Source: an uncultured Cohaesibacter sp. | Lineage (GTDB): Bacteria; Pseudomonadota; Alphaproteobacteria; Rhizobiales; Cohaesibacteraceae | NCBI RefSeq assembly: GCF_963677725.1 | Contig: NZ_OY782507.1 | Location: forward strand, 992,001-1,056,000 | Reading direction: 5' to 3' | Length of the DNA: 64,000 nt | Part shown: positions 1 to 64,000 of the stretch, piece after piece | Layout: the number at the start of each line of letters is the position of its first letter | Numbering within the stretch: the stretch's first letter is position 1 | Notes under the pieces: model-generated | Database searches by the model: none | What the model was told of the DNA's origin: nothing | What the model saw: the letters and a program-made list of their open reading frames with translations, nothing else | Made by a program: the position numbers and the translations under genes

Positions 1-1026
1 CATGCGGATCTGTCCTATGTCTATGCGGCGGCCCGCACCATCGCCAAGGCGATGGATGGCTATACGGTCGTGGTCAACAAGTCGACCGTGCCCGTCGGCA
101 CCGGCGACGAAGTGGAGCGGATCATCCGCGAAACCAACCCGGATGCGGATTTCTCAGTCGTCTCGAACCCGGAATTTCTGCGTGAAGGGGCGGCAATTGA
201 AGATTTCAAACGTCCCGACCGGATTGTGGTCGGCGTTGAGGATGAGCGTGCCAAGGCGGTTATGGAAGAAGTCTATCGACCATTGTTCCTTAACCAGTCG
301 CCTTTGCTGTTCGTCAATCGCCGCACCTCCGAGCTGATCAAATATGCCGCAAACGGCTTCCTTGCCATGAAGATCACCTTCATCAATGAAATGGCTGATC
401 TGTGTGAAAGCGTTGGGGCCAATGTTCAGGATGTGGCACGCGGCATCGGGCTTGATAAACGGATCGGTCCGAAATTCCTCAATGCCGGGCCGGGCTATGG
501 CGGGTCCTGTTTTCCAAAAGACACCTTGGCACTGGCCAAGACTGCGCAGGATTACGACAATCCGGTGCGCCTGATCGAGACCACCATCGCCATCAATGAC
601 AATCGCAAGCGCGCCATGGCCCGCCGGGTGGTTGCGGCCTGTGGCGGGGATGTCAGGGGCAAGAAAATTGCCATTCTCGGCCTGACCTTCAAACCAAATA
701 CCGATGATATGCGTGATGCGCCATCGATCTCGATCATTCAGGCCCTACAGGATGGGGGCGCAGACATTCATGCCTATGATCCTGAAGGCATGGAAGAAGC
801 CAGCAAATTGCTCGACAATGTCACCTATTGCGAGAATGCCTATTCCGTCGCAGAAGGTGCTGATGCCTTGGTGATTGTCACAGAATGGGATGCCTTCCGG
901 GCGCTCGATTTTAGCCACCTGAAGGGCAGCATGAAGAGCCATAATCTTATTGATCTGCGCAACATCTATCGCAAGGATTTTGTCGAGGATGCTGGCTTCC
1001 AGTATATTTCGATCGGCCGCCCATAG
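1..1026 (+). CDS. ugd: UDP-glucose 6-dehydrogenase, C-terminal part (5' end outside window)
   Basis: Oxidises UDP-glucose to UDP-glucuronate with two NAD+, feeding exopolysaccharide, LPS or capsule synthesis in the cytoplasm. The open frame runs from base 1 with no start, so roughly the first 100 residues (Rossmann half) are missing. Visible family marks are NKSTVPVGTGDEVERI, the NPEFLREGAA substrate loop, the central dimer helix region, and the catalytic Cys in GYGGSCFPKDT. The C-terminal UDP-binding domain follows (KIAILGLTFKPNTDDMRDAP). A GDP-mannose dehydrogenase is the alternative, but NPEFLREG and GGSCFPKD fit UDP-glucose enzymes better. A terminator hairpin follows, so this is the last gene of its unit. 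Confidence 0.93.
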   Translation, partial: HADLSYVYAAARTIAKAMDGYTVVVNKSTVPVGTGDEVERIIRETNPDADFSVVSNPEFLREGAAIEDFKRPDRIVVGVEDERAKAVMEEVYRPLFLNQSPLLFVNRRTSELIKYAANGFLAMKITFINEMADLCESVGANVQDVARGIGLDKRIGPKFLNAGPGYGGSCFPKDTLALAKTAQDYDNPVRLIETTIAINDNRKRAMARRVVAACGGDVRGKKIAILGLTFKPNTDDMRDAPSISIIQALQDGGADIHAYDPEGMEEASKLLDNVTYCENAYSVAEGADALVIVTEWDAFRALDFSHLKGSMKSHNLIDLRNIYRKDFVEDAGFQYISIGRP

Positions 1027-1062
1027 GGAAATCTGATCGGCCAATCCGTATATGGTTTCATG

Positions 1063-1094
1063 ATGCCGGGGCGCAGCGCGTTCCGGCATTTTTG
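1063..1094 (+). terminator. Rho-independent terminator after ugd
   Basis: A 7-bp GC-rich stem (ATGCCGG / CCGGCAT) encloses a loop that itself contains a short GCGC pairing, followed by a run of T. It lies 37 bases after the ugd stop and separates it from the macroglobulin gene. The remaining 270 bases before that gene show no further reading frame and probably hold its promoter. Confidence 0.7.
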
Positions 1095-1367
1095 TTGCCT
1101 TGAGGCAAGACCTGACCAACAGACTTCATCCACTTTTTCTCAATTCCGCCTTATTTGCATAGAATTGCCGCAAAGCGGGGTTATACTGATTGACCTGTTT
1201 GACGATTTATTTCGCATGCCGTCAGGTCCACGCTCAATCAAGAATGGCTCCAACGGTCCTTTCATACTCTCTTTTATACGGGTTCCCCGCGCAACATTTT
1301 CGCGCGTTTGTATCCGCGCTTATCAGTGCATTTGGGAGCCATGTTGAATGATATTTCGGGAGGGGTC

Positions 1368-4300
1368 ATGACCCGGTTTTTGACGACATTTGTCGCTTTG
1401 CTCGCATTCTCCATTCCATCCATCTCGCCATCTTTTGTCACGGCCCAGCCGCAGGGCGGCAGTCCCATGCGCGACGTGATCATCGAGGAGGATACCGATT
1501 ATTTCGGCTTTGACATTGAGACCCAGCGCCGGGTTTCGTTCGATCAATGTCAGCAAGCCTGTATCGCTCTGAATAAATGCCGGGCCTTTACGTACAATGT
1601 GCGGGCGCGTTTTTGCTTTTTGAAGTCGGATTTCAAAACGGCGACCCCATTCAAGGGGGCCATTTCAGGCCGCATTGTCCAAAAGTCCGCCGAACCGGAT
1701 CTGGGGGCGGCCCCTCGCCTGACTTATCTGGAGGGCAGCTGGTATCGCTCCGCACAGAAGCTCAAGCAAACCATCACCAAAATGCAAGGCAACGACACGG
1801 GCTTTGAGGAAATGCTCGCGCGCGGTCGTGATGAGATGAACTTTGACAATCCGGCCGGGGCGATTGGCTGGCTCCAGTCGGCCATCGCTCAGCGCCCTGA
1901 CCATTCACCCGCATGGCTGGCGCTGGCCGATGCTCAGGCGCGGTTGGCTCTCACCGTCCAGAATCGCTCGGAAGCCCGTCGAGCTCGGAATGACGCGGTG
2001 AGCGCAGCGCTCAATGCCTATGAGACGTCGCGCTATCGCGCTGAACGCGCAGGCGCGCTGTCGCGTTTGGCCCGCAACCTTGAGGCCGCCAATTGGTATC
2101 GCGAGTCCATCAACAGCTTTAAGCTCGCCCTTGATCTTAAGGAAAATCCGGCGGATCGCGATGATTATATGCGTCTGTTGAAAGCCCATGGCTTCCGGAT
2201 GCTGACTCATTCCCTGGATGCCGACCTGAAGGCACCGCGCGTTTGTCTGCAATTCTCCGAAGATCTCAAAAAGGGCTTTTCCGACTTTGCCTCCTATGTG
2301 CGGGTCGATCAGCAGCCACCGCAATCCATTGATGTCTCGACACGCCAGATCTGCGTTGAAGGTCTTACCCACGGCAAAACCTATCAGGTTGATTTGCGCG
2401 AAGGGCTGCCTGCGGAGAATGGCGAACGGCTGCTCTCCAATATCCAGCTTGATCTCTATGTTCGCGACCGGGCGCCATCGATGCGCTTTACGGGCAACAA
2501 TTATGTGCTGCCTGCCAGCAACCGACGCGGGATTCCGCTGGTATCAGTCAATAGTGACGAAGCCAAACTGGCACTTTACCGCGTTTCAGATCGCTCTTTG
2601 GCGCAGCTGATGCGCGGCTCGAACTTTCTCAAGCAATTGTCGGAGTGGGAACTTAAGGATCTGGTCAATAACCTTGGCGCGCCGGTCTGGAAGGGTTCGC
2701 TGGAGATCCGGCCAAAGAAAAATCAGGATGTGGTGACATCGATCCCGATTGACGAGGCGCTGCCAAAGCGCCAGCCCGGGGTCTATTTGATGACCGCCTC
2801 GACCAAGACCAAGAATTTGCGTGATTATGGCGCTCTGGCAAGCCAGTGGTTTGTAATTTCCGACATTGGGCTGACCACTTTCATGAGCAGCAATCCCGCC
2901 ATCAATGGCAAAGATGCCCAGATGGGCGGTTTGCAGGTCTTCGTCCGCTCGCTCGCCAGCGCCGAGCCTTTGCCGGGGGTAGAGGTCGAGTTGATCGCCC
3001 GAAACAATGATGTGCTAGGCCATGGCACCAGTGATGACAAGGGATTGGTCAGCTTTGATGCCGGTCTGGTGCGCGGCAAGGAAGGCCTGGCGCCTGCGGT
3101 CGTGACGGCGACCAAGGGGGACGCGGATTTCGTCTTTCTCGACATGACGCGGGCCGGTTTTGATCTGTCGGATCGCGGTGTCACAGGACGAGCGTCGCCT
3201 CAGGGTGTGGATGTTTATGCCTGGACCGAACGCGGGGTCTATCGCCCCGGCGAGCAGGTTCATGTTTCGGCATTGGCGCGCGATGCCAACGCCCGGGCCG
3301 TGGATGATTTGCCGCTGACTTTTGCCTTCTATCGCCCCGACGGGGTCGAATTGCAGCGACTGGTTGGCGATGGTCGGGCCTTGGGCGGCTATGCGGTCAG
3401 CTTGCCGCTGACCAGCAATGCGCCACGAGGCACATGGCAGGTGCAGGTTCTGGCCGATCCGGATGAACCGCCACTGGCGGACATGCGCTTCCTTGTTGAA
3501 GATTTTACCCCGGATCGCACGGATATGGCTTTGAAACCAGACGGCGACATCATCACTCCCGGCTCGGTTGCGACGGGCAGCATTGAAGGGCGCTATCTCT
3601 ATGGAGCGCCTGCGGCTGGCCTTGCTGTTACGGGCGAATTGCTGGTGCGAGAAAGCCGCACGCGCAAGAGCTTTGATGGTTATGTCTTTGGGCTGGCCGA
3701 GGAAGACAAGGCCGGCACAGAACGGGTTCCGCTTGGTGCCTTGCCACCGCTTGATGATCAGGGAAAGGGGCGCTATGAAGTGGCGCTCGATAAGTTGAAG
3801 GCCTCTACCCGGCCGAAAATCGCCGATCTGGTGATGCGGATGAGCGAAGGCTCAGGCCGGGCCATCGAACGACGCGTGCGCTATCAGGTGCGTCCTGACT
3901 CAGTGATGGTTGGCATCAAACCCTTGTTTGAGGATAAGCGTGTATCGGAGAATAGCGATGCAGGCTTCCAGTTGCTCGCCATTGATCCAGATGGCAAGCG
4001 GGTGGCTCGGACCGGGCTCGACTGGTCGCTGATCAAGCTTGAGCGCCATTATCAATGGTATCGCGACGGGGGGCGCTGGCAATTTGAAAGCGTCGATCTG
4101 GAACGCAAGGTCGCTGACGGTGTCGTCGATATCTCAGCTGGTGACAGTCCGGCACAATTGTCCCTGCCTGTGGAATGGGGGCGCTATCGCCTCGCAGTGG
4201 GGGACGCGACCAGCATCGAATTTACCGCAGGCTGGAGTTCTGGCGGCTCAATGGATTCCCCTGACGGACTGCAACTGGCGCTTGACAAGGCCACTTACAA

Positions 4301-6905
4301 GGCTGGCGAGACAGCAAAGTTGCAGGTTTCGCCGCGCTTTGCCGGACGTCTCCTGATTGCCATTGGCACGGACAGCATTCGCGACACCCTGTCGGTTGAT
4401 ATCCCCGCGGAAGGGGCGACCATCGACATTCCGGTCGAGGAGGACTGGGGGGCCGGAGCCTATTTGCTGGCAACCCTCTATGGTCCGTCAGACAAGGACA
4501 CTTCGCGCAATCCGGCCCGCGCCATTGGTGTGCAATGGCTGGAGATTGACCCAGAAGACAGAGCGCTGGACGTTGAGTTCAAGCTTGAAGACGGCCTGCG
4601 TCCAAATGAGCAGATGGTCATTCCGCTCAAGGTGAAGGGTGTGAAGGCAGGTGAAGAAGCCTATGCCCAACTCGCTCTTGTGGATGAAGGCATCCTGAAA
4701 CTGACCAATCATCCATCGCCGGATCCGAAAGGACGCTATTTCGGGCAACGCCAATTGGGTGTTGCCATACGCGATCTGTATGGCCGCCTGATTGATGGCT
4801 CGCAAGGGGCGACGGGTGCGCTTAGAACCGGTGGTGACAGCCTTGGTCCACGGATGAAGTCGGCGGGCGACAAGCCAACGCAGGAGCTGGTTGCTTTTGT
4901 TTCCGGTATCGTTCGCCTTGACGATCAGGGCGAGGCCGAGGTGGCCTTCGATATTCCGCAATTTAACGGTTCTGCCCGATTGATGGCCATTGCCTGGACC
5001 AAGGACGCGGTTGGCGGTTCGGACAAGGATGCACTGATCCGCGATCCGATCATTGTCCATACGAGCCTGCCGAAAGTGCTGGCACCGGGGGACGATTCCC
5101 GTGCTTTGATCGAGCTGACCAATTTGGAAGCCACCGAAGGCGATTATGTCATTTCAGTTGAAACAAGTAAGGCGCTAAAACCGGATCTGACCCAGATCCC
5201 ACAGGTGGTGCGGCTCAATCGTGATGAGCAGGTGTCTCTCAGCCTGCCGATTGTTGCCATGGCAGAGGGGCGTGGCGATGTGACGGTGATCTTGTCGCAA
5301 GTCACGGAAGAAACCAATGCACTTGCCGACATCAGGCACGAAGCCTCCTTGCCGATCCGCTCAGGCATTTTGCCTGTAACCAAGGTTACCAGCCTGCCGC
5401 TTGATGAGGGCGAGAGCTTTACTGTCGACATGAGCCTGCTGCAAGGACTGGTTCCAGGTGGGTCACAGGTCAGCGTCGCGGTCAATGAACCGGGGGGCTA
5501 TGACGTTGCATCGCTTTTGTTGCAACTTGATCGCTATCCTTATGGTTGCGCCGAACAAATCACCAGCCGGGCCTTGCCGTTGCTTTATGCCCGCGACATT
5601 GCGCTCAATCTGGCAGGCCTGTCAGGCAAGAAAATGGATGAGCGCTTGCAAAAAGCGGTCGACACGCTTTTATCCTATCAAAGCAATGTGGGCGGCTTTA
5701 GCCTCTGGGGTGGCAATGCGCCCGATGATGCATGGCTGTCGGCCTATGTGGTCGATTTCCTGACCCGTGCCAAGGAACGCGGTCTCGATGTGCCTGCCGA
5801 ACCGATGAAGCGGGCCCTCAAAAGCTTGCAAAACCGCCTTGCCTATCAAAGCGATTTGAGCCGCGATTCCGCTTCGCTCGCCTATGGGCTCTATGCGCTT
5901 GCACGCAATCGCGCCATTTCTGCCGGTGATTTGCGCTATTATGTCGAAACCAAGCTCAGCGGCTTCAAAACACCGTTGGCGCGGGCACAATTGGGTGCCG
6001 CTCTTGGCCTCTACGGGGATCGCAATAGAGCAGACTTGGCGTTTAACTCGGCTCTTGGTTTGGCGCAACAATTGGCAACCAAGCAAAGCATGCCTGAAGA
6101 GCAAGCTTATGCCTTCTCCTCTCTGCAAAGGGATGTGGCGGCGATGGTGGCGCTGGCAGGAGAGCTTTCGCCAGCACCGGACGCCTTATCAGGCCTCAAA
6201 GCCCTGGCCGCGGATCTTTATGATCCAACCAAACGCCTGAGCACCCAGGAACAGGCATGGATGGTGATGGCCGCGCGAGCATCATTGGCCAATCCGCAGG
6301 ATCTGGGGATTGCAGTGAATGGTACCGTGATCAACGGCCCTCTCAGCCAGACCGTGTCAGGCTCGGATTTGGCAAACGCCCCCCTTGCCATTGAGAATAG
6401 GGGTGACAAGGCCTTGCAAGTCAACGTCACGACCATCGGCACACCCGTCGAGCCTCTGCCTGCAGGCGGAGAAGGCTTGGCCATTTCGCGCTCCTATCAC
6501 AAGCTTGATGGCAGCCCGACCTCGGTGGCGGACGTCCGACAGAATGAGCGCTTTGTGGTCGTTCTGTCGATCAGTCAGCTTGATGATCTGCCCTCACGGA
6601 TCATGGTCAGCGATCTACTGCCTGCCGGGCTGGAGATTGAAAATCCGCATTTGCTGAAAAATAGCGACATGAAGGATTTCAGCTGGTTGCCAAAAACCAA
6701 CGTGGCTCATGTGGAGTTCCGCGATGATCGACTGTTGGCGGCGATCAACCATGATCGCGGTTCTGATCGCACCTATACGCTTGCCTACACGGTGCGGGCC
6801 GTGACGCCGGGGAGCTATATGCATCCCGCGGCTGTGGTTGAAGACATGTATCGTCCGGACCGCGGGGCCCGGACAGCCAGTGGCTTCATGCGGGTTACCC
6901 GTTAG
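1368..6905 (+). CDS. Bacterial alpha-2-macroglobulin (thioester type) with N-terminal PAN/Apple domain
   Basis: Predicted periplasmic protease trap of 1845 residues. The start at 1368 is chosen for GGGAGGGG six bases upstream and a good signal peptide (MTRFLTTFVALLAFSIP, cleavage near VTA/QP). There is no lipobox Cys, unlike E. coli YfhM. Residues about 44-105 form a Cys-rich PAN/Apple-like domain (DYFGFDIE, CQQACIALNKCRAFTYN). A helical repeat-like part (about 145-250) and the macroglobulin beta-sandwich domains follow. The reactive thioester motif is intact: YGCAEQ, Cys1394 to Gln1397, followed by the alpha/alpha barrel with SNVGGFSLWGG. It lies 11 bases before pbpC, the pairing known from yfhM-pbpC in E. 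coli. In that model the trap guards breaches that PBP1C repairs. Confidence 0.93.
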   Translation: MTRFLTTFVALLAFSIPSISPSFVTAQPQGGSPMRDVIIEEDTDYFGFDIETQRRVSFDQCQQACIALNKCRAFTYNVRARFCFLKSDFKTATPFKGAISGRIVQKSAEPDLGAAPRLTYLEGSWYRSAQKLKQTITKMQGNDTGFEEMLARGRDEMNFDNPAGAIGWLQSAIAQRPDHSPAWLALADAQARLALTVQNRSEARRARNDAVSAALNAYETSRYRAERAGALSRLARNLEAANWYRESINSFKLALDLKENPADRDDYMRLLKAHGFRMLTHSLDADLKAPRVCLQFSEDLKKGFSDFASYVRVDQQPPQSIDVSTRQICVEGLTHGKTYQVDLREGLPAENGERLLSNIQLDLYVRDRAPSMRFTGNNYVLPASNRRGIPLVSVNSDEAKLALYRVSDRSLAQLMRGSNFLKQLSEWELKDLVNNLGAPVWKGSLEIRPKKNQDVVTSIPIDEALPKRQPGVYLMTASTKTKNLRDYGALASQWFVISDIGLTTFMSSNPAINGKDAQMGGLQVFVRSLASAEPLPGVEVELIARNNDVLGHGTSDDKGLVSFDAGLVRGKEGLAPAVVTATKGDADFVFLDMTRAGFDLSDRGVTGRASPQGVDVYAWTERGVYRPGEQVHVSALARDANARAVDDLPLTFAFYRPDGVELQRLVGDGRALGGYAVSLPLTSNAPRGTWQVQVLADPDEPPLADMRFLVEDFTPDRTDMALKPDGDIITPGSVATGSIEGRYLYGAPAAGLAVTGELLVRESRTRKSFDGYVFGLAEEDKAGTERVPLGALPPLDDQGKGRYEVALDKLKASTRPKIADLVMRMSEGSGRAIERRVRYQVRPDSVMVGIKPLFEDKRVSENSDAGFQLLAIDPDGKRVARTGLDWSLIKLERHYQWYRDGGRWQFESVDLERKVADGVVDISAGDSPAQLSLPVEWGRYRLAVGDATSIEFTAGWSSGGSMDSPDGLQLALDKATYKAGETAKLQVSPRFAGRLLIAIGTDSIRDTLSVDIPAEGATIDIPVEEDWGAGAYLLATLYGPSDKDTSRNPARAIGVQWLEIDPEDRALDVEFKLEDGLRPNEQMVIPLKVKGVKAGEEAYAQLALVDEGILKLTNHPSPDPKGRYFGQRQLGVAIRDLYGRLIDGSQGATGALRTGGDSLGPRMKSAGDKPTQELVAFVSGIVRLDDQGEAEVAFDIPQFNGSARLMAIAWTKDAVGGSDKDALIRDPIIVHTSLPKVLAPGDDSRALIELTNLEATEGDYVISVETSKALKPDLTQIPQVVRLNRDEQVSLSLPIVAMAEGRGDVTVILSQVTEETNALADIRHEASLPIRSGILPVTKVTSLPLDEGESFTVDMSLLQGLVPGGSQVSVAVNEPGGYDVASLLLQLDRYPYGCAEQITSRALPLLYARDIALNLAGLSGKKMDERLQKAVDTLLSYQSNVGGFSLWGGNAPDDAWLSAYVVDFLTRAKERGLDVPAEPMKRALKSLQNRLAYQSDLSRDSASLAYGLYALARNRAISAGDLRYYVETKLSGFKTPLARAQLGAALGLYGDRNRADLAFNSALGLAQQLATKQSMPEEQAYAFSSLQRDVAAMVALAGELSPAPDALSGLKALAADLYDPTKRLSTQEQAWMVMAARASLANPQDLGIAVNGTVINGPLSQTVSGSDLANAPLAIENRGDKALQVNVTTIGTPVEPLPAGGEGLAISRSYHKLDGSPTSVADVRQNERFVVVLSISQLDDLPSRIMVSDLLPAGLEIENPHLLKNSDMKDFSWLPKTNVAHVEFRDDRLLAAINHDRGSDRTYTLAYTVRAVTPGSYMHPAAVVEDMYRPDRGARTASGFMRVTR

Positions 6906-6916
6906 GGGCGTTGGCC

Positions 6917-9052
6917 ATGGCTTCGGTCCGCTCCATCCTTACCAAATGCCCCATGCCGAAGATTGGTCTCGGCATGGGGTTTGGCATTGGTTTGCTGCTG
7001 CTGATCATACTCGGTGGCTGGATCGGGTTTGTGCAGTTTGACAAAACAAACCCGCCGCCCATCTCAGCACTGACCCACTTGTCGGTAGAGGTGGTGGACC
7101 GGCAGGGCGGACTGCTCAGGGCCTATACGACACCGACCGGTCATTGGCGACTGAAGGCGGACATCGATCAGATCGACCCGGAATTCATCAGGATCCTTTT
7201 GGCCTATGAGGACAAGCGCTTCTTTGCCCATCATGGCATTGATCCGCAAGCTGTGCTGCGGGCCAGTTGGCAACTGCTGACCAATGGGCGGATCATATCA
7301 GGCGCGTCGACCATCACCATGCAATTGGCTCGGTTGCTGGAGCCGCGCGAACAGCGCACCATCGGGGCCAAGTTGTGGCAAATGCTGCGTGCGGTGCAGC
7401 TTGAACGCCGGATGAGCAAGCGGGATATTCTGGCGGCCTATCTGACGCTGGCGCCATATGGCGGCAACATCGAGGGCATTCGGGCGGCATCGCTTGCCTA
7501 TTTCGGCAAGGAGCCAAAGGCGCTCAGCCTGTCGGAAGCTGCACTGCTCGTGGCCCTCCCCCAATCGCCTGTTGCCCGCAGGCCGGATGTCTATCCAGAC
7601 CGGGCCTTGAAGGCGCGCAATACAGTGCTTGGTCGGGTGGCCAAGGCTGGGATCATCGACGCAAGTGAAGTGGCGCGGTCCGCCTCGCATCCGCTCAAAG
7701 GCATCCGTCAGGACTTGCCGCAATTGGCAGCCCATGCCGCAGACCGTCTTGTCCGAACGGCACCGGAGAAAGCCGTGCATCACACCCTGCTGCGCAAAGA
7801 CAGTCAGGCGCGCCTTGAAGCGGTGGTGAAAGCCGCAGCGGACCGCTTGGGGCCGACCCTGTCGGTTGCTCTGGTCATGGCCGATGCAAAAACGGGGGCC
7901 ATTCTTGCCGAGATTGGCTCGCCCGATTATGTCAGTGCGCCGCGTGCGGGCTGGATCGATATGAGCCGTGCCCTGCGCTCGCCGGGTTCGGCACTCAAGC
8001 CCTTTATCTATGGGTTGGCATTTGAAGAAGGCTTGGTGCGCGACCAAACCCTGATCGATGATCGGCCGGTCAATTTCGGTGGCTATCGGCCGAAAAACTT
8101 CAATATGGAGTATCAGGGGGAAGTGACCATCCGTGAAGCTCTGTTGCAGTCTCTGAATGTGCCAGCGGTTGCCTTGCTTGATGCGGTCGGGCCGCAACGG
8201 CTGATGGGGCGGATCCGGCGGGCCGGGGTCGAAGCCAAGCTACCCGAAGGGGAAAATGTCGGATTGGCAGTGGGGTTGGGTGGCTTGGGGCTGAGTTTGA
8301 AGGATCTGACCCAGCTTTACACGCTCTTTGTCAATGATGGACGGGTAAAGCCTTTGCGGTTGCAGGCTGTGCTGGACGGGAAGGACGACCAACCTTCAAA
8401 GGCAACTGTCCTTGATCCGGTAGCAAGCTGGCACATAGCCAATATCCTCAAAGATGCTTCCCCGCCCCGTGGCAGCGCCAAACTGGCCATCGCTTACAAG
8501 ACCGGCACCTCCTATGGCTATCGCGATGCCTGGTCGGTGGGGTTTGATGGCCGCCACGTGATTGGGGTTTGGGTCGGCAAGGCGGACAACAGCTCTGTGC
8601 CGGGTATCACGGGATGGTCGGCTGCCGCTCCCATATTGTTTGAAGCTTTTGCCAAGTCCGGCCTTGCCCTGACGCCATTGTCCCCTGCACCACTCGGGGC
8701 GATTGAGCAGGCGCGGATCGATCTGCCGCCAACCATGCGACGTTTTCACATTGAAAGCCGTTGGGAGCAGGATGAGACCTTGCCAGAACCTCCCCCCCGG
8801 ATCAGTTATCCGCCCAAAGGGGCCCAAATTGAGCTGGCCCAGACCAGCGACGCCAAGCCCTTCCCGGTGGTCATCAAATTGCAGGATGGTCGCCCACCCT
8901 TCCGATGGCTTGCCAATGGTCAAGCGTTCAACGCCAATGGCAATCGCCGGCAAATTCACTGGATACCGGACGGGGTCGGACAATCAACACTGACTGTGAT
9001 TGATGCAGCAGGACGGGCCGACAGCGTCAGCCTGTTTCTACGCCCACAGTGA
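6917..9052 (+). CDS. pbpC: Penicillin-binding protein 1C (bifunctional transglycosylase/transpeptidase-like)
   Basis: Class A PBP of 711 residues anchored by one N-terminal membrane helix (about 22-42, GFGIGLLLLIILGGWIGF). The GT51 domain carries the catalytic Glu98 in EDKRFFAHHGID and the GASTITMQLARLLEP motif. The transpeptidase fold has SALK (Ser358, Lys361), SLN (in LLQSLNVPAV) and KTG (Lys528). The C-terminus is the small PBP1C-specific domain (SYPPKGAQIEL onward). ATG 6917 is preferred over the in-frame TTG 6911 because AGGGG sits eight bases before the ATG and would overlap the TTG. It is cotranscribed with the macroglobulin gene. Its 3' end overlaps the convergent tetR gene by 26 bases. 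Confidence 0.95.
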   Translation: MASVRSILTKCPMPKIGLGMGFGIGLLLLIILGGWIGFVQFDKTNPPPISALTHLSVEVVDRQGGLLRAYTTPTGHWRLKADIDQIDPEFIRILLAYEDKRFFAHHGIDPQAVLRASWQLLTNGRIISGASTITMQLARLLEPREQRTIGAKLWQMLRAVQLERRMSKRDILAAYLTLAPYGGNIEGIRAASLAYFGKEPKALSLSEAALLVALPQSPVARRPDVYPDRALKARNTVLGRVAKAGIIDASEVARSASHPLKGIRQDLPQLAAHAADRLVRTAPEKAVHHTLLRKDSQARLEAVVKAAADRLGPTLSVALVMADAKTGAILAEIGSPDYVSAPRAGWIDMSRALRSPGSALKPFIYGLAFEEGLVRDQTLIDDRPVNFGGYRPKNFNMEYQGEVTIREALLQSLNVPAVALLDAVGPQRLMGRIRRAGVEAKLPEGENVGLAVGLGGLGLSLKDLTQLYTLFVNDGRVKPLRLQAVLDGKDDQPSKATVLDPVASWHIANILKDASPPRGSAKLAIAYKTGTSYGYRDAWSVGFDGRHVIGVWVGKADNSSVPGITGWSAAAPILFEAFAKSGLALTPLSPAPLGAIEQARIDLPPTMRRFHIESRWEQDETLPEPPPRISYPPKGAQIELAQTSDAKPFPVVIKLQDGRPPFRWLANGQAFNANGNRRQIHWIPDGVGQSTLTVIDAAGRADSVSLFLRPQ

Positions 9053-9641
9053 GGCGTTGAGCGGGGGTACTTGCCCCCTGATATTCCCGCATAATGATAC
9101 CGACATCGCGGATCGGGCCGGAATGACCCGCGGCGCGGGCGACCACCCATGCGCCTTCCATCAGCAACAGAAACTTGTTGCCCAAATAGCGAACATCCTC
9201 CACCGTCATACCAAAGCGATCCCCTTGGGAGATGAAGGCCTCTTTCCATTCATCAAAAATGGCATTGGCCTCGCGACGAAAGACCTCATTGGACGCATCA
9301 TTGAGAAGGGTTGCGGAAACAGGGCTTAGTTCCTGAATATCCATCTGATCAAACAGGTTCGCGATTTCCTCGATCAGATTTTGAACCCCATCGGAAAAAC
9401 TGCCCTCTGCATTGTGCGCCTTCTCAAAGCATTGCGCCATAAGCGCCAGCAAACATTGGGAAGAATGGCGGGCTGCTGCAACGGCCAAATCCTGCTTGCC
9501 GCCGGGAAAATGGTGATAGAGCGAGCCCTTTGCAACATTGGCTGCCGTCAGAATGTCGGAAATACTCGATGCGGAATATCCCTGTTGCCTGAACAGTGAA
9601 GCTGCCACCATCACCAAATTTTCATATGTGGAATGTGACAT
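9027..9641 (-). CDS. TetR/AcrR family regulator (LmrA/YxaF-like)
   Basis: DNA-binding repressor of 204 residues. The N-terminal helix-turn-helix is clear: ISDILTAANVAKGSLYHHF, then PGGKQDLAVAA, a spacing typical of the LmrA/YxaF branch. The ligand-binding half is helical and gives no clue to the inducer. The ATG at 9641 (MSHSTYENL) fits the family length. In-frame codons further upstream would push the start across the operator at 9663-9674. No target gene is divergent, so the site just upstream suggests autoregulation. Its tail overlaps the end of pbpC on the opposite strand. Confidence 0.88.
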   Translation of the reverse strand: MSHSTYENLVMVAASLFRQQGYSASSISDILTAANVAKGSLYHHFPGGKQDLAVAAARHSSQCLLALMAQCFEKAHNAEGSFSDGVQNLIEEIANLFDQMDIQELSPVSATLLNDASNEVFRREANAIFDEWKEAFISQGDRFGMTVEDVRYLGNKFLLLMEGAWVVARAAGHSGPIRDVGIIMREYQGASTPAQRLTVGVETG

Positions 9642-9662
9642 ATCATACTCTTTACAACGCTT

Positions 9663-9674
9663 GACCGAACGGTC
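9663..9674. promoter_or_regulatory. Palindromic operator of the TetR gene
   Basis: GACCGAACGGTC has perfect 5-bp arms around AA, and the flanking bases extend the symmetry imperfectly. It lies 22 bases upstream of the tetR start and resembles TetR-family operators of the GACC-GGTC type. The autoregulatory role is inferred. Confidence 0.6.
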
Positions 9675-10121
9675 TAGTATTAAATTGTACGGCACTGTCC
9701 CAATCATGCAAAAAGGCATCGAGTACCTTATGCTACCCATTCCAGAGACATTCAGGTTGCGTTTAAATTACACCAGTTTTGGTTTTGGGCTGAGAGGTTT
9801 TAGACAAAACTGATGTTTTCACGGGGCATTATGCACTTTTCGTTAAATTTGAACCAAATTATAAGCATTAACCCTGACTCAAAACCCGAACTTTATTCTC
9901 CTATTTTTCATTTAGGTTTGTTGTATCGATAAAGACACAAGAGAATCAACTGAACCCTCCTTACGAACAATCCTTAGTTTTTATAAAACCAGCTTCAAGA
10001 TTGGCTTGTGGATCCCTGTCCCCACAAGGCGACACAAGCCATAGACCATACCGCGCCATACCCCCAAATTTGGCGCGGTATGGTTGCCCGATTGCAAGGC
10101 CCATTTTTTAAGGCGCGACAA
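9675..10121. other. Intergenic stretch with a strong hairpin
   Basis: No convincing gene. Bases 9760-9990 are AT-rich. At 10047-10083 there is a perfect 13-bp inverted repeat (CCATACCGCGCCA / TGGCGCGGTATGG) with an 11-base loop and no T run, so it is not a standard terminator. It could be a repeat-family element or a processing signal. The purU terminator begins right after it. Confidence 0.5.
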
Positions 10122-10154
10122 AGAAAAAAAGCCCGCGCTGGGTGGCGCGAGCTT
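10122..10154 (-). terminator. Terminator of purU
   Basis: Read on the minus strand, AGCTCGCGC pairs with GCGCGGGCT (one G-U) and is followed by seven T. It lies 28 bases after the purU stop. Confidence 0.75.
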
Positions 10155-10181
10155 AAAATTGGTGTTGTCTGTCGATTTGAC

Positions 10182-11054
10182 TTATCGGTGAAACACGACC
10201 GTTCGGTTTCCGTCGATAAAGACGCGGCGTTCCGCATGGAGCCGCAGGGCACGCGACAATACGCGCGCCTCAATGTCTCGCCCGCGCCGGACCAGTTCAT
10301 CGGGATCGTCTGTATGGTTCACCCGCTCGGTATCCTGCTCGATAATCGGACCTTCATCCAAATCCGGGGTCACATAATGGGCGGTTGCGCCAATCAGCTT
10401 GACCCCCCGCTCCCAAGCTCGGTGGTATGGCTTTGCACCCTTGAAGGCTGGCAGGAAGGAATGATGTATGTTGATGATCTTGCCGAAATGGCGCTTTGAC
10501 AAACGATCGGACAAAATTTGCATATATCGGGCCAAAACCACCAGCTCAGCTCCGGTGCGTTCGATCAGGTCATCGATCTTGTTTTCCTGTTCTTCCTTGT
10601 TCTCCTTGGTCACCGGCCAAAGATAGAATGGTATGCCCAGGCGTTCGACATTGTTGCGGCTGTCAGCATGGTTGGAAACCACAGCAACGATATCGAGCGG
10701 CAGAGCCCCTTTTTGTACGCGGTAGAGGATGTCGAGCAGACAATGATCGAATTTGGAGACCAACAGAACTGTTTTGACCACTGCGTCACTGCGATCAAGT
10801 GAATAAGTGGCACTGAATTTCTCAGCAAAGGCATCCACGCTTTGGCGCAGGGCAGCCAGATCGGCACTTTCGGGTTTCGACAGGACCACGCGCATGAAGA
10901 ATGTACCAAGACCGTCTTCCCGCGTCGATTTTGGGGCAGGCTGGAAGAACTGATTGCTCTCCAGAATGTTGCAGCCAAATTCCAGCAAACGGGCGCTGAG
11001 ATCAGCGACGACGCCGGGTTGGTCCGGACAGGTCATTTTCAGGATCATGCTCAT
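10182..11054 (-). CDS. purU: Formyltetrahydrofolate deformylase
   Basis: Hydrolyses 10-formyl-THF to THF and formate, balancing the one-carbon pool. In alphaproteobacteria it often accompanies glycine or methylated-amine breakdown. The protein has 290 residues, the usual length. An N-terminal ACT domain (MTCPDQPGVVADLSARLLEF) likely senses methionine or glycine. The formyltransferase domain carries the conserved NIHHSFLPAFKGAKPYHRA and VTPDLDEGPIIEQD motifs with the His and Asp of the active site. It is monocistronic, with its own terminator and a 337-base gap upstream. The start could be residue 1 or the Met at residue 3. Confidence 0.96.
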   Translation of the reverse strand: MSMILKMTCPDQPGVVADLSARLLEFGCNILESNQFFQPAPKSTREDGLGTFFMRVVLSKPESADLAALRQSVDAFAEKFSATYSLDRSDAVVKTVLLVSKFDHCLLDILYRVQKGALPLDIVAVVSNHADSRNNVERLGIPFYLWPVTKENKEEQENKIDDLIERTGAELVVLARYMQILSDRLSKRHFGKIINIHHSFLPAFKGAKPYHRAWERGVKLIGATAHYVTPDLDEGPIIEQDTERVNHTDDPDELVRRGRDIEARVLSRALRLHAERRVFIDGNRTVVFHR

Positions 11055-11391
11055 GGGGAACTTCTTTTCATACGGTCACAAAAAATCAATGCCGGGGACG
11101 AAGTCAACGCTCGAACGCCAGCCCCGGAACGGGACGGACCTTAGCCAAGTGCGCTACCGCTGAAAAGCCTTCGCGGCGGATTGTTGCACCGGGAAAGACC
11201 TCATTTGCGTTAAAAGTTTGTCATTTGGCGGTTTTGAGTTCCAATCGGGCGCGTCCGAAGAGGCCGGGCCGCCCGTTGACCTTCCATTTGAAAGACTGTG
11301 TGGGATTGTTGACTTGACTTTCAATTGCAGATAGCCACCTTGCATGAAAGCCTTAGAAGGCGAAGGCAAAGGACGTTGGGAGGGATCGAGC

Positions 11392-12621
11392 ATGTTTGAA
11401 GACAAATCCGTCATCGTGGTTGGCGCGGGACAGGCAGGCTCCACCTTGGTGCAACGATTGCGAGAGCTTGGATTTTCCGGGCGCGTGATGCTGATTGGCG
11501 CTGAGACCTATCTGCCCTATCAGCGCCCTCCCCTTTCCAAGGCCTATCTGCTGGGCGACATGAGCCTGGAGGGGCTGACCCTGCGACCGCAGGCTTTCTA
11601 TGATGACTTTAGCATTGACGTGCGTTGCGGCATGCCAGTGACCGGGATTGATCCCAAAGCCCGGACCATCAAAGCCGGTGACCAAGTGCTGGGCTATGAT
11701 CATCTGGCGCTGACCACTGGCTCGGTCCCGATCCGCCTGCCTGAAGCCCTTGGCGGCCACTTGCCGGGGGTTCATGTGGTGCGTGGGCTTGATGACATTG
11801 AGGGACTGGAGCCAGAAATCGTCAGCGGGCGACGGGTTTTGATTGTTGGTGGTGGCTATATCGGCCTTGAAGCGGCGGCGGTTTGCGCCAAGCGAGGGCT
11901 GGATGTAACGCTGGTGGAAGCGGCAGACCGGATCTTGCAACGGGTCGCTGCGCGGGAGACCTCGGATTATTTCCGCAATTTGCATGAGCGACATGGGGTC
12001 AAATTGCTTGAAGGCAGCAAACTGGCGCATTTTGTGGGCGATGAACGGGTCAAGGGTGCCTTGCTCGACGATGGCACCTTGCTGGAAGCTGATTTCGTCA
12101 TTTGCGGCATCGGCATTCGCCCGGCGACAAAACTGGCTGAGTTGGCAGGCTTGACGCTCGACAACGGCATTGCACTCAATGCCTGTTCGCAGAGTTCAGA
12201 CAGCCATATCTGGGCGGCTGGAGACTGTGCTTCTTTCCCTTATCGCGGCAACCGGATCCGTCTTGAAAGCGTCGGCAACGCCATCGATCAGGCGAAAAAT
12301 GTCGCGGAAAACATACTTCAGACCATGAAGGGTGAACCGCTCAAGGATTATAAAGCCAAGCCCTGGTTCTGGTCGGATCAATATGATGTCAAATTGCAGA
12401 TTGCAGGACTGAATGCTGGCTATGACCGGCTCGTCACCCGCGATGGCGGCGCTGTGAAATCTTTCTGGTATTATCGCGGCGACCAGCTGATTGCCCTTGA
12501 TGCGATGAATGACCCGCGCGCCTATATGGTCGGCAAGCGGTTGATCGAAGCGGGCAAAACAGCAGACCCTGATATCGTCGCCAACCCGGGCGCCGACCTC
12601 AAGCAGCTCATGAAGCGGTAA
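11392..12621 (+). CDS. FAD-dependent ferredoxin/rubredoxin-type NAD(P)H reductase
   Basis: Flavoprotein of 409 residues that passes electrons from NAD(P)H to a ferredoxin, in the putidaredoxin/rhodocoxin reductase family. The start at 11392 has GGAGGG seven bases upstream. FAD-binding motif VVGAGQAGSTLVQRL is at the N-terminus, followed by YQRPPLSKAYLLG. The NAD site is VLIVGGGYIGLEAAA, then IWAAGDCASF, and a reductase C-terminal domain (KPWFWSDQYDVKLQIAG). No ferredoxin, P450 or oxygenase gene is adjacent, so the partner is unknown. It is convergent with guaD, with only six bases between the stops. Confidence 0.92.
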   Translation: MFEDKSVIVVGAGQAGSTLVQRLRELGFSGRVMLIGAETYLPYQRPPLSKAYLLGDMSLEGLTLRPQAFYDDFSIDVRCGMPVTGIDPKARTIKAGDQVLGYDHLALTTGSVPIRLPEALGGHLPGVHVVRGLDDIEGLEPEIVSGRRVLIVGGGYIGLEAAAVCAKRGLDVTLVEAADRILQRVAARETSDYFRNLHERHGVKLLEGSKLAHFVGDERVKGALLDDGTLLEADFVICGIGIRPATKLAELAGLTLDNGIALNACSQSSDSHIWAAGDCASFPYRGNRIRLESVGNAIDQAKNVAENILQTMKGEPLKDYKAKPWFWSDQYDVKLQIAGLNAGYDRLVTRDGGAVKSFWYYRGDQLIALDAMNDPRAYMVGKRLIEAGKTADPDIVANPGADLKQLMKR

Positions 12622-12627
12622 TCGGGC

Positions 12628-13923
12628 TTATGCCTTTAGTGCTTCGCCTGCAACGTATGTCTGGGCGATGGCGCGATCGTCAGCCATGATTTGCAGGATG
12701 AAAAGCTCTTCAGCCAAACTTTGGCAGGCTTCCATTCGGAGCGCCATGGCAGGGGTGGCGCGGGCATCAAGGACAATGATGTCAGCTTCGGTGCCCGCCT
12801 GCAACGTGCCGATCTTGTCTTCAAGGCCCAAGGCAAGCGCGTTGCCCAATGTCATCCAGTAGAAGGCGCGATAGGGGTGGAGCTTCTGGCCACGCAAGGC
12901 CAGCAACTTATAGCCTTCATTGAGCGTTTGCAGCATCGAATAGGATGTGCCGCCGCCAATGTCGGTTGCGACAGCACAGATCGCGCCCCGCGCCCTTAGT
13001 CCTTCATAATCGAACAGGCCTGAACCCAAAAACAGGTTTGACGTCGGGCAGAAGACCGGGCGCGACTTGGTTTCGATCATAACGTCGATTTCGCGCGGTT
13101 GCATATGAATGCTATGGCCAAGCAGCATTTTCGGACCAAGCAGGCCATATTGCTCATAGATGCCAAGATAATCTGGTGCATCGGGATAGAGCTGGGCGGT
13201 TAGCTCGATTTCGGCATGATTTTCATTAAGATGGGTCTGGATGTAGCAATCAGGATGCTCCTTGACCAAGGCAGCTGTGGCTTCCATCTGCGCAGGCGTC
13301 GACGTGATGGCAAAGCGCGGAGTAATGGCATAAAGCGCCCTGCCCTTGCCATCCCAGTCAGCAATCAGGGCCTTGGTGTCGTCATAGCCGCTTTGTGGCG
13401 TGTCACAGACATCGTCGGGTGCGTTGCGGTCCATCAGCACCTTGCCGCCAATCACCCGCATGTTGCGTCGAGCCGCTTCGGTAAAATAAGCCTCGGCGGA
13501 GCTTTTGTGCGATGTGCAATAGGCGACGCTGGTGGTGGTGCCATTGGCGATCATCTGGTCGAAGAATTGACCCGCCATCCGGGCGGCATGATCCGGGTCA
13601 GCAAAGCGGGCCTCGGCGGGAAAGGTGTAATTTTCCAGCCAATCAAGCAATTGCGCGCCCCAACTGGCAATCACCTGCACTTGCGGGAAATGCAAATGGG
13701 TATCGATGAAGCCGGGCATCAGCAAATGGGGTCGATGGTCGATCAGTTCGACATTCTCCCCTGCCAATGGGAGCACCCGGTCATAGCTGTCGCATGCGAT
13801 GATCGTGCCCGCTTCAATCAACAAGGCACCATCTTCGATATAAAGATGGGCACTCTCATCTTGTGGGCTTTGCGGCTCGGCATGGAAGGTCAGAATCCGT
13901 CCGCGCAGGATTTTTTGCGACAT
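12628..13923 (-). CDS. guaD: Guanine deaminase
   Basis: Zn-dependent amidohydrolase converting guanine to xanthine in purine salvage or breakdown. It has 431 residues, normal for the family. Metal-site motifs are present: GFIDTHLHFPQ near residue 75, a conserved ENYTFPAEARF region, HLNENHAEI, a LLGHSIHM motif, and CAVATDIGGGTSYSM with the catalytic Asp. No other purine genes are close. A possible small membrane gene on the same strand ends 40 bases upstream and could be cotranscribed. Confidence 0.95.
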   Translation of the reverse strand: MSQKILRGRILTFHAEPQSPQDESAHLYIEDGALLIEAGTIIACDSYDRVLPLAGENVELIDHRPHLLMPGFIDTHLHFPQVQVIASWGAQLLDWLENYTFPAEARFADPDHAARMAGQFFDQMIANGTTTSVAYCTSHKSSAEAYFTEAARRNMRVIGGKVLMDRNAPDDVCDTPQSGYDDTKALIADWDGKGRALYAITPRFAITSTPAQMEATAALVKEHPDCYIQTHLNENHAEIELTAQLYPDAPDYLGIYEQYGLLGPKMLLGHSIHMQPREIDVMIETKSRPVFCPTSNLFLGSGLFDYEGLRARGAICAVATDIGGGTSYSMLQTLNEGYKLLALRGQKLHPYRAFYWMTLGNALALGLEDKIGTLQAGTEADIIVLDARATPAMALRMEACQSLAEELFILQIMADDRAIAQTYVAGEALKA

Positions 13924-13963
13924 GGTGTGCCCCGTCGTTGAAGTGAGTTATCGACTTGCTTGC

Positions 13964-14119
13964 TTAAGGTCTGATTGTTGCCCCGTCGGTCAATCGCGTG
14001 ACCATGACCTGCCAGATGATGACCATCATGGCAATGAATAGCAGGCCGTCGCGCAGTATGCCGAAAGCCGACTCTGAGGGAAAGGGTCGATTGCGTTTTT
14101 TCTGGCTAAGCTGTTTCAA
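13964..14119 (-). CDS. Possible small membrane protein, 51 residues
   Basis: Found by reading the minus strand of the guaD upstream gap. The frame is bounded by a stop at about 14148 and ends with TAA at 13964. Its best start is a TTG at 14119, which lacks a clear ribosome site. The peptide begins with a basic stretch (KQLSQKKRNRP), then FGILRDGLLFIAMMVIIWQV, a good single membrane helix, then a polar tail (TRLTDGATIRP). The layout suits a real single-pass protein. It could equally be the decayed C-terminus of a permease gene once paired with guaD. I do not recognise a family. Confidence 0.4.
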   Translation of the reverse strand: MKQLSQKKRNRPFPSESAFGILRDGLLFIAMMVIIWQVMVTRLTDGATIRP

Positions 14120-14260
14120 GCTGAGCCGAACAATGGCGAAGGACCGTTAGAAATTGACTGGGGCAAGGTTGAAAGCACCTGATGCTAACCCGCAACTGCC
14201 GACCCGCATATTCGCGAAAAAGCCGCTGAAATGAAATTAATATTAGCACCCCACCGAGAT

Positions 14261-14370
14261 AAGAACCATTTACATACCAAAATTGATATAAGTCAAAAAA
14301 ATCATTAAAATTATATCCGTATTTCTATTTATATTCGGAAGAATAATTGAAATTGGTTCTTATTGGTTCT
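14261..14370. promoter_or_regulatory. Possible operator cluster: three copies of ATTGGTTCT
   Basis: The AT-rich gap before the kinase-like gene holds ATTGGTTCT twice in tandem (14352-14360 and 14362-14370, a 10-base period, one helical turn) and an inverted near copy AAGAACCAT at 14261-14269. Sites one turn apart suit binding by a dimeric regulator such as the GntR protein of this operon. That link is inferred. Confidence 0.35.
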
Positions 14371-14462
14371 CTACTGATACCAGCCTGAGTCTGTGTCCAG
14401 CAGGCTCTTGCCTTTGGTTGGCCTTGGATGTCCAAGGCCCGATTCCTGAGAGAGATCCGGCA

Positions 14463-15359
14463 ATGACAGACACTTTCAATTACTTTTTGGGGATCAATGG
14501 CGGCGGCACTGGCAGCAGGGGCCGCCTTCGCGCCAAGGATGGGACTTTGCTTGCGGAAGCAACCGGCGGCCCGGCCAACACGCGGCTTGGTATCGTGCAG
14601 TCGCAGATTCAGGTCGACAGGATTGCAAGGGAAACCATCAAGGCAGCTGGCCTACCGGAAAGTGCATTGGAGCAAACCAGCGCGGGGGTTGGACTGGCGG
14701 GACTTCACATTCGGGCGGATCGGGAAGCCTTCCGTGCGTGGGATCATCCCTTCGGTGCGATCAAGATATCAAGCGACGCGCATGTGGCCTGTCTTGGCGC
14801 TCATCAAGGAGCACGCGACGGAGGCATCATGATCATTGGCACAGGCAGCTGTGGGTATGGTCTGGTGTCGGGTCAATCGGTCAATGTCGGCGGTTGGGGC
14901 TTTACCCTTTCGGACCTTGCCAGCGCGGCACAGGTTGGACTCAGTGCCTTGCGTTATTCTGTGGCGGCCCTTGACGGGATTTATGAGGTCAGCCCGATGA
15001 CCGATCAGATCATGTTCCGTTTCAGCGACAGTCAGGAAGAAATGGTGCTTTGGACGTCCAATGCGACACCAGCCCATTACGGGGAATATGCCAAGCTCGT
15101 GGTTGAATATGCCGAACGCAATGACCCGGTGGCGGTCAAACTGATGACCAAATGCGGTTCGGATGCCAGCGCGATCCTGCGGGCATTGGCCTGGCGGGGC
15201 ATCAACGATATCGCCTTGAAGGGCAGTTTTGCCGACAAGGTCGAACCATGGCTTGAGGCGGATGTCTATGCTCTTCTGGTGCCGGGCAAGCATGACCCGC
15301 AGGATGGTGCCATTCTGCTGGCGGGGGGCAGAGTTCCGAATAACAAGCAGGGGCAATAG
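14463..15359 (+). CDS. BadF/GlcNAc-kinase-like protein with degenerate ATP site
   Basis: By family and position this should be an N-acetylglucosamine-type sugar kinase of the BadF/BcrA ASKHA fold (298 residues). The fold is well kept: GINGGGTGSRGRL at the start, SSDAHVACLGAH, IMIIGTGSCGYGL, GGWGFTLSD. The conserved Asp of the first phosphate loop (usually GIDGGGT) is Asn12. The usual SDEGSG is SDLASA (residues 150-155). The adenosine-side GG is GS (254-255). These changes suggest weak or absent kinase activity. It is first in a tight operon with gntR two bases after its stop. The start ATG is preceded by GAGAGA. Confidence 0.8.
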   Translation: MTDTFNYFLGINGGGTGSRGRLRAKDGTLLAEATGGPANTRLGIVQSQIQVDRIARETIKAAGLPESALEQTSAGVGLAGLHIRADREAFRAWDHPFGAIKISSDAHVACLGAHQGARDGGIMIIGTGSCGYGLVSGQSVNVGGWGFTLSDLASAAQVGLSALRYSVAALDGIYEVSPMTDQIMFRFSDSQEEMVLWTSNATPAHYGEYAKLVVEYAERNDPVAVKLMTKCGSDASAILRALAWRGINDIALKGSFADKVEPWLEADVYALLVPGKHDPQDGAILLAGGRVPNNKQGQ

Positions 15360-15361
15360 GC

Positions 15362-16183
15362 ATGGGTGATTTAGCACAATTGATCGACCATGTTCGCTCT
15401 CGCGCTGATCTGCAAGGCTACAGTGCTACGCCGCTTTATTTGCGGGTGCAAAAGGGGATCGAGGATGCCATTCAGATCGGACTTGTCGATGTGAATGACG
15501 CCCTGCCAGCCGAGCGGGAATTTGCCAGCGCCCTTGGCGTGTCACGGGCAACCGTGCGCAATGCTGTGCGCGCATTGGTGGACAAGGGCGTGCTGGTGCA
15601 GCGCCATGGAGCGGGCACCTTTGTTGCCGCCCGCATCGAGGCGCCACTCAATCGCTTGATAAGCTTCACCGAAGACATGCAGCAGCGCGGCGTTGAGACG
15701 GATACAGTCTGGCTTGACCGGTCCGTTGGCGTGCCGACTCCCGCCGAATGCGAGGCGCTTGAACTGATGCCAGACACTCCTGTCGCTCGTCTCTATCGCC
15801 TGCGCAAGGCCGATGGCGTGCCGATGTGTCTGGAGCATGCAGTGCTTCCTGCAAGCATCCTGCCGGACCCGACACTGGTGTCTCAATCCCTTTATGCATG
15901 GCTGGAAGCCAGTGATCGGCGACCAACACGCGCGGTGCAAGTGCTTTCGGCCCGCATGCTTGACGTCTCGCACGCCCATTTGCTGGAGGTCGCGACAGGG
16001 TCTCCATGTCTCTATCTGGAGAAACGCTCTTTCTTGCCGTCGGATCGGTGCAATGGAAAGCTGACCCAGTTGTCTGAAGAGACAACCATGCCAGTGGGCA
16101 AGGCCCCGGACAGGCCGATCGAATTTGTTCGCTCCTACTATCGCGCAGACCAGTTTGAGCATGTCACCGAGTTAAAAAGCTGA
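15362..16183 (+). CDS. GntR family regulator with UTRA sensor domain (NagR-like)
   Basis: Transcription factor of 273 residues. The N-terminal winged helix has the usual GntR pattern (LPAEREFASALGVSRATVRN, then LVQRHGAGTFVAARIE at about 41-90). The UTRA ligand domain follows; in related NagR/PhnF proteins it binds sugar phosphates such as GlcNAc-6-P. The final UTRA strand motif, RPIEFVRSYYRADQFE, is present. It is preceded by about 24 extra residues (226-249) that typical relatives lack. It starts two bases after the kinase-like gene and precedes the NagA-like gene, so it probably controls its own operon. Confidence 0.9.
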   Translation: MGDLAQLIDHVRSRADLQGYSATPLYLRVQKGIEDAIQIGLVDVNDALPAEREFASALGVSRATVRNAVRALVDKGVLVQRHGAGTFVAARIEAPLNRLISFTEDMQQRGVETDTVWLDRSVGVPTPAECEALELMPDTPVARLYRLRKADGVPMCLEHAVLPASILPDPTLVSQSLYAWLEASDRRPTRAVQVLSARMLDVSHAHLLEVATGSPCLYLEKRSFLPSDRCNGKLTQLSEETTMPVGKAPDRPIEFVRSYYRADQFEHVTELKS

Positions 16184-16287
16184 CATCTCCGCAGGCGCTA
16201 TTGGCCCGTCTCGGCAAAGGGGTTATTCTGGCTAACAGATTGTGACTCGTGCAACTGTCTGCACGCTGCCGGGACGGGTATGACCAG

Positions 16288-17448
16288 ATGAAACAGCTTC
16301 TCCAGCATGCCCGCCTGTTTGATGGCAGTCAGTTCCATGCAGGCAAGGCTGTGACGCTCGACGGTGGGCAGATTGTCGAGATCATCGAACGCAGTGTCTC
16401 CCCCGGTGGCTATGAATTGTTTGATCTGACCGGACTGGTTCTGGCACCGGGCTTCATCGACATCCAAGTGTTTGGCGGCGGCGGGCATATGGTCGGCGCG
16501 GACATGGGGCTGCCGGAGCTGGAGGCAATTGCCGACACGCACAGGCAGTATGGCACCACCAGTTTGCTGCCCACCCTGATGAGCGATGATTGGGATGCTC
16601 TTACCCATGTCTCATCCTGCATTCTCAAGGCCCATAACTATTGGGGTGAGAATAGCGCGCTCGCGGCCATCAAAGGGATGCATTTTGACGGCCCCTGCCT
16701 ATCGCCCTCTGTCAGCAGCCCCCACAGGGCAAGCCAGTTAAGACGGCTGGATGACGATCTGATCGATCTGATGTCCCACCCTGATCTCGGAATCCGTCTG
16801 GTCACGCTGGCTCCGGAACGGGCCGGGCTAGATAGCGTGAGCAAGCTGACCGAAGCGGGCGCTCTGGTGTGTGCTGGCTCCAGTGCTGCGACGCATCAGG
16901 AAGCGTCTCAGGCCATTCGAGCGGGTCTTCGCGGGGTGACCAAATTGTTTGCTTCCATGCCCCCCATCACCGCCACCTCACCCGGCCTTGCTGGTGCCGC
17001 ACTTGATGACAGGGATTTGTGGTGCAGCCTGCTCGCGGATGGGTTCCATGTTCACCCCGCGGCCATGCGGATGGCAATCAAGGCCAAGCCCAAGGGTAAG
17101 GTCTTTCTGTCCAGTGGAGCCATGGCGACGATCGGGTGGGACAAGGACCAGTTCGATTTTCAGGGGCAACGGATTCGATTGCAAAATGGCGTTTGCGCCT
17201 ATCCCGACGGATCATTGGCAGGCGGTCATTTGACAATGATCGGCGCGGTACGCAATGCGGTTGAGCTGCTCGACCAGCCGCTATCAGAGGCGCTCAGAAT
17301 GGCCTCGCTCTACCCGGCCCAATTCATCCGCATGGACATGACCCATGGCACGATTGCTCCGGGCTTCGCTGCTGACCTGATCGCCTTTGACCCACAAAAC
17401 TGGGTGGTCAAGCATAGCTGGATCAACGGCTATCATCGCGCTCACTAG
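16288..17448 (+). CDS. NagA-like amidohydrolase lacking catalytic and metal-ligand residues (probable pseudoenzyme)
   Basis: Homologue of N-acetylglucosamine-6-phosphate deacetylase, 386 residues, full length. The start at 16288 has GGGACGGG upstream. The frame and family scaffold are intact: APGFIDIQVFGGGG, GTTSLLPTL, LRGVTKLFASMPPIT, GAMATIG, EALRMASLYPAQFI. The positions that matter in NagA are changed. The metal-binding Glu of HLEGP is Asp134, the His of AGHTNAT is Ser198, the His of THLFNAM is Lys219 with Asn to Ala222, the substrate His of DGHHV is Phe253, and the catalytic Asp of VTDAM is Gly277. E. coli NagA equivalents are Glu131, His195, His216, His251 and Asp273. Deacetylase activity is very unlikely. 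It could be a regulator or scaffold. Confidence 0.85.
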   Translation: MKQLLQHARLFDGSQFHAGKAVTLDGGQIVEIIERSVSPGGYELFDLTGLVLAPGFIDIQVFGGGGHMVGADMGLPELEAIADTHRQYGTTSLLPTLMSDDWDALTHVSSCILKAHNYWGENSALAAIKGMHFDGPCLSPSVSSPHRASQLRRLDDDLIDLMSHPDLGIRLVTLAPERAGLDSVSKLTEAGALVCAGSSAATHQEASQAIRAGLRGVTKLFASMPPITATSPGLAGAALDDRDLWCSLLADGFHVHPAAMRMAIKAKPKGKVFLSSGAMATIGWDKDQFDFQGQRIRLQNGVCAYPDGSLAGGHLTMIGAVRNAVELLDQPLSEALRMASLYPAQFIRMDMTHGTIAPGFAADLIAFDPQNWVVKHSWINGYHRAH

Positions 17449-17855
17449 AGCGCGTTTTCTGCATCATCAAAGAATGTCATTGCTGAGAATCTGATTCAAC
17501 AACTTGAAGCGTTGAAGGCACAGGTTGGCGTTGGACCTTGAGAGTTTGATTCAAGTTGAAGCACTTGAAGTGCCTGCCGATTGCTTGTTCAAGCACTTTA
17601 ACAGCGGGCGGATTGATGAGTCTTTTCAGTTGTTTGAGACTCGCTCTTGAGAGATGGATTCGGGCCACTTGAAGGGCTTGAGAGCTTGATTCAATTGGCG
17701 AATCTCACTTTCTGAATCAGAATCAACAAACAGCCAGAAGGAAGACTTTTCCCTTCGGGCCAAGGTGAATAGCGGCAAGCTGGCGCCATTAAGACCAGAG
17801 CTGCGCGGGGCCATGAACTCACATCATGGGCCTGAACATAATGGGACTTGAAACG
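17449..17855. repeat. Non-coding TTGA-rich repeat region
   Basis: No gene is supported. The octamer CTTGAGAG occurs at 17537, 17646 and 17677, each followed within a few bases by GATTC. CTTGAAG and GATTCAA variants are scattered between 17490 and 17700. A near-perfect palindrome GCACTTGAAGTGC lies near 17561-17573. The cluster could be degenerated repeats or a binding array. It sits between the nag-like operon and the pntB terminator. Confidence 0.4.
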
Positions 17856-17888
17856 AAAAATGCCGGGCAGTTGCCCGGCATCTTTTTT
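17856..17888. terminator. Bidirectional terminator after pntB
   Basis: A perfect 10-bp stem ATGCCGGGCA / TGCCCGGCAT (17860-17881) has A5 on one side and T6 on the other, so it can end transcription from both strands. It lies 20 bases past the pntB stop. Confidence 0.8.
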
Positions 17889-17907
17889 GTCACTTGGGTC
17901 AATCGGA

Positions 17908-19341
17908 TCAATCGATAGACTGTAGCAAGGTGTTGAGGGACGCCTTGGCATCGCCGTAGAACATGCGGGTATTCTCTTTGTAGAAGAGCGGGTTTTCGAT
18001 ACCGGAATAGCCGGTGCCCTGCCCACGCTTGGAAACAAAGACCTGCTTGGATTTCCAGACCTCGAGAACTGGCATGCCAGCAATCGGAGAGTTTGGATCG
18101 TCCTGAGCGGCCGGGTTTACGATGTCGTTGGAGCCGATCACGATGACGACATCCGTTTCAGGGAAGTCATCGTTGATCTCGTCCATTTCAAGCACGATAT
18201 CGTATGGCACCTTGGCTTCGGCCAGCAGCACGTTCATGTGGCCGGGAAGACGACCTGCAACCGGATGGATTGCGAAGCGGACTTCCTTGCCCTTGGCGCG
18301 CAGACGGCGGGTCAGTTCGGCCACGCTCTGCTGAGCCTGAGCCACGGCCAGACCATAGCCCGGTACGATGATGACGCTGTCAGCTTCGTCCAGAGCGGAG
18401 ACCACCCCGTCAGCATCGATGGCAATCATTTCGCCGGACACTTCCTGAACCGGACCACCGGAGCCGCCAAAGCCGCCCAGGATCACCGACACGAACTGGC
18501 GGTTCATGGCTTTACACATGATGTAGGACAGGATCGCACCCGAGGAGCCGACCAGAGCGCCAACGACGATCAACAGATCGTTGCCGAGCGTGAAGCCGAT
18601 GGCAGCTGCGGCCCAACCGGAATAGGAGTTGAGCATGGAGACCACGACGGGCATGTCGGCGCCGCCGATGCCCATGATCAGGTGCCAGCCGATAAGGCCT
18701 GCGAGGATGGCGACTGCGATCATGGTCCAGATGCCAGCGCCGGAGACATACATGATGCCCAGCACCAGAGAGGCCAGAGCCATGCCAGCATTCAAGGCGT
18801 GACCACCGGGCCACTGTTTTGGTTTGCCGTCAATCTTGCCTGCCAATTTGCCAAAGGCAACGACAGAGCCGGTGAATGTGACCGCACCGATGAAGATTCC
18901 GAGGAAGACCTCGACCTTCAGAACAGACTGCTCTGCAACAGTCTTGTGGGCCAGAACCGCAGCAAAGCCTTCAAGCGCTTTGCGGGCTTCACCATCAAGG
19001 CTGAGCACATGGGACAATTCCAAGTCGGCATTCATGCCGATAAAGACCGCAGCGAGACCGACCAGCGAGTGCATGGCGGCAACCAGCTGAGGCATTTCAG
19101 TCATCTGGACGCGTTGGGCAATGAAGTAGCCGATTACGCCGCCGCCAAGAATGAGCAGGACGGAGAGTGGCCACAGGCCAGAGCCCGGTCCGACGATGGT
19201 TGCCAGCACGGCGAGCGCCATGCCAACCATGCCGTAATAAACCGCGCGCTTGGCGCTTTCCTGATTGGACAGACCGCCCAGCGACAGGATGAAGAGAACA
19301 GCCGCAACCACATAGGCAGCCGTTGTGAATCCGAATTCCAT
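17908..19341 (-). CDS. pntB: NAD(P) transhydrogenase subunit beta
   Basis: Membrane and NADP(H)-binding part of the proton-translocating transhydrogenase, which makes NADPH from NADH using the proton gradient. It has 477 residues. The start at 19341 ([12 protein letters not shown]) has AAGGAGG eight bases upstream. The first half has about nine membrane helices (for example [37 protein letters not shown]-type helices). The soluble domain III has the NADP fold ([49 protein letters not shown]). It follows pntA by 13 bases in one operon. Confidence 0.97.
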
Positions 19342-19354
19342 AGTCCCGGCCTCC

Positions 19355-20926
19355 TTACGATTTCTGGAACATGGCGAGCATACGCCGGGTGACGAGGAAG
19401 CCGCCGAAGATGTTGATGCCTGCCATGAAGATCGACAGAGCAGCCAACACAATCACCAGCGACGAGCCCGATCCGATCTGCATCAGAGCGCCCAGGATAA
19501 TGATCGACGAAATGGCGTTGGTGATGGCCATCAGCGGGGTATGCAGCGAGTGCGAGACATTCCAGATCACCTGGAAGCCCACAAAGCAGGCCAGCACAAA
19601 GACGATGAAATGCTGCATGAAGCTGGCCGGAGCAAAGGCACCAATGAACAGCATCAACAGGCCACCACCGGCCAGAAGTTTGATCTGGCTCTTGGTCTGC
19701 TGCTTGAAGGCTTCGACTTCTGCTGCGCGTTTTTCTTCTGGCGTCAGCTCCTTGACCTCTTTTTTCGGCTGAGCCGCGATCGCCGCAATTTTCGGCGGTG
19801 GAGGTGGGAAGGTGATGTCGCCTTCAAAGGTGACGGTTGCACCGCGGATCACGTCATCTTCCATATTGTGAACCACATGGCCGTCTTTTTCCGGTGTCAG
19901 GTCGGTCATCATATGGCGGATGTTGGAAGCGTAAAGCTCGGAAGACTGAGCAGCCATACGGGACGGGAAGTCAGTATAGCCAACGATGGTCACGCCATTG
20001 TCGGTGACGATTTTCTCGTCCTTGACGGTGCCTTCAACGTTGCCGCCGCGTTCTGCAGCCAAGTCTACAATCACCGAACCGGGTTTCATCGCCGCAACCA
20101 TGTCAGCAAGCCAGAGCTTTGGTGCCGGACGGTTCGGGATCAGCGCCGTGGTAATGACGATGTCCATGTCAGAGGCGATTTCGCGGAATTTAGCGAGCTG
20201 CGCATTGCGGAATTCTTCGGACTGAACGGATGCATAGCCGCCGGTCGAAGACCCATCCTGCTGCTCTTCCTCGAAATCGAGATAGACAAATTCAGCCCCC
20301 ATGGATTCGACCTGTTCAGCCACTTCGGGCCGAACGTCAAATGCGTAAGTCACAGCGCCAAGGGCAACGGACGTACCGATGGCAGCAAGACCTGCCACGC
20401 CCGCACCAACGATCAGCACTTTAGCAGGCGGAACCTTACCGGCGGCAGTGATCTGGCCGGTGAAGAAGCGGCCAAAATTATTGCCTGCTTCGATCACGGC
20501 ACGATAACCGGCAATGTTTGCCATTGAAGACAGGGCGTCCATCTTCTGGGCGCGGGAGATGCGCGGGACCATTTCCATGGCGATAACATTGGCTTCTGCC
20601 GTTTTGGCAGCTTCCATGCCTTCTTCATTACCCGCCGGGTTGAAGAAGGAAATCAGGGTCTTGCCCTTGGCAAGATATTTCAGTTCACCGACTTCGGGCT
20701 GACGAACCTTGGCAACAATGTCGGCGGTCTGCCAAAGAGCGTCGGCATCAGCAACGATTTCCACACCGGCTTCTGCGTAAGCCTCATCTGAAAAACCGGC
20801 CAGAGCCCCCGCTCCGGTTTCCAGGACGCAGTCATATCCCAACTTCTGGAGCAGCTTGGCCGAGGATGGCGTCATCGCGACACGCGCCTCTCCCTCAAAC
20901 AGCTCTCTAGGTGTACCTATCTTCAC
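19355..20926 (-). CDS. pntA: NAD(P) transhydrogenase subunit alpha (fused type)
   Basis: NAD(H)-binding subunit of the transhydrogenase, 523 residues. It carries both the soluble domain (about 1-380, [52 protein letters not shown]) and the membrane part (about 415-523). This is the E. coli-like fused form, not the split PntAA/PntAB found in Rhodospirillum. A proline/lysine-rich linker ([20 protein letters not shown]) joins them. The start is a GTG at 20926, with GGGAG six bases upstream. It is first in the pntAB operon. Confidence 0.97.
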
Positions 20927-21396
20927 GACAGACTCCCTTCATTATCACGGATTAACACTCCCCCTACTTTTGGCGAGTATTTAGGATGAGCACTATAGTG
21001 CAAACAAAAGGCCGGTTGCCAAGCCTTGACTGTGGATCAAAGGCACTTTCTGGCATAAGAAAGTGCGCAACTTTCCGTTAATTGCCAATTCTGTCGCCAC
21101 TCGCGGCAATTTGCATTAGGGCTATTACGTGTTCGGTGGAAAATTTGCTTCGGTGAGACTGCCGTACGCGGCACGTGATTTCACAGCAGTATGGCCGGGC
21201 ATTCATTTGGTCTCATTGGAGAGCCAATTGAACAAAAATCCGGTTTAGATGCACCCAACCTGCAAGAACCGGACTCAATCGAACCAACTTTTGCAAATAG
21301 CCTTGATAAATCAAGAGATCCGGCTCCGAGCGTATCGGGGACGAATCAATTTGAAAACCAAACCAAGACTTCAACGGCCAAAATCTGACGGTCGGT
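20927..21396. other. Intergenic region upstream of pntA
   Basis: About 470 bases with no supported gene. It must contain the pntA promoter. I see no strong palindrome and no terminator for the adjacent pgl gene. A 65-codon plus-strand frame at 21191-21388 has no ribosome site and no recognisable features. Confidence 0.4.
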
Positions 21397-22086
21397 CTAA
21401 TCCGCGTAATGCACCGTGGTGGCACGCGCCCGATTGAGCACGATGCGGATCGGTGCCTCCTCAACAGGGCCAAGCTTCTGGGCTTCGCGCAAGACCTGCT
21501 TTTTGGCTTCGCCACAGAGCAGAACATGCGCCTTGCGCGCCCGCTCCAAAACCGGGGCTGTGAGTGTCAGACGCTGCTCTGGCAATTCAGGCACATCCAT
21601 CACCATGATATTTGTCGCCCAAAGGCCCAGCGCTTCTTCGATTTTATCAGCGCTGGCATAAAGCGAGGCCGTGTGGCTATCGACACCAACGCCAAGGATG
21701 CAGACATCAATGGGCAAGACCTCTTCCAGTTCGGTCAAGATTGTCTTCAGCCGGTCCTCTTCTTGATCCGTGGCTCCATCGATATAGGACAGGAAAGTGG
21801 CTTCTGCCGCCGGACCCTTGAGAAGCAAGGCGCGGAGCATTGCATCATTGGATTGCTCAGGCGTTTCCAAACCATGTTGCTCATCGGTCAGAATGACCGT
21901 GACATGGGCCCATTCGATATCCATTTCACTGAGCTGTTCATAGAAAGCGCGAGGCGTTTCGCCACCGGGAACCGCAAGCGTCGCGCGGCTGCGTTTCTTA
22001 ATGGCATTTGTCAGTTCTGAGGCTACCTGTTCAGCAAGGCCTGCGGCCATACTGCCGCGATCTGGATATACTCGGGTTTCAGTCAC
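21397..22086 (-). CDS. pgl: 6-phosphogluconolactonase
   Basis: Hydrolyses 6-phosphogluconolactone to 6-phosphogluconate in the oxidative pentose phosphate and Entner-Doudoroff routes. It has 229 residues with the SugarP isomerase-like fold: TLAVPGGETPRAFYEQL, VILTDEQHGLETPEQSNDAM, CILGVGVDSHTASLY. The start is taken as GTG 22086 (VTETRVYPDRG) with GGAG six bases before it. Longer frames upstream are Cys- and Arg-rich and not family-like. In many relatives pgl sits with zwf and edd; here it lies before glk only. Confidence 0.94.
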   Translation of the reverse strand: MTETRVYPDRGSMAAGLAEQVASELTNAIKKRSRATLAVPGGETPRAFYEQLSEMDIEWAHVTVILTDEQHGLETPEQSNDAMLRALLLKGPAAEATFLSYIDGATDQEEDRLKTILTELEEVLPIDVCILGVGVDSHTASLYASADKIEEALGLWATNIMVMDVPELPEQRLTLTAPVLERARKAHVLLCGEAKKQVLREAQKLGPVEEAPIRIVLNRARATTVHYAD

Positions 22087-22296
22087 ATTCGTCTCCAACA
22101 CACACCATAGACAGGACGATAAAGCGCGCGCACGCACGCAACACCACTTCAGGCCACCTTTCCCAGTGACACTCAGAATCATGCTTGCGGCGGCTATTCA
22201 GAGTGATAGGGAGGGGATGTTGCAGTTTTATGATTGGACTTTCGTTTGATATCGAAATGCCAGATCCGGGCAGAATGTCGGTTCTTTATAAGACCC

Positions 22297-23301
22297 CTAT
22301 TGCAAATCCGGATCGTATCTCATGGCATTGATCGCCCCCTGTAAACCGAAATTGTCATTCCGGTAGAGATAGATCGGTATCTTGACACGGAAGCGAGTAT
22401 GGCGGCCACCTTGATTGAAGCCTTCGATAAAGGCGGGTCGGCCAAACAGCCAGGCATTTTTCAGCAAGACACCACCCGTGAGGAAGACCCCGCCATGGGC
22501 GGAGATATAGAGCGCAAGATCCCCCGCAACGGCTCCCAGATGATGGCAGAAAATATCGACGGCCCGCTCGGCAAGAGAGTCGGAATGCTGCTCGGCAGCG
22601 TGAAAGATATCACGGGCTGACATGTTGCTTGGATCACGACCATCCAATGCTTCGAGCGCCCGCATGAGATAAGGCATGCCGGTCCCTGAAACGATGGCTT
22701 CAGCTTCAAGTGCCAAACTATCCGAATCTCCCATGCGGGTGGCTGGCCACAGTTCGGCAAGCTTGGAGAAAATGGCAACCTCGCTTAAGTTGCGCGGTGC
22801 GATGCGCACATGGCCGCCCTCACCTTGCAACACTTCTGGCTGGCTGCCTGCCCAAGCCAGTGTCCCAACCCCCAGACCGGTGCCCGGACCGATAATCAGA
22901 CGGGGCGGGGTTGGTGCCGGAGGTGTTTCCAATGGGGCAGGCAGTGCCCCTTGCACCAAGCTTAGATCCTTGGGATCAGCGGTGACCAGCGACCATGCCG
23001 CAGCTTCGAAGTCATTGAGGATGCGCGCGTTGGACGCTCCCGCCGCCGCTGTGAGATCATCGGCGGAAAAACCCTGCTTGGCATTGGTAAGCGTCACATA
23101 GCCATCAACAATAACGCCTGCGGCAGCCACCTCAACAAAGCGCGGCGAAGAGCCGATTTCGCCCACGAAGCTCCGGATCGCATCTGTCAGATGCATCGAG
23201 CCGGTCGTCTCGAACGTTTTCTGCTGGATGATCTGCCCGTCGCTGGCAGCTGCAAGTCGCATGTTTGTTCCGCCAACGTCGGCTACCAGATCCCAGAGCA
23301 T
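22297..23301 (-). CDS. glk: Glucokinase (ATP-dependent, Glk family)
   Basis: Phosphorylates glucose to glucose-6-phosphate. It has 334 residues. Family marks are LVADVGGTNMRLAAAS at the N-terminus (ATP loop), ILNDFEAAAWSL, IIGPGTGLGVGTLAW, GEGGHVRIAP with the sugar-binding residues, and HGGVFLTGGVLLKN. It is the Glk (PF02685-type) and not the ROK type. AGGA lies just before the ATG. pgl follows on the same strand after 210 bases, so both may serve glucose entry. Confidence 0.94.
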   Translation of the reverse strand: MLWDLVADVGGTNMRLAAASDGQIIQQKTFETTGSMHLTDAIRSFVGEIGSSPRFVEVAAAGVIVDGYVTLTNAKQGFSADDLTAAAGASNARILNDFEAAAWSLVTADPKDLSLVQGALPAPLETPPAPTPPRLIIGPGTGLGVGTLAWAGSQPEVLQGEGGHVRIAPRNLSEVAIFSKLAELWPATRMGDSDSLALEAEAIVSGTGMPYLMRALEALDGRDPSNMSARDIFHAAEQHSDSLAERAVDIFCHHLGAVAGDLALYISAHGGVFLTGGVLLKNAWLFGRPAFIEGFNQGGRHTRFRVKIPIYLYRNDNFGLQGAINAMRYDPDLQ

Positions 23302-23567
23302 CGTTTTTCCTCACACTAGTGTTTTTGGTCTTGAGCCACGGACGGGAACAGAGATCTGGCCCTCCAAAGGGTCAGGAACCTGTTGAGGCTCCAGCGGGGC
23401 AATTGCATTGTCGTGCGGCAATGAAGGCTCCCAGCACGAAGGCTGCAATTTATTTTCACTCCAAAAATAAACCATTCAAGACCGAAAGTAAGCAGTTTTT
23501 CGTGTCCTTGGACAATAAAATTTGGTGCCAGACCGGATTTCCGCCCCGCTGTCTTTCCCTGTTCCGT

Positions 23568-23584
23568 CCGAAACCCGGTTTCGG
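23568..23584. promoter_or_regulatory. Perfect 17-base palindrome in the glk/GGCT gap
   Basis: CCGAAACC-C-GGTTTCGG has 8-bp arms around one base. It lies 266 bases upstream of glk and 133 bases upstream of the GGCT-like gene, in a 416-base gap without other genes. GAAACC/GGTTTC half sites are common in LacI-type sugar repressor operators, although those usually have an even centre. The assignment is tentative. Confidence 0.4.
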
Positions 23585-23717
23585 TCCACCCACCCTGTCA
23601 TTCCACTTCACACTGGTCGATGACGATCATGATAGCCGACTTGAGATCTTTGCATGCCGCGATATAGTTTGAGGACATGCTGGAGTGCTGCCATCTGACA
23701 CAGGAGAAGGAAAAGCT

Positions 23718-24137
23718 TTGGAAAGAAAACAGGATTGCTATGTGTTCGTCTATGGCACGTTGCGCTATCAGGCCAAAGGGAAAATGTCGGCGCTTTTGTC
23801 AGGATCTGCCGATTTTCTGGGCGAGGCCCATTTTCAAGGCAAGCTTTACCGGATCGACTATTATCCCGGCGTGGTGGCTTCCTCGTCCCCTGAGGATCAG
23901 GTGGTAGGCGATGTTTTTCGGCTGCGCACCCCTGATATCACGCTGCCAGCATTGGACGACTATGAGCGCGTTGGTCCGCCTTATGAAGAACCCTATGAAT
24001 ATGAGCGCTGCCTGTTGCCTGTTACATTGACGGATGGGCAGACAATCCAGTGCTGGATCTATCTCTATCGCCATTCGGTTGAAGGGATGGAGCTTATAGC
24101 CGACGGGGATTTTCTTGCCGGTCAAAGACACCAATGA
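23718..24137 (+). CDS. Gamma-glutamylcyclotransferase (AIG2-like) family protein
   Basis: Small cytosolic protein of 139 residues with the GGCT fold. It opens with YVFVYGTLRYQAKG, the family fingerprint, and continues with YYPGVVASSSPEDQVVGDVF and LDDYERVGPPYEEPYEYER, where the Glu after Tyr is the likely catalytic acid. Family members release 5-oxoproline from gamma-glutamyl amines or peptides, but the substrate cannot be read here. TTG 23718 is chosen as start because AGGAGAAGGA precedes it closely; GTG 23685 is an alternative. A terminator follows. Confidence 0.85.
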   Translation: MERKQDCYVFVYGTLRYQAKGKMSALLSGSADFLGEAHFQGKLYRIDYYPGVVASSSPEDQVVGDVFRLRTPDITLPALDDYERVGPPYEEPYEYERCLLPVTLTDGQTIQCWIYLYRHSVEGMELIADGDFLAGQRHQ

Positions 24138-24179
24138 CGGCGACCAAGCCTCCTCTGAGAATGCCATTGCTCCTTATGA

Positions 24180-24212
24180 CAAAGGCCCCCGTCCGAGACG
24201 AGGGCCTTTTAT
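24180..24212. terminator. Terminator shared by the GGCT gene and bioY
   Basis: AAAGGCCC and GGGCCTTT arms with additional GTC/GAC pairing close a short loop and end in T on both strands. It lies between two convergent genes. Confidence 0.75.
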
Positions 24213-24241
24213 CATTTTAACAGAATTCAGTCACAAGATGC

Positions 24242-24787
24242 TTAGGCGCGGGACAACAAGGCTGCCGGGCGGGCGCGGGCAATGGCTTCCACCACAACAC
24301 CGGCAACAACGGCCTTGATGACGTCGCCCGGAATATAGATCAGGCAAATCTGGGCGGCTTCGAGCAGAGACTTGTCGATCATTTTCGCAAGACCGATGAC
24401 GCCGAAGAAATACAGCACCAAGATGCAACCAACCATGCTGGCTACTGTGCTGACGATGAAGATGTTGCCTGTTTTCCATTTTTCAACGATCAGGCCCGTG
24501 ACAAAAGCGGCAATCGGGAAACCGACCAGAAAGCCAACCGTTGGGGAGGCAAAAACGCCAAGACCACCGCGACCGCCAGCCAGAATTGGCAGGCCCATGG
24601 CAACAAGCGCCAAGAAGAGCAGCACGGACAGGGCGCCACGACGCGCGCCAAGCACGGCACCGGCCAGCATCACGCCGAGATTCTGCGCGGTGATTGGAAC
24701 GCCCAATGGCAGCATGAAGCTGGGCAGGAAGCCAAGGGCCGCGATCAGGGCGGTGAAGAGGGCAATGAATGTCAGTTGTCTTTCCAT
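24242..24787 (-). CDS. bioY: Biotin ECF transporter S component
   Basis: Membrane substrate-binding subunit of the biotin importer, 181 residues, about six helices. Typical BioY parts are FLPSFMLPLGVPITAQNLGV near the N-terminus, GGRGGLGVFASPTVGFLVG, and YIPGDVIKAVVAGVVVEA near the end. It is last of three genes (bioM, bioN, bioY), 30 bases after bioN. No BioR-type TTATnnATAA operator was found upstream of the operon. Confidence 0.95.
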   Translation of the reverse strand: MERQLTFIALFTALIAALGFLPSFMLPLGVPITAQNLGVMLAGAVLGARRGALSVLLFLALVAMGLPILAGGRGGLGVFASPTVGFLVGFPIAAFVTGLIVEKWKTGNIFIVSTVASMVGCILVLYFFGVIGLAKMIDKSLLEAAQICLIYIPGDVIKAVVAGVVVEAIARARPAALLSRA

Positions 24788-24817
24788 GACAGGAAGGTTC
24801 CTTGTATCGAGCAGAAT

Positions 24818-25447
24818 TCATATTTTGTTTTTTGACTTTGGCGGATCTTGAACCAGTCCACCGCGCGCCTTGATGGCATCGGCCACCCGGTCGGCATCGT
24901 CGAGCGCGCCGAGGGCAAGGGGCACCAGCAATCTGGGGCTGACAGCTTTTGGCGAGCGCGCCCGCCAGGCTTCACTGAGCAGCTTGCCTTTTTCGAGAAA
25001 GACCGGGGTGAACCGGATCACCAATCCCATCGCAAAGCCAAAGGCACGCGGGGGCAACCCGACGAATTTCAACGGTGCGGTCAGAAATTCGACCACTTGC
25101 ATCATGTCGTCAAGCCGCGACGTCATGGTCACAAGATTGGCAAGACCAACGGTCGCGAACAATTTCAGACTGATGGCAAGGCCAGCTTCGGTGCGACTGG
25201 TCACCACGTGATAGAGGAAAATCACCACCAGCAAATAGGCAATCGGCTTCAGACGCACGATACCAATCCGGGCAAATCTCAGCCCGGCGGAAAGATAGAG
25301 CAGAGCGACCGCGCTCGTGGCCGCCAGAGCCGGGGGCCATTGGGTCAGCGGCATGATTACCAAAGTCAGCACACAGAGGATGCCGAGTTTCAGGGAAACC
25401 GGGATCTGATGCAGCCATGTTCTGGTTTCAACCGTCAGCGCCAGCAT
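24818..25447 (-). CDS. bioN: Biotin ECF transporter transmembrane protein
   Basis: T component of 209 residues that couples BioY to the ATPase BioM. It has several membrane helices (SLKLGILCVLTLVIMPL, YLLVVIFLYHVVTS). The cytoplasmic coupling helices carry the expected A-R-G type motifs (EAWRARS and ADAIKARGG). Its ATG directly follows the bioM stop (TGAATG), indicating translational coupling. Confidence 0.93.
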   Translation of the reverse strand: MLALTVETRTWLHQIPVSLKLGILCVLTLVIMPLTQWPPALAATSAVALLYLSAGLRFARIGIVRLKPIAYLLVVIFLYHVVTSRTEAGLAISLKLFATVGLANLVTMTSRLDDMMQVVEFLTAPLKFVGLPPRAFGFAMGLVIRFTPVFLEKGKLLSEAWRARSPKAVSPRLLVPLALGALDDADRVADAIKARGGLVQDPPKSKNKI

Positions 25448-26242
25448 TCAAGCCCCCTCTCCGGCTGCAGCGGCCATGGCTGGCATGGTGCCAAGCTCCA
25501 GTTCGGTTTCACCACTTGCAAAGGGATCCTCATCATTGACAAGCGCTTCCATTGCCTCGTGATAGGCGGGCAAAATGTCCGAAGGGTGGCCATCGGCCAC
25601 AAGCTGACCCTTCTCGAGCCACAGAATGCGATCAAAGTCTTTCAGATGGTTGGTGTCGTGGGTGACAAGGACCAATTGCTGCTCAAGGCTGGAAAGCCAG
25701 TTGAACAGCCGGCGCGAGGTGGGCCAATCAAGCCCGGCAAAGGGTTCGTCAAGCAGAATGGCCTTTGGCTCCATTGCCAGAACGGCCATCAAACAGACGA
25801 GGTGGCGCTGGCCCTGAGACAGGGTATAGGTGCCGCGCTCCGCCCAGTCTTGGCGACCAAAGGCCTTGAGGAAGGCGCGCGCCTTTTCCCGGGCGGCCTT
25901 TTTGTTGCCCAGCAGACTTTCCAGACCAAAGGCGATCTCTTCCTCGACGGTTGGAAAGATGATCTGATGATCCGGGTTCTGGAAAATCAGGCCGATGGTG
26001 CGGATGGCTTCCTTGCGATCCTTGAAGACATTGACGCCATGGATGAGGATTTCGCCTTCATCGGGTTCGGTCAAGCCACAAATCATCCGCGACAAGGTCG
26101 ATTTGCCGGAGCCATTGCGCCCGATCAGCCCGATCCGTTTTTCGGTCAGGGTCAGGGACAGCTTTTGATAAAATGGTTGTCCGTTGAGAGTGTGGGACAG
26201 GCCGGATATGACCATGCCATCGCTTTTGCGAGGATTACTCAT
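25448..26242 (-). CDS. bioM: Biotin ECF transporter ATPase
   Basis: ABC ATPase of 264 residues. Walker A is GLIGRNGSGKSTLSRM, the Q-loop region is IGLIFQNPDHQIIFPTVEEE, the signature is TLSQGQRHLVCL, Walker B is AILLDEPFAGLD, and the switch His is in VTHDTNH. The start at 26242 (MSNPRKSDGMV) suits the family, although its ribosome site is weak. Upstream codons read as noise. It is first gene of bioMNY, which imports biotin at high affinity. Confidence 0.94.
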   Translation of the reverse strand: MSNPRKSDGMVISGLSHTLNGQPFYQKLSLTLTEKRIGLIGRNGSGKSTLSRMICGLTEPDEGEILIHGVNVFKDRKEAIRTIGLIFQNPDHQIIFPTVEEEIAFGLESLLGNKKAAREKARAFLKAFGRQDWAERGTYTLSQGQRHLVCLMAVLAMEPKAILLDEPFAGLDWPTSRRLFNWLSSLEQQLVLVTHDTNHLKDFDRILWLEKGQLVADGHPSDILPAYHEAMEALVNDEDPFASGETELELGTMPAMAAAAGEGA

Positions 26243-26428
26243 ATCGATGATCTTGTCAGCGATGGTTCTGCTCCGCTCCTGAAGGGCAAGGCCCCCTACG
26301 AAAGTTGGCCAAGGTAATACTGAAATTCTACAGTAAAAACCAGTAATCCGAACCATCCAAAAGGCCCTGTTTGTGGAGAAATCGTCGCAAGTATGGGGCG
26401 GATAACAGCGCAAACCCGCAGAAAACAA

Positions 26429-26455
26429 CAAAGGAGGGACAATCGCCCTCCTTTG
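26429..26455 (-). terminator. Terminator of the acyl-CoA synthetase gene
   Basis: A perfect 10-bp stem CAAAGGAGGG / CCCTCCTTTG with a 7-base loop, followed on the minus strand by TTGTTTTC. It lies 70 bases beyond the stop at 26527. Confidence 0.6.
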
Positions 26456-26526
26456 GTCGCACTTGCAATGCTTGACTTACATCAACCGCATTCTAACAAG
26501 CGTTGGTTTTTGTTGAATAATCCGGG

Positions 26527-28419
26527 TTATTGCCATTCCCACGGCTGGGTAAATTGCCCCAAAATATTGGTCAATTTGCTTTCATCAATGTCAGCATTGC
26601 GCTCCAGCTTGGCAACGAGACCACGTTTTTTGTCCTCAATGACCGAAACAACACGGGTGTTAAGCCCACTCTTTGCCAGCGCCTCATTGTAAACACGGGT
26701 AATAGCCAGCTTGCGCAGGTCCGGCTTGAAAACCTTGCCGACGGCCGTTTTTGGCAATTCTGGCAGGATTTCGATATGTTTGGGGATAGCGGCGCGCTCA
26801 TGGATATGACGCTTGGCATAAGCCATCAGCTCATCCTCATCGACCTTTGCACCTGCCACCAGTTCCAGATAGGCACAAGGCAATTCCCCTGAATGGCGAT
26901 CAGGCTGACCGATGGCACCAACAAAGGCCACAGCCGGATGTCCCGCCAAGGCTTCTTCGATTTCAGCCGGATCGATATTGTGGCCGCCACGAATGATCAG
27001 ATCCTTAGCCCGTCCGGTGATCCAGAGATAGCCATCTTCATCAATGCGCCCCAGATCGCCGGTCCGCAAATAGATGTCATGATGGAACAGGTCGTGGTTT
27101 TTGTCCGCCTCGGTATAGGTGGAGCCAGTATAGACGCCGGGATTGTCGATGCAGATTTCGCCGACTTCGTCGGTTGCCACTTCGACCGGCCCGTCTTTGG
27201 TATGTTCGAGAATTTTTACCGTGGTGTAGGGGAAGGGCAAACCGACGGAGCCGACTTTCTTTTTCCCGACAATCGGGTTGCAAGAGACCAGACATGTGGC
27301 TTCGGTCAGGCCGTACCCTTCGACGATGTCAACACCGGTCGCCTCTTCAAAGCGTCGGTAAAGCTCGAGCGGGAGGGGAGCCGAGCCGGAAAACGCCCTC
27401 ATCACAGTGGAGATATCTGCATTCACCGGACGCTGCATCATGGCCGAAACGGCTGTCGGCACAGTGATGATGAAGGAGATTTTCCAGCGCTCGATCAATT
27501 TCCATAAATTGTCGAACACCCCGTCTCCGCGATAGCCTTTTGGCGTTGGGAAAACAACATGACTGCCTGCCGACAGGGTCGACATACAAATCACATGGCA
27601 GGCAAAGACGTGAAACAATGGCAACGGGCACAGCACATTGTCTTCACGCTGAAACAAAAGCGTACTGCCAATCCACCCATTATAGAGCATGCCGGAGACG
27701 GTATGCTGGGCAACCTTGGGCATGCCTGTGGTGCCGCCCGTATGGAAATAGGCAGCGACACGATCTTCGAGCCGATCTTCAAATGTCAGGGCCTCGGATG
27801 GCCGCTTGCCAATTTCACGGTTGAAACTCAAGACATCCGCATGATGCGTTCCAGCCCCTGAATTTTTGGGGCGGATCAAGGGCACGACCAATTTCTTGAT
27901 GCCGGTCATGTAGCGCAGCAAATCCACTTCAAGCACCGTATGCACCCGCGGGGCATGCTTGACGGCTTCGGCCACCTTTTGGGCCACATCCGACTGGGGA
28001 AAGGCTTTCAGGGTGACGACGACGCGCGCTTCGGTTTCGCGCAGAATGGCTGCGATCTGCTCGGTTTCAAGCAGAGGATTGATCGGATTGACGACCCCTG
28101 CGACCATCCCGCCCAGCATGGCAAGATAAGCTTCGTTGCAGTTTGGCAGGGCATAGGCAACCACGTCCTTTTCCCCAATGCCCAATTCGCGCAACAGGTT
28201 GGCGGTCTGGATCACCTTTTCCTTGACCTGTCGCCAGGTCAGCGTCTCTGCCTTGTCGGTTGGTCCCGAAAAGAGCTGGAAACTGATGGCCGGACTATCC
28301 GGATAGTCTGCCTCGGTGCGCGACAAGCGTTCATAGATGGTTCGAGCAACGCCCCGCTCTTCATATGGCATTTCTTCTTCGATCGCGAGAACGCTTTCCC
28401 GCGTGGCAAACGTAACCAT
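26527..28419 (-). CDS. AMP-dependent acyl-CoA synthetase
   Basis: Activates a carboxylic acid to its CoA ester through an acyl-adenylate, 630 residues. The ATP/AMP motif is YFHTGGTTGMPKVAQHT, then VEGYGLTEATCLVS, the ribose Asp in YLRTGDLGRIDEDGY, and the hinge GRAKDLIIRGGHNIDPAEIE. The catalytic Lys lies near the end in LPKTAVGKVFKPDLRK. The acid is unknown: length and sequence suit fatty or aromatic acid ligases, and no pathway genes lie beside it. GGGAGGAAAAG stands directly before the ATG. It is divergent from the metal-sensor operon. Confidence 0.93.
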   Translation of the reverse strand: MVTFATRESVLAIEEEMPYEERGVARTIYERLSRTEADYPDSPAISFQLFSGPTDKAETLTWRQVKEKVIQTANLLRELGIGEKDVVAYALPNCNEAYLAMLGGMVAGVVNPINPLLETEQIAAILRETEARVVVTLKAFPQSDVAQKVAEAVKHAPRVHTVLEVDLLRYMTGIKKLVVPLIRPKNSGAGTHHADVLSFNREIGKRPSEALTFEDRLEDRVAAYFHTGGTTGMPKVAQHTVSGMLYNGWIGSTLLFQREDNVLCPLPLFHVFACHVICMSTLSAGSHVVFPTPKGYRGDGVFDNLWKLIERWKISFIITVPTAVSAMMQRPVNADISTVMRAFSGSAPLPLELYRRFEEATGVDIVEGYGLTEATCLVSCNPIVGKKKVGSVGLPFPYTTVKILEHTKDGPVEVATDEVGEICIDNPGVYTGSTYTEADKNHDLFHHDIYLRTGDLGRIDEDGYLWITGRAKDLIIRGGHNIDPAEIEEALAGHPAVAFVGAIGQPDRHSGELPCAYLELVAGAKVDEDELMAYAKRHIHERAAIPKHIEILPELPKTAVGKVFKPDLRKLAITRVYNEALAKSGLNTRVVSVIEDKKRGLVAKLERNADIDESKLTNILGQFTQPWEWQ

Positions 28420-28711
28420 TCTTTTCCTCCCAATGGGCGCGCTTGTGTTTGGCTGGTTGCCCTTATGTCATTTGAAAATAGGCAGGCAATCTCAGCAGGG
28501 CAAGGCACCGATTCCTCATTTCGCACTATAGCGCCTAACGTTACGTAAGATGGAGACATACTTTGGTATTAAACTAACAAGTGTTCGATTACCCACGCAG
28601 GCTGCTTGAAATGGCGCAAATACGGCCTTCCGATAGGGAAGGCATATCCATTCCAAGATCCCGCAGGACGCCAATTGCAATGGTCGCCCTACCCCGGAAG
28701 TTAGCCTTTAC

Positions 28712-28732
28712 GAATCCCCCCCGGGAGGATAC
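28712..28732. promoter_or_regulatory. G/C-tract inverted-repeat operator for the metal sensor
   Basis: GAAT, seven C, GGGAGGATAC: the arms match at 8 of 10 positions around one central base. Inverted repeats with long G/C tracts are the hallmark of RcnR/CsoR-type operators. It lies 100 bases upstream of the sensor gene. The binding is inferred. Confidence 0.6.
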
Positions 28733-28832
28733 GATCAAACCAAGTCATCCACATTGTGTCTCCTGATTGAGGGTGACATGAGGCCAATTTGGCAACGCTA
28801 TGGCCGCCCCAATGAACAAGGAAGCCCAAACA

Positions 28833-29126
28833 ATGTCGCAAAGCGATTCAGTCACACCGCACCGACACGCCAGTCATCCGGCAATTGCCAAGCGACTGAA
28901 ACGGGCTGGGGGCCACCTCACCCATGTCATCGACATGATTGAAAAGCATCAAGGCTGCGCGGATATTGCCCAGCAGTTGCATGCGGTTGAAAAAGCCATC
29001 GCCAGCGCCAAGCGGCAACTGATTCAGGACCATATTGACCATTGTCTTGAGGGCAGTGTCGCCATGGATGAAACCGTGCGTGCGGCCACCCTCGCCGACT
29101 TCAAATTAATCGCCAAATATCTCTGA
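28833..29126 (+). CDS. Metal-sensing repressor of the CsoR/RcnR/DmeR family
   Basis: Small all-helical DNA-binding protein of 97 residues. Typical family parts are HPAIAKRLKRAGGHLTHVID, then EKHQGCADIAQQLHAVEKAI with the first ligand Cys, and IQDHIDHCLEG with the following His and Cys ligands. The N-terminal HRHASH stretch offers extra His ligands as in Ni/Co sensors of the RcnR/DmeR branch. The start at 28833 has AAGGAAG eight bases upstream; two earlier in-frame ATG lack one. The adjacent His-tailed MFS gene points to nickel or cobalt export control. FrmR-type formaldehyde sensing is an alternative. Confidence 0.88.
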   Translation: MSQSDSVTPHRHASHPAIAKRLKRAGGHLTHVIDMIEKHQGCADIAQQLHAVEKAIASAKRQLIQDHIDHCLEGSVAMDETVRAATLADFKLIAKYL

Positions 29127-29156
29127 CTCTTCTCCGATAGAGAGGCCGACAAATCC

Positions 29157-30491
29157 ATGCTTCAGATTCTGCAAATTCCTGCCTTTCGGCACATGTTTTC
29201 AGCCCAGATCGTCGCCTTGTTGGGCACCGGGCTTTCGACGGTCGCGCTGGGCTTGCTGGCTTATGATCTGACGGGAGGGGAAGCCTCAATGGTGCTGGGC
29301 GTGGTGTTTGGCATCAAGATGGTGGCCTATGTGGGCATTGCGCCCATTGCAGGCGCCTTTGCCGGATTTGTGCCGCGGCGCAAATTGCTGGTCGGGCTCG
29401 ACTGCGTTCGGGCGTTGGTCGCCTGCCTGTTGCCCTTTGTCGGTGAGGTCTGGCAGATCTTTGTGCTGATCTTTGTGATGCAAGCCGCATCGGCTGCGTT
29501 CACGCCAACATTTCAGGCGACGCTGCCTGATATATTGCCCCAAGAGAAAGACTATACGCGTGCATTGTCCCTGTCGCGACTGGCCTATGACCTTGAAAGC
29601 ATCATCACCCCGACGCTGGCTGCGCTTGTGCTGCTTGTTGCGAGCTATCACGAGCTGTTCTATGGCACGGCTATCGGCTTCATCGGCTCTGGTCTGTTGA
29701 TCCTGTCCGTTGCTCTGCCCAAACCAAAGTGCGACGGCAAGCGCCGATCCATCTATGAACGCACGACCCGGGGCATTCGGATCTATTTGAAGACCCCTCG
29801 CCTTCAAGGCCTGTTGGCCCTGTGCATGGTGGTGGCGGCGATTGGCGCGATGGTGTTGGTCAATAGCGTTGTGCTGGTACAGGCAGTGTTGGGGCTTGAT
29901 GAAATCTATCTGCCCTTCACCATCGGCGCTTTCGGGCTTGGATCGATGGCGATGGCGCTGATCCTGCCTCGGTTGCTCGATGACATCCCTGACCGGTTGG
30001 CGATGATGAGCGGCGCAACCATGATGGTGGTGGCCCTCACCTGCCTTGGCCTTGCCGCGTGGACTGGATTGTTTGTCTGGGCTGTGCTGCTGGTCTGCTG
30101 GTTCGTGATAGGGGCTGGCTATTCGGCGGTCCTGACACCATCGGGGCGCTTGTTGCAACGCTCTTCGCATGAAGAGGACCGTCCGGCCATCTTTGCTGCC
30201 CAATTCGCACTATCCCACGCCTGCTGGCTGATCTGCTATCCGCTGGCGGGCTTCCTGCAAACAAGCTTTGGCGCTGCGGTGGCAAGTTCGGTTCTGGCGG
30301 TGATTGGACTTGTCAGCCTGATGATCGCGCGTCAGCTCTGGCCAGCGGGCGCCATGCGGGCACCCTACCATACCCATCCGGACTTGCCGCACGATCACCC
30401 GCATTTGCAGGATATCGACCACGCGCACGGCCATGCCCATATCTTCGTGATCGACGATCATCACATGCAGTGGCCGCATATGAAGTCGTAG
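29157..30491 (+). CDS. MFS exporter with His-rich C-terminal tail (NreB/NrsD-like)
   Basis: Major facilitator protein of 444 residues, about twelve helices, with an MFS-type loop FAGFVPRRKLLVGLDCVRAL after helix 2. The last 45 residues are cytosolic and rich in His and Asp (HTHPDLPHDHPHLQDIDHA, then HGHAHIF and DDHHMQWPH). NreB and NrsD nickel exporters share this design, in which the tail binds the metal. It follows the metal sensor by 30 bases and probably shares its promoter. Nickel or cobalt is inferred as cargo. Confidence 0.87.
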   Translation: MLQILQIPAFRHMFSAQIVALLGTGLSTVALGLLAYDLTGGEASMVLGVVFGIKMVAYVGIAPIAGAFAGFVPRRKLLVGLDCVRALVACLLPFVGEVWQIFVLIFVMQAASAAFTPTFQATLPDILPQEKDYTRALSLSRLAYDLESIITPTLAALVLLVASYHELFYGTAIGFIGSGLLILSVALPKPKCDGKRRSIYERTTRGIRIYLKTPRLQGLLALCMVVAAIGAMVLVNSVVLVQAVLGLDEIYLPFTIGAFGLGSMAMALILPRLLDDIPDRLAMMSGATMMVVALTCLGLAAWTGLFVWAVLLVCWFVIGAGYSAVLTPSGRLLQRSSHEEDRPAIFAAQFALSHACWLICYPLAGFLQTSFGAAVASSVLAVIGLVSLMIARQLWPAGAMRAPYHTHPDLPHDHPHLQDIDHAHGHAHIFVIDDHHMQWPHMKS

Positions 30492-30553
30492 ATCGAGAGA
30501 TTGATCAAAGGTGGCTCAGGGTCCCTAAGATCTTACAAAGGGTGGCAAGCAAG

Positions 30554-30584
30554 AAGGCGACGCGGGATAGACCTGCGTCGCCTT
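30554..30584. terminator. Bidirectional terminator after the MFS gene
   Basis: A perfect 10-bp stem AAGGCGACGC / GCGTCGCCTT with an 11-base loop stands between two convergent genes. Confidence 0.75.
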
Positions 30585-30606
30585 TATCATTGAAGACAAT
30601 ACCGCA

Positions 30607-31428
30607 TTATTGCGCCAGATTGAGAGCTTCAAGCCGCTTGACGGTCTGGGGCAGCAGGTGCTCGCGTTCACGCACTTCAAGCAGCAGGCGTGGGTTGGCA
30701 TTGATCTTGTTCAGGGTGTTGAAGATTGCGCCCCAAGGCAGGGTGCCCTCGCCGGGATGCCAATGGCGATCGGCATAGCCGTCAGCATCCTGCAAATGGA
30801 CATGGCCCAACAGATCACCCGCCATGGTGATGAAGTCAGTGACCGGCGGGGCCTTGTATTGGCCATGGGCCAATTGGGCATGGCCGGTATCGATTGACAG
30901 CTTGAAGTTGGGGCTATTCATGTGCATCACCAACTGGCTGCGGTAGGCGGGATGGGCGTCATCACAGTTTTCCAGCATCAAGGTGCAGCCGATATTCTCA
31001 GCCCGGTTCAACACTGGCTCAAGGATGGTGTTGGCTGCCTCGAGCATCTCATCCCGCAGGAAGCCAAAATTGGCAAAATTGAGCGAATGCCAGAAGGTGA
31101 AGGGGCTATGAACGACCATGTGGGTCGCGCCAAGCTTTTCGCATTTGTTGATCGCATCAAGCAGACGCACCTGAACGACATTCTGAATCAGCGGGTCGGT
31201 CGCTGCGATATTGAGACTGAAAAACGGGCCATGAATACCGAAGTCTCCCTCATACCCCTCCAGCAGGGTCTTGTAAGCAGTGATCAGATCATCCTGCTCT
31301 TCATCAACCACGTCCACCGCGCAGAAATCCTGCAATTCGAGGGTGCGGTTCTTCTCGAAAATCCAGTCCTTGAGTGCATCGACATGATCATATTTCAGAG
31401 CGGCACCCAGAATAGGCAAGTATGACAT
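30607..31428 (-). CDS. Xylose isomerase-like TIM-barrel protein (sugar phosphate isomerase/epimerase family)
   Basis: Cytosolic protein of 273 residues of the AP-endonuclease-2-like barrel family. Metal-site motifs are visible: MVVHSPFTFWH, TLMLENCDDAHPAY (Glu), LSIDTGHAQLAHG (Asp, His), LLGHVHLQDADGYADRHWH, and LLEVREREHLL (Glu). Such enzymes isomerise or epimerise sugars or inositols, but the substrate cannot be assigned. The start at 31428 has AAAGGA eight bases upstream. It is a lone gene. Two perfect 12-base palindromes lie upstream. Confidence 0.87.
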   Translation of the reverse strand: MSYLPILGAALKYDHVDALKDWIFEKNRTLELQDFCAVDVVDEEQDDLITAYKTLLEGYEGDFGIHGPFFSLNIAATDPLIQNVVQVRLLDAINKCEKLGATHMVVHSPFTFWHSLNFANFGFLRDEMLEAANTILEPVLNRAENIGCTLMLENCDDAHPAYRSQLVMHMNSPNFKLSIDTGHAQLAHGQYKAPPVTDFITMAGDLLGHVHLQDADGYADRHWHPGEGTLPWGAIFNTLNKINANPRLLLEVREREHLLPQTVKRLEALNLAQ

Positions 31429-31524
31429 TGAGGTTTCCTTTGACTGGTGGAACGTTGGGGGAGGAGCATTGCCCGGCACAGGAGGTGGGGACATGTGCCT
31501 CATTTTATCCCTGCCCGCATGACG

Positions 31525-31593
31525 GTTTGATCAAACTGGCGTTGAAAAACACACTGTCGACCAGCAAGGGAACGAGTCTCCCCTCAATTGAGG
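31525..31593. promoter_or_regulatory. Two perfect 12-base palindromes upstream of the TIM-barrel gene
   Basis: GTTTGATCAAAC (31525-31536) and CCTCAATTGAGG (31582-31593), 57 bases apart, lie 97 and 154 bases upstream of the start. They are unlike each other, so they may be separate sites or chance. The rest of the 356-base gap shows no gene. Confidence 0.3.
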
Positions 31594-31784
31594 ATGATAA
31601 GAGGCCAGACGGAATTATTCCAGTGGGCCATAACCGAGACTAGACCAAAAGCCAGATATGGCGGGGGCTTAGACCAGATTGACACCTACGGGCGGGGGGC
31701 CCACCTCGGTCCATTCTGGACGCGGCGCGACTTTATGCTCGCAAAGGGGTTCAATTGCACCGCATCCCGTCATACGGCCAGGGT

Positions 31785-32405
31785 TCAGGGCAGATCGCGT
31801 CCCATCCAGAGGGTTTGATCGTCGCTGTCAGCGACCTTGAGGCGTTCAAAGCCATGCTTCTGCCAGAAGGCAATGCCGCGCCGATTGTGCGTGCTGACGC
31901 CAAGATGGACGGACCGGACGCCATGATGAATGGCAATGTCGAACCAGCGCTTGAGCATGATACCGCCCACGCCTTTGCCTTGAAGGCGTGGCAAGAGGTT
32001 CAAATGGATATGAGCGGGATAACGGGCAACGATTTCAGGTGGGGTCTGATGCGGGTTGTGAATGGCGTCAAGACAGTCGCGGTCGGCGACCATCAGGTCC
32101 GCTTCTTTTACCGGATCGAGCGGGTAGCGCGCGCGCAGGCTGGGCCACCAGTCCTGTTCCAAGCGGTTTGCCCAATCCTCGCTATCCAGAACGCCGAGCA
32201 CATAACCCGCGACCCCTTCTTCGTCTTCGGCAACAAAAATCATTGAGCTGGCAAGACGCAAATAGGGGCCGACATAGATATCACCAAGCAGCTCAGGATT
32301 GTTGAACAGACTTGTCGCATTCTTGCCCGCCGCCCCGGTTTGCACGCAGATATCATAGAGGGTTTCGTAATCCTCGGGCCGATAGCCGCGAATTTTCATA
32401 GCCAT
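31785..32405 (-). CDS. GNAT N-acetyltransferase
   Basis: Protein of 206 residues. The acetyl-CoA loop is LLPRLQGKGVGGIMLKRW (Q-x-x-G-x-G) and the closing motif is LGVSTHNRRGIAFWQKHGF. The first half (YETLYDICVQTGAAGKNATS) and overall length resemble the bacterial GNATs annotated as related to the O-GlcNAcase C-terminal domain. The acceptor is unknown. The start at 32405 has GGGAGAGAG just upstream. It is a lone gene. Confidence 0.88.
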   Translation of the reverse strand: MAMKIRGYRPEDYETLYDICVQTGAAGKNATSLFNNPELLGDIYVGPYLRLASSMIFVAEDEEGVAGYVLGVLDSEDWANRLEQDWWPSLRARYPLDPVKEADLMVADRDCLDAIHNPHQTPPEIVARYPAHIHLNLLPRLQGKGVGGIMLKRWFDIAIHHGVRSVHLGVSTHNRRGIAFWQKHGFERLKVADSDDQTLWMGRDLP

Positions 32406-33100
32406 GGTCTCTCTCCCAACCTTTGCCCGCACTTATTCTGTTGCTTCTGTTTTGGTGTCTCCCAGCATCGTCAGGACTAAATCCATTCATTGCTTGGTGA
32501 CAATCAGCGGCGGTATCCCCGTCCGGATGTTGCCTATTGTGATCTTGAAGGACAAGCTCTTTTCGATGCCGTGTTGAACACCATCCTCATACAGCTGCAC
32601 CACCGGGGCTTTTGTATTCCGATATTCGACCAGTCGTCACAGATCTGCAAGTGCCGTCTGTGGCCTCTTTGGCCACAGTCAATCATGTCATGACCTTTCG
32701 CCATCTTTTCAAGGCACTTGATCGCACGTCCGATGAAGTCGGCAAAGCTCTTTCTCAAGGCTTGGAGCGTTGTTTCACGCAGACCAAGCACGATCATTGC
32801 TTGGTTTGAAGATCGAGTGTCCTTCTCAAGGATACCGGCCTTTCTTTCAACGAACGCACCCGGTGCGCATATTTTTGTGGAGCCGTCAGACAAGAGTCGT
32901 CGGTTCATTATCAAACTGTCATCTTTGACAGGCATGTTTCCGGCAAATTCTCGTTCTGCGTTTTTGATTCAACAATAAGCCGCAGGAACCGGCCAATCCT
33001 TACCAAGGGCGGCTTCATTCCAGACCGTCCCTGTCCTTCTCCAGACAGCAACAGTCGAACCGGTTTCACGGCAGAATTCTATCTTGTCGGAGTATTGGGC
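32406..33100. other. Gene-poor stretch of about 700 bases
   Basis: No convincing gene. The longest frame is 133 codons on the minus strand (32534-32935), without a ribosome site or family features. A hairpin CTGTGGCC / GGCCACAG with a 5-base loop (32658-32678) has no T run. Several short frames on both strands look like decayed coding sequence, but I cannot name a parent gene. Confidence 0.4.
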
Positions 33101-33907
33101 GTGATTAAAAACCCAAATGCACTGAAATTCATTCATTTGACGGACCCGCACGTGGCCGCGCGGGATGGTCTTGTTTATGGCCGTTGTCCCGCCGAGCGAT
33201 TGCGAGCAGCCATCGACAGCATCAATATGGACCACGACAACGCGGATTTTGTCGTCATTACCGGGGACCTGACCCATCACGGGGATATTGATGCTTATGA
33301 CGTCTTTGCCCGCGAGTTGCGTCGCCTGTCTGTGCCGTCGCATTTGCTGGTAGGCAATCATGATGACGCCCGGGCCTTTGCCTATCAGTTTCCTGAAACC
33401 CAGCGCTGCGAGCATGGCTTCATTCAAGGCTCAAAGCGCACTCCCTTTGGGCTTTGCCTGTTTTTGGATACCAGTGAAAAAGGCTCTGCCAAAGGCCTTT
33501 ATTGTGACAAGCGGCGCAATTGGCTGTCCAACGCGCTTAGGGAAACCGATGGACCGGTAATGCTTTTCATGCATCATCCGCCTTTTGCAATCGGCATTCC
33601 GAACACCGACGACAGCAGGTTGCAGGATAGCGATGCCTTCTGGCAGGTGCTGACCCCGCATAAAGAGCGCATTCGGCATATTTTTGTCGGCCATGCCCAT
33701 CGGGTGATGTTTGGCAACTGGCGGGGCATATCGATCTCAGGCATGCGCGGCCTAAATCATCAGGTGATGCTGGAACTCGACCGTGAGCCGTCCGGTCAGG
33801 GCGGCAATTTTGAATCTCCGGCCTATGGCATCGTGCTGGCGGATGCGGAACAGGTGATGGTGCATATGCATGACTTCATGGACCGTTCTGCGCGCTTTGT
33901 CTTCTGA
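33101..33907 (+). CDS. Metallophosphoesterase, CpdA/GpdQ-like cyclic nucleotide phosphodiesterase
   Basis: Dinuclear-metal phosphodiesterase of 268 residues. All five family motifs are present in order: HLTDPHVAA, ITGDLTHHGD, LVGNHDDARAF, MHHPPFAIG, and IFVGHAHRVMFG. CpdA members cleave 3',5'-cAMP; GpdQ members cleave glycerophosphodiesters, and sequence alone does not separate them here. The start is GTG 33101, with CGGAG eight bases before it; TTG 33095 is too close to that site. It is convergent with the GlxA-type regulator after 20 bases. Confidence 0.88.
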   Translation: MIKNPNALKFIHLTDPHVAARDGLVYGRCPAERLRAAIDSINMDHDNADFVVITGDLTHHGDIDAYDVFARELRRLSVPSHLLVGNHDDARAFAYQFPETQRCEHGFIQGSKRTPFGLCLFLDTSEKGSAKGLYCDKRRNWLSNALRETDGPVMLFMHHPPFAIGIPNTDDSRLQDSDAFWQVLTPHKERIRHIFVGHAHRVMFGNWRGISISGMRGLNHQVMLELDREPSGQGGNFESPAYGIVLADAEQVMVHMHDFMDRSARFVF

Positions 33908-33927
33908 TCGTGACGAAAAGGGATGTC

Positions 33928-34911
33928 TTATGACGCCCCCTTGAATTGCTTGCGCCATGCCCCCGGCGGCAATCCAAATGTCTGCCGGAAATGATGGCGC
34001 AACGAGATCACGCTGCCAAAGCCCGCTTCATAGGCCACCGCCTCCATGCTGAGGCTGGTGCTTTCCAGCAGCAACTGGCTGAGCGCCAGCCGTTCGGCCA
34101 GCAGCCATTGGGTAAAGCTGGTGCCGGTGTGATTGGCAAAATGGCGGGTGAAGGAGCGGCGGCTCATCCGGGCACTGGCTGCAGCCGTGTCGATGCTGTG
34201 CGGTTCCCTCAGAGATTTGCGGATCATTGCCATGACGTCCGCCACCCGGCTTTCACCAAGATCCTTTGGCACTGGCCGCTCGATATATTGTGCCTGCCCA
34301 CCCTCGCGATGGGGCGAGACAACCAGATTGCGGGCGGTGTGATTGGCAGCCTCAACGCCGATCTGCTTGCGCATCAGGTAAAGACAGCAATCAAGCCCGG
34401 CAGCCACGCCTGCCGAGGTCACAACATCGCCCTCGTCGGCATAGAGCCGGTGGGGTTCGCATGTGACAGCGGGGTAACGTTCCACGAAGGCGTCAGCATA
34501 GGCCCAGTGCGTGGTGGCCCGCTTGCCATCGAGCAAGCCTGCTTCTGCCAAAACGAAAGCTCCAAGGCAGAGGCCCACAAGGGTAGCGCCCCTTTGATGG
34601 GCCGCTTGCAAGCAGCTGATGAGCGTCGGGGAAGGCTTTCTGTCTATATCCGGCCATGTGGGGACGATGACCATATCCCCTGCCGTGGCTTTGGCAACCG
34701 GATCAATGCCATGGGGCACCGTCAGGGTCAGGCCATCTGCGGTTTGGATCGGGCCGGCTCGTTCCGCACAAATCGTTACCTGATAGCGACCGCCCGTTTC
34801 ATAGACACGGCCAAAGACCGTTGTCGGCACCCAGAGGTGAAATGGGCTGATGCCATCAAAGGCGATGACGGCGATCTGGATGATACCGGTCTGGTCAGGT
34901 GCTTTGTTCAT
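33928..34911 (-). CDS. GlxA-type AraC regulator with DJ-1/PfpI domain
   Basis: Transcriptional regulator of 327 residues. The N-terminal DJ-1-like domain (IQIAVIAFDGISPFHLWVP, with the nucleophile-elbow Cys in LVGLCLGAFVLAEAG) probably binds a small ligand. The C-terminal third is an AraC double helix-turn-helix (STAAASARMSRRSFTRHF, then MEAVAYEAGFGSVISLRHHF). The start at 34911 gives the usual N-terminus. A GTG at 35001 has a better ribosome site and would add 30 atypical residues. It is divergent from the isochorismatase-like gene, its likely target. Confidence 0.88.
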   Translation of the reverse strand: MNKAPDQTGIIQIAVIAFDGISPFHLWVPTTVFGRVYETGGRYQVTICAERAGPIQTADGLTLTVPHGIDPVAKATAGDMVIVPTWPDIDRKPSPTLISCLQAAHQRGATLVGLCLGAFVLAEAGLLDGKRATTHWAYADAFVERYPAVTCEPHRLYADEGDVVTSAGVAAGLDCCLYLMRKQIGVEAANHTARNLVVSPHREGGQAQYIERPVPKDLGESRVADVMAMIRKSLREPHSIDTAAASARMSRRSFTRHFANHTGTSFTQWLLAERLALSQLLLESTSLSMEAVAYEAGFGSVISLRHHFRQTFGLPPGAWRKQFKGAS

Positions 34912-35065
34912 AATTTTTGTTATGGAACTTTTAATCTTCTCGGCCAATGGGAAGGCATTCAAATTTGGCCCGATATTAGCATAATTTTCACTTTGGGCCA
35001 CTTATTCATTCGCCTCTTGTCCTCTAGCTTCGGGTCGGTATTTGACTGCAATGAAGGATAATCTC

Positions 35066-35602
35066 ATGACCCAATCGACCCGGCCTTCCAACCGCGCCCT
35101 TATTCTGATCGACATTCAGAACGACTATTTTGACGGCTTTGCCTTTCCTCTTTGGCAAGCGGAAGAGACGCTTGAACGCATTCTGGAAGCGGTGACGCGC
35201 GCCAAGGCGGAAGGACTGCCAATCCTCCTCATTCAGCATGTGGCAGATGCCAGTAAAGGCTCTGCCCCGTTTTTCAATCAAGGCACCGAAGGGGTGGCTA
35301 TTCATCCGCGCCTCATGGAAGCGGTCGGGGATGGGATCGTTGTTCAAAAGCAGTTTGCGGACGGCTTTCTTGAGACCGAACTCGGCACCCGCCTTGAAAC
35401 GCTTGGGGTACAGGAGCTGCTGATCGGCGGTATGATGACCCAGAATTGCGTCACCCATACTGCAATCTCGCCTTTGGCCAGTGACTATGACGTGACCGTC
35501 CTGTCGGACCTTTCCACCAGCGTCAGCGAGATGATCCATAAAATCGCACTCAACGCCATTGCGCCAAGATTGTCCATTACGGCATCAACCGAGCTTTTTT
35601 GA
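35066..35602 (+). CDS. Isochorismatase-family cysteine hydrolase
   Basis: Hydrolase of 178 residues. The catalytic triad positions can be seen: Asp in ALILIDIQNDYF, Lys in IVVQKQFADGF, and the nucleophile Cys in GGMMTQNCVTHTA after the usual cis-peptide region. Family members cleave amides such as nicotinamide, ureidoacrylate or N-carbamoyl compounds; the substrate is not evident. The start at 35066 has AAGGA seven bases upstream. The divergent GlxA-type regulator suggests substrate-induced control. Confidence 0.88.
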   Translation: MTQSTRPSNRALILIDIQNDYFDGFAFPLWQAEETLERILEAVTRAKAEGLPILLIQHVADASKGSAPFFNQGTEGVAIHPRLMEAVGDGIVVQKQFADGFLETELGTRLETLGVQELLIGGMMTQNCVTHTAISPLASDYDVTVLSDLSTSVSEMIHKIALNAIAPRLSITASTELF

Positions 35603-35618
35603 TCGTCACACCCAGACA

Positions 35619-35657
35619 GGCGCTGTTTTGTTTGATTTGTTTGGCCAGAACAGCGCC
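35619..35657. terminator. Weak hairpin between convergent genes
   Basis: GGCGCTGTT / AACAGCGCC, nine perfect pairs with a 21-base T-rich loop, follows the hydrolase stop by 16 bases. No T run follows the stem, so it is a terminator only by position. Confidence 0.35.
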
Positions 35658-35718
35658 CTCCCTTCATGACATTGCGGGCATGGATTTCGTCAATCCGGCC
35701 GATGCATATGAAGAAGCC

Positions 35719-36348
35719 TCACGATGTGACTGCGGGGGCGGCATGCAGGAAACGATGATCGGAGGTCTGGGACAGCATGAAGTGAGCGACGTCGGCGTGT
35801 GTGATCTTGAATTTCATTCCCTTTTCAACGGTTTTGAAATCGATACGGTAATTTTCAGTTTGTGGGCCGTCGATATAGTTGGTCGGGCGAACCAATGTCC
35901 AATCAAGAGCGCTCTGCTTGACGATGACCTCCTGCTTTTCATGGTCAGCGTAAACATGACGCAAGATGAGGGGCATGATGACGTAGCGATAGAGCCATGG
36001 CAGAGCGCTCCTGCTTTCTCCAGCCCCAAAGCCTGACAAACAAATGAGCCGCGCAACGGAGGCCTCTTTCATTGCCTTGACGATGCGCGCGGTGCCCTTT
36101 GTGCGTATGCCGTCCTTGTTGCCCAAAGGTGCACCAAGCGCAATCAGCACCGCATCCTGTCCTTTGACCACTTTGGCCACATCTTCTGAATTGAGCACGT
36201 CTCCAACAACGAGGGTCAGGTTTGCATGCTCTGGCAAATCGCCATCAAGTGACCGGACCAGAGCGGTCACTTGATGGCCAGCAGCAAGGGCTTGGCGGGT
36301 CAGATTGCGGCCTACTTTGCCGCTGGCACCGAAGAGGGCGAGTTTCAC
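35719..36348 (-). CDS. NAD(P)-binding oxidoreductase (atypical SDR, NmrA-like)
   Basis: Protein of 209 residues with a Rossmann fold. The nucleotide loop is LALFGASGKVGRNLTRQAL (G-x-x-G-x-x-G), followed by VTALVRS, LVVGDVLN, and LICLSGFGAGES. The C-terminal part (WTLVRPTNYIDG) is typical of atypical SDRs such as NmrA or biliverdin-reductase-like proteins. No substrate is assigned. The start is a GTG at 36348 with AAGGAAA five bases before it. It is divergent from a TetR gene with three shared palindromes between them, which likely control both. Confidence 0.87.
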   Translation of the reverse strand: MKLALFGASGKVGRNLTRQALAAGHQVTALVRSLDGDLPEHANLTLVVGDVLNSEDVAKVVKGQDAVLIALGAPLGNKDGIRTKGTARIVKAMKEASVARLICLSGFGAGESRSALPWLYRYVIMPLILRHVYADHEKQEVIVKQSALDWTLVRPTNYIDGPQTENYRIDFKTVEKGMKFKITHADVAHFMLSQTSDHRFLHAAPAVTS

Positions 36349-36428
36349 GATGATTTCCTTTCCATAAGTTGGTGACTGCTGTTTGGACATGTTTGGCGCG
36401 GACGTCAGGTCGATCCGCAATCCACCGC

Positions 36429-36485
36429 TTTACACAGTGTAAAGTTGACACCGTGTCAAGTAATGCTAGATTGACACCATGTCAA
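36429..36485. promoter_or_regulatory. Three tandem 15-base TetR operators, one over the start codon
   Basis: TTTACAC-A-GTGTAAA (36429-36443) and TTGACAC-C-GTGTCAA (36445-36459) are perfect; TTGACAC-C-ATGTCAA (36471-36485) has one mismatched pair. Centres are 16 and 26 bases apart. The third contains the tetR start ATG at 36479. The array fits tight autorepression and co-control of the divergent oxidoreductase. Confidence 0.8.
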
Positions 36486-37081
36486 GTGAGAAAAGCGATA
36501 CCAGACGCAAGATTCTGGAAGCCTGTCTTGCCCTGCTCGAAGAAGGAGCCGGCAGCAGGATCCGTATGTCCGACATTGCCAAACGCGCAGGCGTATCCCG
36601 TCAGGCGCTCTATCTGCATTTTCAAAGTCGGGGGGAGCTGATCATTGCAGCAACCTTGCTGCAGGATGAAAGGGAAGGTGCGCAAGAGCGGCTGACTGCA
36701 AGCCGAGAAGCGACATCCGGACGCGCGCGCCTGTCGGCCTTTGTGCAGGCCTGGTGCGGCTATATTCCGGTCATCTATCCAGTGGCACGAACCATTCTTT
36801 ATCTGGCAGAAACGGACAACGAAGTCGCCAGCGCATGGACGCAACGGATGGAAGACATGCGCGAGGGATGTGAAGCGGCCATTGCCGCCCTGTCGCGGGA
36901 TGGGGATTTGCCTGAGCCGTTTGATGTGGCTTGCGCCACTGACCTTTTGTGGTCACTGCTATCGGTGCGGCAATGGGAATTGCTCTGCCAGCAGCGTGGC
37001 TGGTCACAAGAAAGCTATGCCAGAGAAATGGAGGCTGCGGCCCTGCGCCTTTTCTGCAAGGAGGAAACAAGCCGCCCCTAA
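36479..37081 (+). CDS. TetR/AcrR family repressor
   Basis: Regulator of 200 residues. The DNA-binding half is standard: RRKILEACLALLEEG, then MSDIAKRAGVSRQALYLHF with the recognition helix. The ligand half has two stretches rich in Trp (FVQAWCGYIPVIYPVAR and LLWSLLSVRQWELLCQQ). It probably represses itself and the divergent NAD(P)-binding oxidoreductase through the three palindromes upstream. Its 3' end overlaps the next gene, on the opposite strand, by four bases. Confidence 0.92.
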   Translation: MSSEKSDTRRKILEACLALLEEGAGSRIRMSDIAKRAGVSRQALYLHFQSRGELIIAATLLQDEREGAQERLTASREATSGRARLSAFVQAWCGYIPVIYPVARTILYLAETDNEVASAWTQRMEDMREGCEAAIAALSRDGDLPEPFDVACATDLLWSLLSVRQWELLCQQRGWSQESYAREMEAAALRLFCKEETSRP

Positions 37082-37320
37082 TGTGCCTGCCTTGACTGGC
37101 GTTTCAAGGCCAGCAATCGCGCCAGCTTGGCAACAAGCAGCACCCACGGCACCCCATGGAAGGCCAGATCGAATATGTCGATTGGCTTGTTCAACGTCCC
37201 ATCGAAGAGCATCTTGAGCTTTTCCCAGATATGGGGCTCTGGCAGAAAGGGCGCCAAGCCAAGGGTCAGAGCAACCACAACCAGCGTCGCAACCGGAATG
37301 CGATCAAGAAATTCTAACAT
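37078..37320 (-). CDS. Small conserved membrane protein (80 residues)
   Basis: It begins MLEFLDRIPVATLVVVALTL (membrane helix), then PEPHIWEKLKMLFDG, NKPIDIFDLAFHGVPWVLLV and a basic tail (KLARLLALKRQSRQ). Similar short proteins occur in rhizobial genomes and are sometimes labelled RND transporter, although they are far too short for that. AGGAGGAAG lies six bases before the ATG, which makes translation very likely. The function is unknown. Confidence 0.85.
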   Translation of the reverse strand: MLEFLDRIPVATLVVVALTLGLAPFLPEPHIWEKLKMLFDGTLNKPIDIFDLAFHGVPWVLLVAKLARLLALKRQSRQAH

Positions 37321-37602
37321 GGCTGACTTCCTCCTGTTGCGTTGCGCTTCTGGTATGCCCTTAATCCGGTTTGTGAAACGAATAGGATGAGGGGGCTTCT
37401 TCGGTGTGATGTCTTTTTGCTTTTCTCTATTTGCACGTCATCACAACAACAGGCTTTTGAGATTAGTTCAAGCTTTCAATCTTTTCGTCCTGTCGACACC
37501 TTGTGCACTTCGTTGGTTTACTTATATCTAAATCAACAGCATAAGGCGTGAAACGCACGCCATCATCTAGCGAACTATTGACCGACCAATTGAGGGACCT
37601 AC

Positions 37603-38403
37603 ATGTTTGACGCATCAAAGTTGATCAGTGAATTTCTTGGCGCCGGCGGCCTGACATCCGGAACACAGCGTGGAACAAATGCCGGTGGCGATCTGTTGCA
37701 GCAGGGCAAGAACTATCTGAGCAACAATGCGGGTGGCATCGGTGGCGGCGCACTGGCTGGCGGCGTTGCAGGATATATGATGGGGTCAAAGAAGGGCCGC
37801 AAAATGGCCAAGAAGGCCGCAACCTATGGCGGCCTGGCGTTGGTGGCCGGTCTCGCTTACAAGGCTTATTCCGATTATCAGGGCAAGAAAGCAGGCGTTC
37901 CGGTGGTTGATGGCAATGTCGGATCGGAAGGCAAGACCATTCCGGCCACGATGCATGCACCCCATGGCACCAATCCGCAGCTAACCCATATTCCGGTGGT
38001 GCCGATTGGCTCGCGGTTTGAAGTCAATGAACTGACTGAGCGCGCCGCAGGCTTTGGAGCGACCCTTGTCAGCGCGATGATCGCTGCCGCCAAAGCCGAC
38101 GGCCAGATTGATGCCGATGAACATAAGGCCATTTTTGCGAAAATCGAGGAACTGGACTTGAGCGTTGAAGAGAAGGGGTTCTTGTTTGACCAGCTGAACA
38201 AGCCGCTCGACATAGACTCTCTCGTCGCTCAGGTCCGGACGAAAGAGCAGGCGGTCGAGGTATATATTGCCTCTCTGATGGCAATTGACCCCGACACGCC
38301 GTCCGAGCAGGCCTATCTGACAATGCTGGCGGCACGCCTTGACATCGAGCCAGATCTTACCAGCCATATTCACGCAACCGTCTTGGCGGCAGGCGACGAA
38401 TAG
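37603..38403 (+). CDS. DUF533/TerB-like protein
   Basis: Protein of 266 residues. A Gly-rich N-terminus (GGIGGGALAGGVAGYMMGSK) forms a short glycine-zipper-like membrane segment, followed by a basic KKGRKMAKKAA. The C-terminal half (about 145-260) is helical and acidic: ALVSAMIAAAKADGQID is the TerB-type motif that binds metal or partners in tellurite-resistance proteins. It resembles E. coli YebE. GAGGGA precedes the ATG. The role in the cell is not known. Confidence 0.88.
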   Translation: MFDASKLISEFLGAGGLTSGTQRGTNAGGDLLQQGKNYLSNNAGGIGGGALAGGVAGYMMGSKKGRKMAKKAATYGGLALVAGLAYKAYSDYQGKKAGVPVVDGNVGSEGKTIPATMHAPHGTNPQLTHIPVVPIGSRFEVNELTERAAGFGATLVSAMIAAAKADGQIDADEHKAIFAKIEELDLSVEEKGFLFDQLNKPLDIDSLVAQVRTKEQAVEVYIASLMAIDPDTPSEQAYLTMLAARLDIEPDLTSHIHATVLAAGDE

Positions 38404-38432
38404 GCTGGCTTGCCTTTGTGGTGGGCAAGCGA

Positions 38433-38464
38433 GGCTGCCGACAGATGTCTGTCGGCAGCCTTTT
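38433..38464 (+). terminator. Terminator after the DUF533 gene
   Basis: A perfect 12-bp stem GGCTGCCGACAG / CTGTCGGCAGCC with a 4-base loop, followed by TTTT. Confidence 0.85.
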
Positions 38465-38474
38465 CATTGGGTGG

Positions 38475-38987
38475 CTAACTTGCTGTGCCAGCTCCGGGCA
38501 GCGTCAACTGCATGATCGTGAGGTCCAGCCAGCGGCCGAATTTGGTGCCGACTTCATGCATGGTGCCGCATTGCGTGAATCCGAGTTTGGCGTGGAGACT
38601 GATGGAGGCGTGGTTTTCGGCTTCGATTCCCGCGATCAGAACATGCAAATCGGTGCCTTTGGCATAATCGATCAGTGCCGCCAGCAAAGCCTTGCCAATC
38701 CCCTGCCCGCGACAGTCAGATGCCACATGAACACTATGCTCCACCGTGTGGCAATAGCCGTCACCGTCCCGCCAGGGGCCATAAGTGGCAAAGCCTGCGA
38801 CGTGACCATCGGGCAATTCAGCAACCAGAACCGGGAAGCCGTTGTCATTGCGCGCCTTGATCCAGGCAGTGCGATCCTCAATGGTATAAAGCTTGGTCTT
38901 CCAGACTGCGGTGCTGGTATTGACCAGATCATTATAGATGACTGTGATGGTGGGGGCATCTGCCGCAATGGCGGGTCTTATCTTCAT
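38475..38987 (-). CDS. GNAT acetyltransferase (phosphinothricin-type)
   Basis: Acetyltransferase of 170 residues. It begins MKIRPAIAADAPTITVIYND and has the acetyl-CoA loop DCRGQGIGKALLAALIDYA and the closing ENHASISLHAKLGFTQCG. The family (PAT/MnaT-like) acetylates amino groups of phosphinothricin, methionine sulfoximine or similar amino acids. Its ATG overlaps the stop of the upstream regulator gene (ATGA), so the two are translationally coupled and the regulator likely governs it. Confidence 0.9.
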   Translation of the reverse strand: MKIRPAIAADAPTITVIYNDLVNTSTAVWKTKLYTIEDRTAWIKARNDNGFPVLVAELPDGHVAGFATYGPWRDGDGYCHTVEHSVHVASDCRGQGIGKALLAALIDYAKGTDLHVLIAGIEAENHASISLHAKLGFTQCGTMHEVGTKFGRWLDLTIMQLTLPGAGTAS

Positions 38988-39670
38988 CTTTCCAAACTCA
39001 CCCATAGAACAACGGCGTCCTGTTTGCTGATGGAAACACAGCAGTGGCCCATGCCGCTGTCATAATAAACGCTGTCGCCGGCTTTCATCGCTAGCGGTCG
39101 ATAATGCTCAGTATGCAGTTCCAGCTCGCCGGACAGAACATACATGAATTCCTCGCCGCGATGCCGAATCCAGTCGCCGAAATCAGAGATATCCCGCGCC
39201 TTGATGGTGCTGATATAGGGCAGCATTGATTTGCTGGTCAACTCATTGCACAGCAATTCATGGCTGTAGGTCGCGGTTACTTTTGGCTCCCCCTCACCCA
39301 TGCGAGTCACGTCACGGCGACCGGACAGATCGCTGGTTCCCGATTGCAGAAAGAGGTTCGGGGTTTCCAGCTCCAGTGAGCGGGTAAGGCGGCGGACGAT
39401 TTCAAAGCCGGGGCTGGTCTGGCCATTTTCGATTTTTGACAGGGTAGAGCGACCAATGCCTGCATGGCGGCCGGTTTCCTCCAGCGTCCAGCCCTTTTTC
39501 TTGCGAGCCTCGCGCACCAATTGGCCCAACTCACTAAGGTCTGGCGCCTGCGGTGCTGTGGCCCCGGCTGGGCCGACCGCGCCGGGCAGGCTTTCGGTAA
39601 CGCTGATATCATTTTTATCATTTTGCAGGCTTTCAACAGCACCTTGCTCGCCACGTTCCAGATCACCCAT
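38984..39670 (-). CDS. XRE-type regulator with C-terminal cupin domain
   Basis: Repressor of 228 residues. A low-complexity N-terminal stretch (about 1-50) is followed by a helix-turn-helix (LVREARKKKGWTLEETGRHA, then GIGRSTLSKIENGQTSPGFE). The cupin is near the end (RHRGEEFMYVLSGELELHTE, MKAGDSVYYDSGMGHCC). The PuuR branch has this layout and often senses amines or amino acids. GAGAGGGA lies upstream of the start at 39670. The downstream GNAT gene overlaps its stop. Confidence 0.9.
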   Translation of the reverse strand: MGDLERGEQGAVESLQNDKNDISVTESLPGAVGPAGATAPQAPDLSELGQLVREARKKKGWTLEETGRHAGIGRSTLSKIENGQTSPGFEIVRRLTRSLELETPNLFLQSGTSDLSGRRDVTRMGEGEPKVTATYSHELLCNELTSKSMLPYISTIKARDISDFGDWIRHRGEEFMYVLSGELELHTEHYRPLAMKAGDSVYYDSGMGHCCVSISKQDAVVLWVSLER

Positions 39671-39931
39671 ATCGAACGTCCCTCTCTTTTCGCTTTCGAC
39701 CTTCTTTGCCAGTCGATCCTTGAAACCCGACTCACTGAGCTGATTGCCGATATTCGGCAGTACAAGGTGGCACAATGCATGCCGTTGCTTCAGTGAATGT
39801 CCGCGTCTTTTCGCTTTTCAGGACGGAAAAAGGTGCGTTTCATCCCGGTCGGGCCGTTTAGTCTATACCACATTATTGCCTATGATGGAAATTTCCCCTA
39901 TAAGAAACTTAAGTGACAGTCCGCAGCGTGG

Positions 39932-39953
39932 CCCCGTTTTGACGGGGTGTTTT
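39932..39953 (+). terminator. Weak hairpin upstream of gcvP
   Basis: CCCCGT-TTTG-ACGGGG followed by TGTTTT, 127 bases before gcvP. It could be an attenuator or a weak terminator. No glycine riboswitch consensus is visible in this leader. Confidence 0.4.
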
Positions 39954-40079
39954 CGAGGGTCCATCACACCGGCATGATTGACCCATGGCGCGCAAAGGTC
40001 TGTCCGTGATGGATGAGACTGGCTGCAATGCGGCCGCGATGCGCCACAATTGGTTGGTGCACGAAGCGAGGAGCGCGCG

Positions 40080-42950
40080 ATGACCTTCAAACCGACCCGG
40101 TATGCCCCCTATGATTTCGCCAATCGACGCCATATCGGCCCTTCCCCGAAAGAAATGGAATCGATGCTCAAGGTGATCGGCTATTCCGACCTTGACGCGC
40201 TGATTGACGCGACCGTGCCCTCCTCCATCCGTCAGAAAGAACCACTGCATTGGGGTCCGGCGCTGAGCGAACGCGACACCCTGCATCACATGAGCAAGGT
40301 GGCCTCGAAGAACAAGATCCTTACCCCGTTGATCGGTCAGGGCTATTATGGCACCGCAACGCCACCGGTGATCCTGCGCAATATTCTTGAAAATCCAGCC
40401 TGGTACACCGCTTATACGCCATACCAGCCGGAAATCAGTCAGGGCCGTCTGGAAGCCCTGTTGAACTTCCAGACCATGGTGTCAGATCTGACGGGTCTGG
40501 AAATTGCCAACGCCTCCCTGCTTGATGAAGCAACCGCTGCCGCCGAAGCCATGACCATGGCCAAGCGCGCCTCCAAATCCAAAGCCAACATTTTCTTCGT
40601 GGACGAGAATTGCCATCCGCAGAATATCGCCGTCATCGAAACCCGTGCCGAGCCGCTGGGCATCGAGGTCAAGATTGGCAACCCGGATGATCTCGACCCT
40701 TCCGAAGTCTTTGGTGCAATCTTCCAGTATCCCGGCACCTATGGCCATGTGCGCGACTTCACCGATCTGATTGCTCAACTGCATGACAACAAGGCTCTTG
40801 GCATCGTGATTGCCGATCCGCTGGCGCTGGCTTTGCTGAAGTCACCGGGCGAAATGGGCGCAGACATTGCCGTTGGCTCGACCCAGCGCTTTGGCGTGCC
40901 GCTTGGCTATGGTGGCCCGCACGCGGCCTATATGTCTTGCCGCGATGCCTTCAAGCGCTCCATGCCGGGCCGGATCATCGGGGTATCCATCGACGCACGT
41001 GGTCGCAAGGCCTATCGGCTGTCTCTGCAGACCCGCGAGCAGCATATCCGCCGCGAAAAAGCCAATTCCAACGTCTGCACCGCGCAGGCCCTGTTGGCCG
41101 TGATCGCCTCGATGTATGCGGTCTATCATGGGCCCGAAGGCATCAAGGCCATCGCCCAATATGTGCACCGGATGACCGTGCGTCTGGCCAGTGGGCTTCA
41201 GAAACTTGGCTTCAATCCGGAGCCGGATGTCTTCTTTGACACTTTGACCGTGGAAGTTGGCGCCTTGCAGGGTGTCATCCTCAATGCCGCTGTGTCCCAT
41301 GGCATCAATCTGCGCAAGATCGGTGAGACCAAGATCGGCATCAGCCTTGACGAGCAGACCCGACCGGAAACCGTGGAAGCGGTCTGGAAAAGCTTTGGCG
41401 GCGATCTGTCTTATGGTGCGGTGGAACATGAGCGGATCGAGGATGTGGAATATCGTCTGCCGACCGCCAATCTGCGCGAGACCGACTATCTGACCCATCC
41501 GATTTTCCATCTCAACCGCGCAGAAGCCGAGATCACCCGTTATATGCGTCGCCTCGCCGACCGCGATCTGGCGCTTGACCGGGCCATGATCCCGCTTGGC
41601 TCCTGCACCATGAAGCTCAACGCAACGATCGAAATGATCCCGGTGACCTGGCCAGAATTTGCCAACCTGCATCCATTCGTGCCCGATGATCAGGCCCTTG
41701 GTTACAAGGAAATGATCGATGATCTGAACGACAAGCTTTGTCAGGTGACCGGCTATGACGCGATATCCCAACAGCCAAACTCTGGCGCACAAGGGGAATA
41801 TGCGGGCCTGATCACCATTCGCAACTATCATGTGGCGCGTGGCGAAGGCCATCGCAATATCTGCCTGATACCGACCTCAGCCCATGGCACCAACCCGGCA
41901 TCCGCCCAGATGGTGGGCTGGAAGGTCATTCCGGTCAAATCTGCCGACAATGGTGACATTGATGTGGAGGATTTCCGGGCCAAGGCTGAGAAACATGCCA
42001 ATGAGCTGGCGGCCTGCATGATCACCTATCCGTCCACCCACGGGGTGTTTGAGGAGACGGTTCAGGACGTCTGTGCCATCACCCATGAGCATGGCGGTCA
42101 GGTTTATATTGATGGTGCCAACATGAATGCCATGGTGGGCCTTGCCCGTCCGGGCGATATTGGCGGCGATGTCAGCCACTTGAACCTGCACAAGACTTTC
42201 TGCATTCCTCATGGCGGCGGCGGTCCGGGCATGGGTCCGATTGGCGTCAAGGCGCATCTCGCCCCTTACCTGCCGGGTCATCCGGAGCGCGATGCGACCA
42301 TCGGTCCAGTGTCAGCAGCGCCTTTTGGCTCGCCTTCCATCCTGCCGGTCAGCTGGGCCTATTGCCTGTTGATGGGTGGAGAAGGCCTCACACAGGCTAC
42401 CAAGGTGGCGATCCTCAATGCCAACTATATCGCAGCCAGCCTGAAAGAGGCCTATAACGTCCTCTATAGCTCGGCAAACGGTCTGGTGGCACACGAGTGC
42501 ATTCTTGATACGCGGCCTCTGAATGACAGCTGTGGCGTGACCGTGGATGATATTGCCAAGCGCCTGATGGATAATGGCTTCCATGCTCCAACCATGAGTT
42601 GGCCGGTGGCTGGCACCCTGATGGTGGAGCCAACCGAATCCGAACCACAGGCCGAGCTTGATCGCTTCATTGCCGCGATGCTCGACATTCGCCGCGAAGC
42701 GCAGGACATTGAAGACGGCAAGATCGACAGCGAGAACAATCCGCTGAAGAATGCACCTCATACAATGCGGGACCTTGTTGGTAGCTGGGACCGCCCTTAC
42801 AGCCGCGAGCAAGGCTGCTTCCCGGCGGGTGCCTTTGAGGTCGACAAATACTGGCCTCCTGTGAACCGGGTCGACAATGTCTATGGTGACCGAAATCTGG
42901 TCTGCACCTGCCCGCCAATGGAAGACTATGCCGAAGAGGCGGCGGAGTAG
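40080..42950 (+). CDS. gcvP: Glycine dehydrogenase (decarboxylating), P protein
   Basis: PLP-dependent subunit of the glycine cleavage system. It decarboxylates glycine and passes the aminomethyl group to GcvH. It is a single 956-residue chain with both halves fused. The N-terminal [14 protein letters not shown] and [20 protein letters not shown] are family marks. The PLP-binding Lys705 is in [18 protein letters not shown]. The start at 40080 has GAGGAG six bases upstream. gcvT and gcvH are not adjacent, so they must lie elsewhere. A membrane orphan and sdaA follow on the same strand with 27 and 10 bases of spacing, possibly one operon. Confidence 0.97.
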
Positions 42951-42977
42951 CCGCTAGTGAAACAAGGGGAGAAGCTG

Positions 42978-43412
42978 ATGTTTGACTCTAGGCCGCTTCT
43001 CCTCTTGGCTATCACACACATGGCCCTGATCTCGGCGAGTTATTCTTTTTCTACAGACTTGCCAAACATACTGGACTTGGCTGCACAGTCTATAGATGAA
43101 GCTACGCACTGCTATTGGATTGATTTTGCTGTTTGTGGCGAGACTGTTTCAGCGGGAAAGTTATGGTCGTTCTTTTACAATTATTGGACCTATTTGTTTG
43201 TTCTTCCCACCAATGCAGTATTTAGCTGGTTGGTGATGTTTTCAAACATCACTCCAGAGGTTCAAGCTTTTGAACTTTTAAAAATGAGCCTCGTCTCCTT
43301 ATCATTTACGGTCGGAGCGGTTGCATATATTGCTCCGATTTTGTGGATCGTTTGGAATTTTTTGCGCTGTATTTTGCGCATTCCGGCTCGTATCTTCAAA
43401 AAACCATTCTAG
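42978..43412 (+). CDS. Orphan membrane protein between gcvP and sdaA
   Basis: A protein of 144 residues that I do not recognise. Helices are likely at about 6-25 (LLLLAITHMALISASYSF), 72-92 (WTYLFVLPTNAVFSWLVMF) and 105-130 (FTVGAVAYIAPILWIVWNF), with a basic C-terminal tail. A luminal stretch holds two Cys (THCYWIDFAVCGET). GGGGAGAAG stands before the ATG at 42978. The base composition is clearly more AT-rich than the flanking genes (for example ATTATTGG, TTTTGAAC runs), which suggests recent arrival between two conserved genes. It ends ten bases before sdaA. Confidence 0.75.
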   Translation: MFDSRPLLLLAITHMALISASYSFSTDLPNILDLAAQSIDEATHCYWIDFAVCGETVSAGKLWSFFYNYWTYLFVLPTNAVFSWLVMFSNITPEVQAFELLKMSLVSLSFTVGAVAYIAPILWIVWNFLRCILRIPARIFKKPF

Positions 43413-43422
43413 GATCTCACCC

Positions 43423-44838
43423 ATGTTCCTTTCCGTCTTCGACATTTTCAAGATCGGGGTTGGCCCTTCCTCGTCCCATACGATGGGGCCGATGAATGCG
43501 GCGGCGCGCTTCATGGATGACCTGCGGAGTGGGATCTTCATGGGCGTCAGCGCCCAACAGGTGCGGCGTGTCTCTTGCGCGCTGCATGGCTCTCTGGCCT
43601 TCACCGGCAAGGGGCACGCAACGGACAGGGCTGTGATCCTCGGCCTCATTGGCATCACGCCGGACAAGCTCGACCCGGATGAAGCCGAAGGGCTGGAAGC
43701 ACGCATTCGCGAAGAGAAACACATTGAGCCGGATGGCTTTCCCCGCCTGCGCTTCAACCCTGATGAGGATTTGGTCTTTGACTATGGCCCGCCCCTGCCC
43801 GGCCATGCCAATGGCATGAAGCTTTTTGCCTATGGCGAGGGGAACCAGCAGCTGGCCAGCGCCACCTATTATTCAATCGGCGGCGGCTTCATTGTCACGG
43901 CCAGCGAGCTCGACGAGCAAATCAGCCACGACCCCAAGGATCTGCACAAGGAGCAGGCGGCAGCGGGCTATCCCTTTCCTTTCGGTTCGGCTGCAGAAAT
44001 GTTGGAGATGGGGGCAAAATCAGGCCTCACTATTGCCGCGATGAAACAGGCCAACGAAGAAGTGGAACTGAGCCGTGAGGCCCTGCTCTCGGGTCTTGAT
44101 CGCCTGTGGCACACGATGCGGGCAGTGATCGACAGGGGCCTTGAGAAAGAGGGCGAACTGCCGGGGGGCCTCTATGTCAAACGCCGAGCAAAAGCGATCC
44201 GTACGCGGCTGATGGCCGACCGAGGCAACAATCAACCCATGCCGCATCAGGTCAATGACTGGCTCAGCCTCTATGCCATGGCGGTGAATGAGGAAAATGC
44301 CGCCGGTGGGCGGGTCGTAACCGCACCGACGAACGGTGCGTCCGGCGTCATACCGTCCGTGCTGCGCTATTATCGCGATCAATGCCCCGGTTCGAGTGAT
44401 GAGGGCATTCGCACCTTTTTGCTGACAGCGGCCGCCATCGGTGGGCTGATCAAGCACAATGCCTCCATTTCGGGGGCAGAGGCAGGCTGTCAGGCCGAAG
44501 TTGGTTCAGCGGCGGCAATGGCCGCAGGTGGGCTATGCGCCGCTCTGGGCGGCAGCAACGAGCAGATCGAGAATGCCGCCGAGATCGCCCTTGAACATCA
44601 TCTGGGCATGACCTGCGATCCGGTCAAAGGCCTCGTGCAGGTTCCCTGCATCGAGCGCAATGGCCTTGGCGCCATCAAGGCGGTGTCTGCTGCTTCGCTT
44701 TCGCTGCATGGCGATGGCACGCATTTCATGCCACTGGACAATTGCATCAAAACAATGTGGGAAACCGGCAAGGATATGGGCGAGAAATACAAGGAAACGT
44801 CGCTCGGCGGATTGGCGGTCAATCTTCCTGAATGTTGA
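43423..44838 (+). CDS. sdaA: L-serine ammonia-lyase (iron-sulfur, single chain)
   Basis: Deaminates L-serine to pyruvate and ammonia. It has 471 residues. [16 protein letters not shown] near the N-terminus is the substrate loop. The [4Fe-4S] ligands are Cys356 ([12 protein letters not shown]), Cys398 (MTCDPVKG) and Cys409 (VQVPCIERN), with the family spacing of 42 and 11. The start at 43423 has AGGA eight bases before. With gcvP it could convert glycine-derived serine to pyruvate. The last ten codons are repeated 104 bases downstream. Confidence 0.96.
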
Positions 44839-44909
44839 AATGAGGCCGCCTCGCTTCATGCTTGTCGATAGGCTTCTCACCCTTGCTCCGCGCGGCTGGC
44901 CTATCTTTT

Positions 44910-44966
44910 GGCGGCTTGGCAGTCAATCTTCCTGAATGCTGACAATACAACCGCCTCGCTTCATGC
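44910..44966 (+). pseudogene. Relic copy of the sdaA 3' end
   Basis: This stretch repeats 44806-44861, the last ten codons of sdaA and the bases after them, at roughly 85 percent identity. It still reads [10 protein letters not shown]-stop, and the three codon differences (GGA/GGC, GCG/GCA, TGT/TGC) are all silent. That pattern suits the tail of a second, diverged sdaA gene lost by deletion more than a recent copying slip. Nothing upstream of it resembles the rest of sdaA. Confidence 0.6.
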
Positions 44967-45087
44967 GCGGGCGACCCAAAAAATCGGAGCTACAAACGCT
45001 GTCATGTTTGCTCGCCTTGCGCGCGCTGGTGTGCTAAATCTGGGAGACACGGTTGTTCTTCATTGCGCGCACTCGGGAGCCAGTTCC

Positions 45088-45561
45088 ATGATCCGTTTGA
45101 TTGCTTTGTTTCTTCTTCTCTCAGGTCCGGCACTGGCTGATGATGTGCAATATCGCAACAGCCGTTTTGGCACCACGGCCGTACTTCCGGCCGACTTTAG
45201 GGCGTCCCCAGCTCCAACCAACGGGGATGGCCGGAGCTTTTCCCATCCGTCCCTGCGCGGCACTGTATCGGTTTATGGATCACACAACATTTCTGGTGAC
45301 CGGCTGGCAGATTATCGGGACTATCTGACGGACCTGTATCTCGATAGCGGCATGACCATCACCTATCAGGCGGGTGGCAACAGCTGGTTTGTGCTGTCCG
45401 GCTGGGATGGAGATGAGATCTATTATTTGCGGGCAGAAGGATGCACGGGTGGACCGGTGCATCACATCTATTTCAGTTTTCCCGGTTCTGAAAAACCCCA
45501 ATGGGAACCAATCATCAAACGTTATGCCAGCAAGTTGAATGGGCCCTGTCGCCTGAACTGA
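45088..45561 (+). CDS. Secreted protein of unknown function
   Basis: A 157-residue protein with a signal peptide (MIRLIALFLLLSGPALA, cleavage before DDVQYRN). The mature part has the pattern of a small beta-rich periplasmic domain (YRNSRFGTTAVLPADFRASP, TYQAGGNSWFVLSGWDG). Two Cys (EGCTGG and NGPCRLN) may form a disulfide. I do not recognise a named family, although the layout resembles small proteins found in rhizobia. GGGAG lies upstream of the chosen ATG; longer in-frame starts would run into the sdaA relic. Confidence 0.75.
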   Translation: MIRLIALFLLLSGPALADDVQYRNSRFGTTAVLPADFRASPAPTNGDGRSFSHPSLRGTVSVYGSHNISGDRLADYRDYLTDLYLDSGMTITYQAGGNSWFVLSGWDGDEIYYLRAEGCTGGPVHHIYFSFPGSEKPQWEPIIKRYASKLNGPCRLN

Positions 45562-45757
45562 GCACCAAGCAGCGATCTTTCGGATCTCCCATGGCGTCTC
45601 AACGCCCATTGCGAGGGTGAGGCTTCCTCTATCCATACCTGATATTCCTGCTCAGGCAATCATCCCCAAAATGCAGGTTAGCTGGATAGAGATTGACGCT
45701 GCGCCCTGCCTTGTAGTTCCAGTCACGACAGTGATTTCCAGCAAAATTTTGGCAACA

Positions 45758-45792
45758 AAAAAGCCGGGATGACATCATCCCGGCTTTTGTTA
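45758..45792. terminator. Strong terminator of the nqr operon
   Basis: A perfect 14-bp stem AAAAGCCGGGATGA / TCATCCCGGCTTTT with a 2-base loop gap lies 21 bases past the nqrF stop. It has A/T runs on both sides. Confidence 0.9.
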
Positions 45793-45812
45793 TTGCGTAG
45801 AAGTCACAGCGA

Positions 45813-47033
45813 TTAGCCACCAAAGTCATCAAGCATGATGTCTTCGCGATCCACGCCCAAATCGAGCAACATGTTGATCACGGACTGGTTCATGATCGGA
45901 GGACCACACATGTAGTATTCGCAATCTTCCGGAGCCTCATGGTTCTTGAGATATTGCTCATACAGGACGTTATGAATGAAACCGGTGTAACCGTCCCAAT
46001 CATCCTCTGGCAAGGCATCGGAAAGAGCCACATACCACTCAAAGTTCGGATTTTCCGCTGCCAGCTGATCGAAGTCCTCGACAAAGAACATCTCGCGCTT
46101 GGAACGGGCACCATACCAGAAGGTGATCTTGCGATCGGTTTTGATCCGCTTGAGCTGATCGAAGATGTGCGAACGCATCGGAGCCATACCGGCACCACCG
46201 CCAATGAAGACCATTTCCTTGTCGGTATCGCGGGCGAAAAATTCGCCGAACGGGCCGGAAATGGTAACCTTGTCACCTGGCTTGAGATTGAAGATGTAGG
46301 ACGACATCTTGCCCGGAGGCAGGTGATCCTTGCCCGGAGGAGGCGATGCAACACGCACATTGAGCATGATGAGGCCTTTTTCTTCCGGATAGTTGGCCAT
46401 GGAATAGGCACGCTCGATTGGCTCATCAACCTTGGAGGTGAATTTCCAGAGATTGAATTTGTCCCAGTCCTCGCGATATTCCTCTTCGACGTCGAAATCG
46501 GAATAGTTCACAACGTGAGCAGGCGCTTCGATCTGGATGTAGCCGCCGGCACGGAAGTCAACATTTTCACCTTCTGGCAATTCGAGCACCAGATTTTTGA
46601 TGAAGGTCGCGACATTCTCGTTGGACTTGACGGTGCATTCCCACTTTTTAACGCCAAAGACTTCTTCTGGCACTTCGATGACCATGTCCTGCTTGACGGC
46701 CACCTGACAGGATAGACGGTCGCCTTCGCGGGCTTCGCGCTTGGTGATGTGGGTCTCTTCGGTAGGCAGAATCGAACCGCCCCCTTCCAGAACCTTACAA
46801 CGACACTGCGCACAGGTACCACCGCCGCCACAAGCGGACGGAACAAAGATCTTCTGACCGGCCAGAACGCCGAGCAGTTTGCCGCCGGCAGGGACGGAGA
46901 TGGTCCGTTCCCCATTGATGGTGATGTTCACGTTGCCGCTCGAAACCAAACGACTCCGCGCAAACAGGATGAGGAACACCAACGCCAACACGATCAGGGT
47001 AAAGAACGTGATGCCAAGGGTAAATTCTTGCAT
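45813..47033 (-). CDS. nqrF: Na+-translocating NADH:quinone reductase subunit F
   Basis: NADH-oxidising entry subunit, 406 residues. One N-terminal helix ([18 protein letters not shown]), then a [2Fe-2S] ferredoxin domain ([16 protein letters not shown] with the later Cys in LSCQVAV). The FAD site is [11 protein letters not shown] and the NAD site is [17 protein letters not shown]. The C-terminus ([24 protein letters not shown]) is typical. It is last gene of nqrABCDEF, followed by a strong terminator. Confidence 0.98.
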
Positions 47034-47045
47034 TTTAAATCTCCC

Positions 47046-47654
47046 TTACAGCTTCACGCCGGAGAAAGCCATGAAGCCCATAGCCATCAGCCCTGCGGTG
47101 ATGAAGGTGATGCCGAGACCCTGAAGACCCGCCGGGATATCAGAATATTTCAGCTTTTCGCGAACGCCTGCCATGGCGGTGATTGCCAGTGCCCAACCAA
47201 CGCCGGAGAAGATACCGTAGGTGGTGGCTTCAGCGAAGTTGTAGTCACGCTCCACCATGAAGAGTGAGCCACCCAAGATGGCGCAGTTCACGGTGATCAG
47301 TGGCAGGAAGATGCCCAGCGCGTTGTAAAGCGCGGGGAAGAAGCGGTCGAGGATCATTTCAAGGATCTGCACCATCGCGGCGATGACGCCGATATAGGAA
47401 ATCAGACCAAGGAAGCGAAGATCCACATTGCCCAGTCCCAACCAGGAGAGCGCCCCGTCATTCAACAGGTAGGTCAGGATCAGGTTGTTGGCGGGCACGG
47501 TGATGGCCTGCACGACCGTCACGGAAATACCCAGACCAAGCGCGGTTTCAACCTTCTTAGATACGGCCAGAAACGTACACATACCCAAGAAGAAGGAGAG
47601 CGCAAGGTTCTCAATGAAGACAGCCTTGACGGCTAGAGAAACGAGACCTTCCAT
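47046..47654 (-). CDS. nqrE: Na+-NQR subunit E
   Basis: Integral membrane subunit of 202 residues, about six helices, of the RnfA/NqrE family. It starts [20 protein letters not shown] and has the family [20 protein letters not shown] segment with a conserved Cys that helps hold the intramembrane iron site with NqrD. It ends [16 protein letters not shown]. It follows nqrD by two bases. Confidence 0.97.
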
Positions 47655-47656
47655 TC

Positions 47657-48316
47657 TTAGTGGCCTCCCTCTTGTTCAATGATTTTGAATTCACGGGCTT
47701 CGACCTGTTTTGGTTTCCAGGTGCGGAAGGCCCAGATGATAAGGCCAATCAGGAAGAAGGCGCTTGGCGGCAGAAGCAGCATGCCATTTGGCACATACCA
47801 GCCACCATTGTTTGTCGTTTGCAAGATGGTGATGCCGAACAGGGAGCCAGCACCGAACAATTCACGGACAACGCCGACCATCATCAGGATCATGGAATAG
47901 CCAAGACCATTGCCCACCCCGTCAAGGAACGAGGCGACCGGAGGATTCTTCATGGCGAAGGCTTCCGCACGGCCCATCACGATGCAGTTGGTGATGATCA
48001 GACCGACAAAGACCGACAGGGTCTTGGAGATCTCGAAGGCATAGGCCTTGAGGATCTGGTCAACCAGGATCACCAGAGACGCAATGATGACCATCTGCAC
48101 GATAATGCGGATGTTGTTCGGGATGTGGTTGCGGATAACCGAGATGAAAAAGCTCGAGAAAGCTGTCACCAGTGTCACGGCAATTGCCATCACGAACGCA
48201 ACCTTCAGGGAGGAGGTCACGGCAAGCGCCGAGCAGATGCCCAGAACCTGCAGGGTGATCGGGTTGTTGTCGACCAACGGATCGATCAGCATTTCCTTAT
48301 TGCTTGGTTCAGACAT
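47657..48316 (-). CDS. nqrD: Na+-NQR subunit D
   Basis: Integral membrane subunit of 219 residues of the RnfE/NqrD family. Visible parts are [20 protein letters not shown] (with its Cys, matching NqrE), [20 protein letters not shown] (second Cys), and [19 protein letters not shown]. Its ATG overlaps the nqrC stop by one base (TAATG). Confidence 0.97.
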
Positions 48317-49128
48317 TAGGCCTCTCCCGCTTTAAGGTTTTCAAGGAATGGCTTGAAGCCGCGATCGCCCATCCAGAAGCGGACCAGGTTATCAACACCG
48401 CGCGACGTCAGCGACGCACCTGCCAGACTATCGATGTGATAATCAGCCATGGCGCCTGTCGGAGACCCCTTGGAGACGGTGATCATGACGTTGCCATCCT
48501 TGTCATAGATCTTCTTGCCAGGCCACATAGCCTTCCAGTTCGGATTGTCGACTTCAGCACCAAGACCCGGCGTTTCAGCATGTTCATAGAACTGGAAGCC
48601 GGTAACCTCGTTGGCATCGGATTTCAAGGCAACGAAGCCATAAAGGGTGGACCAGAGACCATAGCCATGAACTGGCAGGATGATTTTCTTGATCTCACCG
48701 GCATCGTCCCGGATCAGATAGACTGAAGCCAGTTTTGCCTGACGGCCGATGCCTGCAGGATCGTCTTCCAGTTTGACCGACTGGGCCGGATCCTTGGAAG
48801 CGGCACGCTGATCATAGGTTGCCGGATCCACTTTGTCGGTGAACTTGCCGGTTTCCAGATCAACAACGCGCGCTTCGACGTTGGAGAAGGCTTCTGCGAT
48901 ATTGATGCCCGGTTTATACAGGCCAGCAACCTCTAGAATGTTGCGTTTCTTGTCCAGCACCTTGTTGCGTTCCTGAACGGGCTTGAGCGCAACCGCCGCA
49001 GCCGATACGATCATGGAGCAGAACAGGCACAGGCAAACAGCCACGATGACTGTCTTGACCGGGTTGTCCGCTGGCATCGCCAGAAAACGACCCACAGGTC
49101 CTAGTTTTTTTTCAGTCGCTTCAGGCAT
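48316..49128 (-). CDS. nqrC: Na+-NQR subunit C
   Basis: Subunit of 270 residues with one N-terminal helix ([20 protein letters not shown]) and a periplasmic domain carrying covalent FMN. The attachment motif is [16 protein letters not shown], with the second Thr/Ser position (T in ASLT) as acceptor. FMN is put on by ApbE, which is encoded just upstream. The start at 49128 overlaps the nqrB tail by eight bases. Confidence 0.96.
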
Positions 49129-50329
49129 TGCGAGCAACCCTCCGCTTGATGTTGGCGCGTACGACGACATAGTCGATCAGCGGCGCAAAAATGTTACCAA
49201 ACAGGATCGCGAGCATCATGCCTTCCGGGAAAGCAGGGTTGATGACGCGGATCATGACGACCATGAAACCGATCAGAACACCATACCAGAAACGACCCCA
49301 GTCGGTGTGAGACGCGGTAACCGGCTCGGTGACCATGAAGAACAGACCGAAAGCATAGCCGCCCAACACAAAATGCCACCAGAATGGCATTGCGAACATT
49401 GGGTTGGTGTCGGAACCGATCAGGTTCAGCAAGGTCGAGAAAACAATGGTCCCAGCCAAGCAACCGACAATCAGGCGCCAGTTGGCGATCTTGGCCACCA
49501 TAAGGATCAGGCCACCGATCAGGCAGGCCAAAGCGGATGTTTCGCCCAGGGATCCTTGCATAAAGCCGAAGAATGCATCCCACCAGGTCAGGCCCATATT
49601 CGCCAGACCTTCCATTCCCTGCAGAGCGGTCACACCCAGCGCGGTTGCGCCAGTATAACCATCGACCGGCGTCCAGACCGCATCACCGGACATATAGGCC
49701 GGATAAGCGAAATAGAGGAACGCGCGGGCAACCAGTGCCGGGTTGAGGAAGTTCTTGCCAGTGCCGCCGAACACTTCCTTGCCCATGACAACGCCAAAGG
49801 CGATGCCAAGACCAACCATCCAGAGCGGGGTCGAAGCGGGAACGATCAGCACATAAAGCACCGAGGTAACGAAGAAGCCCTCGTTGATCTCGTGACCACG
49901 AACAATGGCGAACAGCACCTCAACGGCGCCACCCACAGCCATCGTGACCGCATAGATCGGAACAAGATACATAGCGCCATGCAAGATGCAGGCGAGGAAA
50001 TTGTTCGGATCAAAGCCGACGCCGAGCATCGACAGGATCGCGGCACGAATACCGGGCACTTCGGTCAAACCAAGTTGGGCAATGGCCGCGTTGGTGTTGT
50101 AGCCGGTATTGTACATGGCAAAGAGAATGCACGGGAAGGTGCAGACCCAGACATAGGACATGACACGCTTGAGATCGATATCGTCGCGCGCATGCGGTGC
50201 GACTTTGGTCACGGACTTGGGCGTGTAGATGAAGGATTCCACCATCTCGTAGAGGGCGTAATACTTGTGCAGCTTGCCGTCTTTACGGAAATGCGGCTCA
50301 ATGCTGTCGAAAAAATTGCGCAAACCCAC
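49121..50329 (-). CDS. nqrB: Na+-NQR subunit B
   Basis: Membrane subunit of 402 residues with about ten helices. It binds the second covalent FMN at the Thr of DGYTGATALGV and houses the riboflavin and quinone region. Typical stretches are HARDDIDLKRVMSYVWVCTF, VFGGTGKNFLNPALVARAFL, and GSLGETSALACLIGGLIL. It is tightly spaced with nqrA (3 bases). Confidence 0.97.
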   Translation of the reverse strand: MGLRNFFDSIEPHFRKDGKLHKYYALYEMVESFIYTPKSVTKVAPHARDDIDLKRVMSYVWVCTFPCILFAMYNTGYNTNAAIAQLGLTEVPGIRAAILSMLGVGFDPNNFLACILHGAMYLVPIYAVTMAVGGAVEVLFAIVRGHEINEGFFVTSVLYVLIVPASTPLWMVGLGIAFGVVMGKEVFGGTGKNFLNPALVARAFLYFAYPAYMSGDAVWTPVDGYTGATALGVTALQGMEGLANMGLTWWDAFFGFMQGSLGETSALACLIGGLILMVAKIANWRLIVGCLAGTIVFSTLLNLIGSDTNPMFAMPFWWHFVLGGYAFGLFFMVTEPVTASHTDWGRFWYGVLIGFMVVMIRVINPAFPEGMMLAILFGNIFAPLIDYVVVRANIKRRVARNA

Positions 50330-50332
50330 GAT

Positions 50333-51682
50333 TTAGCCCTCTTTTTCGATTTTGGCGAGATTGATACGCAAGGCTTCACCATACTCATATTTCGAGTGGC
50401 AAATGAAACTGCAAAGCGCCAGATCTTCCTCTGCAAGTTCCAGCGCACCCAGTTTCTGAGCCATATCGGTATCGACGGTCAGGATCGCACGAAGCAGCTG
50501 GGTTGGGAGAATATCCAGCGGCATTACGCGTTCGTAGGATCCGAATGGCACCATAGCGCGGCGGCCTCCGCGCATATTGGAGCCGAAAGCGAATTTCTTG
50601 CCAGCACCGAAGATCGAGTTCAGATGCACATTGGTGAAAGACCAACTGCCCTGTGCGGGATTGATCCAACCAAGGAGCCGTTGTTTTTCGTCTTCCTCGA
50701 TCAGAGTGATCTGCCGGGCAGAGTGGCTGAGGAAAGCAAACTGGTCAATCGCATGGCGGCCTGAGAGAACCGAGCCGGAAATAACGCGGCAATCGATGCC
50801 GGTTTCGATTTCGTCTGCCGTGATCTCGTCGGTGGAGGCGCCGACGCGGGTCGTGATCAGGCGTGGCTTGACCGCCAACGGGCCGGCCAGCGAGATTGTG
50901 CGATTGGTATCGATCTTACCCGTCGTGAACAGGTTGCCGATGGCAATCACATCAGCATAGGAGATCGACCAGACGGTCTTCTCGGAGCTGACTGGATCAA
51001 GGAAATGAATGTGAGTACCCGGCAAGCCAGCAGGATGCGGGCCCTCGAAGCTTTCAAAGCCGACATGGTCACTTGCGCTTTGGGGGAGCGTGTCGTTTGC
51101 GTGATGGCAAACATAGACCCGACCGTCGGTCAGCATCGAAACCACATCGAGACCGGCGGTGAAGGCTGCTGCATTTGCGTCGATAATCACCTTGGCGTCA
51201 GCGCAAAGCGGATCGGTGTCCATTGCGGTGACGAAGATGGAATGAGGCACGCTGTCTTGCGGAGGGACATGGGAGAAGGGACGCGTCTTGAAGAAGGTCC
51301 ACTGCCCGCTCTCATACAAGCGCTTTTGTACATTATCACGCGAAAGATTCAGCAACTGCTTTGGGTCGGTTGCCTCAAAAGTGACTTCTTCTTCCACATC
51401 ATCCAGAGAGATGACAACCGTTTCAAGCACGCGACGTGCCCCACGATTGATCGCTGTGATGGTTCCGCCACCAGGCGCCACATACATCACATCTTCTGAA
51501 GCTTTGTGTAAAAAGAGAGGTTGACCCTTCTTGACCTTATCCCCTTCAGCAACCAGCATCTTGGGTTTGAGGCCGATGAAGTCCCGACCATTCAAAGCCA
51601 CCTTGGAGATTTTTGGCCCTTCATGAATGGTCTGGACAGGAGCGCCGGATATCGGCAGATCCAATCCTTTTTTTAGCTTCAT
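50333..51682 (-). CDS. nqrA: Na+-NQR subunit A
   Basis: Cytosolic subunit of 449 residues near the quinone site. It begins MKLKKGLDLPISGAPVQ, with the barrel-sandwich-like LKPKMLVAEGDKVKKGQPLF. The C-terminus resembles RnfC but lacks the 4Fe-4S Cys clusters (FICHSKYEYGEALR). It is first gene of nqrABCDEF. It is divergent from apbE, across a 352-base gap. Confidence 0.97.
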   Translation of the reverse strand: MKLKKGLDLPISGAPVQTIHEGPKISKVALNGRDFIGLKPKMLVAEGDKVKKGQPLFLHKASEDVMYVAPGGGTITAINRGARRVLETVVISLDDVEEEVTFEATDPKQLLNLSRDNVQKRLYESGQWTFFKTRPFSHVPPQDSVPHSIFVTAMDTDPLCADAKVIIDANAAAFTAGLDVVSMLTDGRVYVCHHANDTLPQSASDHVGFESFEGPHPAGLPGTHIHFLDPVSSEKTVWSISYADVIAIGNLFTTGKIDTNRTISLAGPLAVKPRLITTRVGASTDEITADEIETGIDCRVISGSVLSGRHAIDQFAFLSHSARQITLIEEDEKQRLLGWINPAQGSWSFTNVHLNSIFGAGKKFAFGSNMRGGRRAMVPFGSYERVMPLDILPTQLLRAILTVDTDMAQKLGALELAEEDLALCSFICHSKYEYGEALRINLAKIEKEG

Positions 51683-52034
51683 AGCATACCTTGATTACGT
51701 AAGTGAATTGCGCCTGTATGGCAGCGTTTGTCGAGCTTAGCAGCGCCCTCTTGCTAACGATGGAATCTTAACAATTCAAGCCCATTCGGATTCCTTGGCC
51801 TTGTTTTGCAACTGAACCGGACACGAAGGGCCGAAAATGGAAAATTTTTTCCGTTATTTCCACCGTTTCAATGGCAGGTTCAGGATTTTCTTGCCTTGAC
51901 TTATAACAATTTTGGTATGAAACCACCGGGCAACGACGAACCAGATTGGCTCGCCTGAGTCCCCCGGCGACATCGAGTTGTGATGTTGCAAATATCGCTA
52001 TTTAGCCAATTATCGCCCAGAGAGTATCAGCCTC
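51683..52034. promoter_or_regulatory. Divergent promoter region of nqrA and apbE
   Basis: 352 bases without genes between the two divergent units. It probably holds promoters for both. A TTGACT and a TATGAA (51896-51921) are only 14 bases apart, too close for a standard sigma-70 promoter, so I do not assign it. Confidence 0.45.
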
Positions 52035-53096
52035 ATGTTCCTGCGCTACCTTGCCGCCCTGTCGCTCATTCTAAGCAGCCTGTTGCTGGCAGGTTGCGAT
52101 CTGCTGGCAGAACAGACCGATCACTTTGTTTTGCGCGGCAACACGATGGGCACCTCCTACACGATCAAGGCACTCAGGGCGCGCGGCAAGATCGACAAGG
52201 AGGCACTTTATAACGATATCAAGGCGACATTGGATGAAGCCAATGACAAATTGAACAATTGGACAGAGGATACGGAGATTTCCCGGTTCAATGCAAGCCC
52301 CTCGACCAATTGGCAAGATATTTCGCCGACTTTTCTGGAAGTTATGCAAGAGGCCCAACGGATCCATGAAGAAAGCGGCGGTCGCTTCGACATTACCCTG
52401 TCGCCCTTGATCGACATGTGGGGCTTTGGGCCGGATGATAATCAGACCCCGCCAACCAAAGCAGAAATCGATGCAGCTTTGGCCAATGTGGGGCAAGACA
52501 GTCTGCTTGAACTGCGCACCGATCCACCGATGTTGCGCAAGACGCGCGGTGCGGTTTCCATCAATCTGGGCGCCATCGCGAAGGGCTATAGCGCAGATTT
52601 GATCGCCCGCACCCTTGAGAAACACGAGATTACGGATTATCTGGTAGAAATTGGCGGTGACCTGATCGCCCGCGGCGTGAATGACATGGGTGTGCCCTGG
52701 CGCGTGGGGATCGAAAAGCCCAGCGATATCGGCCGCGCGGTTCAGCTGGTTGTCTCCGTTACCGATATGGGCATGGCCACCTCGGGAGACTATCGCAACT
52801 TCTTTCTTGATGATGAAGGACGGCGGATGTCTCACATTATCGACCCGGTCACGGGGCGGCCGGTGACACATAACCTGGCCTCGGTTACTGTGCTTGCAGC
52901 CAATGGCATGCGCGCCGACGGGCTGGCAACGGCCCTGTTGGTGCTTGGCGAGAAGAAGGGACGGGAAATGGCCAATCGGCTGAATATACCCGCCTATTTT
53001 ATCACGCGGGAAGAGGAAGGCTTTGCCACCTCCAGCAGCAAGGCGTTTGACGCCTTGATGGCAAAGCAGACAAAAAAGACCTCCAAGGGCAAGTGA
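52035..53096 (+). CDS. apbE: FAD:protein FMN transferase (lipoprotein)
   Basis: Transfers FMN from FAD to Thr of NqrB and NqrC. It has 353 residues with a lipoprotein signal (LLLAGC, Cys21). Motifs are MGTSYTIKALRARGK, the SINLGAIAKGYSADLI loop, EIGGDLIARGVNDMG, TSGDYRNFF, and HIIDPVTGRPVTHNL with the metal-site Asp. It is divergent from the nqr operon here. In Vibrio apbE follows nqrF. Confidence 0.96.
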   Translation: MFLRYLAALSLILSSLLLAGCDLLAEQTDHFVLRGNTMGTSYTIKALRARGKIDKEALYNDIKATLDEANDKLNNWTEDTEISRFNASPSTNWQDISPTFLEVMQEAQRIHEESGGRFDITLSPLIDMWGFGPDDNQTPPTKAEIDAALANVGQDSLLELRTDPPMLRKTRGAVSINLGAIAKGYSADLIARTLEKHEITDYLVEIGGDLIARGVNDMGVPWRVGIEKPSDIGRAVQLVVSVTDMGMATSGDYRNFFLDDEGRRMSHIIDPVTGRPVTHNLASVTVLAANGMRADGLATALLVLGEKKGREMANRLNIPAYFITREEEGFATSSSKAFDALMAKQTKKTSKGK

Positions 53097-53241
53097 TTGT
53101 CTGGGCCAGATACTGGCTCAGGTTGACATCTGTCCAGAGATGAATTTTGCCGAGACGCAGCGGCCCTTTTGATCTATAAGGTCCGGGAGACCGCTGAACC
53201 AAAACAGACAGCCCGGTCGGGCGAATTCAAGGAATAGAGAT

Positions 53242-53496
53242 ATGGAAACCTTTCTCGTCGCATTCGGTGCCTTTTTGATCGTTGTTATTGGCATGTCCGT
53301 TGGCGTCATGTTCAAACGCAAGCCGATTACCGGATCCTGTGGCGGGTTGAATGCGATCTCTGACAGCGACAAATGCCTCGTCTGTTCCATGCCGGTCGAC
53401 CCGAACAGCCCCTTAAAAGAGCGCCTCGAATGCCCGCGCAAAAAGGCCGCCCGCGAAGCTGCGGAAAAACTGGCAGCGGAAACCAAGGCCGCCTGA
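53242..53496 (+). CDS. nqrM: Na+-NQR maturation protein NqrM
   Basis: Small membrane protein of 84 residues needed to insert iron between NqrD and NqrE. It has one helix (FLVAFGAFLIVVIGMSVGVM) and the family Cys set (GSCGGLNA, KCLVCSMPVD, LECPRKKAA). It lies 145 bases after apbE and ends at its own terminator. It completes the NQR maturation set beside the operon. Confidence 0.96.
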   Translation: METFLVAFGAFLIVVIGMSVGVMFKRKPITGSCGGLNAISDSDKCLVCSMPVDPNSPLKERLECPRKKAAREAAEKLAAETKAA

Positions 53497-53520
53497 AGAT
53501 CCGTTTCGAACCAAATTTTC

Positions 53521-53555
53521 AAAAGCCGCAGGTCTCAGCCGCGCGGCTTTTTTAT
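53521..53555. terminator. Terminator after nqrM
   Basis: AAAAGCCGC / GCGGCTTTT with a loop of 13 bases followed by T6. It also suits the convergent small gene. Confidence 0.8.
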
Positions 53556-53581
53556 TGGCCATTATTGAACAGCCAGCCAGA

Positions 53582-53815
53582 TCAGCCCTGAGGCACGAAC
53601 GGCACGAAGGCGAGAATAATGAAACAGGCAGTCGCAACCAGGCCGGCGGCCCAGCAATTGCGCTTCCAATTGTCGCCCTTGCGTTTCCAGTTGTCGCGAA
53701 AGACCTTGCCTGCAAGACAGAAAACCACCAGCAGAGCGATACCGACATAAGAACTGGAAATAACGAGGTTGGACAAGATGCGGCCTTTGGTTTTTGGCGT
53801 TGGAATCGGCGACAA
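53582..53815 (-). CDS. Small membrane protein (77 residues)
   Basis: Two likely membrane helices (YVGIALLVVFCLAGKVF and WAAGLVATACFIILAFV) flank a basic loop with a repeated DNWKRKGDNWKRN. The start is a TTG at 53815 with AGGA four bases before it. I do not recognise the family. The helix-loop-helix layout and position between terminator and MATE promoter support a real gene. Confidence 0.55.
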   Translation of the reverse strand: MSPIPTPKTKGRILSNLVISSSYVGIALLVVFCLAGKVFRDNWKRKGDNWKRNCWAAGLVATACFIILAFVPFVPQG

Positions 53816-53904
53816 TCTATCCTAATGTGCCGCCAATGCAAACGGTGTTGCGCGAGAAATTGATCGGCCACGCGACGCTCTGTATTCCGAGCCCTAGCCC
53901 ATGT

Positions 53905-55299
53905 TTGACGCTTTGGAGCCCTTCCCTCTTGTCCCCTTCCCGCTCGCCCAATCACCCGGATCCGCTTGATCGTGGCACGCCATCGATTATGCGACTGGCT
54001 GGCTTTTTGTCCCTATCGGGTTTGTTTGCCACGTCGGCCATTCTGATTGATGCCAATATGGTTGGCCCCATCGGCGATGAGACATTGGCCGGGCTTGGCT
54101 TGGCGGGGGGCTTGATCGGCATATTTATGGCGTTGCAATTCGGCCTTGGTTCGGCGGCGCAAATCCTGCTCACCCGTGCGTTCGGGCTTGAAGCGCCCCA
54201 GCTCTTTGCCAAGCGTCTGTGGCGGACACTGGGCCTAGGGCTTGGCATCTGTCTGGTGCTGGTGCTGCTGTTCCGCTTCAATATCCATTTTCTGGTTGAC
54301 CATCTGGCCAGCACATCCGGCGTTGGCTTCGCCGCCAAGCGCTATCTGGAGCTGATGGTCTATAGTTTGCCGATCACCTTTTCCGCCTATTTGATCTCTT
54401 TGTCCTTTGATGTGCGGCGACTGGCATCTCGCGAGCTTTGGGGCTTTGCGATTGAAGTGCCTCTGAATGTCAGCCTGAATGCCTTGTTGATTTACGGCTG
54501 GTTCGGTGCGCCGGAACTGGGCATAACGGGTGCGGCGATCGCCACTCTGGTCAGCCAGTCGGCCCGGTTGACCTTCCTGCTTTTCCAACTCAAGCGCGAT
54601 CCCTATTTTCGTGGCACTTCTGACACATCCAGCAAAGAAACCACCCAGACAGACGCAACCATTCCCGTCTTGCCACGGTCTGTTCTATTGCCGGTGACGC
54701 TGAATGTTGCGGCTCTGATTGTTGGAGCGCAGGCCTATCAATTGCTGTTTGCCCAACTCTCCTATTTGCATTTCGCCGCAATGGCGCTGATGGCGCCCTG
54801 GCTGTCCATTTCCAATGTGTTGGGCCGGTCAATCGCCATTTCGGCGACCATCACCTGCGCGGATTTACCAAAGGGCAGCGACGCGCTGAGGCAAGCCATT
54901 TTGTCGAACCTTGCGGCCCTACGGGTTCTGGCTCCGCGCCTTGCATTGCTTTTTGTTGCAGCGACGCTTTTGACGGGCGGTCTGTCCTGGCACATTTCCG
55001 GGGCGGTGCGAATCAACTTCATGCTTTTGATCCCGGAAGCGGCTTTTCTGGTCTTGATCCGAACCGCGTCGGTGACCATCACTGCCATTCTGCGGGCAAC
55101 GGATCGGCCCAAATGGGTTTTCTGGGTGCAATTTGCCCTGCAATGGGGGTTTGGTCTGCCGCTTTTGCTCGCGATGATCCTGTTGTTTGACATACCAATT
55201 TTCGTGGCGTTTGGCATTTTCCTTCTCGAAGAGAGCATCAGGTTGATCATCATGGCGCTGCGTTTGCGTCATCTTTTGGTCGCGTACGGCGCAAAGTAG
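53905..55299 (+). CDS. MATE family efflux transporter (DinF-like)
   Basis: Membrane protein of about 464 residues with twelve helices in two bundles. It starts near HPDPLDRGTPSIMRLAGFL, continues DANMVGPIGDETLAGLGLAG (MATE-type helix 1/2), and has the second bundle from about residue 255 (LPVTLNVAALIVGAQAY). It would export drugs or toxins using Na+ or H+. The exact start is uncertain: TTG 53905 keeps the conserved HPxDR segment, while ATG 53989 would lose it. Confidence 0.85.
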   Translation: MTLWSPSLLSPSRSPNHPDPLDRGTPSIMRLAGFLSLSGLFATSAILIDANMVGPIGDETLAGLGLAGGLIGIFMALQFGLGSAAQILLTRAFGLEAPQLFAKRLWRTLGLGLGICLVLVLLFRFNIHFLVDHLASTSGVGFAAKRYLELMVYSLPITFSAYLISLSFDVRRLASRELWGFAIEVPLNVSLNALLIYGWFGAPELGITGAAIATLVSQSARLTFLLFQLKRDPYFRGTSDTSSKETTQTDATIPVLPRSVLLPVTLNVAALIVGAQAYQLLFAQLSYLHFAAMALMAPWLSISNVLGRSIAISATITCADLPKGSDALRQAILSNLAALRVLAPRLALLFVAATLLTGGLSWHISGAVRINFMLLIPEAAFLVLIRTASVTITAILRATDRPKWVFWVQFALQWGFGLPLLLAMILLFDIPIFVAFGIFLLEESIRLIIMALRLRHLLVAYGAK

Positions 55300-55374
55300 A
55301 GCGACGCGCCCTTTCGCGGCAGGCCTTTTTATGCAATGGCTGGGGCTCAATAAAACAGCCTTTCCGAGCCCTCC

Positions 55375-56274
55375 ATGCGAAATCATTCTCTTCTTGCCTA
55401 TGGTCTTCTCGCCATTGCCACGCTCAGCTGGAGTGGCAACATCGTCATTGGTCGCGCCGTGCGCAGTGACTTGCCGCCGCTGGGCATGACTTTCTGGCGC
55501 TGGAGTCTGTGCTGCCTCATTCTTCTGATCTTCACGGCGCCTCGCCTCAAGGCATCCTGGCCGATCATCAAGCGTGAGTGGAAGCTGTTGCTGATCATGG
55601 CAATGACGGGCATCGGAACCTTCAATCCTCTGCAATATATTTCCCTTCACACCACCTCAGCGATCAATGTGACGCTGATTCTGGCCACCAGCCCCGCTTT
55701 CATGGCCTTGCTGTCAGTCGTGCTTCTCAAGGATCGGCTGGGTGTGGCACAAATTGCAGGCATTGCGGTGTCCTTCATTGGCGTGGCTATCGTCATTACC
55801 AATGGGGACTTGCAAACGTTGCTTGAGGTGCAGTTCGCCGTTGGCGACATTTTCATGCTGTGTGCAGCAATCATCTGGGCCTTTTATTCGATCGCCGTGA
55901 AAAAGCGCCCGGCCGATCTTGATCCGCTGGTCATGCTGACGGTGATCACGGGTGCGGGGTCGTTGTTTCTGCTTGGCCCCTATTTGTGGGAAAGCGCCAC
56001 CTACAAGACGATGCCGATCAATATGACATCCATCCTTACGGTTGGATATATCACGCTCATTGCATCGCTTCTTGCCTATGTCTGTTACAACAAGGGCGTG
56101 AGCCTGATTGGCCCGTCAAAAGCCGGTCCGACAATCCATCTGATGCCCGGCTGGGTAGCGATTCTCGCTTTTGTCTTTCTGGGAGAGCGGCTTGAAAGTT
56201 ATCATCTATTGGGCATTGCCTGCATCGCAGCGGGCATATTTCTCACTAGCCGCAAGGCGCGTATAAAAACTTAG
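55375..56274 (+). CDS. EamA/DMT family transporter
   Basis: Membrane protein of 299 residues with ten helices in two EamA repeats. The first is about 8-140 (YGLLAIATLSWSGNIVIGRA, FNPLQYISLHTTSAINVTLI), the second 155-290 (FMLCAAIIWAFYSIAVKKRP, GPSKAGPTIHLMPGWVAI). The family exports amino acids or other metabolites; the substrate is unknown. It follows the MATE gene by 75 bases on the same strand. Confidence 0.92.
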   Translation: MRNHSLLAYGLLAIATLSWSGNIVIGRAVRSDLPPLGMTFWRWSLCCLILLIFTAPRLKASWPIIKREWKLLLIMAMTGIGTFNPLQYISLHTTSAINVTLILATSPAFMALLSVVLLKDRLGVAQIAGIAVSFIGVAIVITNGDLQTLLEVQFAVGDIFMLCAAIIWAFYSIAVKKRPADLDPLVMLTVITGAGSLFLLGPYLWESATYKTMPINMTSILTVGYITLIASLLAYVCYNKGVSLIGPSKAGPTIHLMPGWVAILAFVFLGERLESYHLLGIACIAAGIFLTSRKARIKT

Positions 56275-56442
56275 TTTGGCATTGAAAAGCCCGAACTTTT
56301 ACCCCGGTTGACCACATATATTGCGCAAAATTGCGTCTATTTAGCAGAAAATGTATCTCACCTCTTCCATTTGATGCTCATATATGCCCATAGGTTGAAG
56401 AGGACCAATTATCGGCCCTATCTTCGACTTGGAGGGATCATG

Positions 56443-58074
56443 ATGATCGTGGAGAATATTCCCTGCGAAATGATTGCAGGGCAAAAGCCTGGAACGTCCG
56501 GTCTTCGCAAGAAGACGCGTATTTTCATGGAGCCGGGTTACCTCGAAAATTTCATACAATCCGTATTCAACGCGATCGGTGGAGGCGAAGGAAAGGCATT
56601 TGTCGTGGGAGGCGACGGACGCTACTTCAACCGCAAGGCGATTCAGACCATTCTGAAAATGGCGGCTGCCAATGGCGCCAAGAAGGTGATTGTCGGGCAG
56701 AATGGGATTCTGTCAACGCCTGCCGCCTCCCATCTCATCCGCAAGAACCAAACCGACGGCGGCTTCATCCTGTCTGCCAGTCACAATCCCGGTGGCATCA
56801 ATCAAGACTTCGGGGTGAAGTACAATGTTGCCAATGGTGGACCAGCACCAGAGGCCGTGACCGAAGAAATTTTCCAGCAGACCATGAGAATCTCCAGCTA
56901 CAAAATAGCCAACGCGCCAATGATTGATCTTGGCACTGTGGGCACCTGCATGCTGGGAGACATGGAAGTCTGTGTCGTTGATCCGGTTGCCGATTATAAG
57001 GCTCTGATGGCGTCCCTGTTCGACTTTGTCGCCATTCGCAATCTATTTGCCGGCGGATTTACCATGGTGTTCGACGCCATGCATGCGGTCACCGGTCCTT
57101 ATGCCAAAGCCATTTTGGAGGGTGCGCTCGGCGCGCCGAAGGGTACCGTTGTCAATGGCTCGCCAAGCGAAGATTTTGGCGGTGGGCACCCGGATCCAAA
57201 CCCTGTCTGGGCCAAGCCTCTTTATGACTTGATGATGTCCGATCAGGCCCCATGTCTGGGCGCTGCCTCTGATGGTGATGGCGACCGCAACATGATTTTG
57301 GGCCATGGCATCTATGTCACGCCATCGGACAGTTTGGCGGTTTTGGCGGACAATGCCCATTTGGCTCCGGCCTACAGCAAGGGCATTGCGGGCATCGCCC
57401 GTTCGATGCCGACCAGTGCGGCCAGTGATCGTGTGGCGCACAAGAAGAAGATCGGCTGCTACGAAACCCCTACGGGTTGGAAATTCTTCGGCAACCTGCT
57501 CGACGATGGCAAGGTGACGATTTGCGGCGAGGAAAGTGCCGGCACCGGTTCCAACCATGTCCGCGAGAAAGACGGCCTTTGGGCGGTTCTTTTGTGGCTC
57601 AATATTCTGGCCGAACGTCGCGAACCGGTTAAGACCATTCTTGAATCCCACTGGGCGCATTATGGCCGCGATTATTATTCGCGCTATGATTATGAGAATA
57701 TCGACATCACAGTCGCCAATGATTTGATGCAGTCTTTGCGCGACCGTCTCGCCGACTTGCCGGGTCAGGTCTTTGCTGACAGAACGGTCGAGAAAGCAGA
57801 CGAGTTTTCCTATGAGGATCCGGTTGACGGATCGATCAGCGCGGGTCAGGGCATTCGGGTTTGGTTCTCTGGCGGCGTCCGGGTGGTCTTTCGCCTATCG
57901 GGCACCGGCACTCAGGGCGCCACTCTGCGCGTTTATCTGGAACGCTTCGTGCCACCGACTGGAGAACTGGAACTTGATCCGCAAGTCGCGCTCTACCCCG
58001 TCGTCAAGTCGATGCTCGAATTGACCCAGCTGGAAGAAATCATTGGACGGTCCAAGCCGGACGTTATCACCTGA
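56443..58074 (+). CDS. pgm: Phosphoglucomutase (alpha-D-glucose type)
   Basis: Interconverts glucose-1-phosphate and glucose-6-phosphate for glycogen and nucleotide-sugar synthesis. It has 543 residues. It begins with QKPGTSGLRKKTR and has the catalytic phospho-Ser113 in SASHNPGG, the Mg loop DGDGDRNM, the sugar loop CGEESAGTGSNHVREKDG, and the phosphate loop RLSGTGTQGATLR. The start at 56443 is chosen because GGAGGG lies six bases upstream; an ATG three bases earlier is too close. It could supply the UDP-glucose used by ugd at the window start. Confidence 0.96.
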   Translation: MIVENIPCEMIAGQKPGTSGLRKKTRIFMEPGYLENFIQSVFNAIGGGEGKAFVVGGDGRYFNRKAIQTILKMAAANGAKKVIVGQNGILSTPAASHLIRKNQTDGGFILSASHNPGGINQDFGVKYNVANGGPAPEAVTEEIFQQTMRISSYKIANAPMIDLGTVGTCMLGDMEVCVVDPVADYKALMASLFDFVAIRNLFAGGFTMVFDAMHAVTGPYAKAILEGALGAPKGTVVNGSPSEDFGGGHPDPNPVWAKPLYDLMMSDQAPCLGAASDGDGDRNMILGHGIYVTPSDSLAVLADNAHLAPAYSKGIAGIARSMPTSAASDRVAHKKKIGCYETPTGWKFFGNLLDDGKVTICGEESAGTGSNHVREKDGLWAVLLWLNILAERREPVKTILESHWAHYGRDYYSRYDYENIDITVANDLMQSLRDRLADLPGQVFADRTVEKADEFSYEDPVDGSISAGQGIRVWFSGGVRVVFRLSGTGTQGATLRVYLERFVPPTGELELDPQVALYPVVKSMLELTQLEEIIGRSKPDVIT

Positions 58075-58103
58075 TCGGCTTTTGTCCATTTGCGAGAATA
58101 AAA

Positions 58104-58135
58104 AAAGCGGCGCTGAAGAAAACGCCGCTTTCTTG
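58104..58135 (+). terminator. Terminator after pgm
   Basis: AAAGCGGCG / CGCCGCTTT stem with a 10-base loop, followed by TCTTG, with a T run on the opposite strand as well. Confidence 0.8.
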
Positions 58136-58257
58136 TTGGGGGCAGCATATTTGGGGGAACAAGCTGACCTATACCCAAGGCCGTCATTGGGGGAGAATGA
58201 CAGATCTTGGAATTCTTCTGTTGTGATCTCTTGCTTCTTGGCAATTTCAGCGTTCCA

Positions 58258-59418
58258 TTATCCGACCCTGCGGACCTCAACGAGGAACTCGACCAGTTCC
58301 TTGCGCAAGTTGTCGAGATTGTCTTCCTGATGCACGAGGCGTTCCGACACGCCGAGCACTTCTCCGGCTGTATTTTCGGTCACGGCGGTTGCCTCATTCA
58401 CCTCATTGATGCCTCGGGTCACGTCCTTGGTGCCGCTGGCCGCCTCATCGATGCTGGTGGCAATCTCTTGCGTAGCGGCACTTTGTTCCTCGACGGCGGC
58501 GGCAATTGCGCTGGAAATGTTGCTGACCTGTTCAATGGTCGCGGAAATTTCCTCATTTGCGCGCACTGCGCGGTCCGTTGCGCCTTGCAATCCTTCAATC
58601 TGCTTGGAAATTTCCTCTGTTGCACCAGCGGTCTGGGCGGAGAGATTCTTCACTTCCTGCGCCACGATCGCAAAGCCCTTGCCTGCATCGCCAGCACGAG
58701 CCGCTTCGATGGTTGCGTTAAGGGCAAGCAGGTTGGTCTGAGCCGCGATATCAGAGATAAGGGACACCACCTCGCCAATTTGCTGGGAAGCGGAGGCCAG
58801 ACCGGTAATTTCGCCACTCATATCATGGGACTTATCGACAGACGTTTTTGCAATGTCGGAGCTTCTGACCACCTGATGGTTGATCTCGGCGATGGAGGCA
58901 CTCAGTTCCTCAACAGAGGCGGCGACGGACTGCATATTGGCGGAAGCCTCTTCCGCGCCAGCTGCCACCATGACAGCCTGTTCCTGCGCACCGTGAGACG
59001 CATTTGACACTTTGCCCGATGAGCTTTTCAACTCGGATATCATCAGCTTCATGTCACTGGTGATCTGTTCGAGGTTGCTCTCGAACTTCGACCCCATTTC
59101 GGAAAAGGCATCATGGCGCTGTTTGATCTTGTAAGTTGCCCGGTTGATGCTTTCGGCGGCGAGCTTGAAGTTGCCCATCATTCCCTTTTCGGCAATGAGA
59201 CGGAAATGCTGATTGCGAGAGACATAATCAAGACAGGCCTTGGATTCGCGAATATAGGCGTCCGTCCGGTCGATGAGCAAATTGATGGCATGCATCAAAT
59301 CAGCCATTTCGCCCTTCTCCTCAATATTGAGGATTCTGGCTTCGAAGTCGCCATTGGCAACCGCTTTACAGACTTCGGTCGCACGCCGGATTGAAGATTT
59401 TGTACTCGAGAAAACCAT
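58258..59418 (-). CDS. Soluble methyl-accepting chemotaxis protein
   Basis: Chemoreceptor of 386 residues without membrane helices. A HAMP-like N-terminal part ([39 protein letters not shown]) leads into the coiled-coil signalling domain. The hairpin tip is [20 protein letters not shown], and methylation-region helices contain Gln/Glu pairs ([17 protein letters not shown]). It lies 62 bases after a PAS-domain gene on the same strand. Together they look like an Aer receptor split into two soluble proteins. Confidence 0.92.
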
Positions 59419-59480
59419 AGGTTATTTCCATATTTGGTTCGGCAAAGCGCCATAAAGATCAAGTCAATGCAGGCCAGTTA

Positions 59481-60032
59481 TCAACGATAACCACGCCGTT
59501 TGCGCTGCCCGAGTGTGGCGACGAATTCGTCATATTCAATATTGTGCTCAGCCAGCCTGCTATTGAGTGCGGCCTCGGCCAAATGCAGGCCATCCTTGCG
59601 ATTGGGCGTGGATTTTTCTTTGGCGACCAGGTCTTTATAGAGGGGGATGATCTCCTCTTCCAAGATGCGTCGGTCTGGCACGCGCCGGTTCGAATGATAA
59701 CCAACAATCTTGCCTGCCTTGTCACAGCTGGGCGTCACATGGGCATAAACCCAATAATTGTCGCCATTCTTGGCGCGGTTATTGACATAGGCGAAGATCT
59801 CTTTGCCCTGCTCAAGCGTGCTCCACAAAAGCTTGAAAATGCAGCGCGGCATTTCTGGATGACGGATCATACTATGGGGCTGACCGAGCACTTCCTTTTC
59901 CCGATAACCGGAAATATCGAGAAAAATCTTGTTCGCATAGGTTAGCCGACCTTTGAGATCGGTCTTGCTGACGATGATATCGTCATCGCCAAAAAATCGT
60001 TCATTTCCACTTAGAAACGTCTCAACTGCCAT
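59481..60032 (-). CDS. Aer-like PAS domain protein
   Basis: Protein of 183 residues, mostly one PAS domain at about 15-125: DIIVSKTDLKGRLTYANKIF, SGYREKEVLGQPHSMIRHPE, then MPRCIFKLLWSTLEQGKEIF and GYHSNRRVPDRRILEEEI. The RHPEMP motif is that of FAD-binding Aer PAS domains, so redox or oxygen sensing is likely. The C-terminal 60 residues are helical and charged. It shows no kinase or output domain, so its output is probably the MCP encoded next. Confidence 0.9.
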   Translation of the reverse strand: MAVETFLSGNERFFGDDDIIVSKTDLKGRLTYANKIFLDISGYREKEVLGQPHSMIRHPEMPRCIFKLLWSTLEQGKEIFAYVNNRAKNGDNYWVYAHVTPSCDKAGKIVGYHSNRRVPDRRILEEEIIPLYKDLVAKEKSTPNRKDGLHLAEAALNSRLAEHNIEYDEFVATLGQRKRRGYR

Positions 60033-60489
60033 TTGATTATTCCCACTCAAGTCTCATCTTGAGGCTTCGCGAGCCTTGGCCCTGAATTTGGCTATAGATG
60101 TATTACAAGATTTAACCATGTGAGTTAAAAGAGGTTTAATCTTCAGGAAGATGCATATTTACCAAGCCATATTTTGATAAATCCTCACCCTCTCACCGAG
60201 CAAGCAAACACTTTTTGGAAAAATCTTTCTTATTTTCAAGGCTTTACGATAGTGTACAACTATTGATAAAACAATTTGTTTTACACACCTATTTTCCAAA
60301 CCAAGCGGCAAACCACTTCCTTGGCGTCCAAAATGATTGAATCGGCGTAGATTAATTAAAGAATAGCTACGTACGTACTGACCATTGGATGATCAGGCTT
60401 TTTTGTCCGCTAGCCGATTATCCTATGGATCTGGGGGCGTGCTTTGGGGCATATCGGAAGCAGTAACATCGACAGGACGGTTCTGCTTC
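60033..60489. other. AT-rich intergenic region
   Basis: About 457 bases, AT-rich from 60100 to 60370, between two divergent genes. It must hold both promoters. A perfect palindrome TACGTACGTA lies at 60368-60377. No gene is supported; the frame starting at 60385 is only the upstream part of the hydrolase frame. Confidence 0.45.
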
Positions 60490-61404
60490 ATGGCGACTTT
60501 GCAATTTGATCGAGATTTCACGCCCGCCTACGGGCAAGCCGTTGAACTGGCTCCCGGCGTTCGGCGTGTAACGTGCAACAATCCCGGCCCCTTCACCTAT
60601 ATGGGCACCAACAGCTATATCATTGGCGAAGGAGAGGTTGCGATCCTTGACCCCGGCCCGGCGGATTCCGCCCATATCGAGGCTTTGTTGCAGGCCACCC
60701 GGGGGCAGACCATCAGTCATATTCTGGTCAGTCACACCCATGTAGACCATAGCCCGGGTGTCGCCTTGTTGCAGCAGTATTGTGATTCACCGGTTTATGC
60801 GGAAGGCCCCCATCGTCCCGCGCGCCCACTGCATCTGGGCGAAATGAACCCGCTCGATGCCTCTGCCGATCTGGATTTGAAGATTGATCACCGGCTGGCG
60901 GATGGGGACCGGATCAAGGGGACCGGCTGGTCTCTTGAGGTGATCCACACGCCCGGCCACACGACCAATCACTTATCTTTTGCTTTCGAGGATGGATCAG
61001 GCCTGTTTTCCGCTGATCATGTGATGGCATGGTCAACCTCGATTGTCGCCCCGCCGGATGGATCGATGGCGGAATTCATGGACAGCCTTGATAAGTTGAT
61101 GGATCGGAATGACGACGTCTATTGGCCCGGCCATGGGGGCGTGTTGCGAGATCCGGCACCGTTTCTGATTGGGTTGAAGGAGCACCGCATGGCGCGCGAG
61201 CAAGGATTGATTGATCGCTTGCATGCAGGGGATGAAACAATCGGTGAGATGGTGGCGACAGTCTACAAGGATACGGACCCCTCGTTGCATGGTGCCGCGA
61301 GCCTGTCGATGTTTGCGCAACTGGAATATCTGGTTGAGCGAGGACGGGTCCGCTGCCTTGATGCGGTGCCATCGCTCAGCGCTCGCTTTGAGCTGGTTGA
61401 CTAA
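60490..61404 (+). CDS. Metallo-beta-lactamase-fold hydrolase (LACTB2-like)
   Basis: Hydrolase of 304 residues. The zinc motif is SHTHVDHSPGVAL (HxHxDH), with later ligands in HTPGHTTNHLSF, FSADHVMAW and YWPGHGG. A winged-helix tail (about 235-300, SLSMFAQLEYLVERGRV) is typical of the LACTB2/glyoxalase-II-like branch. Substrates in this branch vary from thioesters to RNA. The ATG 60490 gives the conserved N-terminus; AGGACGG lies ten bases upstream. Confidence 0.9.
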   Translation: MATLQFDRDFTPAYGQAVELAPGVRRVTCNNPGPFTYMGTNSYIIGEGEVAILDPGPADSAHIEALLQATRGQTISHILVSHTHVDHSPGVALLQQYCDSPVYAEGPHRPARPLHLGEMNPLDASADLDLKIDHRLADGDRIKGTGWSLEVIHTPGHTTNHLSFAFEDGSGLFSADHVMAWSTSIVAPPDGSMAEFMDSLDKLMDRNDDVYWPGHGGVLRDPAPFLIGLKEHRMAREQGLIDRLHAGDETIGEMVATVYKDTDPSLHGAASLSMFAQLEYLVERGRVRCLDAVPSLSARFELVD

Positions 61405-61422
61405 TCCTGTCAGCCACCATTC

Positions 61423-62310
61423 CTAGCCGGTGCGGGTTGTGGCGTCCGGGCGGCGTTTCGGTTTTGGCCGCGGCAATGGCCCCTGCTCCAGACGACGCTG
61501 GCGCTTGATTTCTTCAAGCTTCAGCTCGAAATGCTGCACGCCCTTTTCCAGTCGCTCTTGCACAGAGGCGAAGAAGCCCCGGATGTGACGGGCATTGAGC
61601 CCCAGGTCATGCGACCCCCAGAGCGACGCCGATCGCATATCAACGACGGTGGCAAATTCTCCATCGGGTAAAAGCCTCACAGCCATCACATAATGCAGTC
61701 CTGTCACGATCGAGCGCGTATGCGCTTCGAAAAGAGCACCATCGACACTATCCCTGTGGTCAGTTTGGCGGATGATGTCCCATTTTGCTTTTTTCAACTC
61801 GTCCTCGATCACCAGATAGACCAGTTCGCTGGAATGATCGATATAGAGGCTTTCGAGATATGGATAAGCCAGTGCCTGCTTTTCCCGCACTTCAAGGCTG
61901 GCAACATCAAGGGAATTGTCTGCATCGGTGCGATAGGCCCTGGCTGCGGTGAATTCAGGCGGCTCGACCGGATTGGTTGAGAGGTCGGAAAAAGCCGGAC
62001 GGGAAAAATAGAAATAGGCCAAGATCAGTGCGGGTAAAATAATGATCAAGCTGCGCAGGAAGGTCCCCCACAACGGCAGGCCGCCGCGATATCCCTCAAA
62101 CCAAATGGCAGGAAAGGCAATCAGACTGGCAAGAATCGACAGGAATGACAGGGCGATGGCCGCGCCAAAACAATAGACAGCAATGGAGGGATGCAATCCG
62201 CCAAAGCGCATCAACAGGAACGAAATGATGGCAACCGGTATCGTCAAACGCGCCAACCAGAGCGCCCAAATCGCCATACGGGAGGATTTGAACTTATATT
62301 TCCCCGACAT
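61423..62310 (-). CDS. DUF1499 membrane protein
   Basis: Protein of 295 residues. The N-terminal 120 residues hold about three helices (LARLTIPVAIISFLLMRF, GAAIALSFLSILASLIAF, LRSLIIILPALILAYFYF). The soluble DUF1499 domain follows (AYPYLESLYIDHSSELVY, SIVTGLHYVMAVRLLPDG, DMRSASLWGSHDLGLNARHI). A Pro/Arg-rich tail closes it. The function of this conserved family is not known. It is convergent with the hydrolase gene. Confidence 0.88.
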   Translation of the reverse strand: MSGKYKFKSSRMAIWALWLARLTIPVAIISFLLMRFGGLHPSIAVYCFGAAIALSFLSILASLIAFPAIWFEGYRGGLPLWGTFLRSLIIILPALILAYFYFSRPAFSDLSTNPVEPPEFTAARAYRTDADNSLDVASLEVREKQALAYPYLESLYIDHSSELVYLVIEDELKKAKWDIIRQTDHRDSVDGALFEAHTRSIVTGLHYVMAVRLLPDGEFATVVDMRSASLWGSHDLGLNARHIRGFFASVQERLEKGVQHFELKLEEIKRQRRLEQGPLPRPKPKRRPDATTRTG

Positions 62311-62452
62311 CAATCCGCTCTCGTCGCATTCTCTTACCCGGCCCTGTTGACGCCCTGGGCATCGCTCGGGCGGGTCGACGACGCACCGTCAACTGGGGTG
62401 CAGCTTAGTGCCGATTGAATTCAATCTCAATTGCCGTTGGATAGATGAGGCA

Positions 62453-62483
62453 CAAAAAAAGCAGAAGGCCGATGGCCTTCTGC
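62453..62483 (-). terminator. Terminator of the flavodoxin-like gene
   Basis: A perfect 10-bp stem GCAGAAGGCC / GGCCTTCTGC with a 3-base loop, followed by seven T or more on the minus strand. Confidence 0.85.
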
Positions 62484-62531
62484 TTCAATGATCATGAATG
62501 CCATCAGAGCGACGGCATTATTGCAAAGTCC

Positions 62532-63119
62532 TCAGGCGCCTTTGACCCAGCGTTTGGCGCTGGTTGCAAAATGGGCACCGAAATGCTCAGCGGTGCGGTG
62601 GTCGGTAGCTGGCGGCGCAATATCTGGCCCCTGATCGGCATTGGCCTGCGCCATCATGCCCAAGTAGGAGCCGATGCGGTTGATGTCTTCAACGCTGCCT
62701 GCAGTGGAGTTGTTGCCCGGTGCCATGCCGGTCGGGACCCAGACCATGCCGTGCTGAGCTGCAAAGACGGTCATCTGAACCAGAGTATTCAGTTTGTCGC
62801 CTGATTGAGATGCAGAAACGGTGAAGCCCGAAGCAATCTTGTCTTTCCAGCCCTGAGTGAACCAGACTTTGGAGCTTTCATCCATAAAGCCTTTGAACTG
62901 GGCGGAGACGGAACCCATGTAAGTCGGGCTACCAAAGATGATGGCATCAGCTGCGGCCAGTTTGTCCCAATCCTTGTTTTCATCGTCGGCCTTGATCAGA
63001 TCAACAGTTACGCCTTCAACGCTGGCGACACCCTTGGCAACCGAATTGGCAACAGCTTCGGTGTGGCCATACCCACTGTGATAAACTAGAACAACTGATA
63101 CATCGCGATTGTCAGACAT
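62532..63119 (-). CDS. Flavodoxin-like NAD(P)H:quinone oxidoreductase (WrbA-like)
   Basis: FMN protein of 195 residues. The phosphate loop is VVLVYHSGYGHTEAVANSVA, followed by AIIFGSPTYMGSVSAQFKGF and a conserved FTVSASQSGD region. WrbA-like enzymes reduce quinones by two electrons and limit oxidative stress. NADPH-dependent FMN reductase is an alternative. The start at 63119 has AAGGAA eight bases upstream. It is divergent from a LysR gene, its likely regulator. Confidence 0.88.
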   Translation of the reverse strand: MSDNRDVSVVLVYHSGYGHTEAVANSVAKGVASVEGVTVDLIKADDENKDWDKLAAADAIIFGSPTYMGSVSAQFKGFMDESSKVWFTQGWKDKIASGFTVSASQSGDKLNTLVQMTVFAAQHGMVWVPTGMAPGNNSTAGSVEDINRIGSYLGMMAQANADQGPDIAPPATDHRTAEHFGAHFATSAKRWVKGA

Positions 63120-63237
63120 GGTATATTCCTTATTGCTTCCCTTGGGAGTGGGAGTGAAATCTGTGGCGGACAACCAAACCATCAAGCCAATCATCTGGCG
63201 TTGGTTCATCGTCCGATCCTTGCTATGAAAATAGCCA

Positions 63238-63255
63238 TTGATCTCATGAACTCAA
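63238..63255. promoter_or_regulatory. Possible LysR binding site
   Basis: TTGA-N10-TCAA with a symmetric TCATGA centre lies in the gap between the flavodoxin-like gene and the divergent LysR gene, matching the loose T-N11-A LysR rule. The evidence is weak because such sites are frequent. Confidence 0.3.
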
Positions 63256-63277
63256 ATGCATTAGAATAATATCTATT

Positions 63278-64000
63278 ATGAGCAATTTCGATTACTTATC
63301 CCTCGATGGCCGGTCTCTCTATATGCTGCGGCAGATTTATGAATTGCGATCTGTCACCGAAACGGCGCGCCTGCTTGGAGTGACGCAATCCTCGGTAAGC
63401 CATTCCCTCGACAGACTTCGCGGATTGTTCGGCGACCCTTTGTTCATCAAGGTCGGACGCTCCATGGTGCCGACCGAGCGGGTTGAAGCGATGATGGAGG
63501 GCATTGATCAGGTCTTGCAGGGCATCGAAGATCTTTACAGCCAGAGTGATTTCGACCCGGCTCAGTCAAAGGATCGCTTCTCGATTATCTGCAATGACTT
63601 TGAGCATGACCTGCTTGTGCCGGAAATCTTCACGCGGCTGAAACAGGAAGCCCCCAATAGCACGCTGCGGACCCATCAACGACATATGCTGCAAACCTCA
63701 ACCCAATGCAATGGCATGGTGGATCTGGAATTGTGCCCCTACCCGCCTCAGGATGCGGCGGATCTGGTTGTCTCGAAAATCTGCACCGACCATCAGATCA
63801 CTTATTATGACCCCAATGTACGGGAGGCTCCGGATACGCTGGACAGTTTTCTGGAAGCGGAGCATGCCATTCTATGCCTTGGGCTGGACGAAGACACGCA
63901 TATTGACCGCTATCTCAAGACAAAAGGCCTCAGCCGCAAGGTTTCCTATCTGGGGCCGAACTTTTCCGCAGCAGCTACTCTTGTGCGGGGATCAACCATG
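63278..64000 (+). CDS. LysR family regulator, partial (3' end outside window)
   Basis: The frame runs from ATG 63278 to the window end, 241 codons with no stop. The N-terminal winged helix is clear (QIYELRSVTETARLLGVTQS, SVSHSLDRLRGLFGDPLFIK, VGRSMVPTERVE). The substrate-binding domain begins at about residue 95 (DRFSIICNDFEHDLLVPEI). The missing part is about 60 residues. It is divergent from the flavodoxin-like gene, so it probably controls a quinone or redox stress response. Confidence 0.93.
   Translation, partial: MSNFDYLSLDGRSLYMLRQIYELRSVTETARLLGVTQSSVSHSLDRLRGLFGDPLFIKVGRSMVPTERVEAMMEGIDQVLQGIEDLYSQSDFDPAQSKDRFSIICNDFEHDLLVPEIFTRLKQEAPNSTLRTHQRHMLQTSTQCNGMVDLELCPYPPQDAADLVVSKICTDHQITYYDPNVREAPDTLDSFLEAEHAILCLGLDEDTHIDRYLKTKGLSRKVSYLGPNFSAAATLVRGSTM

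Follow-up and report, generated by a model that had tools for sequence, protein, structure and literature searches.

A NagA-like protein with a lost active site, probably a maintained pseudo-deacetylase, in a nag-like operon of Cohaesibacter

A nag-like operon and its control region

The window, a stretch of 64,000 nucleotides, is from an uncultured marine Cohaesibacter sp. (GCF_963677725.1, contig NZ_OY782507.1, forward-strand positions 992,001 to 1,056,000). The genome of the window is denoted G000 and its sister species G008, with other G-numbers for further Cohaesibacter genomes. Three genes and their flanking elements are at the center of this analysis:

14351..14374, + strand: tandem direct repeat AATTGGTTCTTATTGGTTCTCTAC, putative operator of the operon's own NagQ-like GntR (conservation upstream of the kinase)
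14463..15359, + strand: BadF-type N-acetylglucosamine-kinase-like gene, 298 aa (PF01869, NCBIfam)
14496..14498, + strand: codon of kinase residue 12, Asn replacing the phosphate-1 Asp (D12N; congener alignment)
15362..16183, + strand: GntR/UTRA regulator of the HutC subfamily, NagQ-like, 273 aa (PF07702, PF00392)
16288..17448, + strand: NagA-like gene, probable pseudo-deacetylase, 386 aa (TIGR00221, model, signature)
17437..17454, + strand: terminator-like stem and T run at the operon end (sequence scan; such sites are no commoner in the region than in shuffles)

All three ORFs are open and of normal length, as originally predicted, and the family placement of each protein derives from Pfam and NCBIfam matches. 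The kinase / GntR/UTRA / NagA-like operon is real, and the gene order guaD - kinase - gntR - nagA - pntB occurs in 14 of the 18 genus genomes, including G015, where gntR is missing. Its description as a tight operon is accurate for the kinase and GntR genes (15359/15362), but not for the GntR and NagA-like genes, which are spaced 104 bases apart. The regulator possesses both the GntR HTH and UTRA domains (PF00392, 55 bits; PF07702, 112 bits). The kinase is above the cut-off for PF01869 (89.2 bits; cut-off, 31.5); among NCBIfam models it matches NagK_SO3507 best, at 213.7 bits, which falls short of the equivalog cut-off of 370.

The tandem repeat is likely the operator for the operon's own NagQ-like GntR, based on its conservation. 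Thirteen of 14 syntenic loci, plus both b-type loci of G009 and G011, have an ATTGGY-N4-ATTGGY motif 5' of the kinase (counted by eye), and the sole syntenic locus without it, in G015, is also the one in which gntR is absent between kinase and nagA. The exact doubled ATTGGT motif has a single occurrence in the 4.6 Mb genome. The target of NagQ is reported to be direct repeats of TGGTATT (PMC4494728); tandem TGGT-type repeats are present upstream here, but as ATTGGT rather than the full TGGTATT, and the site is considered a candidate. A genome motif scan for members of the GntR regulon outside of its own operon returned nothing convincing, with two extra sites at three mismatches each.

Active-site residues of the NagA-like protein and the kinase

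The NagA-like protein scores above the cut-off for TIGR00221 (250.5 bits; cut-off, 225.65) and below that for PRK11170 (276.9 bits; cut-off, 483). The predicted structure is a confident NagA fold (pLDDT, 93.7), and the model aligns to V. cholerae NagA (3iv8) with a TM of 0.95. Horizontal replacement by a foreign NagA was ruled out by the kept gene order and by sequence identity (56–60% to the primary orthologs of congeners compared to ≤44% to the listed non-Cohaesibacter loci). Compared to the solved NagA of E. coli and Klebsiella and to the congeners, the following residues are replaced (E. coli NagA numbering, with the residue of the NagA-like protein in brackets; all from alignment, residue 219 also from the model):

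16471..16473, + strand: N61 to Phe (residue 62)
16687..16689, + strand: metal ligand E131 to Asp (residue 134)
16879..16881, + strand: metal ligand H195 to Ser (residue 198)
16942..16944, + strand: metal ligand H216 to Lys (residue 219)
16951..16956, + strand: phosphate-site N219-A220 to Ala-Ser (residues 222-223); Ala-His in G008
16975..16977, + strand: phosphate-site R227 to Thr (residue 230)
17116..17118, + strand: catalytic D273 to Gly (residue 277)

In the model, Lys219 is positioned directly after a short strand (216-217), taken as barrel strand 6.

The predicted loss of the metal ligands and catalytic Asp is thus confirmed against the E. coli and Klebsiella enzymes and the congeners, and the alignment extends it to N61, N219, A220, and R227, which had not been listed. 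The replacements of E131/H195/H216 by D/S/K, of D273 by Gly, of N219 by Ala, and of R227 by Thr are found in both G000 and G008, ruling out sequencing or assembly error as their source, while H143 and H251 are retained. An eleven-residue signature reads QFDHSKASTHG in G000 compared to QNEHHHNARHD in intact NagA. The comparison covered 43 distinct NagA genes, and 40 of these have the full signature. The exceptions are G016 (one change, H143Q), G000 (eight changes), and G008 (nine changes), with seven changes identical in G000 and G008.

A search for a wider family of dead NagAs, using G000/G008 patterns against a named genome collection from which the window's own genome may be absent, matched 116 stretches and no relatives. 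A second scan, using patterns from alignment A2, recovered at least 577 relatives, and among the best 80 of these there was no dead NagA, with all intact at the residues tested save two alignment gaps at N61. The residues E131, H143, H195, H216, N219, A220, R227, H251, and D273 were retained in 80 of the 80 best loci kept, in a scan biased by its two patterns, which span the motifs around N61 (N or F allowed) and E131 (E or D allowed).

The original prediction extended the loss of catalytic residues to both enzymes, which is well founded for NagA and weakly for the kinase. The kinase lacks its phosphate-loop Asp in G000 (D12N), but Asp is present in G008 and in all 14 of the further congener kinases aligned (12 from syntenic loci, 2 b-type), and the remaining SDA, GTGS, and GGWGF motifs are intact (judged by eye). 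As one codon in one genome, the substitution may be a sequencing or assembly error.

A burst of change followed by renewed constraint

Both G000 and G008 possess a second nag locus (MurQ, transporter, GntR, NagB-II-like, NagA, and ROK kinase), where a NagA with the intact signature adjoins the gene best matching N-acetylglucosamine kinase; a second, intact nagA beside a probable nagK, as looked for following the original prediction, is present, and this NagA provides an internal control for the dead copy. Between G000 and G008, the dead NagA has a dN/dS (0.067; interval, 0.045–0.099) on a par with the second, intact copy (0.059; interval, 0.040–0.088), and three intact congener NagA pairs have values of 0.057–0.066, all read as rough for G000-G008 given a dS of ~1.35. 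The dS of G000 or G008 relative to G012 or G015, and of several wider pairs, did not converge. The kinase (dN/dS = 0.047) and GntR (dN/dS = 0.076) genes are similarly constrained between the two species. The nagA-like gene of G008 has no stop or frameshift, and, together with the dN/dS of 0.067, this bears out the claim that decay is absent. In a simulation of neutral substitution, frames were open in 103, 13, and 0 per 1000 copies at branch lengths of 0.1, 0.3, and 0.67, respectively.

The NagA stem branch leading to G000 and G008 is 6.40 times the corresponding flanking-gene branch, with the next highest ratio among 20 branches at 2.69. Pooling the stem with the internal branch next to it lowers this ratio to 3.5, and for the two tips that follow the split, the ratios are 2.44 and 1.97. 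The excess on the stem, combined with a dN/dS matching that of the intact copy, therefore indicates a burst of change and then renewed constraint, which no longer favors the active-site region. The dead form occurs in two species only, such that the rate and pattern tests rest on the single G000-G008 pair.

Changes in NagA were concentrated at the active site, as had been claimed. The 16 other genus orthologs share 171 invariant columns, and 33 of these are changed here (27 in both species), compared to 2 to 11 columns for seven other lineages in the same test. Six of the seven literature-named residues are within the invariant columns (H143 is outside, since G016 differs there), and five of these six are changed compared to 28 among the remaining 165 columns (Fisher's test, p = 0.001). 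Since the split, identity between G000 and G008 near active-site residues (50/62, 81%) is no higher than elsewhere (273/324, 84%), while all ten intact pairs are better conserved near the active site, significantly so in eight (not G006-G016 or G015-G016).

Residues 314-386 have three differences in 73 positions between G000 and G008, where six intact pairs have between 5 and 16. Residues 61-80, beside N61, are also unusually conserved, with one difference in the dead pair compared to 5–9 in the intact pairs (one of 20 windows along the protein); this stretch could be a new ligand site, a point against the pseudo-deacetylase reading. The dimer-side residues reported for NagA (I224, D237, H251, and R258; PMC12409433) map by eye to I227, D240, H254, and R261, all of which are present in both species.

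A pseudo-deacetylase, its alternatives, and known systems

The best explanation, with a probability of roughly 0.6, is that the NagA-like gene is a maintained pseudo-deacetylase acting non-catalytically through its fold or surface. The catalytic residues are gone while the frame is under purifying selection, a combination expected of a pseudoenzyme. Because nearly all active-site residues are lost yet selection approximates that on intact versions, the protein probably has a new, non-deacetylase job; we infer that it does not deacetylate GlcNAc-6-phosphate and that its surface serves another protein as a non-catalytic partner. The ancestor shared by G000 and G008 would have inherited nagA vertically within a NagQ-type nag operon, and this gene would there have been freed from deacetylase duty, with the relaxing factor probably the second nag locus and its intact NagA in the same genomes. 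A burst of change centered on the active site then removed metal, catalytic, and phosphate residues. Strong purifying selection returned afterwards, guarding the fold, dimer side, and C-terminal part instead of the former active site. The likeliest partners may be the co-produced proteins, either the kinase or the NagQ-like repressor.

Conversion of the barrel into an enzyme that works without metal, its new reactive group being Lys219 or a Ser198-Lys219 pair, is rather unlikely. Barrel strand 6 carries a Schiff-base lysine in many class I aldolases, and this idea draws on K219 following the short strand in the model, on D134, H146, S198, K219, and H254 being identical in both species, and on the newly conserved residues 61-80. 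A working active site would, however, be expected to be the best-conserved part of the protein, and positions 60, 143, 144, 223, 231, 247, 275, and 313, which do not vary among the 16 other orthologs, are not the same in G000 and G008 (sequence neighbors of active-site residues, assigned to the pocket by eye). A rebuilt barrel, with either a metal-free active site or a binding mouth (Asp134-Ser198-Lys219 and loop 61-80), forming a previously undescribed amino-sugar module with the kinase and NagQ-like repressor, is also unlikely. That the protein is still a deacetylase, its metal site rebuilt from Asp134, His146, and His254, is highly improbable: the Asp now in place of E131 could serve as a ligand, H143 and H251 are retained, and the score is above the NCBIfam NagA cut-off, but both His ligands and the catalytic Asp are now Ser, Lys, and Gly, and a Lys at a metal-ligand position would be expected to disfavor metal. 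A useless gene left unbroken by the chance of time is quite improbable and already disfavored; the stem burst and the private D12N of the G000 kinase resemble relaxation, but both species have kept the frame open, with a dN/dS of 0.067 over a synonymous distance of 1.35, since the losses they share, and no neutral copy in 1000 was open at 0.67.

The original prediction considered the NagA-like and kinase-like proteins as non-catalytic sensors signaling amino-sugar ligands to the GntR, a model that now seems unlikely. The genes share a location with a conserved putative operator and all three are constrained. In the account given by PMC6016474, single mutants of mycobacterial NagA are inactive under standard conditions (H139A, H249A, and R225A have under 5% activity left when pushed) and mutants can still bind GlcNAc-6-phosphate, and because of this some sugar binding by the NagA-like protein is possible. 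Against sensing, the phosphate-site N219 and R227 are gone, such that a GlcNAc-6-phosphate sensor is unsupported, and the active-site neighborhood has no special conservation (81% compared to 84%). The idea of two dead enzymes lacks support, as the G008 kinase retains its Asp and the kinase change is one G000-private substitution, and the GntR owns a UTRA effector domain, with its proposed link to the NagA-like protein consisting of a shared operon and shared constraint and nothing more.

As a probable pseudo-deacetylase, the NagA-like protein offers a natural experiment, within one genus, in how an enzyme becomes a pseudoenzyme, with an ortholog bearing intact metal ligands and the catalytic Asp persisting in 16 other genomes (one with H143Q). 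A burst and then constraint, with the active site no longer privileged, implies that selection shifted to another part of the protein, and the role of this newly guarded part would test how non-catalytic roles originate from bacterial metabolic enzymes. There is also a warning for annotation, as the TIGR00221 model labels this probable pseudo-deacetylase a deacetylase, above its curated cut-off.

The NagQ-type nag regulons of Proteobacteria are described as containing nagA, nagB, a transporter, and sometimes nagK (PMC5343134). The Cohaesibacter operon is similar in its HutC-subfamily GntR, upstream tandem ATTGGT repeat, and BadF-type kinase best matching NagK_SO3507, but has no NagB or transporter, has its exact doubled operator once in the G000 genome, and has lost the NagA active site. 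NagS, a GlcNAc-6-P dehydratase, was rejected as a parallel, being reported as a SIS-domain protein (PMC12680351), and a bottromycin modulator, as its source describes it, was a false lead (PMC7113386). The solved NagA structures (E. coli 1YRR/2P50, Klebsiella 9UP6, and Vibrio 3IV8) share with the protein their fold (TM up to 0.95), length, and, in the best matches, 31–36% whole-chain identity, and known NagA also share the dimer-side residues and the operon company of a kinase and GntR regulator; in contrast, His195, His216, Glu131, the catalytic Asp, and the phosphate-site Asn/Arg are all replaced here, and the active-site region is not preferentially conserved. Bacterial pseudokinases are reportedly a reviewed example of pseudoenzymes kept after the loss of catalysis. 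The literature searched contained no report of a dead NagA. The likeness to pseudoenzymes in general extends to the conserved fold, the lost catalytic residues, and purifying selection.

Active-site losses in the NagA-like protein

The window covers positions 992001–1056000 of the single-contig genome under study (G000; 4,625,566 bases), and all three genes of its nag-like operon have open frames of normal length:

14463–15359, BadF-type kinase
15362–16183, GntR/UTRA regulator
16288–17448, NagA-like protein

In the sister species (G008), the interval between nagA and pntB holds genes for a LysR regulator and an NmrA-like NAD(P)-binding protein; matching ORFs occur there in the other syntenic congeners, some of them predicted on the opposite strand. 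Neither gene is present in the window (17449–17907), where a short stretch of imperfect CTTGAGAG..TTGATTCAA repeats stands instead. In another congener, G015 (L062:9054–12274), gntR is missing between the kinase and nagA and two minus-strand ORFs occur instead. The first matches Colicin M and Hint-type domains at scores under the Pfam cut-offs, the second DNA-alkylation-repair/HEAT-like domains, and the two may form a toxin-immunity pair.

An eleven-residue signature (Q59, N61, E131, H143, H195, H216, N219, A220, R227, H251, and D273; E. coli numbering), referenced to solved NagA sequences and congeners, was compared across 43 distinct NagA genes, 31 from the genus (18 primary orthologs, two b-type copies, and 11 second-type copies, part of those in the genus) and 12 from outside it. 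The full signature (QNEHHHNARHD) was present in 40 of the 43; the exceptions were a congener with a single change, G000 (QFDHSKASTHG), and G008 (HFDHSKAHTHG), the protein of which is 84% identical to that of the window. The single change, in G016 (L065:8598–9755), places Gln at the strictly conserved H143 (H143Q), with the rest of the signature intact. Nine of the positions (E131, H143, H195, H216, N219, A220, R227, H251, and D273) were each kept in all 80 of the best 80 of at least 577 named relatives, and seven (E131, H143, H195, H216, N219, H251, and D273) are described in the available part of PMC12409433 as the most highly conserved region of NagA. Excerpts of PMC6016474 report mycobacterial NagA single mutants as inactive, three at <5% when pushed, with substrate binding kept.

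The original prediction that changes in this protein are focused on the active site was borne out. Among 171 columns identical in 16 other genus orthologs, 33 were altered in G000 or G008 (27 in both), while leaving out each of seven other lineages in turn gave 2 to 11 altered among 173 to 182 such columns. The set holds six of the seven literature residues, as G016 differs at H143; five of the six were altered vs 28 of 165 other columns (p = 0.001). With N61, A220, and R227, added to this test only after the alignment had been inspected, the counts were 8 of 9 vs 25 of 162 (p = 7e-6).

Branch lengths and present constraint

With branches placed on the topology of the flanking genes, the stem leading to G000 and G008 measured 0.766 in NagA and 0.120 in those genes, a ratio of 6.40. 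The second-highest ratio among the 20 branches compared (flanking length above 0.015) was 2.69, and those of the two tips were 2.44 and 1.97. The adjoining internal branch (G000, G008, and G015) was short in NagA (0.032 vs 0.110 in flanking genes) and was not recovered in the NagA gene tree, and length may therefore be misapportioned; when it was pooled with the stem, the ratio came to 3.5 in NagA and 1.5 in the kinase. The stem was long again in an outgroup-rooted NagA tree (0.606). The kinase stem ratio (2.81) was near those of other kinase branches, and the GntR stem, in a tree without G015, was likewise long (0.699; other GntR branches up to 0.52).

The NagA-like gene is not decaying, as originally argued. 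Its dN/dS between G000 and G008, one species pair with a synonymous distance above 1, was 0.067 (0.045–0.099), compared to 0.059 (0.040–0.088) for the intact second NagA of this pair (NagB-II-like gene, 0.033; murQ, 0.117; guaD, 0.043; glk, 0.036) and 0.066, 0.057, and 0.061 for intact NagA pairs from other congeners. As the losses are common to both species, by parsimony the measured constraint postdates them. When neutral evolution of the G008 gene was simulated with substitutions only, 103, 13, and 0 of 1000 copies were open at branch lengths of 0.1, 0.3, and 0.67.

The G000–G008 pair has no extra conservation near the active site, with 50 of 62 residues identical within three residues of the signature positions and 273 of 324 elsewhere; in intact pairs, which share species and are not independent, this region was better conserved in 10 of 10, significantly in 8. 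In a comparison by 20-residue segments, residues 221–240 hold 4 differences in the pair; of six intact pairs, four have none there and the others 2 and 4. Residues 61–80 (window 16468–16527), the loop around N61 and one of 20 segments scanned, hold 1 difference vs 5 to 9 in the six intact pairs, and Phe62 and His67 of this loop are common to both species. Constraint lost at 221–240 and gained at 61–80 is a lead only. The predicted structure (mean pLDDT 93.7) matches NagA (TM 0.95). Dimer-side residues named in the available part of PMC12409433 align by eye with I227, D240, H254, R261, and K265 of the window protein; the named residue is kept in both species at the first four, and R262 is Lys (K265) in the window protein.

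Second locus, kinase, and regulation

G000 carries a second nag locus:

3.83 Mb, MurQ, ABC transporter genes (solute-binding, permease, and ATPase domains), GntR, NagB-II-like protein, NagA, ROK-type kinase, and CutC-like protein

MurQ and NagA exceed an NCBIfam cut-off; NagB-II, GlcNAc kinase, and CutC are the names of top-scoring models whose cut-offs were not reached. This NagA is intact in both G000 and G008, and the locus could, as a backup, explain why the operon NagA was freed.

The predicted loss of the kinase phosphate-loop Asp holds for G000 (D12N) but not for G008, which keeps Asp, as do the 14 other congener kinases compared. Asp to Asn is possible by a single base change, and D12N may be an error in the G000 genome sequence. 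Genus-invariant kinase columns were altered in G000 or G008 at 17 of 108 positions, dN/dS was 0.047, and the G008 kinase, with its motifs kept, looks competent.

ATTGGY-N4-ATTGGY lies upstream of the kinase at 13 of 14 syntenic loci and both b-type loci; the exception is G015, which also lacks gntR at that place. The G000 genome has a single exact copy of the doubled motif and that of G008 has two, one of the latter at the operon. Excerpts of PMC4494728 describe NagQ as binding direct repeats (TGGTATT), and thus the operon appears to retain its own NagQ-like control.

Possible roles of the NagA-like protein

From its sequence, we hold the NagA-like protein to be a maintained pseudo-deacetylase working through its fold or surface. 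The original prediction, in which it and the kinase-like protein act as non-catalytic sensors reporting amino sugars to the GntR protein, is weakened, as the NagA-like protein has lost both the phosphate site and preferential conservation near the active site. The latter loss also counts against new metal-free chemistry at Lys219, which is possible but less likely. The pseudo-deacetylase would most likely act with a protein partner, for which the co-produced kinase or the NagQ-like repressor would be the candidates first in line.
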